Assembly: GCA_903856295.1 (NCBI GenBank)
Contig: CAIOBP010000253.1
Location: 1-45,476 of the forward strand
Origin: an uncultured Rhodospirillales bacterium
Lineage (GTDB): Bacteria > Pseudomonadota > Alphaproteobacteria > Azospirillales > Azospirillaceae
DNA: 45,476 nt
Reading direction: 5' to 3'
This document shows, piece after piece, positions 1 to 45,476 of this stretch. The notes under the pieces were generated by a model that had not been told where the DNA came from, ran no database searches, and was given only the letters and a program-made list of their open reading frames with translations. Position 1 is the first letter of the stretch; each line of letters opens with the position of its first letter. The position numbers were made by a program, and so were the translations under genes.

Positions 1-120
1 GGCATCAACAGCTTGGTCCAGGCAGCCAAGGCCAAGGCACGGGGATACCGCTCTACCCGCAACCTGGCCGCGATAATCTACCTCGTCGCCGGAAAGCTAG
101 AACTCAAGCTACCCACGTGA
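1..120 (+). CDS. ISL3-family transposase, C-terminal end (partial)
   Basis: The frame is open from the first base to TGA at 118-120 and encodes the last 39 residues of a transposase. The text GINSLVQAAKAKARGYRS followed by a hydrophobic LAAIIYLVAGKL stretch is the conserved C-terminus of the IS204/IS1001/IS1096/IS1165 (ISL3) DDE transposase family. The bulk of the gene lies upstream of the window, so its integrity cannot be judged. The stop codon lies inside the probable terminal inverted repeat, as is common for compact insertion sequences. Confidence 0.8.
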   Translation, partial: GINSLVQAAKAKARGYRSTRNLAAIIYLVAGKLELKLPT

Positions 121-134
121 AACAGCGAAGAGCC
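115..134. mobile_element. Right end (terminal inverted repeat) of an ISL3-type insertion sequence
   Basis: Read on the minus strand from 134 the sequence begins GGCTCTTCGCTGTTTCACGT. This resembles the GGCTCTTC-type tips of ISL3-family elements and directly follows the transposase stop. The element would therefore end at 134, and bases 135-142 would be one copy of the 8-bp target duplication such elements make. The other end is outside the window, so neither repeat pairing nor target duplication can be confirmed here. Confidence 0.6.
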
Positions 135-144
135 AAACTTTCCG

Positions 145-2853
145 ATGTGGGGGATCGATGTTGCGATCCAGGACGGTTTGGACCGGCTAGATCTGGGCAT
201 TGGAATCTTTGATTGCACCTTGAAGCTGGTTTTTTGCAATCGTTCGTTTGGCGCCGTTCTTGGATACAGCCAAAACATGATCGAAACCAACCTGGGGTGT
301 GCGGATGTTACCGAGCGCCTGAAGGTTCACGGCGCGCGCCTGGAGGTCCGCGAACAGCTCCTTGTCGGTGGCGGTTTGCTGATGACCTGCATCGACCGCG
401 CGGAAGCCGTATCCGGCGGCACCGGCGCCTGGGGCTCGCCGGCTCTGGATGGCACCGCGGAGTTCTGGTCCGGCGACTGGAGCTGGGAGACCGGACCCGA
501 CCTTCGCCTGTCGGCCCTTTCGGATGGCTTCGAGGCGCTGACCGGGGTGGCGCGCGCGCGCGTGCTCGGCCGTCATCTCGGGCTGATCGGCGGCGGCCGG
601 GCGGATCCGGCGGGATGGGAGCGGCGGGTCGGCGATTTCCGGTCGCGGCGGCCGGTGCGGGATATCCGCCTCGCCTTTCCCGCGACCTCCGGCGAGATGG
701 TGCTGGTGACCATGGCCGGCACGCCGCGCTTCGATCTTGACGGCGGGTTTCTCGGCTATCGCGGCGTCGGCTGGATGGTCGCCGGCATGGGCGCCGGCCA
801 CACCGAGGTCCACGAGACCCAGATCCGCCTGGAAACCGCGATCGAAAGCATCTCCGAAGGCTTCGCGCTCTTCGACACCTCGGATCGCCTGCTGTTGTGG
901 AACTCCCGTTACGCCGAGACCTTCTTCAGCCCGGCCGACCGGGTGGCTCCCGGCCGCTCCTTCGAGGCGGTGATCCGGGGCGTCGCCGGGCGCGGGGTGT
1001 TCTCCGAGTCGGCGGGACGCCAGGAAGACTGGATCGCCGAGCAGATGCGGCGCCACCGCGTCCCCCACGGGCCATCGTTTCTCAACCACTGCAACGGCCG
1101 CTGGAGTCAGGTCAGCGAGTATCGCACCCGCGACGGCTGCACCGTGGTGGTGGTCGCCGACGTCACCGCGCTCAAGCTGACCGAGACCACCCTGCGCAAG
1201 CTCTCGATGGTGGTCGAGCAAAGCCCGGCCTCGGTGGTGATCACCGACGTTCGCGGCAATATCGAGTACGTCAATCCCAAGTTCATCGATGTCACCGGCT
1301 ACAGCGCCCGCGAAGTGGTCGGGCTGAACCCGCGCCTGCTGCGCTCCGGCCACACCAGCCAGGAGCAATACCAGCAGATGTGGGAGACCATCCTCGCCGG
1401 CAGAGAATGGCGCGGAGAGTTCCTCAATCGCCGCAAGAACGGCTCGACCTATTGGGAATCGGCGCAGATTTCGCCGATCAAGGCCGCCGACGGCACCATC
1501 ACCCACTTCCTGGCGGTCAAGGAGGACATCACCGTCCGCAAGGAGTACGAGGAGCGGCTGCTGCGCCAGGCCAACTACGACGACCTGACCGGCCTGCCCA
1601 ACCGCCTGCTCGCGTTCGACCGCTTGACCCAGGCGCTGGCGCACAGCCGCCGCGACGGTGCGATGGTGGCGCTGTTGTTCATCGACCTCGACCGCTTCAA
1701 GGAGGTCAACGACACGCTGGGCCACGCCGCCGGCGATCAGTTGTTGCGCGAGACCGCCGACCGCATCCGGAGCTGCCTGCGCGACGAGGACACCATCGCC
1801 CGTTTCGGCGGCGACGAGTTCATCGTCATCCTGCCCAGCCTCAAGACGCCGATGCAGTCCGAGGTGGTGATCGGCAAGATCGCCGATGCCTTCACGGTGC
1901 CGTTCCGGCTGGAGGGCAACGAGATCTACAGCACGGTCAGCATCGGGGTCACGGTGTCGCCGCTCGACGGCAGCGATGCCCAGATACTGATGTGCAACGC
2001 CGACTCGGCGATGTATCAGGCCAAGGCCGACGGCCGGGCGACCTACCGGTTTTTCACCCAGCAGCTGAACAATCGCGCCCGCGCCCGGATTTCCATGGAT
2101 TCGCGACTGCGCCGGGCGCTGGAGCGGGACGAGCTTCACCTGTGCTATCAGCCGCTGGTCGAGGTCGCGAGCGGCGCCGTGATCGGCTGCGAGGCTTTGG
2201 CGCGCTGGCGCAACCCCGATCTCGGCGATGTCGCGCCTTCCCAGTTCATTCCGCTGGCCGAGGAGACCGGGCTGATCGTGCCGATCGGCGCCTGGGTGCT
2301 GGAGACCGCCTGCCGCCAGATGCGCGAATGGCTGGATGCCAAGCTGAAGATCGACTACATCTCGGTCAACGTCTCCTGCCGCCAGTTCCGCACCGCCAAC
2401 CTAGTCGCCACCGTCGACGGGGTGCTGCGCAAGACCGGGCTGCCCGCCGCCCGGCTCAGGCTGGAAATAACCGAGAGCCTGCTGATCGAGGATGTGCCGC
2501 GCACCGCCGCCATCCTGCGCGAGCTGGTGGAGATGGGGGTCGGGTTCGCCGTCGATGATTTCGGCACCGGCTATTCGTCGCTGTCCTATTTGCGCCGCTT
2601 CCCGCTGCACTCCCTCAAGATCGATCGGTCGTTCATCCGCGACGTCACCGTCAACGAAGACGCGGCGGCACTGACCGAGGCGATCGTGGCCATGGCCCAC
2701 CGGCTCAAGCTCAAAGTGGTGGCCGAGGGCGTCGAGACGACGGGACAACTCGAGTTTCTGCGCGGCTGCGGCTGCGACATGGTTCAGGGCTTTCATACCG
2801 GACGGCCGGTGCCGGCGAAGTCGTTCGCCAAACAGCTGCCTCCAGCCCCATAA
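145..2853 (+). CDS. PAS-GGDEF-EAL cyclic-di-GMP signalling protein
   Basis: This 902-residue protein makes and/or degrades cyclic-di-GMP. Several PAS-like segments occupy roughly residues 1-450; the clearest begin near residues 230 and 350 (the second around [15 protein letters not shown]). The diguanylate cyclase domain has an intact GGDEF at residues 555-559, and an RxxD inhibitory site (RDED) lies five residues before it. The phosphodiesterase domain keeps EAL at 683-685, the catalytic ITESL and DDFGTGYSS motifs, the KID lysine and AEGVET, so both halves look competent. No transmembrane segment is evident, so a cytoplasmic sensor is likely. ATG 145 is 10 bp from the insertion-sequence end, with no clear ribosome binding site between them. 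The original start or promoter may have been displaced. Confidence 0.93.
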
Positions 2854-2908
2854 TGGCGCGCCCACCCCTGCGTGACCCGCCCGAAGCCATCTCCCCCGAA
2901 AGTCCTCC

Positions 2909-5671
2909 ATGGAGCGCGCCCCCTCTCGCCTGCTGATGCCCGATGCCCCGGCGCTGGTCGCCGGGTCGCGGCATGCCGTCCGGCTCAGTCCCGAGGGCGA
3001 GGTCGAAACCCTGGAATTCGCCGCCGCCGCCCGCCGTCTCGCCGCGGCGCCGACGCTGGTCTGTCATGCTCCGGCGCTGGCGCGGCGGCTCGGCCTCGGT
3101 CACGACCGGCTGAACGTGTTCGATGTTTTGGAGCTGTTCGCCTTCGTCTGTCCGGCCCGCTTCTGCCTGCCGACGCCGCGCGGGCTCGCCGAGTTTCTCG
3201 AGCTGCCGCCGCCGGCCGATCTCGCCGCCGAGGCGCTGACCCTGATCCAGGCCACCGAAGCGCTGCTGCAACGACTGAGCCAGCCGCGTGGCGAGGAGCG
3301 CTCGGATCCCGTGGCCTTGGCCTGGGCGCTCGGCACGGTCGGCTGGCGCTGGGCAACGCCGGTGCTGGCGGCGCTGGGGGCGCCGGGCGGCCCGGCCAAC
3401 AAATTCGCCGAGGCCGGGCTGGGGGTGTGGCGCCGTCTGCCCGAATGGTCGGTGGAAGCGCCCGAGCCGCCGCCGGCCCAGCAGCCGGTGGAACCGGCCG
3501 AGGCGAGGCGGCGGCTGTCCGAACTGGTCCGGACCCGGCGCGGAGCCGGTACCGCCGAGGCCCGGCCCCAGCAATCGGATTATGCCGACGCCCTCTCCGC
3601 CGCCTTCGCGCCCCGGCCCGATGCCGGGGTGCCGAACATGGTGCTGGCCGAGGCCGGCACCGGAGTCGGCAAGACCCTGGGCTATCTCGCTCCGGCCAGC
3701 CTGTGGGCCGAGAAGAACCGGGGCACGGTGTGGATTTCCACCTACACCCGCAACCTTCAGCACCAGATCGACGACGAGCTGGACCGGCTCTATCCCGACC
3801 CCACGGTCAAGGCGCGCAAGGTGGTGCTGCGCAAGGGCCGGGAGAATTACCTCTGCCTGCTGAATTTCGAGGAGGCGGTGCGGATGAGCGGGCTCGACCC
3901 GCGCTATCGCATCGCCCTCGGGCTGGTGGCGCGCTGGATCGCCGCCACCCGCGACGGCGATCTTCAGGGCTCCGACTTTCCCGGCTGGCTGGTCGATGTC
4001 CTCGGGCGCCCCGGCACCCTGGGTTTGGCCGACCGCCGGGGCGAGTGCATCTTTTCCGGCTGCGAGCACTATAATCGTTGCTTTATCGAAAAGAGCGTTC
4101 GCCGCGCTCGACGCGCCGATATCGTCATCGCCAATCACGCCCTGGTGATGATCCAGGCCGCCCAGGGCGGCGGCGACGACAGCTGGCTGCCGACCCGCTA
4201 TGTCTTCGACGAGGGCCATCACGTCTTCGATGCCGCCGACAGCGCCTTTGCCGCGCATCTTACCGGACTCGAAACGAGAGAGCTGCGGCGCTGGCTGCTC
4301 GGCGCCGATGCCGATGGCCGCGGCGGCGGCCGGGCGCGCGGCCTGCGCCGCCGCCTGGAAGACCTGATCGGCGACAGTACCCGCGCCGCCGAATTGATCG
4401 ACGAGGTGCTGCAAGCTTCCCGCGCCCTGCCCGGCGATGGCTGGCGGATGCGGCTGGCCGCCGACACGCCCAACGGCCCGACCGAGCGCTTTCTCCAGGC
4501 CGTGCGCCGACAGGTGCTGGCGCGTTCCGGAGGAAGGGACTCGCCCTATAGTCTCGAAACCGAAACGATGCCTCTGGGCGAAGGCGTTCCCGAGGCGGCG
4601 GCGGCGCTGGCCGAGGCGCTGGGCCGGCTGGCCCGGCCCCTGACCGACCTCGGTACCACCCTGGCCGAACTGCTGGAGGACGAGTCGGCCAATCTCGAAT
4701 CCGAGCAGCGGCGGCGCATCGACTCCCTGGCGCGCGGGCTCGCCCGGCGCACCGACCAGACCGTGCGGCCCTGGCAGGCGATGGTCCAGGCGCTGGGGGC
4801 GCCGACGCCGGTCGGCTTCGTCGATTGGTTCGGGCTGGAGCGCATGGAGGGCCGCGACGTCGATGTCGGCATGTATCGCCATTTCGTCGACCCGACGCTG
4901 CCGCTCAGCCAGGTGGTGCTCGGCACCGCCCACGGCCTGGCCATCACTTCGGCGACCCTGACCGACGGCAGCGGCGACCCCGAGCGCGACTGGCAGGCGG
5001 CGGAGTTGCGCACCGGCTCGGTCCATATGGCGCGGCCGGCGTTGCGGGTGGCGGTGCCCTCGCCCTTCGACTACCCGGCGCACACGCGCGTCCTGGTGGT
5101 CAATGACGTGCGCAAGGACGATCTCGGGCAGGTCGCCGCCGCCTATCGCGAGCTGTTCCTGGCCGCCAAGGGCGGCGCCCTCGGCCTGTTCACCGCCATC
5201 AGCCGCCTCCGCGCCGTGCACGCCCGCATCGCCGCGCCCCTCGACGATGCCGGCCTGCCGCTCTACGCCCAGCATGTCGACGGCCTCGACGTGGCCACCC
5301 TGATCGACATTTTCCGCGGCGAGGACAGCGCCTGTCTGCTCGGCACCGATGCCGTGCGCGACGGCGTCGACGTCCCCGGCCGCTCGCTCCATCTGATCGT
5401 CTTCGACCGCGTGCCCTGGCCCCGCCCCGATATTCTGCACAAGGCCCGGCGCGCCCATTTCGGCGGCAAACGCTACGACGACATGCTGACCCGCCTGCGC
5501 CTGAAGCAAGCCTTCGGCCGCCTGATCCGCCGCGCCGACGACACCGGCGTCTTCGTGCTCCTCGACCCGCTGATGCCCAGCCGGCTCAATGGCGCCTTCC
5601 CGCCGGGGGTGGAGGTCCAGCGGGTCGGGTTGGCCGAAGCGGTACGGATCACGCGGGGGTTTCTGGGGTAG
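2909..5671 (+). CDS. DinG/XPD-like ATP-dependent DNA helicase with [4Fe-4S] cluster
   Basis: A 920-residue superfamily 2 helicase, probably 5'-3', acting on branched or R-loop-containing DNA as DinG and YoaA do. The N-terminal 240 residues are a family-specific extension. Walker A (GTGVGKT) lies near residue 250 and the DEGH Walker B box near 434. Four cysteines between them, at about 316, 380, 385 and 391, match the XPD/DinG iron-sulfur ligand pattern. C-terminal helicase motifs include SATLTDGSGD, GTDAVRDGVDVPG and a QAFGRLIRR motif VI. It starts 55 bp after the GGDEF-EAL gene on the same strand. Its last 23 bases overlap the converging fic remnant. It is longer than E. coli DinG because of the N-terminal extension. 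Confidence 0.9.
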   Translation: MERAPSRLLMPDAPALVAGSRHAVRLSPEGEVETLEFAAAARRLAAAPTLVCHAPALARRLGLGHDRLNVFDVLELFAFVCPARFCLPTPRGLAEFLELPPPADLAAEALTLIQATEALLQRLSQPRGEERSDPVALAWALGTVGWRWATPVLAALGAPGGPANKFAEAGLGVWRRLPEWSVEAPEPPPAQQPVEPAEARRRLSELVRTRRGAGTAEARPQQSDYADALSAAFAPRPDAGVPNMVLAEAGTGVGKTLGYLAPASLWAEKNRGTVWISTYTRNLQHQIDDELDRLYPDPTVKARKVVLRKGRENYLCLLNFEEAVRMSGLDPRYRIALGLVARWIAATRDGDLQGSDFPGWLVDVLGRPGTLGLADRRGECIFSGCEHYNRCFIEKSVRRARRADIVIANHALVMIQAAQGGGDDSWLPTRYVFDEGHHVFDAADSAFAAHLTGLETRELRRWLLGADADGRGGGRARGLRRRLEDLIGDSTRAAELIDEVLQASRALPGDGWRMRLAADTPNGPTERFLQAVRRQVLARSGGRDSPYSLETETMPLGEGVPEAAAALAEALGRLARPLTDLGTTLAELLEDESANLESEQRRRIDSLARGLARRTDQTVRPWQAMVQALGAPTPVGFVDWFGLERMEGRDVDVGMYRHFVDPTLPLSQVVLGTAHGLAITSATLTDGSGDPERDWQAAELRTGSVHMARPALRVAVPSPFDYPAHTRVLVVNDVRKDDLGQVAAAYRELFLAAKGGALGLFTAISRLRAVHARIAAPLDDAGLPLYAQHVDGLDVATLIDIFRGEDSACLLGTDAVRDGVDVPGRSLHLIVFDRVPWPRPDILHKARRAHFGGKRYDDMLTRLRLKQAFGRLIRRADDTGVFVLLDPLMPSRLNGAFPPGVEVQRVGLAEAVRITRGFLG

Positions 5672-6308
5672 CGGCTGCCATCGCCTCCTGAACCAGCGCC
5701 TCGGCGGCCTCGATGTCGGCGTCGGTCAGCATGGGGAAGAGGCGTTCGCGGTCCTTGCCTTTGGCAAGTCGGCCCTGGTTGTTGAGGCAGAGCTTAACCA
5801 GCAGCGTTACCTTGCTGTGGGGAACGCCGTCCAGCCGGTCATCGACGGCACGGAAAGCGCGGTCGAAAAGGGCGAGGTAGCGGAACTCCTCAGGCAGGTC
5901 CTTGCGCGCCGTCTCGATGATCTTTTCATAGAGATATTCGGCAACGGTAGTGAAGTCGAGAAAGCGATAATAGTCCAGGGTGTCGTTCAGCACCTCGATT
6001 TCGCCCCCGACCAGCCCATCCTTCCACTGCCAATCAATGAAGGGCAGGATGGCGGAGGAAACCGACTCGAGGGCGGCGTCGTATCCCCGCATGTCCCGCA
6101 GCATCGCCGCGGAAACTGGGAAGATGGTGCCGGGCGGGGTGATACTGTGACGGGAGAGAACGTGATGAATGAGAAAGCGGTGAATGCGGCCGTTTCCGTC
6201 TTCAAACGGGTGGATGAAGACGAACCCAAAAGAGATCAGCGCAGCAGCAATGATTTGGTCGAGCGCAGTCCGAAGCGTTCTCGCAGGCCCATCTGGCCGA
6301 TGTAGCGC
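5649..6308 (-). pseudogene. fic: Fic/DOC-family AMPylator gene, 5'-truncated remnant
   Basis: The minus-strand frame is open from 6308 to TGA at 5649. It encodes ALISFGFVFIHPFEDGNGRI and the conserved Fic C-terminal region, ending in a long helical tail. The catalytic loop HPFxDGNGR is intact near 6180-6210. Fic proteins usually transfer AMP to a target hydroxyl. A TGA at 6309-6311 closes the frame upstream, and the first in-frame ATG (6104) lies after the catalytic motif. No start codon gives a complete protein. The upstream stretch 6255-6370 reads open in another frame (RRFDDQKAAMLYRLSPGERY), which suggests a frameshift or a deletion of the N-terminal half. The 3' end overlaps the helicase gene tail-to-tail. 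Confidence 0.75.
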
Positions 6309-6348
6309 TCACCGGGACTGAGGCGGTAGAGCATGGCGGCTTTCTGGT

Positions 6349-6387
6349 CGTCAAAACGACGTCAAAAATGAGTGAGAAGCGTCAAAA
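6349..6387. repeat. Three phased CGTCAAAA direct repeats
   Basis: CGTCAAAA occurs at 6349-6356, 6360-6367 and 6380-6387. The start-to-start spacings of 11 and 20 bp are about one and two helical turns. The block lies upstream of the fic remnant on its coding strand, in an AT-richer stretch. It may be a leftover regulator binding array; no function can be read from the sequence. Confidence 0.4.
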
Positions 6388-6488
6388 ACGTTTACGTGAC
6401 CCAAAAAAATTTTACAATCGACGTCCCAGCCAAAAAAATCGTTACGATGACTCGGGGGAACCGCCTTCCCCCGAGTCGCTCGGTACGC

Positions 6489-8639
<2,151 letters not shown>

Positions 8640-9051
8640 CGCCGCCATCCTCAGAAATAAAGCCCGACATCGCAGCCGTGTTAGCATGACGCGAGCGCAA
8701 AAAAAACACGGAATAGCGGCCCAGCGTCACGGTTTGCCCTTGGTTGGGAGCGAACCGTCAAGAAAGACCACCCGCCCGCGACAACCCAGGCGCCCGATCA
8801 GAGCGCTTGTGACGGGATTGATAGATTATGCTATCAAATGGCGACATCTTATTATTAAACGTCCCACCGTGAGATCATCAAAATGACGGCCATCATCGGG
8901 CACGACTCCGTCGTAAGTTCTGAACGAACCTACGAGGTTGAAGGGAGCGCGCGCCCCCTTCTGCTGTGGCAGGCGGCGTTAGGATATTGAACGGCACATA
9001 CAATCGTGTGCATAATCACGTCACTGATTACGAAGCCCTCGAGTGCTCCCG
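8640..9051. other. Non-coding stretch upstream of the mutase gene
   Basis: About 410 bp without a credible gene. It separates the mutase (minus) from a small hypothetical gene (plus), so it should hold divergent promoters, but no convincing -35/-10 pair stands out. It contains an AT-rich patch (about 8815-8880) with a perfect inverted repeat. A second, G/C-rich imperfect palindrome lies around 8940-8963. Confidence 0.5.
8818..8837. promoter_or_regulatory. Perfect inverted repeat TTGATAG-6-CTATCAA, possible operator
   Basis: Two 7-bp arms separated by ATTATG give a 20-bp dyad in a locally AT-rich patch about 180 bp upstream of the mutase start. The geometry fits a dimeric helix-turn-helix regulator. 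There is no direct evidence for which gene it controls. Confidence 0.35.
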
Positions 9052-9399
9052 ATGACCGCTCCAGCCTCAGATGCCCCGCCCAGCCGCCGCGAAACTCGGA
9101 CCTATCGGGTCGGCGAGACCTCCCATGATTTTTGTCTGAGCGGCGCCGATTGGGCGGCGTTCGATGATTTTTGCAAGCGTGAAACGCTTTCCGGTGAGCA
9201 GGCCTGTGGCCGGGCGGCGTTGCGAGTCCCCGGGGAAACCCTGACCGACAAGGTCGTCGGCTTGCTGACCTCGTATTTCAAAGACGCCACCGAGCGCAAT
9301 CCGCCATCGTCGGATGGCTTTTCGGAGAGCGACGACGCGGCGCCGGGGCCTAGCGCCGCTCTGTGTGCCGGGTTCGACGCGGTGGGTCGGAGGGGGTAA
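9052..9399 (+). CDS. Hypothetical protein, possible ribbon-helix-helix (RHH_4-like) domain
   Basis: A 115-residue soluble protein. Residues 13-85 run RETRTYRVGETSHDFCLSGA...WAAFDDFCKR...LTDKVVGLLTSYF. The pattern of a short basic strand, a Trp-containing helix and a final helix ending in LLxxYF loosely resembles RHH_4 ribbon-helix-helix proteins of alphaproteobacteria. The match is weak and no function is assigned. The C-terminal 30 residues are low complexity. GTG at 9043 is an alternative start; neither start has a strong ribosome binding site. The gene converges on yejE across a double hairpin. Confidence 0.5.
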   Translation: MTAPASDAPPSRRETRTYRVGETSHDFCLSGADWAAFDDFCKRETLSGEQACGRAALRVPGETLTDKVVGLLTSYFKDATERNPPSSDGFSESDDAAPGPSAALCAGFDAVGRRG

Positions 9400-9404
9400 A
9401 AAGG

Positions 9405-9447
9405 CCAGGGCTCCGCCCTGGACCCGCCAAAGGCCGGGGGCCTTTGG
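9405..9447. terminator. Double hairpin between convergent genes; GC-rich palindromic repeat
   Basis: Two perfect stems stand side by side: CCAGGGC/GCCCTGG (9405-9421, 3-nt loop) and CCAAAGGCC/GGCCTTTGG (9427-9447, 3-nt loop). They lie between the ends of the hypothetical gene and yejE. They probably terminate both transcripts. The wording (CCAGGG...CCCTGGACCC) recurs near 45449, so this is also a dispersed repeat type of the genome. Confidence 0.6.
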
Positions 9448-9458
9448 AAACCGCCTCT

Positions 9459-10502
9459 TTAGCGCTTGCGGGGGTCGAAGGCGTCGCGGACCGCCTCGCC
9501 GATAAAGATCAGCAGGCTGAGCATGCCGGCAAGAACGATGAAGGCGGTCAGGCCCAGCCAGGGCGCCTGGAGGTTGTTTTTGCCCTGGGCCAACAACTCG
9601 CCAAGAGAGGGTGAACCGGGGGGCAGGCCGAAGCCGAGGACGTCGAGGGCGGTCAGGGTGGTGATCGAGCCGTTGAGGATGAAGGGCAGGAAGGTCAGGG
9701 TCGCGACCATGGCATTGGGCAGCATGTGCTTGACCATGATCGTGATGTCACCCGCCCCCAGCGCCCGCGCGGCCCGGACATAATCGAAATTGCGCGCGCG
9801 CAGAAACTCGGCGCGCACCACCGGCACCAGCGACATCCAGCTGAACAGCAGCAACAGCGCCAGCAGCCACCAGAAGTTGGGTGTGACGATGCTCGACAGG
9901 ATGATCAGCAGATAGAGCGTCGGCATGCCCGACCAGATCTCGATGAAGCGCTGGAACCAGAGATCGACCAACCCGCCGAAGAAGCCCTGGACCGCTCCGG
10001 CCGCGACCCCGACCACCGAGGAAAACAGGGTCAGGGTCAGACCGAACAGCACCGAAATGCGAAAGCTGTAGATCAGCCGGGCGGCGACGTCGCGTCCCTG
10101 ATCGTCGGTGCCCAGCCAGTTGGCCGCCGAGGGCGGCGCCGGGGCGGGAACCGGCAGATCGTAATTGATCGTCTGGTAGGAGTAGGGAATCAGCGGCCAG
10201 ACCATCCAGCCCTTGCCCTCGATCAGCTTGCGCACGAAGGGATCGCGATAATCGGCGTCGGTGGCGAACTCGCCGCCGAAGGTGGTCTCGGGATAGCTGG
10301 CGAACACCGGCAGGTACCAGCCGCCATCGTAGCGGACCAGCAGCGGCTTGTCGTTGGCGATGAACTCGGCGAACATGCTGAAGCCGAACAGCCCCAGGAA
10401 CAGCCAGAGCGACCACCAGCCCCGGCGGTTGGCGCGGAAATTCAGCAGCCGGCGGCGGGTCAGCGGCGTGATGCGGATGCCCAGGAAGCGATCTTCGGCC
10501 AT
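9459..10502 (-). CDS. yejE: Microcin C/peptide ABC transporter permease YejE
   Basis: A 347-residue inner-membrane permease of the dipeptide (DppC/OppC) class. It begins with a cytoplasmic lead and a first membrane helix (WWSLWLFLGLFGFSMFAEF), then a periplasmic segment typical of YejE. The GTDDQGRDVAARLIYSFRIS signature follows, and at residues 250-280 the EAA loop (RARNFDYVRAARALGAGD), which docks on the ATPase. Its ATG overlaps the yejB stop by one base (TGATG), indicating translational coupling. It is the last gene of the operon: a double hairpin follows it and no yejF ATPase gene is present. Confidence 0.93.
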   Translation of the reverse strand: MAEDRFLGIRITPLTRRRLLNFRANRRGWWSLWLFLGLFGFSMFAEFIANDKPLLVRYDGGWYLPVFASYPETTFGGEFATDADYRDPFVRKLIEGKGWMVWPLIPYSYQTINYDLPVPAPAPPSAANWLGTDDQGRDVAARLIYSFRISVLFGLTLTLFSSVVGVAAGAVQGFFGGLVDLWFQRFIEIWSGMPTLYLLIILSSIVTPNFWWLLALLLLFSWMSLVPVVRAEFLRARNFDYVRAARALGAGDITIMVKHMLPNAMVATLTFLPFILNGSITTLTALDVLGFGLPPGSPSLGELLAQGKNNLQAPWLGLTAFIVLAGMLSLLIFIGEAVRDAFDPRKR

Positions 10503-11614
10503 CAGCTCCGGCCCTCGAAATCGATGCGCGGGTCGACCGCGACATACATCAAATCACCGATCAGATTCATCACCAGCCCGAGCAGAGTGAAGAAATAGAG
10601 CGTGCCGAACATCAGCGGATAGTCGCGGGTGATCGCCGCCTCGTAGCCCTGAAGCCCCAGCCCGTCGAGGGAGAAGATCACCTCGATCAGCAGGTTGGAG
10701 GTGAAGAGCAGATGAACGAAAGCGGCGGGAAAGCCGGCGATCACGATCAGCATGGCGTTGCGGAAGACGTGGCCATACAACACCCGGCCCTCGGTCAAGC
10801 CTTTGGCGCGGGCGGTGGTGACGTAGTGCTTGTTGATTTCTTCCAGGAAGGAATTCTTGGTCAGCATGGTCAGGCTGGCGAAACCGCCGACCAGCAGCGC
10901 CGTCACCGGCAGCGCCAGATGCCAGAAATAATCGAGAATCTGCCGGTACCAGGGCAGCAGGGCGAAATCGTCGGAGACCAGCCCGCGCAACGGAAACCAC
11001 GACAGATAGCTGCCGCCGGCAAACAGCACGATCAGCAGCACGGCAAAGAGAAAGCCGGGAATCGCGTAGCCGACGATGACCACGGCGCTGGTCCAAACGT
11101 CGAAGGAGGAGCCGTCCGAGATCGCCTTGCGGATGCCCAGCGGAATCGAAACCAGATAAATCAGCAGCGTCGTCCACAAGCCGAGCGACACCGAAACCGC
11201 CATCTTCTGCAACACCAGATCCACCACCCGCTGGTCGCGGAAGTAGCTCTTGCCGAAATCGAACACCAGATAATGCTGCATCATCAGCAAAAAGCGCTCG
11301 GGCAGCGGCTTGTCGAAGCCGAACTCCTTTTCCAGCTGCTTGATGAATTGCGGATCGAGCCCGCGGGCGCCGCGATAGCGGCTGGTGGTGCTGTCGGCGG
11401 TCATCTGGCCCGGCTGGGGCGCGGCGGTCTGCATGTCGCCGGTGGCGCTGCCGCCGATGCGGGTGGTCGGATCGACGGCGCTGCCCTGGAGCTTGGCGAT
11501 GATCTGCTCGATCGGCCCGCCGGGCGCGAGCTGAACGATGGCGAAGTTGATCACCATGATCCCGAACAGGGTCGGGATGATCAGCAGCAGGCGTCTGAGG
11601 ATATAGGCGGCCAT
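10502..11614 (-). CDS. yejB: Microcin C/peptide ABC transporter permease YejB
   Basis: A 370-residue permease of the DppB/OppB class that pairs with YejE. The first helix (AYILRRLLLIIPTLFGIMVI) and the following VQLAPGGP motif are family hallmarks. Residues 40-95 form a YejB-type periplasmic insertion. The EAA loop appears as YVTTARAKGLTEGRVLYGHV near residue 265, and the C-terminus has SLDGLGLQGYEA. It starts 6 bp after the yejA stop. Together with YejA it should import oligopeptides or peptide-like antibiotics across the inner membrane. Confidence 0.93.
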   Translation of the reverse strand: MAAYILRRLLLIIPTLFGIMVINFAIVQLAPGGPIEQIIAKLQGSAVDPTTRIGGSATGDMQTAAPQPGQMTADSTTSRYRGARGLDPQFIKQLEKEFGFDKPLPERFLLMMQHYLVFDFGKSYFRDQRVVDLVLQKMAVSVSLGLWTTLLIYLVSIPLGIRKAISDGSSFDVWTSAVVIVGYAIPGFLFAVLLIVLFAGGSYLSWFPLRGLVSDDFALLPWYRQILDYFWHLALPVTALLVGGFASLTMLTKNSFLEEINKHYVTTARAKGLTEGRVLYGHVFRNAMLIVIAGFPAAFVHLLFTSNLLIEVIFSLDGLGLQGYEAAITRDYPLMFGTLYFFTLLGLVMNLIGDLMYVAVDPRIDFEGRS

Positions 11615-11620
11615 CGGGGC

Positions 11621-13426
11621 TTACCGGTGCAGCGCCGCATCTTTGGCGCGGTCGACCCACCAGGTTGCTTCGAAGGGCAGGCCGTATTTGGCCGGGGTCT
11701 CGGGGTGGCTGAAGCGGTTCCAGTAGGCGACGCGGTGATGATCGTTGTGCCACTGGGGAATCACGTACCAGCCCCAGAGCAGCACCCGGTCGAGCGCCCG
11801 GGTGGTGTTGACCAGGGTTTCGCGGTCGGGCGCGGCAATGAGTTTAGCCACCAGCTCGTCGACCACCGGGTCGTTCACCCCGGCCAGATTGTGGCTGCCT
11901 TCCTGGCTGGCGGCCTCGGCGGTCCAGTAGTTGCGCTGCTCATTGCCGGGCGACAGCGACTCCCCGAAGCTCCCGATGATCATATCGTAATCGAAACTAT
12001 TCAGCCGGTTCTGATACTGCGCCGAGTCGACCATGCGGATGGTCGCGGTGATGCCGGCGCGGTTGAGATTGCGGACATAGGGCTGGACGATGCGTTCGAA
12101 GATCGGGTTGTCGAGCAGAATCTCGAAACTCAGCGGCTGGCCGGTCTTGGCCCCGACCAGCTTGCCCTCCTTCAGGTCCCAGCCGGCCTTGTGGAACAAC
12201 TCGAAGGCCATGCGCTGACCGGCGCGGATATTGCCGCTGCCATCGCTTTTGGGCGGTTCGAAGGCCTTGGTGAAAACCTCCTCGGGCTCCTTGCCGCGAT
12301 AGGGCTCGAGGATTTTCAGCTCGGCCGCCGTCGGCGGGCCGTCGGCGCCCAGTTCGGAGTTGGCGAAATAGCTCTTGGTCCGGGCATATTGGCCATACAT
12401 GATGTTGGCCTGGGTCCATTCGAAGTCAAACAGCCACGCCAGCGCCTCGCGCACCGTGCGGTCGGCGAACAGCGGCCGACGGCTGTTGAAGACGAAGCCC
12501 TGCATGCCCTGCGGATCCTGGTGCTTGATTTCCTCGCGGACGATCCGACCATCCTTGACCGGCGGCACGTCGTAGCCGGTCGCCCAGTTCTTGGAGCTGT
12601 TCTCAAGCCGGAAGTCGGCGGCCCCGGCCTTGAACGCCTCGAAGGCGACATCGGCATCGCGGAAATAGTCGAAGCGGATGACGTCGAAATTGAAACGGCC
12701 GCGATTGATCGGCAACTCCTTGGCCCACCAGTTTTCGACCCGGCGGTAGGAGATCATCCGCCCGGCCTGAACGGTGTCGACCCGATAGGGGCCGCTGCCC
12801 GGAATCGCCTCCAGGGTGGTGCTGTTGAACGGCCGCTTCTCGCTGAACCAATGCTTGGGCAGCACCTGGAGCTGGCCGATGATCAGCGGCAATTCGCGAT
12901 TGGCCGGGCCACTGAAAGAAAACTTCACCCCGCGCTCGCCAATCCGTTCCACCTTCGAAACATTGGCGTAATAGAGCCGGTAATGCGGCAAGCCCTGGTC
13001 GCGCAAGGTCTCGAAGCTCCAGATGACATCCTCGGCGGTCACCGGGGTGCCGTCGCTGAAGCGGGCTTGCTGGCGCAGGGTGAAGGCGACCCAGGAGCGA
13101 TCCGGCGCCAGATCGATGGTCTCGGCGAGCACGCCATATTCGCTGAACGGCTCGTCGTTGCTGCCCTCGGTCAGCGACTGGAAGACCATGCCCGCCCCGG
13201 CCGCCGATTCGCCGCGAATGATGAACGGGTTGAGATTGTCGAAGCCGCCGAGGGTGGTGAGCCGCAGCTCGCCCCCCTTGGGCGCATCGGGATTGACATA
13301 GTCGAACTGCTTGAACCCGGCGGGATATTTGGGCGGTCCGTAAAGCGACAGCCCATGCACCCCCTCGGCAAGGGCCGGAGATGAAAACAGAAGCACCGCG
13401 GCAATGGCGGCAAATCTCTTACGCAT
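11621..13426 (-). CDS. yejA: Periplasmic peptide-binding protein YejA (SBP family 5)
   Basis: A 601-residue substrate-binding protein with a Sec signal peptide (RKRFAAIAAVLLFSSPALA, cleavage before EG). The SBP_bac_5 body begins with HGLSLYGPPKYPAGFKQFDY and carries FSDGTPVTAEDVIWSFE near residue 130. It delivers peptides to YejBE. ATG 13426 is chosen because GAGGGTGGGG precedes it at good distance. A GTG at 13447 overlapping the asd stop would add a non-signal-like prefix. The gene follows asd by 17 bp on the same strand, so the importer appears co-transcribed with aspartate-family biosynthesis. Confidence 0.93.
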   Translation of the reverse strand: MRKRFAAIAAVLLFSSPALAEGVHGLSLYGPPKYPAGFKQFDYVNPDAPKGGELRLTTLGGFDNLNPFIIRGESAAGAGMVFQSLTEGSNDEPFSEYGVLAETIDLAPDRSWVAFTLRQQARFSDGTPVTAEDVIWSFETLRDQGLPHYRLYYANVSKVERIGERGVKFSFSGPANRELPLIIGQLQVLPKHWFSEKRPFNSTTLEAIPGSGPYRVDTVQAGRMISYRRVENWWAKELPINRGRFNFDVIRFDYFRDADVAFEAFKAGAADFRLENSSKNWATGYDVPPVKDGRIVREEIKHQDPQGMQGFVFNSRRPLFADRTVREALAWLFDFEWTQANIMYGQYARTKSYFANSELGADGPPTAAELKILEPYRGKEPEEVFTKAFEPPKSDGSGNIRAGQRMAFELFHKAGWDLKEGKLVGAKTGQPLSFEILLDNPIFERIVQPYVRNLNRAGITATIRMVDSAQYQNRLNSFDYDMIIGSFGESLSPGNEQRNYWTAEAASQEGSHNLAGVNDPVVDELVAKLIAAPDRETLVNTTRALDRVLLWGWYVIPQWHNDHHRVAYWNRFSHPETPAKYGLPFEATWWVDRAKDAALHR

Positions 13427-13443
13427 CCGGCCCCACCCTCGTT

Positions 13444-14463
13444 TCACGTCTTGAGATATTTGCGCGCCAGCACTTCGGCGATCTGCACGGCGTTGAGTGC
13501 GGCGCCCTTGCGCAGATTATCCGCGACCACCCACAAAACGATACCGTTTTCCACCGTGCTGTCCTCGCGAATGCGCGAGACGAACACCGGATCGTCGCCC
13601 GCGACCTCGACCGGCGTGACATAGCCCTCGTCGGCGCGATGATCGATCACCGTGACCCCCTTGGCCTTGCGCAGGGCCTCGCGGGCCTCGTCGGCGGTAA
13701 TCGGCTTCTCGAACTCGAGATTGATCGCCTCGGAATGGCCGATGAACACCGGCACCCGCACGGCGGTGGCGATCACCTTGATCTTGGGATCGAGAATCTT
13801 CTTGGTCTCGACCACCAGCTTCCACTCTTCCTTGGTCGCGCCGTCATCCATGAAGACGTCGATGTGGGGAATGACGTTGAAGGCGATCTGCTTGGTAAAT
13901 TTGGTGCGGGAGATCGGGTCGTTGACGTAAATGGCGCGGGTCTGGTTGAACAGCTCGTCCATGCCCTCGCGCCCGGCGCCCGAGACCGACTGGTAGGTCG
14001 ACACCACCACCCGCTTGATGGTGGCCAGATCGTGCAGAGGCTTCAGCGCCACCACCATCTGAATGGTCGAGCAATTGGGGTTGGCGATGATGTTGCGCTT
14101 GGTGTAGCCGGCGATCGCCTCGGGATTGACCTCGGGCACCACCAGCGGCACATCGGGGTCCATGCGGAAGTGCGAGGTGTTGTCGATCACCACGCAGCCG
14201 GCCGCGGCGGCCCTGGGCGAATATTTCGCCGAAACCTTGGCGCCCGGCGAAGACAGCGCGATGTCGGTACCGGCGAAGTCATAGGTGTCGAGATCGCGGA
14301 CCTTGAGAATGGTCTTCTCGCCGAAGGAAACCTCCTTGCCCACCGAGCGCGACGAGGCGAGCGCGACAACCTCGGAAGCCGGAAACTGGCGAGCGGCGAG
14401 AGTGGCGAGTATTTCCCGTCCGACATTGCCCGTGGCGCCGATCACCGCAACTTTGTAACCCAT
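13444..14463 (-). CDS. asd: Aspartate-semialdehyde dehydrogenase
   Basis: A 339-residue NADPH-dependent enzyme that reduces aspartyl-4-phosphate to aspartate semialdehyde. This is the branch point to lysine/diaminopimelate, threonine and methionine. The Rossmann motif VAVIGATGNVGREIL is at the N-terminus. The catalytic cysteine lies in NPNCSTIQ near residue 130, and SGAGREGMDEL follows. The start MGYKVAVIG fits family length; the longer frame upstream is not needed. It opens the asd-yejABE operon and is preceded by the tandem palindromic repeat. Confidence 0.96.
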   Translation of the reverse strand: MGYKVAVIGATGNVGREILATLAARQFPASEVVALASSRSVGKEVSFGEKTILKVRDLDTYDFAGTDIALSSPGAKVSAKYSPRAAAAGCVVIDNTSHFRMDPDVPLVVPEVNPEAIAGYTKRNIIANPNCSTIQMVVALKPLHDLATIKRVVVSTYQSVSGAGREGMDELFNQTRAIYVNDPISRTKFTKQIAFNVIPHIDVFMDDGATKEEWKLVVETKKILDPKIKVIATAVRVPVFIGHSEAINLEFEKPITADEAREALRKAKGVTVIDHRADEGYVTPVEVAGDDPVFVSRIREDSTVENGIVLWVVADNLRKGAALNAVQIAEVLARKYLKT

Positions 14464-14542
14464 GACAGAGTCCGTCCTTGGAAAATCAACATGCGGCCCT
14501 TGAGGTAATACGATCACGGCGGCAATGCAACTCCGCCGAAGC

Positions 14543-14776
14543 CTCTAGAGCGGGATCACATTGACCGGACTCGGTCAATGTGTGAATCCCGCTCTAAAAT
14601 CAAATAGCTAGAGCAAGATTCACGCTGCGAGGTGGTTCCACCTCTTCGCGATCTTGCTCTAGAGCGGGATCACATTGACCGGACTCGGTCAATGTGTGAA
14701 TCCCGCTCTAAAATCAAATAGCTAGAGCAAGATTCATGCTGCGAGGTGGTTCCATCTCTTCGCGATCTTGCTCTAG
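14543..14776. repeat. Tandem duplicate of a 114-bp two-hairpin palindromic element
   Basis: Units 14543-14656 and 14657-14770 differ at only two bases and are followed by a further CTCTAG (14771-14776). Each unit holds a long hairpin closed by AGAGCGGGAT / ATCCCGCTCT around CACATTGACC / GGTCAATGTG. A second hairpin is closed by TAGAGCAAGAT / ATCTTGCTCTA around GAGGTGG / CCACCTC. One of the two differences weakens the inner stem of copy 2 to a G-U pair. The structure resembles REP/BIME-type interspersed elements. It lies between divergent asd and the small conserved gene at 14843. Confidence 0.85.
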
Positions 14777-14842
14777 GGGATTTGACGGAAAGCCGCCGCC
14801 GTGGCACAGCATTGAGCGGTCGAGGGTTGGGAGAGAGGATCA

Positions 14843-15103
14843 ATGGCCGTCATCCAGGACATCATCGCCGCGGCGATCAAAAAGGCCGACAGCTCTATGT
14901 TCAACGAGAACTACAGCAAGCAGGCCGCCGCCGTGATTCAGGCCGTGCAGAAGGCGGGCTACGAAATCGTGCCGACCAAGCCGCCCGAGGGGCTGGTGCC
15001 CTATGTTCACGACAACATGCCGTTCGGCCGGCTACGCCCCAGCGAGCTGGTGACCCAGCTCTATACCCTGATGGTCAGCAACGTCCGCCGCTTTGACAAA
15101 TGA
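14843..15103 (+). CDS. Conserved hypothetical protein, 86 residues
   Basis: A small soluble protein beginning MAVIQDIIAAAIKKADSSMF and rich in amphipathic helix, with a central PTKPPEGLVPYVHDNMPFG turn region. GAGAGAGG sits at proper distance before ATG 14843, and codon use matches neighbours, so it looks real. No catalytic motif, signal peptide or membrane segment is seen, and I do not recognise a named family. It is followed 46 bp later by the hemerythrin gene on the same strand and may be co-transcribed with it. Confidence 0.7.
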   Translation: MAVIQDIIAAAIKKADSSMFNENYSKQAAAVIQAVQKAGYEIVPTKPPEGLVPYVHDNMPFGRLRPSELVTQLYTLMVSNVRRFDK

Positions 15104-15149
15104 CCCGCTCTGGAGTAGCCAGGGGGGAACCTCGGGCGGGAGCGGATGA

Positions 15150-15542
15150 ATGAGCGCAAACGTGCTGGATGCCTCTGCCGCGCGCCTCTTCATCGCGGTT
15201 GATCACACCACCATGATGGAACAGATCGACGGCATCCTGCGGCTGATGGCGGCCCCGGAGCCCGATGTGCCGTCGATCTGCGCCGGCCTCGACGCGCTGG
15301 CCGGGCAGACCCGGGAGCATTTCGACCGCGAGGGCGAAATCATGCGCTTTCTCACCGATCAGGACGCCGAGGCGCACCGGCGCGACCACGCCCGGTTGCT
15401 CCGGTCGCTGATCGATTTCACCGAAGCCATCCGCAGCGGCGACAAGCCGGTGTCGATGACCACCGCCCTCGACCTCGACACCTGGCTGATGTTTCACATC
15501 CAATGCTTCGACGCCAAGCTGATCGCCGCCTGCGGGGCGTGA
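15150..15542 (+). CDS. Hemerythrin-domain protein
   Basis: A 130-residue four-helix protein with all seven residues of a hemerythrin di-iron site in the expected order: H19, H57 and E61 (HxxxE), H76 and H80 (HxxxH), H116 and D121 (HxxxxD). Bacterial hemerythrins bind O2 reversibly or sense oxygen or nitric oxide; a single-domain form like this is usually cytoplasmic. The stop codon lies inside a 14-bp sequence repeated at 16443. Before the insertion of the next gene, its 3' end would have abutted the end of the nuclease-like gene. Confidence 0.88.
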   Translation: MSANVLDASAARLFIAVDHTTMMEQIDGILRLMAAPEPDVPSICAGLDALAGQTREHFDREGEIMRFLTDQDAEAHRRDHARLLRSLIDFTEAIRSGDKPVSMTTALDLDTWLMFHIQCFDAKLIAACGA

Positions 15543-15543
15543 A
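15530..15543. repeat. Left copy of 14-bp direct repeat CTGCGGGGCGTGAA
   Basis: Identical to 16443-16456. The two copies bracket the lower-GC single-gene segment 15544-16442. This copy contains the last codons and stop of the hemerythrin gene. Confidence 0.8.
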
Positions 15544-15586
15544 AACCTTATTCCGAACGAACATGCATGACTGCTGAGAGGCTAAT

Positions 15587-16396
15587 GTGACTTGGTTTTG
15601 GCTGGCATGCGTAGCGCTTGGGAGCATCGGCATTGGCTTGATCCTCGGCTTTAAGGGAGCCGCACTCCTTTTCCAGCCGACCATCCAGGACCAAAACCTC
15701 AAACTGGCTCTCGACCGGAATTTTGCCCTGACTATACTGCGCCGAGAACTTGCTAATTGGCTGTTCAGGCGAGACCCGGACCGGAATCTTCAAATATATC
15801 GGGAAGCACTCGGGGCCGTGACAGCAATTGATTCGATGAATCGAACCGAGCAATATGGCCAGCGCGCCGGTATTTCCAAGAAATTTCCGTGGTATGTAGA
15901 TTTTGATTTGATAGATTCTCATGACTACACATTATACGCCGATGCACTGAGTTGGAGCAATTATGATGAAATTGCGAACCACTACACTACCATTATTCGT
16001 TTCCAAGCACTTCAAGTGGCTATCAATGAGGATTGGCCCAGGCAGGGCCCGATTAGCGACAAGGAATTATCACACCTCGAGAACTATGTGCGAAAGTACA
16101 AGGACACACAGCTAAAGAGAAGACTAAAGGCTGCGATCCACGAGTTTTACACCTATCGTCAATACGAAAACGAAAGCTTAAAATACGAGACGGCTACGCT
16201 CATTGTGCGCAGGGTCTATCACTTCGCTGAAAATCGCTACGGCGTTCACTTTAAGGACACGGGAGAATTCGGTCTCTATGGGTTTTTTTTCGCCGACAAT
16301 CGCGACGAGCCTTTCACGAACTTCTACCGCTCCAATGCCGATTTTACCGAAGAAACTTGGCTTGATGACATGCGGATTAACGAGCCACCCATTTGA
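15587..16396 (+). CDS. Hypothetical membrane-anchored protein on a lower-GC insert
   Basis: A 269-residue protein with one N-terminal membrane helix (about residues 3-25, WFWLACVALGSIGIGLILGF), then a cytoplasmic or periplasmic helical domain rich in Tyr, Arg and Asp/Glu. No known motif is recognised. GTG 15587 is preceded by GAGAGG, which supports this start. Base composition and codon use are clearly more AT-rich than the flanking genes. The segment is bracketed by a 14-bp direct repeat, so it looks horizontally acquired. Function unknown. Confidence 0.65.
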   Translation: MTWFWLACVALGSIGIGLILGFKGAALLFQPTIQDQNLKLALDRNFALTILRRELANWLFRRDPDRNLQIYREALGAVTAIDSMNRTEQYGQRAGISKKFPWYVDFDLIDSHDYTLYADALSWSNYDEIANHYTTIIRFQALQVAINEDWPRQGPISDKELSHLENYVRKYKDTQLKRRLKAAIHEFYTYRQYENESLKYETATLIVRRVYHFAENRYGVHFKDTGEFGLYGFFFADNRDEPFTNFYRSNADFTEETWLDDMRINEPPI

Positions 16397-16442
16397 AATT
16401 CTCGCCTCCGCGTCACCCGAGAAACCTTCCTCATATATTCGT

Positions 16443-16456
16443 CTGCGGGGCGTGAA
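16443..16456. repeat. Right copy of 14-bp direct repeat CTGCGGGGCGTGAA
   Basis: Second copy of the repeat at 15530-15543, directly before the 3' end of the nuclease-like gene. If one copy and the intervening DNA are removed, the hemerythrin and nuclease-like genes become neighbours with a spacing of a few bases. Confidence 0.8.
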
Positions 16457-16458
16457 GC

Positions 16459-17328
16459 TCAATGGCCGGCCGGGGCCAACATCGGCGTGACCGGAGGCGA
16501 TAGGATCGGGGCTGGCGGGGCCGGAACCGGAGGCGATGGGACCGGAGGCGGCTCGAGCCGCTCCAGCTGTTCCGGGTGAACGAGTTCGATCTCGGGGCCG
16601 TTGTGGCGGTAGATCCAGCCGCGCACCCGGATGGTCGTCCCCTGGAGCTTGGCCGGATCGCCGTGAAGCTGGCGGAAGGCGCGAACCGAGCGGCGCGGCA
16701 CCCGGATCGTGAAGTCGGTCCGCCAGTCGGGGCCGAAATTAAGGTAGAGCTGGCCCTTGGCCATCGCCACCGCCAGCACCCGGCCTTCGACGATCTGGAA
16801 ACTGTCGTAATCGTGCCCCAGCCCCTCGGGATCGCGCACCGCGAAAAAGGGCAAGGCCCAGATGCCGAGCCGGGCGGCGCGGGCGGCACTCTCGCGGGCA
16901 TACAACTCGCCGCCGAGCGCCGCGAGGTCGGGCGAGGCGTAGACCCGCGCCAACCCCCGGGCCAGCATCTCGCCTTGCAGCCACAGCCCATCGTCGCGGG
17001 TCAGCTGGGCCGGCAGCCGGTCGTGGCGGTCCTGGTGAACCGGGCCGAAACGCAGGGTCACGGACCGGCCCAGGGCGAGGGCCTCCAGCGTCTTTTTCGC
17101 CTCGTCGGCCAGCGGCCATTTGTAGGGCCGGGTGCGGCCGGCATTGACCTTGGGCGCCTGAATACCGGTCAGCTTCACCGTGCGGCCGTCGGCCAGCACC
17201 AGCGTATCCCCCGTCACCACCTCCTTGACCACGCCGGTGCCAGCGGCCGGCAGCGCCTGGGGCGTCGCCGCCCGCGCGCCGGCTGGCAGGAGCAGGGCCA
17301 GCAGGAGAAAGAGGACACGGCTAATCAC
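16459..17328 (-). CDS. Secreted SNase-like (thermonuclease fold) protein, probably inactive
   Basis: A 289-residue protein with a signal peptide (GTG start; [19 protein letters not shown] then ATP). The OB-fold SNase domain follows: [20 protein letters not shown] at about residues 38-57. In staphylococcal nuclease the catalytic trio is Arg35, Glu43 and Arg87, with Asp40 binding calcium. Here the matching run KLTGIQAPK has Lys, Gln and Lys in place of Arg35, Asp40 and Glu43; an Arg remains in DRHDRLPAQ. Catalysis is therefore doubtful. A second small beta domain and a Pro-rich tail follow. The frame is open upstream to 17415, but the signal peptide favours GTG 17328, which overlaps the stop of the preceding 39-codon ORF. 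Confidence 0.75.
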
Positions 17329-17440
17329 GGTCGTCGGCCTGTGGGGCGCGCATGGTTTCGGGCAGGCCCAGCCGGCGCGACCGTTCCAGCGCAACCAGAG
17401 CATGGCCTCTCTCAATGCGTTCGGATGCGTAACGATCCAT
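17321..17440 (-). CDS. Small ORF (39 aa) between rubrerythrin and the nuclease-like gene
   Basis: ATG at 17440 (minus strand) opens a 39-residue frame, [20 protein letters not shown] then a further basic/acidic helix, ending TAG at 17321-17323. It starts 11 bp after the rubrerythrin stop. Its stop overlaps the probable GTG start of the next gene by 8 bases, a layout typical of translational coupling. Codon use resembles neighbours. No clear ribosome binding site and no known family; it could be a real small protein or only a coupling frame. Confidence 0.4.
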
Positions 17441-17451
17441 ATCGGAGACGA

Positions 17452-17865
17452 TCACAAGCTGTCGAGGGCCTTTTGGAACCGGCCGACGTGGGACTTCTCG
17501 GCCTTGGCCAGGGTCTCGAACCAGTCGGCGATCTCGTCGAACCCTTCCTCGCGGGCGGTGCGCGCGAAGGCGGGATACATCTCGGCGTATTCGTGGGTCT
17601 CGCCGGCGATCGCGGCCTTGAGATTGAGCACGGTATCGCCGATCGGCAGGCCGGTGGCCGGATCCCCGACCTCCTCCAGATATTCGAGATGACCGTGGGC
17701 GTGGCCGGTCTCGCCCTCGGCGGTCGAGCGGAACACCGCCGCGATGTCGTTGTGCCCCTCGATGTCGGCCTTCTGGGCGAAATAGAGATACCGGCGGTTG
17801 GCTTGGCTCTCGCCGGCAAACGCAGCCTTGAGATTGGCCTCGGTCCTGGTTCCCTTGAGCGCCAT
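17452..17865 (-). CDS. Rubrerythrin (ferritin-like di-iron domain only)
   Basis: A 137-residue peroxide-scavenging di-iron protein. Ferritin-like motifs are visible: [17 protein letters not shown] near residue 18, [14 protein letters not shown] near 50, [10 protein letters not shown] near 90 and EKSH near 124. The C-terminal rubredoxin (Cys4) domain of classical 190-residue rubrerythrins is absent, so electrons must come from a separate partner. GGGAGGGA precedes ATG 17865 by 7 bp. It lies directly downstream of irr on the same strand, with its own likely promoter between them. Confidence 0.92.
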
Positions 17866-17919
17866 CTGCCGGTCCCTCCCGGTTGGAGCAGAATGTGGCC
17901 GCACACGGCCGGTCCGCAT

Positions 17920-17949
17920 CTTATCGCACCTGCGACAAGCCCGAGTCAA
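17920..17949 (-). promoter_or_regulatory. Probable promoter of the rubrerythrin gene
   Basis: On the minus strand TTGACT (17949-17944) is followed after 18 bp by GATAAG (17925-17920), about 55 bp before the start codon. The -35 is close to consensus and the -10 is moderate. No clear Irr box (TTTAGAA-N-TTCTAAA type) is visible beside it. Confidence 0.4.
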
Positions 17950-18001
17950 GTTCGTGACAAAAGACAATCATCGCGCGGGATACGAACGAACTATATTTGC
18001 C

Positions 18002-18445
18002 TCATTGCGGAACGGCCAAGTCTTCGCCCGGAGTCCCGCCAAGACGAATGATGACATCCACTTGTTTGACATGCGTTCCGGCCGGCGGGGCCGGCAGCGA
18101 GTCCAGGATCACCGCCGAACCGGGAACATCGAGCAGCCAGCCGGCGCCCTCGTGGAAAAAGTGATGGTGCATCGAGACATTGGTGTCGAAGTAGGAGCGT
18201 CCGGCCTCGATCACCACCTCGCGCAGCATGCCGACGGCGGTCAACTGGTGCAGGGTGTTGTAAATGGTGGCCAGCGACACCCGCAGCCCCGCCGCCTTCG
18301 CTTCGCCGTGCAGTTGCTCGGCGGTAATGTGGCGGTCGCCATGCTCGAACAGCAGGCGCGACAGCCCCACCCGCTGCCGGGTCGGCCGCAACCCCGCTTT
18401 GGTCAGGAGTTCGGCGGCGATCTGGTAGGGGCGGTTGACCGGCAT
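18002..18445 (-). CDS. irr: Iron response regulator Irr (Fur family)
   Basis: A 147-residue DNA-binding repressor. In alphaproteobacteria Irr controls heme synthesis, iron uptake and oxidative-stress genes, and its stability follows heme status. The winged-helix half shows GLRPTRQRVGLSRLLF and the recognition helix VSLATIYNTLHQ. The dimer half has SYFDTNVSMHHHFFHEG, whose three-histidine run (93-95) is the Irr heme/metal signature. It lacks the N-terminal GCPWHD heme motif of Bradyrhizobium Irr. ATG 18445 matches family starts; the frame extends further upstream without homology. The neighbouring rubrerythrin is a plausible direct target. Confidence 0.88.
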   Translation of the reverse strand: MPVNRPYQIAAELLTKAGLRPTRQRVGLSRLLFEHGDRHITAEQLHGEAKAAGLRVSLATIYNTLHQLTAVGMLREVVIEAGRSYFDTNVSMHHHFFHEGAGWLLDVPGSAVILDSLPAPPAGTHVKQVDVIIRLGGTPGEDLAVPQ

Positions 18446-18535
18446 TGCGGGGAATATCCATGGATGACGTGGGGGCACTCTAGCCGCGATCATCCAACAA
18501 ATCGTTAAGGCGGCGCCCGGAAATACCCGCAAGGC

Positions 18536-19966
18536 CTAATTGCCGCCGCGCGACCACTCATCGTTATCGCCCAGCCCCCGGATGCCCCGGGTGTCGGCAC
18601 CCTCGAAATTGAGTCTGGTCATGGTGGCGCCGGTGAAGTCGGCGTCACGCAGATCCGCGCCGCTGAGATCCAGGTCGGTGAGCCGGGCGCGGCTGAAGTT
18701 GGCCTTGATCAGCAAGGCGCTGGGAAAGCTGCCGCCCGTGATGGTGGTGCCGACCAACCGGGCGTGCTCCAGGCTGGTCGGCCACTGCTGGATGCTGGAG
18801 CCCAGAATATCCACCGGGCCGCCCCGGCATTGGCTGAGATTGGCGTGAATCAGGGTGGCGCGCATCAGGTTGGCGCCGCGCAAATCGGCACCGATCAGCT
18901 TCGCCTCGCGCAAATCGGCGAACGGCAGGCGCGCCATGGTCAGAATGCAGCCGGTGAGATCCGCGCCCTTGAGGATCACCCCTTCCAGCTCGGCCGCCGC
19001 CAGATTGACCCCGGCGAGGTTCTCACCGGTGAGATCAACGTTGGAAAGGTCGGCCCGCTGTCCCTTCTTGCCGGTGCTGTCGATCCAGATCAGGTGGGCC
19101 GCGATGATCTGGCTGAGTTCGGTGTTCAGCGACTCGAGGCTGCGCGGCAGTTTGGCGCCGCTGGTGTCGGCATTGGCGAGACTGGCGAAGTCGATCAAGG
19201 CGCCGGACAGGTCGGCGCTCTCGAACTTGGTGTTGTAGAGAATGGCCGTGGTCAGAATCGCGCCCCGGAAGATCGCCCCGGTGAAGATGGCGTCGGTGAG
19301 GTCGGCGCCCTCGAGATTGGCGCCGGTCAGGTTCGAGTGGGACAGATCGGCGCGCATCAGCTTGACGTTGCGCAAATTGGTGTCGGTGAGATCGGTCTGG
19401 ACGACAAAGGAGTTGGCCATCTTGGAAAAACTGAGATTGGCCCCCCTCATCCGGGCGCGCGAGCCGTCGGTGGAGTGATTTTCATAGGACACCGCCTTGA
19501 GCTCGCCGCTTCGGCCGGGCTTGAGCATCATGCCGTCGCGCAGGTCGGCATCCATGATCTGCGCGCCGTTGAGGTCGGCGCCACGCAGGCAGGCGCCACG
19601 CAAATCGGCGCGGTCGAGATTGGCGCCGATGAGATCGGCCTCGCGCAAATCGGCGGCGAACAGGCTGGCGCAGGAGAGCTTGGCCCCGCGCAGATTGGCG
19701 CGGAACAGCCGGGCGCCGTTGAGTTCGGCGCTGGTGAGGTCGCGGCCGGAAAGATTGAGATGCGCGAGATCGCACAGGCCGAAATTGGCGCGGGCGCCAC
19801 CGTTCCGGCCCTGAAGAAACCGCAGATGGCGCAGGCAGACCTCCTCGACCTCCCGCTGACCGAGCCGGCGCAGGCCGAAGGTGCTGCTATCGTCCTCGAA
19901 CTCGCCGGGCGGCTTGCCCTCGTCCCCGGCAGGCTTCTGCGGCTTGTCGTTGCCGGTCTCAGACAT
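18536..19966 (-). CDS. Pentapeptide-repeat protein (downstream paralogue)
   Basis: A 476-residue protein made almost entirely of A(D/N)LxX pentapeptides, which fold into right-handed quadrilateral beta-helices. Two blocks (about 90-290 and 320-470) are split by non-repeat linkers. These include LRDGMMLKPGRSGELK near 175 and AHLIWIDSTGKKGQRADLS near 310. A charged 50-residue N-terminus (SETGNDKPQKPAGDEGKPPG) is unique to this copy. It starts 8 bp after the stop of its paralogue and is clearly a tandem duplicate of it, sharing both linker motifs. Functions of such proteins range from DNA mimicry to scaffold roles; none can be assigned. Confidence 0.88.
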   Translation of the reverse strand: MSETGNDKPQKPAGDEGKPPGEFEDDSSTFGLRRLGQREVEEVCLRHLRFLQGRNGGARANFGLCDLAHLNLSGRDLTSAELNGARLFRANLRGAKLSCASLFAADLREADLIGANLDRADLRGACLRGADLNGAQIMDADLRDGMMLKPGRSGELKAVSYENHSTDGSRARMRGANLSFSKMANSFVVQTDLTDTNLRNVKLMRADLSHSNLTGANLEGADLTDAIFTGAIFRGAILTTAILYNTKFESADLSGALIDFASLANADTSGAKLPRSLESLNTELSQIIAAHLIWIDSTGKKGQRADLSNVDLTGENLAGVNLAAAELEGVILKGADLTGCILTMARLPFADLREAKLIGADLRGANLMRATLIHANLSQCRGGPVDILGSSIQQWPTSLEHARLVGTTITGGSFPSALLIKANFSRARLTDLDLSGADLRDADFTGATMTRLNFEGADTRGIRGLGDNDEWSRGGN

Positions 19967-19974
19967 CGCCCAGC

Positions 19975-21342
19975 CTACTCGGACTCGAGGCCGACGGTGC
20001 CGCGCAACTCGGCGCCGTCGAGCTTGGCGCCGCGGACATCGGCATAGGTCAGGTTGGCCTCGTTGAGCACCGCCTTGCGCAGGTCGGCCTCCCGCAGATC
20101 GGCGCGGGTGAAATCGGCGCGGGTCAGGCGCGCGAGCCGCAAATCGGCGCCGCCGAGGGCGCACCGGTTCAGACGGGCACTCTCCAGATTGGCGGTCCAG
20201 TGCGAAACGGTGGTCGAGCCGGAAATTTCCACCGGCCCCATCCGGGCACTGATCAGCTTGGCGCCGCTGAGGGTGGCGCGGGTGAGGTTGGCCCCCCGGA
20301 GGTCGGCGTAGCTGGCGTCGACTTCGCGCATGTCGGCGAAGGAAAGATCGGCCATCACCAGCGCGGTCTTGGCGAGATTGACCCCCTTGAGGATGGTGTA
20401 GGCGAGATTGGCCGCCGAGAGGTTCAACCCCGAAAAATCCTGGCCGCTGAGATCGTGCTTGGACAGGTCGGCGCGCTTTCCGGAATGGCCCGAACTGTCG
20501 ATCCAGGCGGTGTGAGCGGCGAGAATGTCGCGCAGCGAGCCGTCGAGTTGCTCCAGGCGCTTGGCCATCTGGGTGTTGGTGAGATCGGCGTTGGACAGAT
20601 CGACAAAATCGAGGATCGCCCCGATCAGGTCGGCGTCGCGCAGATTGGTGTGCATCAGGCAGGCCCGCGACATCACCGCGCCGTGGAGAATGGCGCCGCT
20701 GAGATTGGCCTCGGTGAGGTCGGCGCCCTCAAGCGACGCGCCGGTCAGGTTGGAATTGCTGAGATTGGCCTTGATGAAGCGGACGTTGCACAGAATGGAG
20801 TCGGTGAGGTCGGTCTGAAGAATGAAGGCGTTGCTCATCTTGGCCCGGCTCATATCGGCGCGCTGGGCGCTGGCCGAGCCGAGTTCGGTCGCCCCCTCGA
20901 GGAAGGTGAGCTGCTTCAACTCCCCCCCCTTGCCCGGTTTGAGCATCACGCCGCCCCGAAGGTCGGCCTCGATGAACACCGCGTCGTTCATGCAGGCGCC
21001 GCGCAGGCAGGCGCCGCGCAGATCGGCCCGGCGCAGTTCGGCATGCTCAAGATTGGCCGAGCGCAGGTCGGAGGCGAACAGGTTGGCGTTGTGAAGCTTG
21101 GTCCGGGCGAGCTGGCTGCCGAACAGCTTGGAGCCCGAAAGGTCGACCTCGGAAAGGTCGCGGCCGCTGAAATTAAGAAAGGACAGGTCGCGCAGTTTCA
21201 GATTGGCCCGGACACCGCCAGCGCGGTGCTTGAGGTAGGCCTCGTGAGAATCGAGAACCTGATCAAGCTCGGCCTGGGACATTTTGTCACGGCCAATCTC
21301 GATTTCGTCGACCGATGTCGGAGCCAGATTGGTTGTGGTCAT
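19975..21342 (-). CDS. Pentapeptide-repeat protein (upstream paralogue)
   Basis: A 455-residue pentapeptide-repeat protein. A short N-terminal helix region ([20 protein letters not shown]) precedes two beta-helix blocks with A(D/N)LxX repeats. The same interrupting linkers as in its downstream neighbour occur: [16 protein letters not shown] near 125 and [19 protein letters not shown] near 285. Shared linkers and order show tandem duplication followed by substantial divergence. No signal peptide is present, so it should be cytoplasmic. It lies 127 bp downstream of the coiled-coil gene and on the same strand. Confidence 0.88.
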
Positions 21343-21469
21343 GATGATGGCAGCTTCGGCCCGGGAAGTCGGAGAGTCTCGTCAAGCCAGTAACTATGGG
21401 GCGGCATCGTGCCTGTGCGCAATAAGAATGGCACAAATCCTGGAGCGAATCCTTTTCCTCGGCGCCGGC

Positions 21470-21901
21470 TCAACCCCCGGACCAGGGCGGCAATTGCGCA
21501 TCCAGGCGCCGTTTCAGTTCCATGTCATTCTGATGCAGGATGGCTTGGCCATCGAGGATTTTCTGAAGCAGCCCCATGATCTGCGTCTGGCCGCCTTCAA
21601 GAGTATCAAGGCGCGCGTCGACACCGTTAAAGCGCTTGTCGATACCGTCCAAGCGCGCGTCGATACCGTCCAAGCGCGAGTCGACACTGTTAAAGCGCTT
21701 GTCGATACCGTCCAAGCGCGAGTCGACACTGTTAAAGCGCGAGTCGATACCGTCCAAGCGCGAGTCGATACCGTCCAAGCGCTTATCGACATCGTTAAAG
21801 CGCTTGTCGATCCGCTGATCCATCGACTCAAGCTTCATGGCCACCAGCGACAGCGCCGTGGCGGTCAGTTCTCTGTCGGCGAATTTCTCACGATTACTCA
21901 T
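21470..21901 (-). CDS. Coiled-coil protein built from heptad repeats
   Basis: A 143-residue protein. ATG 21901 is preceded by GGAGG at 6 bp. Residues about 15-30 form an ATALSLVAMKLESMD helix. About ten heptads alternating RLDGID(S/A/K) and RFNSVDS/RFNGVD follow, then a second helix (GLLQKILDGQAILHQ) and a charged tail. The pattern predicts an elongated parallel coiled coil, as in trimeric fibre or scaffold proteins. No signal peptide or membrane helix is visible. It lies between der and the pentapeptide genes on the same strand. No specific function can be assigned. Confidence 0.75.
   Translation of the reverse strand: MSNREKFADRELTATALSLVAMKLESMDQRIDKRFNDVDKRLDGIDSRLDGIDSRFNSVDSRLDGIDKRFNSVDSRLDGIDARLDGIDKRFNGVDARLDTLEGGQTQIMGLLQKILDGQAILHQNDMELKRRLDAQLPPWSGG
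21617..21805. repeat. Nine tandem 21-bp units encoding the heptads
   Basis: Nine in-register 21-bp units, of two alternating kinds: GTCGATACCGTCCAAGCGCG (RLDGID type) and GTCGACACTGTTAAAGCGCT (RFNSVD type). Near-identity within each kind at the DNA level implies recent expansion, so copy number may vary between strains. Confidence 0.85.
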
Positions 21902-21975
21902 CCGGTTCCTCCGACGACCAAGATAGCACGCATGACCGGCGCTGTCGAATCGCGGGGCGGCGCCGGGATGGCCGC

Positions 21976-23397
21976 TCACTTATCGGCGTAGGGATTGTTG
22001 CCTTTGCGCAGCAACACCCGAACCGGCACCCCCGGCATTCCGAAGGTGTCGCGCAGGCTCTGAATGAGATAGCGGCTGTAGGATTCGGGCAGTTCGGTGG
22101 GACGGCTGACCCACAGGGCGATGGTCGGCGGCCGGGCCTTGATCTGGGTGGCGTAGCGCAGCTTGACCCGGCGCCCGTCGACCAGCGGCGGCGGGTGGCG
22201 CGCGATGGCCTCCTGAAGCCAGCCATTGAGCTTGGCGGTGCCGATCCGGCGGTTCCACAGGCCGTGAGTGCGAACCACGGCGTCGAGCAGTGGCTCCAGC
22301 CCCTGGTGGTGCAAGGCCGACAAGGTGACGGTGGCCAGGCCGCGCGCCTGGGGCAGCGAGGTTTCCAGCCGGTCGCGCATCTGCGCGAGCGCCGCCGGGC
22401 GATCGCTCACCGCGTCCCACTTGTTGAGCGCCAGCACCAGCGCCCGGCCCTCATCGAGCACCAGCCGGGCGATGGTCAGGTCCTGGCGGTCGAGACCGGC
22501 GGCGGCCTCGATGACCAGGATCACCACCTCGGCCATGCGGATCACCCGCAGGGTGTCGGCCACCGCCAGCTTTTCCAGCTTGTTCTCGACTCGGGCGCGG
22601 CGGCGCAGGCCGGCGGTGTCGACCAGCTTGAGCTGGCGGTCACGCCAGCGCCATTCGACGGTGATGGCGTCGCGGGTCATACCGGCCTCGGGGCCGGTCA
22701 GCACCCGTTCCTCGCCGATCAGACTGTTGAGCAGCGTCGATTTGCCGACATTGGGACGACCGACGATGGCCAGATTGAGCGGCCGGGTCAGGTCCTCGGC
22801 GACCGGCGCTTCGTCGGCCTCCCCGTCCGCACTCTCATCGGAGGCAGCCGCCGGCGCGGGCGGCACCTCGGAAGCGCCGTCGTCACCGGCCTCTTCCGGT
22901 TCGGGCGGCGCGAAGGGCAGCAGGGCCTCGACCAGATCCGCCAGTCCCTCGCCATGCTCGGCGGAAAACTGGACCGGATCGCCCAGCCCCAGTTCGAACG
23001 CCTCCAGCAAACCGGGGGTGCCGGCGCGGCCCTCGCATTTGTTGGCCAGCACCACCACCGGTGTGCCGGCCTTGCGCAACCACTGGGCGAAGTGACGATC
23101 GAGCGGGGTCAGGCCGGCGCGGGCGTCGATCACCAGCAGCACGACGTCGGCGGCTTCGATCGCCCGTTCGGTCTGGCGGCGCATCCGGGCTTCGAGGCTG
23201 TCGTCGAACACCTCTTCCAGGCCGGCGGTGTCCACGACCACGAAGTCGAGACCGCCGACCCTGGCCGCGGCGGCGCGCCAATCGCGGGTGACGCCGGGGG
23301 TGTCGTCGACCAGGGCCAGCCTTTTGCCGACCAACCGGTTGAACAGGGTGGACTTGCCCACATTGGGGCGTCCGACGATGGCGACGGTGAAGGGCAC
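21976..23397 (-). CDS. der: GTPase Der (EngA), ribosome biogenesis
   Basis: A 473-residue protein with two tandem GTPase domains and a C-terminal KH-like domain; it acts in 50S subunit assembly. [12 protein letters not shown] at residues 8-19 and [12 protein letters not shown] near 213 are the two P-loops. [13 protein letters not shown] (twice), NKCE and NKWD complete the G motifs; NKxE in the first domain is common in this class. The linker between the domains is unusually long and acidic/Ala-rich (about residues 165-205). It lies 19 bp downstream of bamB, the same neighbour it has in E. coli. Confidence 0.96.
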
Positions 23398-23416
23398 TGG
23401 GCGATGTCCGCTCGGG

Positions 23417-24754
23417 TCAGTGATACGCGACGAGATCGCCGTCGTCGGTCAGGACGTAAAGCGTGCCGTTGGCCACCACGGGCGCGATGAAACCGGGGGC
23501 GGGCAACTCGATGGTGCTCATGACCCGGCCGTCGGCCGGCGAGAGACCGAGCATCTGCTCGTTGGAGCCGACCACCCACAGACGATCACCGGCCAGCACC
23601 GGCCCGGACCAAACCACGGGCGCCGATTTCTTGTCCTCCGGGTCCTCGAAGCGGTCGAGCGTCTTGGCCCAGCGGACCCGCCCGGTGGTGCGCTGCAAGG
23701 CGACCAGCTCATTGTCATTGGTGAGCACGAAAATGAACTCGCCGGCCGGACACGGAGTGTTGACTCCGCCGACCTCGGCGTCCCAGACGCGGGCGCCGGT
23801 CCGCTCGTCGATGGCCACGGTGCGTCCGCTGTGGCTGACCACGATCACCAGCCCGCGATCGATCACCGGCATGCCGCGAATATCGGCGATGCCCGAAAGG
23901 GCGGCGCCCCGGCGAATCGTCGCCAGATTGTCCTGCCACAGCGGCCGGCCGTTCTCGACCCGCAGCGCCGTGACCTCGCCCGAGGAATAGGGCGCGACCA
24001 CCGCGTTGGCGTTGGCGGCCGGGCTCACCGAGCCCACCAGACCGGCGGGCTCCAGAATGCCGCTGTGGTTCCACTCGGGATCGCCGGTCCGGGCGACGAC
24101 GGCCACGGTCTGATTGTCGATGGTCTGGGCCACCACCCGCCCCTTGACCACGGTCGGCCCGCCGCGGGCCGGCGCCGGAATGTGCTTGCGCCAGATGATC
24201 TTGCCATTCGCCGGATTGAGCGCCATCAGCTCGGCGTAGCCGGTGGCGGCGTACAGCACCCCCTGCTCGATGGCGATGCCGCCGCCGAAGGAACTGCCGC
24301 GCGTGTCCTCGGGCTTGAGATCGGTCTGCCACACTTCCTTGCCGTCGGCCTCGGTGAGCGCCGTCAGCCGCGACCGGGAATCAAGCGCGAAGATATGGCC
24401 CTCGCTGACGATCGGCGGACTGACCAGCCGCAGCCGCCCCGAGCCCGACCCGATGCTGGAGCGCCATTTTCTTTCCAGAGTGCCGGGCAGCGCGAGGTTG
24501 CCCATGGCGTGATCGGGGAAACCGCCGCCCTGCGGCCACTCGACATTGGCGACGGCGGGCGGCACCGCGACCGCAAGCGACGCCAGGGTCGGGTCGGGCG
24601 TGACCCGGCTGGTGTTCTGGAGCACGGAAATCCGCTCGCCGGTCAGCTTCTTCTTACCGCCATCCCCCTCGCAGCCCGAGAGCATCAGCCCACCGGCCAG
24701 GGCGACGACCAGGGCCGGGAGTGACAGGCGTCCAAAACCGTGCTGCTGCATCAT
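23417..24754 (-). CDS. bamB: Outer-membrane assembly lipoprotein BamB
   Basis: A 445-residue eight-bladed PQQ-type beta-propeller lipoprotein that assists BamA in inserting outer-membrane beta-barrels. The signal ends in lipobox LSGC with acylated Cys28. Blade signatures include [46 protein letters not shown] and [11 protein letters not shown]. The start overlaps the yfgM stop by four bases (ATGA), and der follows, so yfgM-bamB-der form an operon. Confidence 0.94.
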
Positions 24755-25404
24755 GGCGCCTTGTCAAAAAAAGCGGCGAGTTCGGCGGCTCTGGCCCGTA
24801 ACCCGGCGGGAGCGTCTCTGTCGTCCGCAAGTTGGTGGAAGAGGGTTCCGGCCCTGACTTTGTCGCCGGCACGCGTGGCCAGCAACCCCTCGAGTTCGCG
24901 GGCGGAAAAACGCCAGGGATTGGTGTCGGCGGTCAGCTTGGCCAAGCGCTCGGTCAGCGCCTTGGGGTCGCCCGTCCCCGCCTGCTGCTGCACCGAGAGC
25001 AGCGCCGCGAGATCGCGGAAGACCACGGGCAGCGCACCATCATTGATCAGGGCGTCGTAAAGCGCCACGGCGCCGGCGCTGTCGCCGGTCCGCCCCTTGA
25101 CGCCGGCCTCGTAGAAACGCGCGAGGGCGGCCGGGCCGGACGGAGCCGAGGAGACCACCGAGTCGAGACTGGGAATGCCGGCGGCGGTGGCCCCGGCCGG
25201 ACCGGCGCTGTCGACGGCCTCGGCCAGTTGCAGGGTCGCGGCCTGCTGCCGGGCGAGGTGCCAGTTCTTCCACAGCACATAGCCCGCGGTCGCGGCAACG
25301 ACCGACAGCAGCGCGGCGATGACGGTGGTGCCATACTTCTTCGCGAGCCGCTCATAGCGTTCGCGGCGAAGGTCTTCCTCAACTTCTTGAAAAATGTCGG
25401 CCAT
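24751..25404 (-). CDS. YfgM-like membrane-anchored tetratricopeptide protein
   Basis: A 217-residue protein with a short cytoplasmic lead (MADIFQEVEEDLRRERYERL), one membrane helix (about residues 26-44) and a periplasmic TPR-like domain. In E. coli YfgM is an ancillary partner of the Sec translocon and the PpiD chaperone. The start MADIFQEVEEDLR matches family starts, so the longer frame upstream is ignored. First gene of the yfgM-bamB-der operon; its stop overlaps the bamB start. Confidence 0.88.
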   Translation of the reverse strand: MADIFQEVEEDLRRERYERLAKKYGTTVIAALLSVVAATAGYVLWKNWHLARQQAATLQLAEAVDSAGPAGATAAGIPSLDSVVSSAPSGPAALARFYEAGVKGRTGDSAGAVALYDALINDGALPVVFRDLAALLSVQQQAGTGDPKALTERLAKLTADTNPWRFSARELEGLLATRAGDKVRAGTLFHQLADDRDAPAGLRARAAELAAFFDKAP

Positions 25405-25548
25405 GATTCGTCCGCTGCCGCCCGAAGCGAGCCGGCACTTCCAGCCCTGGATCACGCCGGATACCAGACCCAGCGCCTCCCGGTCAAGGACGCCCTTCGG
25501 TCAAGGATGACGCGGCGGCATGGCGGGGGGCCGAACTCCCGGAAAACG

Positions 25549-27258
25549 CTACGACTCCTCGCCCGCCGCCTTTCGCTTTTCCTCGTCGAGCAGGTCCTTG
25601 CGCGAGAGTTTGCCGATCAGGGTCCGGGGCAGGGAGTCGCGGAATTCGATCTTCTTCGGCATCTCGATCGGCGACAGCTTGTCCTTGAGGAAGGTCCGCA
25701 GTTCGGCCTCGCCGAGGCTCGCGCCCGCGGCCAGCTTGACGTAGGCCTTGACCGTCTGGCCGCGATAGGCGTCGGGAACCCCGGCCACCACCACCTCTTC
25801 GATGCTGGGATGCAGGTAGATCGCCTCCTCGACAGTGCGCGGATAGACGTTGAACCCGCCGGCGATGATCAGGTCCTTGATGCGGTCGACGATGGCGGTG
25901 TAGCCGTCCTCGTCCATGATGCCGATGTCGCCGGTATGCAGCCGGCCGCCCTTGAGCGTGCGTTCGGTGTCCTCGGGCCGGTTCCAGTAGCCTTTCATCA
26001 GCTGCGGGCCGCGAATGCAGATTTCGCCGCGCTCGCCGGGGGGCAGCACCACGGTGTCGTCGGTGAGACTGACGATCTCGACCACCGTGCCCGGCACCGG
26101 CAGCCCGACCGTGCCCGGCTTGTACTGCCCGGAAATCGGCGTGATGCAGGCCACCGGCGAACATTCCGAAAGGCCGTAGCCCTCGATCACCACGCAGCCG
26201 GTGCCGGCCTCGAACTGCTGCTTGACCTCCTGGGGCAGCGGCGCCCCGCCCGAAATGCAGAAGCGGATCGAGGTCAGGTCGTGGGCGGCGCGCTCGGGAT
26301 GGGCGTTGATCGCGGTGTAGATGGTCGGCACCGCCGGAAACAGCGTCGGCTTCTTGCGGCCGATCAGCTCGAGCAGATCATCGAGATCGAAACGCGGCAC
26401 CAGCAGAATCTCGGCCCCGAGCAGCATCGCGGCGTTGAGAGCCACGGTCATGGCGAAGACGTGAAAGAACGGCAGCACCGCCAGCATCCGCTCTTCGCCC
26501 GGCCGGGCCTCGGAGAACCACAGCACGCATTGCCGGGCATTGGCGGTGAGATTGGCGTGGGTGAGCATCGCGCCCTTGGGCACTCCGGTGGTGCCGCCGG
26601 TATATTGCAGCACCGCGACATCCTCCAGCGGATCGATGGCCACCGGCTTGGGACGGCCGAAATTGGCGGTCAGGCTGGACCAAGTCAGATGCGCGTCGTC
26701 GTGGGGAATGTGGTGAGCGATTTCGGCGCGCTTGACCACCGGGAACAGCATGCTCTTGGGAAAGGGCAGGCAGTCGGCCATCCGGCAGACCACGATGCGC
26801 CGGAGCGCGGTCCTGCCCAGCAGCGGCTGAAGCTTGTCGTAGAGCACCGACAAGTCGAGGGTGATCATGATGGTGGTGCCGCTGTCGTCGATCTGATGGA
26901 TCAACTCGCGCTCGACATAGAGCGGATTGAAATTGACCACCGTCGCCCCGACCCGGAGAATCGCGAAGTAGGCGATGACATAATAAGGCGTGTTGGGCAG
27001 GAGCAACCCGACATGATCGCCCTTGCCGATGCCCAGTTTCTGCAAGCCCTCGGCGAGGCAGGCCACCTGCCGCCCGACCTCGCGATAGGTGTAGTGCTTG
27101 TCCATGAAATCGAGGAAGCGGTGGCTGCCGAATTTGGCCACCACCGCCTCGAAGGCGTCGGTCAGCGACCAGGGCGGCAGCGGCGCCCGCCAGTCGACGC
27201 CCTCGGGGTAGTGGCCAAGCCAGGGGTAGGCGGGCTCGGCTGCGCAGGTCTCGTTCAT
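25549..27258 (-). CDS. fadD: Long-chain fatty acid-CoA ligase
   Basis: A 569-residue AMP-forming ligase that activates long-chain fatty acids with ATP and CoA for beta-oxidation or lipid remodelling. The P-loop YTGGTTGVPKGAMLTH lies near residue 217, YGLSECSPV (adenylate binding) near 360 and TGDIGIMDEDGY near 450. The linker and catalytic Lys region (KDLIIAGGFNVYP ... GKLSRKDLL) is intact at the C-terminus. GAGGGGG precedes ATG 27258 by 6 bp. Transcribed on the same strand as yfgM-bamB-der but separated by 144 bp, so it may have its own promoter. Confidence 0.94.
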   Translation of the reverse strand: MNETCAAEPAYPWLGHYPEGVDWRAPLPPWSLTDAFEAVVAKFGSHRFLDFMDKHYTYREVGRQVACLAEGLQKLGIGKGDHVGLLLPNTPYYVIAYFAILRVGATVVNFNPLYVERELIHQIDDSGTTIMITLDLSVLYDKLQPLLGRTALRRIVVCRMADCLPFPKSMLFPVVKRAEIAHHIPHDDAHLTWSSLTANFGRPKPVAIDPLEDVAVLQYTGGTTGVPKGAMLTHANLTANARQCVLWFSEARPGEERMLAVLPFFHVFAMTVALNAAMLLGAEILLVPRFDLDDLLELIGRKKPTLFPAVPTIYTAINAHPERAAHDLTSIRFCISGGAPLPQEVKQQFEAGTGCVVIEGYGLSECSPVACITPISGQYKPGTVGLPVPGTVVEIVSLTDDTVVLPPGERGEICIRGPQLMKGYWNRPEDTERTLKGGRLHTGDIGIMDEDGYTAIVDRIKDLIIAGGFNVYPRTVEEAIYLHPSIEEVVVAGVPDAYRGQTVKAYVKLAAGASLGEAELRTFLKDKLSPIEMPKKIEFRDSLPRTLIGKLSRKDLLDEEKRKAAGEES

Positions 27259-27450
27259 GGCATTCCCCCTCGTGTCGGCGCCGGCCGGTTCGTGTGATGG
27301 CGCTGCAATTAGGATATCCCGGAGACCGAAACAAGGCCAGCCGGACACTGTACACACGGCAACCTTTGATGTCATTCGATCCGGAAACGGCCTGAAGGAA
27401 AAGAAACTTAATTTCCCTACTATGCTCACAAACTACCGCGGTAGCGCATG

Positions 27451-27480
27451 TTGACAGTGGGGTGGGGGGCACTGTACCAT
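27451..27480 (+). promoter_or_regulatory. Possible promoter for the small-lipoprotein island
   Basis: A perfect -35 TTGACA (27451-27456) is followed after 16-18 bp by a weak -10 (TGTACC or TACCAT, 27473-27480), about 40 bp upstream of the first lipoprotein start. The rest of 27259-27520 holds no gene. Confidence 0.35.
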
Positions 27481-27520
27481 GAGCCCGTTGTCGTCATGTT
27501 AATCGTACAGGGGAGGCGAG

Positions 27521-27868
27521 ATGCGTAAACCACTTGTAATAACAATTGCTGCGGTTATGGCAAGCTTATTGCCGGGCTGCTCATCAACCAGCTCATTTAC
27601 TGCCTTGAGTAGTAAGAATGTCAACACGAACAGCGTCAAGATCGACAAATCAAAGATGATGGCGCACACTACCGGGCAAGACTGTAAACACATTATCTTT
27701 TTCGTTCCAACGGGCGTCCCTCAGGTTAAGGAAGCCATTGACCGAGCGTTGGAAGCGGGACGTGGCAATATTTTGTTGAACGCCCGTATTGAAGAAAGCG
27801 CCTTCAGTATCGGAATATTTGGGAAGATGTGCTATACTGTGGAGGGGGATGTCTATGAAACGTACTGA
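27521..27868 (+). CDS. Small lipoprotein 1, paralogue of the next gene
   Basis: A 115-residue lipoprotein: the signal RKPLVITIAAVMASLLPGC ends in a lipobox with Cys20. The mature domain contains GQDCKHIIFFVPTGVPQVKE and AIDRALEAGRGNILLNARI, which recur in the next gene as GKDCKWVILGVPTGVP and AVDDALVTGNGVVLI. This pattern loosely resembles TRL-like small lipoproteins; that assignment is tentative. GGGGAGGCG precedes the ATG. Base composition is lower in GC than the flanking housekeeping genes. Its last 14 bases overlap the next start. Confidence 0.7.
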   Translation: MRKPLVITIAAVMASLLPGCSSTSSFTALSSKNVNTNSVKIDKSKMMAHTTGQDCKHIIFFVPTGVPQVKEAIDRALEAGRGNILLNARIEESAFSIGIFGKMCYTVEGDVYETY

Positions 27869-28277
27869 TCGCATTGTGCGCTTCACGTGTGGGATCCTGG
27901 CGATAATGGGCCTCTCCGCGTGCCAACAGAGAGTTGGCGACTTGACCTTCGTGTCAACGAAGAACATCGATTTCACGGATTTCCGTCTTGATTCCAAGAT
28001 GGGCACTCGCACTCAAGGCAAAGACTGCAAGTGGGTTATCCTTGGAGTTCCTACGGGAGTTCCAAATCTGAAGGACGCCGTTGACGATGCTTTGGTGACT
28101 GGCAATGGTGTTGTTTTGATCGACGAAGTGACGCGCGTCGAAACGACACCGATGATCATTGCTGCGAAGAGCTGCATAATAGTTGAGGGAACGGCTCTGA
28201 ATCCCATAAAGACAATTGCCCCGCCGGTCGCAGCGAAAGCCGAGCCGGAGCCAGAAAAATCGCGCCGTAGAAGGTAG
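27855..28277 (+). CDS. Small lipoprotein 2, paralogue of the preceding gene
   Basis: A 140-residue lipoprotein with signal KRTDRIVRFTCGILAIMGLSAC (acylated Cys23). The central domain shares DCK...VPTGVP...K-A-D-AL with its upstream neighbour, showing tandem duplication. The C-terminus is a charged Pro/Ala/Arg tail absent from copy 1. ATG 27855 is chosen over 27849 because GGAGGGGG lies at proper distance only from 27855. The overlap with gene 1 suggests coupled translation. Function unknown. Confidence 0.7.
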   Translation: MKRTDRIVRFTCGILAIMGLSACQQRVGDLTFVSTKNIDFTDFRLDSKMGTRTQGKDCKWVILGVPTGVPNLKDAVDDALVTGNGVVLIDEVTRVETTPMIIAAKSCIIVEGTALNPIKTIAPPVAAKAEPEPEKSRRRR

Positions 28278-28367
28278 CGATTGTTGTCAGTCGTCATGGC
28301 GCGGGTGATTCGCCTGCGCCATGATTGATTGCTTTTTATGTCGTATAGCAGGTTGGGGGAGGTATCA

Positions 28368-28772
28368 TTGAAAAAGGCATGCATATTGGTGGCGTTAGTG
28401 CTATTTCAGGCCGCGTGCCATGTGTCGACCCCTTCTTTGTCGATTGCAACAACGGAGAGGGTTGATGAAGTCGAGGCGGGAGACTCGAAACTTACTTGTA
28501 CAGAAATGTTGACTCATATTAAGTATCTTAAAGATCTATCCGAGATGTCAAAGCAAAACATTAATTCGATCCGGATTTCGCGTGAACACTACCGACCATC
28601 TACTCCAGGCGGTGGTTTGTTTGATTCTGTTCCTGGGATTGGGGAGAGTGCGATTGACAAGGCGAATCGTAGAATGAGAGAGAGCAACCTAGAGGATTAT
28701 GAAAGGGAGAACTCGGCCCGGATAGAGAGCAGAAGATCGATGCTGGTGGATATGCATAACAGAAAGTGCTAA
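28368..28772 (+). CDS. Small lipoprotein 3, TTG start
   Basis: A 134-residue lipoprotein. TTG 28368 follows GGGGGAGG at 5 bp and gives the signal KKACILVALVLFQAAC with acylated Cys17. No other start yields such a signal. The mature part is helical and charged (EMLTHIKYLKDLSEMSKQN ... YERENSARIESRRSML) and ends in Cys. It is not visibly related to the two preceding lipoproteins but shares their lower GC content. No family recognised. Confidence 0.6.
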   Translation: MKKACILVALVLFQAACHVSTPSLSIATTERVDEVEAGDSKLTCTEMLTHIKYLKDLSEMSKQNINSIRISREHYRPSTPGGGLFDSVPGIGESAIDKANRRMRESNLEDYERENSARIESRRSMLVDMHNRKC

Positions 28773-28983
28773 GCTCGGGACTTGGTTTCTTTTACTGATC
28801 ATCTGTGGTTGTAAGAGTTTGGCTTGAAGCCGTGAATTTGTTGCGCTTGTTCTGCCGTGGGCGGCACGGCGGACGTCCTTTGGACGGCGGATTATACTCA
28901 GTGGCGGGGAGAGCTGTTTTTTCACACCGGCTGTCCCGGTTGGTTCAACAGCGCATGGCGCTTTGGTCGAGGATACTTGTCCA

Positions 28984-29529
28984 GTGTCACGCTTCAGTCA
29001 GCAAGATGCCGAACCGTTCGAACACGAGGGGTTTCAGGCGAAGGCTCTGGTGAAGTGGTTCAACGTCACCAAGGGCTTCGGGTTTGTCGCTCCGGTCGAC
29101 GGCACTCCGGACGCTTTCCTTCACATCTCCGTGCTCAGCCGGGCCGGGCTTCAGGAGCTGGCCGACGGCACCGAGATCGAATGCCGGATCACCCAGGGGC
29201 CGAAGGGGCCGCAGGTGGTCCGCATCGTCGAGGTGCTCGGCGGCGCTCCGGCCGGATGCCCGGACGGCGCCCGTGCCGGCGGACGTGATCGCCGGTGCTC
29301 CGAGGCCGCTTCCGGCCCGACCGCCGAAATGTCGGGGACGGTCAAGTGGTTCAAACCCGACAAGGGCTTCGGCTTCGTTACCGCCGACGATTCCTCCAAG
29401 GACGTTTTTGTCCATAAGAGCGTTCTGCGCCGCTGCGGCCTGAGCCAGCTCGAAGCCGGCCAGCGGGTGCAAATGAAGGTTCTAGAGGCGCAAAAGGGCC
29501 GCGAAGCCACCTGGGTGCTGCCACTCTGA
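28984..29529 (+). CDS. Double cold-shock-domain protein
   Basis: A 181-residue nucleic-acid-binding protein with two cold-shock domains. The first (about residues 20-85) has VKWFNVTKGFGFVAP and AFLHISVL. The second (about 115-180) has VKWFKPDKGFGFVTA and VFVHKSVL. Each has RNP1-like and RNP2-like motifs. A Gly/Arg/Ala-rich linker joins them. Such tandem proteins are typical of alphaproteobacteria and act as RNA chaperones, often in stationary phase. The start is uncertain: GTG 28984 has GAGG about 11 bp upstream, and TTG 28963 is the alternative. The 210-bp leader before it may be regulatory. Confidence 0.87.
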   Translation: MSRFSQQDAEPFEHEGFQAKALVKWFNVTKGFGFVAPVDGTPDAFLHISVLSRAGLQELADGTEIECRITQGPKGPQVVRIVEVLGGAPAGCPDGARAGGRDRRCSEAASGPTAEMSGTVKWFKPDKGFGFVTADDSSKDVFVHKSVLRRCGLSQLEAGQRVQMKVLEAQKGREATWVLPL

Positions 29530-29627
29530 CCCGCGCGCCCGCACACTCGGCCGTACCCCGGTCTACCCCTGCGGCGCGTATGGTGCTATGGTCCGCCGCA
29601 CCGCGAGACCCTGGGGGAGAATGAGCA

Positions 29628-31280
29628 ATGCCGAGCTTAACCGCGAGCCCTGCCTGGCAGGCCCTGGCCCGTCATCGCCGCGACATGGGGGCTGTCTCCA
29701 CACGGTCGCTGTTCGCGGCGGACCCCGAGCGCTACCGGCGTTTCAGTCTTGAGGCTTGCGGCATCCGGCTCGATTACTCCAAGAACCGCATCACCGCCGA
29801 AACTCTCGAGCTGCTGACCGGCCTTGCCCGCGAGCGCGATCTTGAGGGCCTCCGGGAGCAGCTGTTTTCCGGCAGCGCCATCAACACCACCGAGAACCGG
29901 GCGGTTCTGCACACGGCACTGCGTCAGCGTCACGACGCCCCGGTGACCCCCGACGGCGGCCCCGACGTCATCCCGGAGGTTCGGGCGGTGATGCAGCGGC
30001 TCGGCGCCTTCGTCGATGGTGTGCGCTTCGGCTCGGTCACCGGCCTTTCCGGCCGGCGCTTCAAGGACGTCGTCAACATCGGCATCGGCGGCTCGGATCT
30101 CGGCCCGCTGATGGTGGTCGAGGCGCTGCGGCCTTATCAGCACCCCGACCTGCGGATTCGCTTCGTTTCCAATGTCGACGGCACCCATCTCTACGACACC
30201 CTCGACTGGCTCGATCCCGAAACCACCCTGTTCATCATCACCTCGAAGACCTTCACCACCGAGGAAACCATGACCAACGCCCGCAGCGCGCGGGACTGGT
30301 TCCTTGGCGAGGGCGGCACCGAGGCCGACATCGGCAAGCACTTCATCGCGGTTTCGGCCAACACCGCCGAAGTCGCCAAATTCGGCATCGGCCCCGAGTC
30401 GACCTTCAACTTCTGGGAGTGGGTCGGCGGCCGCTTCAGCCTGTGGTCGGCGGTCGGGCTGCCGATGGCCATGGCCATCGGCATGGAGCGCTTCGACCGT
30501 CTGCTGGCCGGCGCCCACGCCATGGACGAGCATTTCCACACCGCGCCGCTGGAAGCCAACATGCCGGCGCTGCTGGGGCTGCTCGGGGTTTGGGCGATCA
30601 ATTTCTGGGACGCCCCGGCCCACGCCGTGGTGCCCTACGACCAGTATCTCCACCGCCTGCCGGCCTACCTCCAGCAGCTCGACATGGAGTCCAACGGCAA
30701 GTCGGTGGATCGCGACGGCAACCGGGTCGATTACGCCACCGCGCCCGTGATCTTCGGCGAGCCCGGGACCAACGCCCAGCACTCCTTCTTCCAGTTGCTC
30801 CACCAGGGCACGCGGCCGATTCCGGTGGATTTCCTGGCCGCCGCCGAGTCGCACAACCCCTTCGGCGATCATCACCGGCTGCTGCTGGCCAACATGCTGG
30901 CCCAGTCGGAAGCGCTGATGCGCGGCCGGACCGCCGGAGAGGCCCGCGCCGAACTGGAAGCCGCCGGCACCCCGGCCGCGCGCCTGGATGCGCTGCTGCC
31001 CCACAAGGTGTTCGAGGGTAACCGGCCGAGCAACGCCCTGCTCTACAAGAAGCTCGATCCCTACACTCTCGGCGCCCTGATCGCGCTCTACGAGCACAAA
31101 ATCTTCGTCCAGGGCGTGATCTGGAACCTCAATTCCTTCGACCAGTGGGGCGTCGAACTGGGCAAGGCGCTGGCCCGCACCACCGGTGCCGAGTTGGCCG
31201 GCGCTCCGGCCGCCGATCACGACAGTTCGACCGCCGGCCAGTTGCTGTGGCTGCGCGAGCGGATGGCCACCGAATCGTGA
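29628..31280 (+). CDS. pgi: Glucose-6-phosphate isomerase
   Basis: A 550-residue enzyme that interconverts glucose-6-phosphate and fructose-6-phosphate. Signature segments: [12 protein letters not shown] near residue 150, [13 protein letters not shown] near 180, [12 protein letters not shown] near 205 and [20 protein letters not shown] near 380. The catalytic Lys region with [11 protein letters not shown] is near 500. GGGGGAG precedes the ATG. Its TGA overlaps the mutL GTG start (GTGA), giving a pgi-mutL pair, an unusual functional pairing held together by translation coupling. Confidence 0.96.
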
Positions 31281-33142
31281 CCATCCGCCGCCTGCCCGAG
31301 ACCCTGATCAATCAGATCGCCGCCGGTGAAGTGGTCGAGCGGCCAGCGGCGGCGGTCAAGGAACTGGTCGAAAACGCCATCGACGCCGGCGCCACCCGCA
31401 TCGATGTGCTGGTGCGCGACGGCGGCCGGACGGCGATCACCATCATCGACGATGGAAGCGGCATGTCGGCCGCCGATCTGGCTTTGGCGGTCGAGCGCCA
31501 CGCCACCTCGAAACTCCCCGATGGCGATCTCGAAGCGGTGGCCACCCTGGGCTTTCGCGGCGAGGCCCTGCCCTCGATCGGCGCCGTCAGCCGGCTGACC
31601 CTGACCAGCCGTCAGCGCGGCGCCGACAGCGCCTGGGCGATCACCGTCGAGGGCGGCGCGGTCGGCGCGGTGGTTCCGGCCGCTCACCCCCAGGGCACCC
31701 GGGTCGAGGTCCGCGACCTGTTCTATGCCGTGCCGGCCCGGCTGAAATTCCTCAAGGCGCCGCGCACCGAACAGGATCATATCGAGGATGTGCTCCAGCG
31801 CCTCGCCATGGCCCACCCGGAAATCGCCTTCAGCTTCACCGCTGGCGAAGGCGGCAAGGCGGCGCTGCGCTACGCCGCCGGTCAGGGCGATCTGCTCGAT
31901 GTCCGGCTCGGCCGCCTCGCCGCCGTGCTCGGGCGCGATTTCGGCGACAGCGCGGTGGCGGTCAACGGCGCGCGCGACGGCATGAGCCTGACCGGCTTCG
32001 TCGGCCTGCCGACCTTCAACCGCCCGACCAGCCGCGAGCAATATCTCTATGTCAACGGCCGGCCGGTGCGCGACAAGCTGCTGTTCGGCGCCGTGCGCGG
32101 CGCTTATGGCGATTTGATGCCCCGCGACCGCCATCCGGCGCTGGTGCTGTTTCTCGAGCTGCCCGGCTGCGAGGTCGACGTCAATGTCCACCCGGCCAAG
32201 ACCGAGGTGCGCTTTCGCGACGGGCAGTCGGTGCGCGGGCTGATGGTCGGCGCCATCCGGCAGGCGCTGGCCGGGGCCGGCCCCGCCGTCGCGCCCAGTG
32301 TTTCGGGCGCCGCGCTCGATGTCCTCGCGCCCCGGCCCGCGCCCACCCCGTCCACCACGAGCGGCGGCTACCGGCCGAGTTATGGCGGCGGCGGGTATGG
32401 CGGGGGCGGGTATGGGGCGGGCTATAGCCAGCCGCCGCCACCGGTGCCGCGCGGTCTTGCCGAGTCGAGCTTCGCCTGGCAGGCACCGCTGACGCCCGCC
32501 GGGCGGCCGATGACCCCGGAAGCGGACACCGCCCAGCCACCACCCGAGCCCGCCGCCTTCCCGCTCGGGGTCGCGCGGGCGCAGCTGCACAACACCTACA
32601 TCGTCGCCGAGACCGCCGAGGGCGTGGTGCTGGTCGATCAGCACGCCGCCCACGAGCGTCTGGTCTATGAAAAGCTCAAGACCGCCCTGCTCGACGGCGC
32701 GCGCGCCCTGCCCGCCCAGGGCTTGCTGATGCCCGAGGTGGTCGAGGTCGGCGACGGCGCCGCCCGCCGTCTGCTCGCCCGCGCCGATGAGCTGTCCCGG
32801 CTCGGCCTTGGGTTGGAGTCCTTCGGAGTCGGCGCGGTGCTGGTGCGCGAGGTGCCGGCCCTGCTCGGTCAGGCCGATGTCAAAGCCCTGGTGCGCGATC
32901 TCGCCGACCAGCTCGCCGAACTCGACGACGCCCCGGCCCTGCGCGACCGGCTCGACGAGGTCTGCGCCTCCATCGCCTGTCACGGCTCGGTGCGCGCCGG
33001 CCGCGTCCTCTCGGCCGAGGAGATGAACGCCCTGCTGCGCCAGATGGAGCAAATGCCCCACTCCGGCCAATGCAGCCACGGCCGCCCGACCTATGTCGAA
33101 CTCCGCAAAGCCGACCTGGAGCGGCTGTTCGAACGCCGGTGA
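31277..33142 (+). CDS. mutL: DNA mismatch repair protein MutL, endonuclease type
   Basis: A 621-residue protein. The N-terminal GHKL ATPase shows [26 protein letters not shown] and [10 protein letters not shown]. Residues about 340-430 form a Pro/Gly/Tyr-rich linker. The C-terminal domain has the metal-binding endonuclease motif [12 protein letters not shown] (near 453), [10 protein letters not shown] and [11 protein letters not shown]. These define a nicking MutL that does not need MutH. GTG 31277 overlaps the pgi stop and matches the conserved [19 protein letters not shown]-terminus. Confidence 0.96.
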
Positions 33143-33179
33143 GATTTTTGGAGGGTTTGGAGGGTTTTCGGGGCGATTC

Positions 33180-33208
33180 TTGTTTTTCGGGTCGGATTGA
33201 CCTATAGT
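33180..33208 (+). promoter_or_regulatory. Promoter between mutL and coaE
   Basis: TTGTTT (33180-33185), a 17-bp spacer and TATAGT (33203-33208) form a good sigma-70-type promoter in the 292-bp mutL-coaE gap. Transcription should begin near 33214, at the edge of a strongly structured segment and 220 bp before coaE. Confidence 0.5.
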
Positions 33209-33211
33209 TCG

Positions 33212-33385
33212 AAGGTGGCCGACGGGTGGTGGTACACCCGCCGGCTTACTCCTAGGCCCGGGTTCTGGTCAGGCGGATTTTAAGCCGCCAGCCCCTCCAC
33301 CGGAGCACCAGGAGGAAGGGCATTTTGGGCATGCCTCGTTCTCCTTCTTGACACGGCGGGCGCCTATTCGCCCGCCGTCGTCATT
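33212..33385 (+). ncRNA. Candidate structured small RNA or coaE leader
   Basis: Downstream of the promoter the plus strand can form, in order: a 10-bp hairpin GCCG-A-CGGGTG / CACCCG-C-CGGC (33218-33245), and a three-way junction closed by GCCC/GGGC (33256-33259 with 33318-33321) and CTGGT/ACCAG. The junction arms are GGCGG/CCGCC (33272-33289) and CTCC/GGAG (33295-33305). A 9-bp GC hairpin CGGCGGGCG/CGCCCGCCG follows near 33354-33377. GAAGG (33211) can pair with CCTTC (33343) to close the whole. I do not recognise a known RNA family; 6S RNA or a leader are possibilities. Because the stems are palindromic, the minus strand folds similarly. Confidence 0.35.
33252..33332 (-). CDS. Possible small basic protein (26 aa) antisense to the structured segment
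   Basis: On the minus strand AAGGAG stands 8-9 bp before ATG 33332, followed by a 26-residue frame MPKMPFLLVLRWRGWRLKIR plus a short basic end, TAG at 33252. A strong ribosome binding site and an amphipathic Trp/Arg-rich sequence make it worth recording. The same bases are the core of the candidate RNA on the other strand, so at most one reading may be biologically meaningful. Confidence 0.3.
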   Translation of the reverse strand: MPKMPFLLVLRWRGWRLKIRLTRTRA

Positions 33386-33434
33386 TATAAGTGGGCCAAA
33401 GCCCCCCAGCGATGAATTTCTTCGAGCCCACCGC

Positions 33435-34085
33435 ATGATCATCCTCGGCCTCACCGGCTCCATCGGCATGGGAAAAAGCACCGCCGCCGGCATGATGCGC
33501 CGGTTGGGCGTCCCGGTGCATGACGCCGACCGGGTGGTCCATGGCCTGCTCGGGCGTGGCGGCGCGGCGGTGGCCCGGATCGAGCACCTGTTCGGTCGGG
33601 ATGTCATTCGCGATGGCGCCGTCGACCGGCCCAAGCTCGGCGCCAAGGTCTTCGGCGATCCCGCGGCGCTGAAAAGGCTGGAGGCGATTCTGCATCCGCT
33701 GGTCCGGCGGGCCGAACGGCGCTTTCTCGCCCAGGCGGCGACGCGGCGAACCAGGGTGGCGGCGCTGGACATTCCCCTGCTGTTCGAGACCGGCGGTGAA
33801 CGGCGGGTCGACGTCACCCTGGTGGTGACCGCGCCGGCCTTCATTCAGCGCCTCCGCGTGCTCGCCCGACCGGGAATGAGCGCGGAGAGGCTCGCTTCCA
33901 TCCTCAAGCGCCAGACCCCGGACGCCGAAAAGCGCCGCCGCGCCGATTTCGTCATCCAGACCGGCCTCGGCAAAGCCCCGGCCTTGCGCCGGCTCAAGCG
34001 GATCGTCAAAATCATCCGCGCCCGCCCCGGCCATCACTGGCCGCCTCGTCGCCCCCTGCCCTTCGCCGGAAACCGCCATGCGTGA
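33435..34085 (+). CDS. coaE: Dephospho-CoA kinase
   Basis: A 216-residue kinase for the last step of coenzyme A synthesis (phosphorylation of the 3'-hydroxyl of dephospho-CoA). The P-loop GLTGSIGMGKST is at residues 5-16, followed by HDADRVVH (substrate Asp) near 33 and LDIPLLFETG near 115. ATG 33435 gives the conserved MIILGLTGSIG start. The stop overlaps the dnaQ start by 8 bases, so the two are translated together. This is the alphaproteobacterial coaE-dnaQ pair. Confidence 0.95.
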   Translation: MIILGLTGSIGMGKSTAAGMMRRLGVPVHDADRVVHGLLGRGGAAVARIEHLFGRDVIRDGAVDRPKLGAKVFGDPAALKRLEAILHPLVRRAERRFLAQAATRRTRVAALDIPLLFETGGERRVDVTLVVTAPAFIQRLRVLARPGMSAERLASILKRQTPDAEKRRRADFVIQTGLGKAPALRRLKRIVKIIRARPGHHWPPRRPLPFAGNRHA

Positions 34086-34755
34086 GATCGTCCTCGACAC
34101 CGAAACCACCGGCTTCAAGCCCGAGGAAGGCCACCGGGTGATCGAAATCGGCTGCGTCGAGTTGATCAATCACCTGCCCTCGGGCCAAACCCGGCAGTGG
34201 TACATCAATCCCGAACGCGAAGTCCCCGAGGATGCGGTGCGCGTCCACGGCATCACCACCGCGTTCCTCGCCGACAAGCCGCTGTTTCGGGAGATCGCCG
34301 TCGAGTTCCTCGACTTCATGGCAGATTCGCCGCTGATCGCCCACAACGCCACCTTCGACGTCAACTTCCTCAACGCCGAACTGAAGCGGCTCGCCCTGCC
34401 CGGCGTCGCGCCCGGCCGCACGGTCATCGACACCGTGCAACTCGCCCGCCAGAAATTCCCCGGTGCCGGCGCCAGCCTCGATGCCCTGTGCAAGCGCTTC
34501 GGCATCGATAATTCCGGACGCAGCCTCCACGGCGCCTTGCTCGACTCGACGCTGCTCGCCGAGGTCTACCTGGAACTGCTGGGCGGCCGCCAAACCGGCT
34601 TCACCCTCGCCAGCCCAGGCACCGTGGCTCAGACCCAGACCCGGATCACCCGCACGCCACGCCCGGCCCGACCCCACGCCCCAAGCGCCGAGGAGCAGGA
34701 AGCCCATGGCGCCCTGCTGAAAAAGCTCAAGGCGCCGCTCTGGCTGGCCCAGTAA
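34078..34755 (+). CDS. dnaQ: DNA polymerase III epsilon subunit (proofreading exonuclease)
   Basis: A 225-residue DEDDh 3'-5' exonuclease. ExoI LDTETTGFKPEEGHRVIEIG is at the N-terminus, ExoII HNATFDVNFLN near residue 90 and ExoIII HGALLDSTLLAEVY near 155. The C-terminal 40 residues, rich in Arg/Pro, lead to a short helix expected to hold the polymerase alpha subunit. The start lies within the end of coaE. A bidirectional hairpin follows at 34763. Confidence 0.95.
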   Translation: MREIVLDTETTGFKPEEGHRVIEIGCVELINHLPSGQTRQWYINPEREVPEDAVRVHGITTAFLADKPLFREIAVEFLDFMADSPLIAHNATFDVNFLNAELKRLALPGVAPGRTVIDTVQLARQKFPGAGASLDALCKRFGIDNSGRSLHGALLDSTLLAEVYLELLGGRQTGFTLASPGTVAQTQTRITRTPRPARPHAPSAEEQEAHGALLKKLKAPLWLAQ

Positions 34756-34762
34756 CACCGTT

Positions 34763-34790
34763 TCCCGCCGGTCAGACCCCATCGGCGGGA
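34763..34790. terminator. Hairpin between convergent dnaQ and the thioredoxin-domain gene
   Basis: TCCCGCCG (34763-34770) pairs with CGGCGGGA (34783-34790) around a 12-nt loop, in the 42-bp gap between two gene ends. It has no U-tract, but its position suits a shared terminator. Confidence 0.5.
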
Positions 34791-34797
34791 TACCGCT

Positions 34798-36843
34798 TCA
34801 GCCCCCGAGTATTTCACGTGAAACATTTTCCCCACCGCTCCGGGCCAGAAGCAGCGCCGCCCGCAGAGTTTCGGCCTCGGTATGGGGCGGGCTGCAACTC
34901 TGGCCGGCGCAGATGATGGCGTGCGGCGGCAGCCTCTGGCCCTGATCATCCTCGGGGATCACAGGAACCAGCACCCGGTCGGGCAGCGACAGCCGGGTCA
35001 CCGCGCGCCGCAATGCCGTGGTCCCGGCATCTTCAGCAGGCCCGGTCAGGGTCACCACCAGCGCCCGCTCGAGACCATCCGCCTGATTGAGCAGAGTGGC
35101 CAGCGCCAGGGCATTGTGGGCCAGCCCGCCGGAAAAGGCGCCGATCACCGCCTCCGCCCGCTCGCGAAAAACCACGTCGCCGGTAAGATGAAACAGCCGC
35201 GCCAGCCCCCCGACCATCAGCGCGTTGCCGCTGGGAGTGGCGGTATCGTGGGCAATGCGCGGACGGACAATGGTCGGTTCGGCATCGTCGGCGGTGAAAA
35301 AATAGCCGCCATGCGCGCCATCCCAGAAGTGCCGGTCAACCACGCCCTGCCAGTGCCGGGCGCGTTCGATCAACTCGGAGCGCCCGGACGCCTCATGAAG
35401 CGCCAAGGCCGCGCCGATCATGGCGGCGTAGTCGTCGAGGGTTCCGGGATAGCCGGCACGACCGGCGCACCAGCTGTGGCACAGCCGGTCGCCGGTGCCC
35501 AGCAGCGCACAAACCCGCGCGAACGCCACTTCGGCCGCATTCACCCAGTCCGGGCGCTCGAAAGCCAGCCCGGCGCGGGCCAGGGCGGCAATGGCCAGAC
35601 CATTCCAATCGGCCAGCACCTTGTCATCCCGAGCCGGCGGCACCCGAGCCGTCCGCACCGTCAGCAACCGGCGGCGCAACTCCCGGAGTCGCGTCTCGTC
35701 GGCGGCATCGCCATAATCGGGAGTGTGGCGGCGGTTGAGGATCGACGCGCCCTCCCAGTTGCCACCGGGCGCAACGTCGTAAACCGCGCGAAACCAGGGG
35801 CCATCGACACCCAGCACCCGGTCGATCTCTTCGACCGACCAGACATAATAGCGGCCCTCATGGTGCTCGCTGTCGGCATCGAGAGTGCCGGCGAAGGCGC
35901 CATCGGCGGTCACCATCTCGCGCAGCAACCACGCCACGGTCTCGGCCACCCGGTCGGCAAACAGCGGCGCGCTGGTATCCTGCCAGACCAGCGTCAGCAG
36001 ATCGATCAACTGGGCATTGTCGTAGAGCATCTTTTCGAAGTGCGGCACCAGCCACTCCGGATCGGTCGAGTAGCGGGCGAAACCGCCGCCGAGATGATCG
36101 TAGAGCCCGCCCTGGGACATTCGGGTCAAGGTCAGGACCACGGCGTTACGGTAACGCGAATCGCCGGTGCGCAGGCAGGCCCGCCACAGCAGCTCGAACA
36201 CCGGGCAATGGGGAAATTTCGGCGCCTCGCCGATGCCGCCGAACACCGGATCGACCAGCCGCGACAGCCGCTCGGCGACGCCGCGGGCGAGCCCCGGCCC
36301 GATCGCCCCCTGGCTCACCTCGGCGTTGATCGCGGCCAGCCGGCTCCCGAGAGACGCCGCCGCGCGCGCCACGCTCTCCGGCCGGTCGCGGTAGCTCGCG
36401 GCGATCTGGGTCAGCACCTCCAGGATGCCGGCCCGGCCATAGCGCGGCTTCGGCGGAAAATAGGTGCCGCCCCAGAACGGCACGCGATCGGGAGTGAGAA
36501 ACATGGTCAACGGCCAGCCGCCGCTCTGGTTCATCGCCGCCAGCGCGTTCTGATAAATCTGATCGAGATCGGGCCGCTCCTCGCGATCGACCTTGACCGG
36601 CACCACCAGCCGGTTGATCTCGGCCGCGATCCCGGGGTTCTCGAAACTCTCCCGCGCCATGACATGGCACCAGTGACAGGCGGCGTAGCCGATCGACAGC
36701 ATCACCGGCTTGCCCTCGGCGCGGGCGCGGGCAAACGCTGCCTCGCCCCAGCGCTGCCACTGGACCGGATTGTCCCGGTGCTGAAGCAGATAGGGGCTGG
36801 TTTCCCGGGCCATTTCATTCACGGCCGGCGAAAGTTTCAACAT
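34798..36843 (-). CDS. Thioredoxin-domain protein, YyaL/DUF255 family
   Basis: A 681-residue protein. The N-terminal thioredoxin-like DUF255 domain begins [20 protein letters not shown] and has a CHWC redox motif at residues 56-59 and WGGTYFPP near 125. The rest is an (alpha/alpha)6 barrel like N-acylglucosamine 2-epimerases and glycosidases, with [21 protein letters not shown] near 255. The human homologue is SPATA20; the enzymatic role is not established. Its 3' end encodes NVSREI across a parS site. It lies on the opposite strand to dnaQ and DUF6489. Length is normal for the family. Confidence 0.9.
34810..34825. other. parS: parS centromere site (15/16 match)
   Basis: TATTTCACGTGAAACA differs at one position from the universal ParB target TGTTTCACGTGAAACA. 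It overlaps the 3' end of the DUF255 gene, about 6.6 kb from parA. Confidence 0.8.
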
Positions 36844-36916
36844 GGCGGTTAGTTTCCTTGGCGGGATGAGCTATTCTTCCTCTCATCCCTCATGAGATAG
36901 GTCTGGAGCGGCGTTC

Positions 36917-37168
36917 ATGAAGATCACTGTCAATGTCGATTGTACACCCGAGGAGGCCCGGGCGTTCCTGGGATTGCCGGACCTTCGGCCGCTTCAGGAT
37001 GCTTTTGTCGCTCAGCTCCAGGAGCGCATGACCAGCAATCTTCAAGCGATGGACGGCGAAGCGTTGATGCGCACTTGGCTGCCGACCAGTGTCCAGGGCT
37101 TCGAGCAGATCACGAAGACGATGATGAGCCAACTCGATATCGCCCTCGGACGGGAGCCACGGCCATGA
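36917..37168 (+). CDS. DUF6489 family protein
   Basis: An 83-residue protein, MKITVNVDCTPEEARAFLGL followed by PDLRPLQDAFVAQLQERM and a helix ending SQLDIALGR. This is the conserved alphaproteobacterial DUF6489 sequence pattern. It is predicted to be a short beta strand plus long helices, with no catalytic residues obvious. Its stop overlaps the next start (ATGA), so it is translated with the ferredoxin-like gene. Function unknown. Confidence 0.85.
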   Translation: MKITVNVDCTPEEARAFLGLPDLRPLQDAFVAQLQERMTSNLQAMDGEALMRTWLPTSVQGFEQITKTMMSQLDIALGREPRP

Positions 37169-37530
37169 GCGAACACGCACCCTATTACCGCGCCCACCTG
37201 TTCTTCTGCACCCATAAGCGGTCGGATGACTATCAGCGGCGCGGTTGCGGCCACTTCGATGCCGAGGCCATGGCCAAAACCCTCAAGGCCACGGTGAAGG
37301 AACGCGGTCTGAGCAAGGAGGTTCGCGTCAATCTTTCCGGATGCCTCCATCGCTGCCGTCATGAACCGGTGCTGGTGGTCTATCCCGAAGGCGTCTGGTA
37401 CAGCTTCACCAGCGAGAGCGACCTGCTGGAAATCTTCGAGTCTCATATCGTCGGCGGCAAGCCGGTGGCGCGGCTGCTGCTTCCGGAGCGCGGCGAGGAG
37501 CCGCCGGGCCAGCACCAAACCTTGAAATAG
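37165..37530 (+). CDS. Thioredoxin-like [2Fe-2S] ferredoxin
   Basis: A 121-residue electron carrier with the C-x12-C-x31-C-x3-C pattern of thioredoxin-fold ferredoxins (Cys15, Cys28, Cys60, Cys64). The flanking text HLFFCTHKR, RRGCG and NLSGCLHRC is typical of the Azotobacter FdI/Shethna-like family. It starts inside the DUF6489 stop and ends 3 bp before mnmE, so all three may share a transcript. A link to tRNA modification is possible, since MnmE/G needs reduced flavin, but this is only positional. Confidence 0.9.
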   Translation: MSEHAPYYRAHLFFCTHKRSDDYQRRGCGHFDAEAMAKTLKATVKERGLSKEVRVNLSGCLHRCRHEPVLVVYPEGVWYSFTSESDLLEIFESHIVGGKPVARLLLPERGEEPPGQHQTLK

Positions 37531-37533
37531 GTC

Positions 37534-38865
37534 ATGCGCTCCGAGACGATTTTCGCCCTCGCCAGCGGTCGCGGCAGAACGGCGGTCGCGGTGCTGCGCC
37601 TCTCGGGGCCGGGTGCGGGGCCTGCCCTGACCGCCCTGACCGGCCGGGCGCCACCACCGGACCGAGTCGCGACTCTGGCGGCGCTGCGCAACCCGGCGAC
37701 CGGCGACTTGCTCGACCGGGCGCTGGTGCTGTGGTTTCCGGCACCGCGCAGCCAGACCGGCGAGGATGTCGCCGAGTTTCACCTGCATGGCGGACGCGCG
37801 GTCATCGATGGCGTTGTCGAGGTTTTGTCGGGCTTGTCCGGATTGCGCCTCGCCGAGCCCGGTGAATTCACCCGCCGGGCCTTTGAAAATGGCAAACTCG
37901 ATCTGACCGAGGCCGAGGCGATCGCGGATCTGGTCGATGCCGAGACCGCGGCCCAGCGCCGGCAGGCCCTGCGCCAGCATGGCGGCGAACTCGGACGGCT
38001 TTACGAGAGGTGGCGCCAGCGTCTGGTTCGGCTGCTCGCCCATCTTGAAGCCTTGATCGATTTTCACGACGAGGATTTGCCCGAGACCCTCGACGGCAGC
38101 GCCCGCTCCGACCTCACGGCCCTGATCGGCGACCTTTCCTGCCACCTCGAAGATGGCCGGCGGGGCGAACGCCTGCGCGATGGCCTGTCGGTGGCGATCA
38201 TCGGTCCGCCCAACGCCGGCAAATCCAGCCTGCTCAACGCTCTTGCCCGGCGCGACGTTGCCATCGTTTCCGCCCAGTCGGGCACCACCCGCGATGTCAT
38301 CGAGGTCCATCTGGATTTGGGCGGCTATCCGGTAATTCTGGCCGACACCGCCGGTCTGCGGCTCAGCAGCGATGAGATTGAAAGCGAGGGCATCCGCCGT
38401 GCCCAGGCCCGTGCGGCGCAGGCCGATATCAAGATAGCGGTATTCGACGGCGGACAATGGCCACATATTGATGCGGCAACTCAGAACCTGGTTGACGCCG
38501 ACACTGCGGTGGTGGTCAGCAAGGCGGATTGCCACGGCCTGACCGGCCTCGCCATCGAGGGCCGCCCCGCACTGTCGCTCTCGGTCAAAACCGGCGCCGG
38601 GCTGCCCGAGCTACTCGACCTCCTCACCCTCATGGCCGGGCAGCGACTTGACACCTCGGCCCGGCCAGCGTTAACCAGACTTCGGCACCGCACGGCTCTC
38701 GACGAGTGCCTCGCCTGCTTGCGCCGGGCCGAGCGGGCGCCACTGCCCGAACTGGTCGCCGAGGACATCCGGCTCGCCGCCCGCGCCCTAGGCCGCATCA
38801 CCGGCCGGGTCGCGGTCGACGAGGTGCTCGACGTGATTTTTCGTGACTTTTGTATCGGCAAGTGA
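37534..38865 (+). CDS. mnmE: tRNA U34 5-carboxymethylaminomethyl modification GTPase MnmE
   Basis: A 443-residue GTPase that works with MnmG on wobble uridine. It has an N-terminal formyl-THF-binding domain (DTIFALASG-like start [15 protein letters not shown]), helical domain and inserted G domain. The P-loop GPPNAGKSS is near 223, with SGTTRD and DTAGL following. The C-terminus ends in the essential CIGK. The G4 motif, normally NKxD, reads SKAD at about residue 328, so guanine specificity is held by an unusual residue. It is followed by mnmG after 37 bp containing parS. Confidence 0.95.
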
Positions 38866-38881
38866 TGTTTCACGTGAAACA
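38866..38881. other. parS: parS centromere site (perfect 16/16)
   Basis: TGTTTCACGTGAAACA is the exact consensus ParB-binding palindrome, sitting in the mnmE-mnmG gap, about 2.5 kb upstream of parA. ParB spreads from such sites, and ParA moves the complex. Confidence 0.95.
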
Positions 38882-38902
38882 TCGTTGGTTGGAGACCCGC
38901 TG

Positions 38903-40786
38903 ATGATCCGCTACGACGTCATTGTCGTCGGTGCCGGCCACGCTGGCTGTGAGGCCGCCGCCGCGTCGGCGCGACTGGGCGCACGAACGCTGCTGCTGAC
39001 ACAGACCCTCAGCACCATCGGTGAAATGTCGTGCAATCCGGCGATCGGCGGGTTGGCCAAGGGACATTTGGTCAAGGAAATCGATGCCCTGGATGGCTTG
39101 ATGGCGCGCGCCATCGATCTGGCCGGCATTCAATTCCGCATCCTCAATCGCAGCAAGGGCCCGGCGGTGCGCGGACCGCGCGCCCAGGCCGACCGCAAAC
39201 TCTATCGGCAAGCGATGCAAAACCTGCTTGCCGAGCAGCCAAACCTTGAGATCAGCGCCGGCAGCGCCGAAGACCTGACGACGGACCGCGAGGGTCGGAT
39301 AACGGGCGTCACCATCGGCGATGGCCGGACCTTTGCCGCCGGCGCGGTTGTCATCACCACTGGCACCTTCCTGCGCGGCTTGATCCACATCGGCACCGAC
39401 ACCCAGCCGGCCGGACGCATCGGCGAGCCGCCATCGCTCGGTTTGTCGGCGGCGCTTGAGCGCCTCGGCTTTGCACTCGGTCGCCTCAAAACCGGAACGC
39501 CGCCGCGCCTCGATGGCCGAACCATCGACTGGGCCGGCATCGACAGCCAGCTCGGCGATGACCCGCCGCCGCCCTTTTCAACCCTCACCGAGCGGATCAC
39601 CAATCCGCAGCTGCCATGCGGCGTGACCTGGACCAACACGGCGGTTCACACGCTGATCGTCAGCAACCTTGACCGCGCGCCGCTCTATTCCGGACAAATA
39701 ACCGGTGTCGGCCCTCGCTATTGCCCGTCGATCGAGGACAAGGTGGTGCGCTTTGCCGACAAGGACCGCCACCAAATTTTCCTCGAGCCCGAGGGGTTGG
39801 ACGACGATACCGTCTACCCTAACGGCATTTCCACCTCGCTGCCCCTCGACATTCAACGGGCGATCCTGCCCCTGATCCCCGGGCTTGAGCGGGTGGTCAT
39901 GCTCCGTCCCGGCTACGCCATCGAGTATGATTTTGTCGATCCCCGCGAACTGTCACCAGCGCTGGAGACTCGGCGGGTGCCGGGGCTGTTCCTTGCCGGT
40001 CAAATCAATGGCACCACCGGATACGAGGAGGCCGCCGCACAGGGCCTGATGGCCGGGCTGAACGCCGCCCTGGCGGTTTCAGGCGCGCGCGAGCCCTTCA
40101 CCATCGATCGCGCCGAGGGCTATATCGGCGTCATGATCGACGATTTGGTGACCCTGGGCACCGCCGAGCCTTACCGGATGTTCACCTCGCGCGCCGAGTA
40201 TCGTCTGCTGCTGCGTGCCGACAACGCCGACCAGCGCCTGACCCCTCGGGGACTGGCTCTTGGCTGTGTCTCGGCACGGCGCACCAGTCACTTCCGCCAG
40301 TACGCCGCGGCGCTCGACAGCGCGCGCCAGCTTGTCGCAAGTCTCGGCGGTTCACCGACATTCCTGCTGCGTGCCGGACTGCCGGTGAATCAAGATGGCA
40401 TTTGGCGCAGCGCCGCCGATCTGCTGCGCTATCCCGAGATCGATCTCGGCGTGCTGGCCCGGCTGTGGCCGGACCTTCAAAGCCTGCCGCCACTGGTTGC
40501 CGAGCAGATCGAAATCGACGGCAAATATGCCGGCTATCTGGAGCGTCAGAACGCCGACATCCAGGCCTTTCGCAAGGACGAGGCCCTCGCCCTGCCCAGC
40601 GATCTCGACGTTGACGCCGTCGGCAGCCTGTCCGCCGAGATACGCCAGAAGCTGCGTCAGGCCCGCCCGGCCACCCTCGGTGCCGCCGCGCGCATTCCGG
40701 GGATGACCCCGGCCGCCTTGATCACTCTGCTGCGCTTTGTCAAGCGCCGGCCTGCAAAATCCGAGGCCTTCAATGCCCCCGCCTGA
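38903..40786 (+). CDS. mnmG: tRNA U34 modification FAD enzyme MnmG (GidA)
   Basis: A 627-residue FAD-dependent partner of MnmE. It has the dinucleotide motif [18 protein letters not shown], then [20 protein letters not shown] with the catalytic first Cys, [15 protein letters not shown], and [29 protein letters not shown] lies near 375 and [17 protein letters not shown] near 430. The frame extends upstream through parS to 38843, but ATG 38903 with GGAG upstream gives the conserved start. The last 14 bases overlap rsmG. Confidence 0.96.
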
Positions 40787-41396
40787 ACCGCCGCCGCTGT
40801 CTCGGGAGGCGTTCCAGGACGCCACCAGCGTTTCACGTGAAACACTGGAGCGCCTCGACACCTATCGTGCCCTGCTGGAAAAGTGGCAGCCGAAAATCAA
40901 TCTGGTCGCCTCGGGAACGTTGCGCGATGTCTGGCGCCGGCATTTTCTCGACTCGGCACAGCTTTTACCGTTGCTCCCCGAGTCGGCCCAAAGTTTGGTC
41001 GATCTGGGCAGTGGCGCCGGGTTTCCCGGCCTTGTTTTGGCAATTCTGGGCGTGCCGAAGGTCTGGCTGATCGAAAGCGACCAGCGAAAAATCGCGTTCC
41101 TCCGCACCGTCGCCCAAGCGACGGCAACGAAAGTCGAGATTCTTTCGGGCCGAATCGAGCAGGTCCCGCGCTTCACCGTCGACGTCGTGACCGCAAGGGC
41201 TCTCGCCCCCCTTGCGCAATTGATCGAGTATGGGCTACCGTTTCTGGGTACGAACGGGGTCTGCCTCTTTCTCAAGGGACGGCAAGCGGAGTGCGAATTG
41301 GCCGAAACGCAACGGCCGATGATGGTTCAGCGCTTCGAAAGCCGGTCCGATCCCTCGGGCGTCGTCCTTCGGCTTCATGAACTGTCGCCGACCTAG
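40773..41396 (+). CDS. rsmG: 16S rRNA (guanine527-N7)-methyltransferase RsmG (GidB)
   Basis: A 207-residue SAM-dependent methyltransferase; its loss gives low-level streptomycin resistance in many bacteria. The SAM loop [17 protein letters not shown] is at about residues 72-88, preceded by [15 protein letters not shown]. The N-terminus [20 protein letters not shown] is family-typical, and its VSRET is encoded by a parS site. GAGG precedes ATG 40773, which lies inside the end of mnmG. Confidence 0.95.
40829..40844. other. parS: parS centromere site (15/16 match) inside rsmG
   Basis: CGTTTCACGTGAAACA differs from consensus only at the first base and lies entirely within coding DNA, where it specifies VSRET of RsmG. 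It is about 600 bp upstream of parA. Confidence 0.9.
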
Positions 41397-41423
41397 GACA
41401 CTCAAACTGGCCAGGAGCCTGTC

Positions 41424-42209
41424 ATGGCAAGATGCCGCGTTATCGCCGTCGCGAATCAAAAGGGCGGTGTTGGCAAGACGACAACCGCGATCAATCTGGC
41501 CACAGCGCTCGCCGCTGTTGGCAAGAAGGTACTGGTCATCGACTTCGATCCCCAGGGCAACGCCTCGACCGGGCTCGGCATTCCGCGCAACAAGCGCAAT
41601 GCCGGCAGCTACGATGTCCTATTCGACGACGTCGCGCTCGATTCGGTGATCGTCGCCTCACCGATACCCGACCTGTCGATGATCACCTCATCGGTCGAGC
41701 TGTCCGGTGCCGAGGTCGAGTTGGTCAATGCCGAGAATCGTGAGTTTCGCCTGCGCGACGCCATCCGCAAAAGCACTCTCACCTTTGATTATGTGCTGAT
41801 CGACTGCCCGCCCGCCCTTGGCCTGCTGACCCTCAACGCCCTGGTCGCCGCCGACGCCGTGCTGGTACCGCTTCAGTGCGAGTTTTACGCCCTGGAAGGT
41901 CTCAGCCATTTGGTGCGAACCATCGAACGCGTCCGGCGAAGCTTCAACCCCGCGCTCGACATTCAGGGCGTGGTGCTGACCATGTTCGACAAGCGGAATA
42001 ATCTTTCGGAGTCGGTGGCCGCCGACGTGCGCGGATTCTTTGGCGAAAAGGTCTACGAGACCGTGATTCCCCGCAACGTCAAAGTTTCCGAGGCTCCGTC
42101 TTATGGCAAACCGGCAATCATCTACGATATGCGCTGCCCCGGCAGCCAAGCCTATTTGCACCTTGCCGGTGAAGTCCTGAAACGTGAACAGAAGAGGTTG
42201 GCGGCGTGA
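41424..42209 (+). CDS. parA: Chromosome partitioning ATPase ParA (Soj)
   Basis: A 261-residue deviant-Walker ATPase that binds DNA non-specifically in its ATP form and draws ParB-parS complexes apart. The deviant P-loop ANQKGGVGKTT is at residues 8-18, with DFDPQGNASTGLG near 40 and DCPPALGLLTLNAL near 125. AGGAG precedes the ATG. Its stop overlaps the parB GTG (GTGA). Confidence 0.97.
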   Translation: MARCRVIAVANQKGGVGKTTTAINLATALAAVGKKVLVIDFDPQGNASTGLGIPRNKRNAGSYDVLFDDVALDSVIVASPIPDLSMITSSVELSGAEVELVNAENREFRLRDAIRKSTLTFDYVLIDCPPALGLLTLNALVAADAVLVPLQCEFYALEGLSHLVRTIERVRRSFNPALDIQGVVLTMFDKRNNLSESVAADVRGFFGEKVYETVIPRNVKVSEAPSYGKPAIIYDMRCPGSQAYLHLAGEVLKREQKRLAA

Positions 42210-43105
42210 GCGAAGACATTAAGAAATCCGAGGGCGGAAAGCGCGCCAGCCTTGGTCGCGGCCTGTCGGCACTGTTCGGCGAGGCCAGCGACGATTATGC
42301 CTCGATCGACCGGGTTCGCCAGACCAAGCAGGTTCCGGTCGAGTTTCTCCACCCCGGACGCTTCCAACCTCGGCGTAAGTTCGACGAGGCCAGTATCGCT
42401 GAACTTACCCAATCCGTGAAAGAAAAGGGGGTTTTGCAACCCCTGCTGGTTCGCCGACACCCCGACCGGCCGAACGCCTACGAAATCATCGCTGGTGAGC
42501 GACGGTGGCGCTCGGCCCAGGCCGCCGGACTCCACGAAGTTCCGGTGGTGATTCGCGACCTGACCGACCGCGAGGCGCTCGAACTTTCGATCATCGAGAA
42601 CATCCAGCGTCAGGATCTGACCCCCCTGGAGGAAGCCGAGGGCTACCGCCGGCTGCTCGACGAGTTCCAGCACACCCAGGAGGACCTGGCCCGCTCACTG
42701 GGCAAGAGCCGCAGTCACATCGCCAATACCCTGCGCCTGATGGCCCTGCCCGAGCCGATCAAGCTCATGCTCCATGAGGGGGCACTGACCGCCGGCCACG
42801 CCCGCGCCCTGCTGACCGCGCCCAACCCGATCATTTTGGCCGAGCAGGTGGTGGCGCAGGGGCTCAACGTCCGTCAGACCGAGCAGCTCGCCAAGGGCGA
42901 GGAACAGCCCGAGAAGCGCCCGGTCCCAGTCTCCAGAAACGGCGCCGACAAGGATGCCGACCATCTCGCGCTCGAGGACAGCCTTTCGGAGCAATTGGGG
43001 CTCAAGGTGCTGATCACCAGCCGGGGCAACGGCGGCACACTGACCATCCAGTACAAGACCCTCGATCAGCTCGACGACGTGCTGCGCCGCCTCACCGCCG
43101 AGTGA
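42206..43105 (+). CDS. parB: Chromosome partitioning CTPase ParB (Spo0J)
   Basis: A 299-residue parS-binding clamp. The N-terminal lead RGLSALFG is the ParA-contact region typical of alphaproteobacteria. The CTP-binding ParB/Srx motifs appear as NPR-type [19 protein letters not shown] and [13 protein letters not shown]. The helix-turn-helix is [20 protein letters not shown], near residue 160. The C-terminal dimerisation domain ([20 protein letters not shown]) is complete. GTG start coupled to parA. Three parS sites lie upstream within 7.4 kb. Confidence 0.97.
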
Positions 43106-43135
43106 GGGCGCGCGTGAACCAGCGACCGGGGAATC

Positions 43136-43230
43136 ATACCGGCGCGCACAAAGAGTGAAACAATCGGTGCGCCGGTATCGGCTGCGGCCGCCCGCCACGC
43201 GGCGCGGAAATCCTGACTTATCAGGATTTC
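43136..43230. terminator. Two hairpins between convergent parB and the Tim44-like gene
   Basis: First, ATACCGGCGCGCAC (43136-43149) pairs with GGTGCGCCGGTAT (43166-43178) with one bulge. Second, GAAATCCTGA (43207-43216) pairs perfectly with TCAGGATTTC (43221-43230) around CTTA. The second lies 13 bp from the Tim44-like stop. They probably terminate the two converging transcripts. Confidence 0.55.
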
Positions 43231-43242
43231 AACAAGAGGGAA

Positions 43243-43905
43243 TCAGTTCGGCGTGCGGGTCTCGACCAGCAGCCAGTTCGGATCCCGGGCGCGGGGGCTG
43301 CGCGCGAAGGTCCAGATATCGACGATCTCGAGCAACCGGTCGGGATCGCCGTCAAGCACCGAACCATCCGCCGCGCGGGTGACGATGACCTGTTCGCTGA
43401 CGAACTTGACCGTGATCTGCGCCATCCGGCCATCGACCCGCGCCTCGAGCAGATCGGCCTCCTTGATACGCTCGATGCTGGTCTCGTGCATCTCGCCAGC
43501 GGCGATGCGGCGGCGAATCTCGGCGGAAAAGCTGTCGTAGACACCATCGCTCAGCAACGGCCGCAGAACCGCCGTATCCCCACGGGCATAGGACTCGACA
43601 ATCATCGAAAAGGCGGAGCGGGCACCTTGGATAAACGACTTTTCATCGAAACCCGGGTCGGCGGCCTTGATCTGGGCCAACCCCGCCGCCAACGAAAACG
43701 GCTGATCGGGCAAGCCTGATCCCGAGTCGGGAACCGGGCGCCCGCGGTCGGCCAACGAAACGACATTGTCGGGCTGAACCGCGCCGCTACGGTCGATCGC
43801 GAATGGATTCGGGCGCTGCCTCTCCTCGCCGTGCCGCCGTCCAAGCACACTGCGAAGCCGGTAAACCAGGAAACCGGCAATCATCGCGAAGATCAGAATA
43901 TCCAC
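43243..43905 (-). CDS. Tim44-like domain protein (TimA type)
   Basis: A 220-residue inner-membrane protein: one N-terminal helix (DILIFAMIAGFLVYRL), a charged linker, then the Tim44 domain. Signatures are FIQGARSAFSMIVESYARGD, LLSDGVYDSF and the closing VDIWTFARSPRARDPNWLLVET. GTG 43905 has AAGGA 8 bp upstream, so it is preferred to TTG 43923. Bacterial Tim44 relatives sit in the envelope; the mitochondrial homologue anchors the import motor. It is divergent from fxsA, as in other alphaproteobacteria. Confidence 0.9.
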   Translation of the reverse strand: MDILIFAMIAGFLVYRLRSVLGRRHGEERQRPNPFAIDRSGAVQPDNVVSLADRGRPVPDSGSGLPDQPFSLAAGLAQIKAADPGFDEKSFIQGARSAFSMIVESYARGDTAVLRPLLSDGVYDSFSAEIRRRIAAGEMHETSIERIKEADLLEARVDGRMAQITVKFVSEQVIVTRAADGSVLDGDPDRLLEIVDIWTFARSPRARDPNWLLVETRTPN

Positions 43906-44075
43906 CCAAAGAATCCTTCGCAAATCGTCACCAGAACGACGGGTTCCGGCTGGACCCCATCGCCAAGGGGGATTACCTCTAACACAAGGCCACCCTGGAC
44001 GGCAGGGTGCCGCCGCAGCCAGACGCCCTCTCCGTCTCTAGATAGGCCGAGACGCGCGAAAGAGCAAGGACAGCC

Positions 44076-44588
44076 ATGGCCCTGCGCACTCCGATTCTTC
44101 TGACCGTGGTGGCAGAGCTGGCGGTCTTCGGCCTGCTCTGCGACACCCTGGGCTTCTGGACCACGCTCCTGCTGCTGGTCGCGACCTCGGCCGCCGGCGC
44201 GCTTCTGCTGCGCAGCCAGGGCATCACCACCCTGACCCGCATTCAGAGGATGCTGGAACAAGGCCAATCGCCGGTCCACGATATCATCGATGCCCTCTGG
44301 CTGGCCGCGGCCGGCGTGCTGCTGCTGGTTCCCGGCTTTCTCACCACCGTCGCCGCCCTGGCGGTGCTGGCGCCGTTCACCCGCCGGCTGGTCGGCATCT
44401 GGCTGATCGGCCGCTATCGCGCCTATGCCGGCGGACCGATCCACGTCCATGCCGAGTTTCAAACAGCCAGACCAACCGCCCCACCCGCCCAGCCGGGGGG
44501 CCGGCCGCCGGCCGCCTCGCCCATCACCGACCAGACAACCGTGATCGACGTCGAATTCGAAGACCTGCCGCCCAAGCGGTCAGAGTAA
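44076..44588 (+). CDS. fxsA: FxsA family membrane protein
   Basis: A 170-residue inner-membrane protein with three hydrophobic segments: ILLTVVAELAVFGLLCDTLG, WTTLLLLVATSAAGALLL and ALWLAAAGVLLLVPGFLTTV. The GVLLLVPGF motif is the family hallmark. The C-terminal 55 residues are a polar Pro/Ala-rich tail ending VIDVEFEDLPPK. FxsA overproduction in E. coli suppresses F exclusion of phage T7. Here it stands between the Tim44-like gene and secB, a conserved neighbourhood. Confidence 0.92.
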   Translation: MALRTPILLTVVAELAVFGLLCDTLGFWTTLLLLVATSAAGALLLRSQGITTLTRIQRMLEQGQSPVHDIIDALWLAAAGVLLLVPGFLTTVAALAVLAPFTRRLVGIWLIGRYRAYAGGPIHVHAEFQTARPTAPPAQPGGRPPAASPITDQTTVIDVEFEDLPPKRSE

Positions 44589-44615
44589 TCGGGTGTCCGG
44601 ATGACGGTGCCGATG

Positions 44616-44806
44616 TCGGGGGCGGCCGCCCCCGAACCCCTGCCCGGGGAACCCGAAGGGCTCCCCGGACCCCACGGTTTTTTTCTGTCCCCCCATCCCC
44701 AGAGGTGCCGCTGGCGCGGTCGGGATGGGGGGACAGAAAAAAGTCAAGGGGTCAAGGGGCCTTTCGGCCCCTTGCGAGGGGGTGCAGGGGAGCGGCGCTC
44801 CCCTGC
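44616..44806. repeat. Array of perfect palindromes between fxsA and secB
   Basis: At least five inverted repeats lie in 190 bp. TCGGGGGCGG/CCGCCCCCGA is at 44616-44635, and CCGGGGA/TCCCCGG at 44644-44668. A perfect 21-bp pair (44679-44699 with 44722-44742, beginning TTTTTTCTGTCCCCCC) has a 22-nt loop. CAAGGGGCC/GGCCCCTTG is at 44753-44774, and GCAGGGGAGC/GCTCCCCTGC at 44784-44806. No ORF is credible here. It accounts for the 333-bp gap between fxsA and secB; no clear secB promoter is seen in the remainder. Confidence 0.8.
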
Positions 44807-44921
44807 TATCGGCCCGTCATCCGTTCACCCGATTACTCTGAGCAGCCGTTGCCGCCGGGCGCCATCCGTGCTAGCTCCTGGCGACGCTATTCCCTACCCG
44901 ATCGTTTGGAGATTGCAGCCC

Positions 44922-45425
44922 ATGACAAATTCGCCCGCCCAGCCCACTGGCGCCACCAAGCCCAACGGCTCCAATGGCCCCGAAGAAGGCCGCCCGACCG
45001 CGCTGCCGATTTCCGTCCTGGCCCAGTACCTCAAAGATCTTTCGTTTGAGAATCCCCGCGCTCCGGAAACCTTGATGGCCGGCCAGCCCGCGCCCGAGGT
45101 CGCGGTTCATATCGACGTCAAGACCAGCGCCCCGGGGGAGGGCGTTCACGAGGTTGCGCTGACCCTGCGGGTCGAGGCCAAGGCCGGTGCGGACACGGTG
45201 TTCCTGGTCGAGGTGACCTATGCCGGGCTGTTCCAGCTTTCCGGCATTCCGCCCGAGCATCACGGGCCGGTGCTGCTGATCGAGGGACCTCGCCTGCTGT
45301 TCCCGTTCGTGCGCAACATCATTGCCGACGCCATTCGCAATGGTGGCTATCCGCAGTTGCTGATCAATCCCATCGATTTCGCCGAGCTGTATCGTCGGCA
45401 GCAGCCTCAACCGAGCCAGCAGTAA
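44922..45425 (+). CDS. secB: Protein-export chaperone SecB
   Basis: A 167-residue tetrameric chaperone that keeps secretory precursors unfolded and hands them to SecA. Motifs: ISVLAQYLKDLSFENPRAP at residues 30-48, VALTLRVEAK, FLVEVTYAGLFQLSGIPPEH and GPRLLFPFVRNIIADAIRNG with PQLLINPIDFAELY. The N-terminal 25 residues are a polar extension common in alphaproteobacteria. GGAG lies about 10 bp before the ATG. Confidence 0.96.
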   Translation: MTNSPAQPTGATKPNGSNGPEEGRPTALPISVLAQYLKDLSFENPRAPETLMAGQPAPEVAVHIDVKTSAPGEGVHEVALTLRVEAKAGADTVFLVEVTYAGLFQLSGIPPEHHGPVLLIEGPRLLFPFVRNIIADAIRNGGYPQLLINPIDFAELYRRQQPQPSQQ

Positions 45426-45448
45426 GGCACGGAGGGAATATAGGGAAC

Positions 45449-45467
45449 CCAGGGGTTTTGCCCCTGG
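45449..45467. terminator. Hairpin after secB
   Basis: CCAGGGG/CCCCTGG around TTTTG, 24 bp after the secB stop, followed by ACCCCACC. It acts probably as a terminator and belongs to the same CCAGGG...CCCTGGACCC repeat style as 9405-9421. Confidence 0.55.
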
Positions 45468-45476
45468 ACCCCACCA

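Follow-up and report, generated by a model that had tools for sequence, protein, structure and literature searches.

A candidate family of type I toxin–antitoxin loci in Azospirillaceae, encoded on both strands between mutL and coaE

The gap between mutL and coaE in the genome of an uncultured member of the Azospirillaceae contains a two-strand locus that probably belongs to a type I toxin–antitoxin family that is new and acts in the manner of ibs/Sib or aapA/IsoA, a reading to which we assign a probability of about 0.74. The window analyzed is a stretch of 45,476 nucleotides, in which mutL (31274–33142, plus strand; Pfam MutL_C and DNA_mis_repair) and coaE (33435–34085, plus strand; Pfam CoaE) border the locus at 33180–33388. 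The plus strand specifies a structured RNA about 170 nt in length, and the coordinates place a 26-codon ORF of the minus strand entirely within the span of that RNA. The ORF and the RNA are halves of one real, conserved locus. Two of the parts expected of a type I system are found here, namely a peptide ORF under coding constraint (firm for the Trp/Arg-rich peptides, weaker for the Leu-rich peptides alone) and, on sequence evidence, an antisense RNA gene that has its own promoter and fully overlaps the ORF. A first-pass annotation had noted both the small RNA and the ORF and had observed that mutL and coaE account for neither, which agrees with the presence of a separate promoter and terminator; it missed that the RNA is complementary to all of the coding region together with its ribosome-binding site.

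The antisense RNA gene and the peptide gene

The promoter proposed in the first-pass annotation is present on the plus strand at 33180–33208 as TTGTTT (33180–33185) and TATAGT (33203–33208) separated by 17 nt. This assignment comes from direct reading; a strict scan for 9 of 12 consensus positions does not list it. Among 69 thinned homologues, the highest-scoring promoter ahead of the RNA beats mononucleotide shuffles in 68 (mean of 10.3 bits vs 3.25 bits in shuffles), and the start of the -10 box is confined to a single 7-nt range in 64 of the 69. The RNA, which is the proposed antitoxin, extends over 33213–33386 with ends inferred from the -10 box and the terminator. The minimum free energy fold of 33205–33380 is -85.2 kcal/mol (z = -3.3 relative to dinucleotide shuffles, 1 of 200 of which is as good).

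Several elements make up this fold. The 5′ hairpin (33217–33246, plus strand) is where the first-pass annotation placed it, with 11 bp and one mismatch instead of 10 bp. The multibranch junction in the middle of the RNA likewise exists, and its closing stem and three branches make it four-way where a three-way junction had been described. The central long-range stem (33250–33313, pairing 33250–33260 with 33301–33313) contains the complement of the peptide stop codon. The terminal hairpin already noticed (33353–33378) is the hairpin of an intrinsic terminator that was found by a terminator scan and spans 33353–33388 with a weak T-rich tail; T-rich tails follow this hairpin in many copies by direct reading. 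Covariation, one of the checks suggested beforehand, was analyzed using 11 aligned homologues, in which 95.3% of cells pair and both-side changes occur in 16 of 37 pairs, a number attained in 0 of 500 shuffles. For four of the five covariation measures no shuffle out of 500 does as well, and for the fifth 3 of 500 do, with the structure having been predicted from the same 11-sequence alignment, which favours it. Both-side changes are found in 7 of 10 pairs of the 5′ hairpin, 6 of 11 pairs of the terminator hairpin, and 1 of 10 pairs of the central stem (helix 2 of the analysis), in which 93.6% of cells are paired. R1, a covariance model of 11 sequences, matches 33210–33381 with 160.6 bits, the window itself being among the sequences from which R1 was built. 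With a conserved promoter, covarying stems, and a terminator, the plus-strand RNA looks like a gene.

The proposed toxin is the 26-codon ORF MPKMPFLLVLRWRGWRLKIRLTRTRA on the minus strand (33252–33332), for which the Shine–Dalgarno (SD) sequence reported in the first-pass annotation, AAGGAG (33341–33346), is located 8 nt before the ATG. The peptide is rich in Trp and Arg and has a net charge of +8 by hand count. Conservation of this ORF was examined in 159 fetched hits representing part of the R1 matches (L101 and L102, which R1 matches weakly and which lack an ORF of this kind, were omitted), which gave 125 distinct cores once 34 duplicates were collapsed and 69 homologues after thinning. An SD-led ATG ORF of 17–40 codons is found in a 60-nt window at the expected antisense place in 118 of the 125 cores and 62 of the 69 thinned homologues. 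Ten windows placed elsewhere, on one strand or the other, give 0–4 of 69, and shuffles average 1.9 with a maximum of 6. The 118 include one case in which the wrong ATG was taken (L138, with a family-type frame beside it), one ORF cut short (L053), two that are shifted (L095 and L114), and one unlike the others (L099). Several of the seven cores without such an ORF (L117, L167, L054, L064, L068, L078, and L086) have a longer or shorter frame.

Each homologue class seen has a short SD-led ORF opposite the RNA. The peptides are mostly 23–34 aa in length and are either Trp/Arg-rich and cationic or Leu-rich; among the types are M.KMPFFLVLQWRRWRIEIRLIRR, M.KMPFLLVLR.P.WRRRVIHV.V, MEKILTLLILLLQ..KA.LDLLNR, and MRK..TLLWLDL.IWRISIRLLVTRA. 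L008 was omitted from the peptide alignment. Coding constraint was assessed with equal-length ORFs from the 118 homologues, arranged in 48 pairs with each sequence used once. In the minus frame, 124 of 323 changes are synonymous where 95.2 are expected (z = 4.1) and conservative replacements exceed expectation (BLOSUM z = 7.0), while the highest value in the other five frames is z = 1.8 for all 118. For the Trp/Arg and other non-Leu peptides the synonymous and BLOSUM values are z = 4.6 and z = 6.5, and one plus-strand frame in this class reaches z = 2.06. The synonymous test is not significant for the Leu-rich class alone (z = 0.69; BLOSUM z = 2.95) or for Leu-rich pairs with at least 8 differences (z = -0.36; BLOSUM z = 1.92). 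Its conserved place, taken together with coding-type substitutions in the minus frame, indicates that the ORF is a coding gene, most firmly in the Trp/Arg class of the window and less so for the Leu-rich class alone. The mean GRAVY of the non-Leu peptides is 0.19, and known type I toxins are generally less cationic and more hydrophobic than these peptides, a point against the toxin reading.

Predicted folding of the minus-strand RNA and a proposed mechanism

The minus strand is predicted to fold more stably than the plus strand, with -97.6 kcal/mol for 33205–33385 (z = -6.9 vs -3.3). Mean z values across the 69 thinned sequences are -5.98 for the plus strand and -6.91 for the minus strand, both far below shuffles, and the minus strand has the lower value in 57 of the 69. 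Fold and covariation identify a hairpin at the start codon, GGCAU-7 nt-AUGCC (33318–33336), that holds the AUG of the minus strand in its stem. In 48 of 62 homologues the start codon is predicted to lie inside such a 7-nt-loop hairpin paired with codon 4 (shuffles: mean 0.8, maximum 3), and the pair between positions -1 and 11 is C-G in 27 and G-C in 27. The SD window is 72% paired in the predicted minus-strand fold in silico over the 62 homologues. In the window, the predicted start hairpin reaches as far as codon 6, and the SD is largely paired with the 3′ end of the RNA; in homologue L015 the SD pairs with codons 6–8. The start hairpin is only mildly lower in energy than synonymous-codon variants (mean z = -0.83); in 9 of 62 homologues it ranks lower than 95% of the variants. 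Trimming 14 nt from the 3′ end of the minus-strand RNA opens the SD in 27 of 62 homologues and trimming 45 nt does so in 8; a lock between the 5′ and 3′ ends is therefore possible but not general.

Signals for transcription of the minus strand are fainter. A possible -10 box of the peptide mRNA, TATAAA, is located at 33384–33389 (minus strand) with a weak upstream signal and no clear -35 box. The promoter signal upstream of the ORF is weak across homologues as well, at 6.2 bits vs 4.6 bits in shuffles and above shuffles in 45 of 69, and TAAA-type -10 motifs are seen by eye just past the terminator hairpin in many Trp/Arg copies. No minus-strand terminator is listed by the scan of the window or recognizable by eye in the flanks. 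The hairpin at 33217–33246 would also be the last hairpin of the minus-strand RNA, and the plus-strand terminator sequence is probably the 5′ stem-loop of the minus-strand mRNA. In the Azospirillum Trp/Arg orthologues, the 3′ flank of the plus-strand RNA is also syntenically conserved. A palindrome of the CACAC..GTGTG type lies about 40 nt past the plus-strand terminator in L015, L028, L039, and L174, upstream of the presumed peptide promoter, and could be a putative regulator site in these orthologues.

These features suggest a mechanism in which the minus strand, if transcribed, would yield a short membrane-type peptide from a tightly folded mRNA. The start codon would be closed in a hairpin with the peptide's own codons 4–6 and the SD would be paired too, such that a fresh transcript should be poorly translated. 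The opposite strand would supply, from its conserved promoter, a terminated transcript about 170 nt long that is complementary to all of the ORF and to its ribosome-binding site. Pairing of the two RNAs, probably starting between hairpin loops, would block translation of the peptide and expose the sense–antisense duplex to RNase III. A shortage of antisense RNA would then allow the peptide to be made and to act, presumably as a toxin, on the inner membrane. A broader reading, for which we see even odds, is that one RNA chassis carries interchangeable, dissimilar peptide toxins, either cationic and Trp/Arg-rich or helical and Leu-rich, in an Azospirillaceae-specific superfamily, with the terminator doubling as the 5′ stem-loop, the N-terminal codons helping to lock their own ribosome-binding site, and several loci present per Azospirillum genome.

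Distribution of the family and database searches

The locus is multicopy. Its own genome has two clear paralogues on contigs C30 (75% identity) and C56 (84%), both over matched parts, and R1 finds a further, weaker copy on C141. The antisense peptide frame of a C141 copy (L095, 60139–60328) appears shifted, perhaps in a decaying copy, with a similar shift in L114/L048, and some copies in the family carry broken peptide frames. At L043 and L046, two complete copies stand in tandem at a distance of 289 bp, and their peptides differ slightly. A much diverged match in the same genus (L099, genome G002; 33.4 bits) has a 33-aa peptide, MKIKIELITRAKAFLLLLELGVGRFKLTIKAEA, and perhaps represents a further class.

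A DNA search gave a match in 7 of 59 genomes, counting the genome of origin. Within the taxonomic family, R1 has matches in 63 of 82 genomes at E ≤ 0.01 and in 60 of 82 at E ≤ 0.001; a search set to the order yielded genomes of this family only. R2, an RNA model built on the Leu-rich class, matches 51 of the 82 with up to 12 matches per genome, some of which are opposite-strand matches to the same copy; a third model, R3, was set aside as it contained 10 pairs only. Among 240 genomes of the class, R1 matched 5 at E ≤ 0.001, of which 3 are in the family. The class-wide searches (240 and 289 genomes), which scored about 10 candidates per genome and may let distant relatives escape, produced no convincing match beyond the family: the four obtained from elsewhere (L104, L105, L190, and L191) were rejected as they have no SD-led antisense ORF of 17–40 codons.

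A 31-base core pattern was found in 76 stretches among 84,980 species genomes, of which 65 are titled Azospirillum and 11 otherwise. At E ≤ 0.01, 71 of these stretches are R1 matches as well. The other five are from Chloroflexi (L127), Selenomonas (L136), a Rhodospirillales MAG (L175), Comamonas (L177), and an archaeon (L180). The stretch in the Chloroflexi MAG, near 3839–3869, looks like a chance occurrence, yet it has an SD-led antisense ORF containing MPSLLVLIRR. The core pattern had no match in viral contigs. For plasmids, one DNA search gave no match and another gave two plasmid copies, and a protein search with one 24-aa peptide, a query too short to inform, gave no match. The plasmid copies (L186 and L187, obtained with a Leu-rich query) are on pAB510d and on an A. 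oryzae plasmid, both between ftsK and znuB, where the PLSDB gene table, itself incomplete, has no annotated gene.

Sequence-based detection of type I toxin–antitoxin loci is difficult, as toxin and RNA alike are tiny and evolve fast. The Rfam scan that had been proposed as a check matched no known family in the window or in 14 homologous loci, apart from a tRNA elsewhere on one locus, which supports the earlier suggestion of an undescribed small RNA. Nothing convincing appeared in the window in Rfam at E ≤ 10; the best candidate at the relaxed threshold, EcpR1 (Atu_C6) on the minus strand, scored 21.7 bits where the gathering score is 60 and was rejected. A tRNA/tmRNA search found none. Seven exact peptides had no match in NCBIfam or PADLOC, Pfam and PHROGs gave chance-level matches only (best E = 0.051, under the cut-off), and the PDB gave no match. 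In the open literature, which leaves subscription papers mostly outside, titles and abstract openings of the papers listed reveal no report combining Azospirillum with type I toxin–antitoxin systems or with toxin–antitoxin systems and antisense RNA, and the papers listed by a broader search on type I systems contain nothing on Azospirillum. The main text of an Azospirillum sRNA study contains no word beginning with "toxin" (PMC7685610). As none of Rfam, Pfam, NCBIfam, PHROGs, and PADLOC yields a credible match, the family is apparently undescribed. The family is of interest as it is present several times per genome in a genus that promotes plant growth and is absent from the libraries used and, at two places, from the PLSDB table. 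It also prompts one to ask how a single RNA layout carries very different peptides.

Alternative explanations and comparison with known systems

Many short bacterial membrane peptides are regulators and not toxins. It is conceivable, though unlikely, that the peptide here is a non-toxic regulatory or structural membrane peptide controlled by a cis antisense RNA, as the coding and antisense evidence fits this explanation equally well. The multicopy spread, tandem duplication, dissimilar peptides on one layout, broken-frame copies, closed start codon, and fully overlapping antisense RNA are, however, jointly typical of type I loci. Even if non-toxic, the family would be a large one of antisense-controlled micropeptides. 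Far less probable is a trans-acting structured sRNA of the plus strand, with an antisense ORF that merely reflects conservation of the RNA. The strong promoter, terminator, and covarying stems suit such an sRNA, but it would not account for coding-type substitutions in the minus frame, an SD-led ORF kept in place in 62 of 69 homologues vs 0–4 elsewhere, or the better fold of the minus strand. The converse, in which the conserved peptide marks a small ORF gene that alone matters and the plus-strand promoter and RNA are incidental, is more doubtful still given the -10 box held within 7 nt in 64 of 69 homologues, a promoter score far above shuffles, and the T-rich tails read directly after the terminator hairpin in many copies.

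The first-pass annotation had also raised a divergent 6S RNA or a CoA-linked leader, readings that the intergenic position ahead of coaE might invite and that now have almost no probability. Rfam, which includes a 6S model, gave no match at the gathering cut-off, several copies occur per genome, and what is conserved is an antisense ORF with coding function. A CoA-linked leader is unsupported because the terminator precedes coaE (33435) and the homologues adjoin other genes, such as ftsK and znuB, among those whose neighbours were examined. An equally negligible chance attaches to dispersed REP-like hairpins that give no product; the copies are indeed numerous, hairpin-rich, and intergenic, but they keep the promoter, full-length layout, and coding constraint, and the paralogues have diverged to the 75–84% identity given above for the matched parts.

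The closest analogues of the proposed type I locus are ibs/Sib of Escherichia coli and aapA/IsoA. The Sib antitoxins are described as overlapping the entire ORF and ribosome-binding site, and the five copies in MG1655 were first noticed as a 140-nt repeat (PMC4147584). The RNA described here similarly covers a whole tiny ORF and its ribosome-binding site and is multicopy. In contrast to IbsC, a 19-aa peptide (PMC8309996), the peptides here are mostly 23–34 aa and Trp/Arg-rich and cationic or Leu-rich. No ibs/Sib match was obtained in Pfam or Rfam, which include Ibs and Sib models, and the RNA layouts were compared by description.

The aapA/IsoA system is from Helicobacter, a bacterial lineage different from that of the present locus. 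It consists of a 30-aa peptide and a cis-encoded antisense RNA (PMC8309996), and its full-length mRNA is described as inert, with SD-sequestering hairpins and a 5′ terminal stem-loop (PMC6733600). The small peptide and cis antisense RNA are shared, and the SD-closing folds predicted here may be as well. Unlike in aapA/IsoA, the start codon here would be closed by the peptide's early codons around a 7-nt loop, and the long-distance lock is only partly supported. No aapA/IsoA match was found in Pfam, NCBIfam, PADLOC, PHROGs, or Rfam, which may or may not include AapA or IsoA models.

In our judgement the Leu-rich class resembles TisB of E. coli, and tisB/IstR-1 gave no sequence match. IstR-1 is made from a neighbouring gene and not from the strand opposite the ORF, unlike the antisense RNA here, which is encoded opposite the ORF. 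TisB itself is a 29-aa amphiphilic helix with few charges (PMC8309996). The LDR repeats of E. coli encode Ldr, a peptide of 35 aa, and Rdl, an antisense RNA of about 60 nt, within tandemly repeated units (PMC4147584). The ldr/Rdl loci, to which there is no sequence match, share with the locus described here a small peptide paired with an antisense RNA and an occurrence in tandem units.
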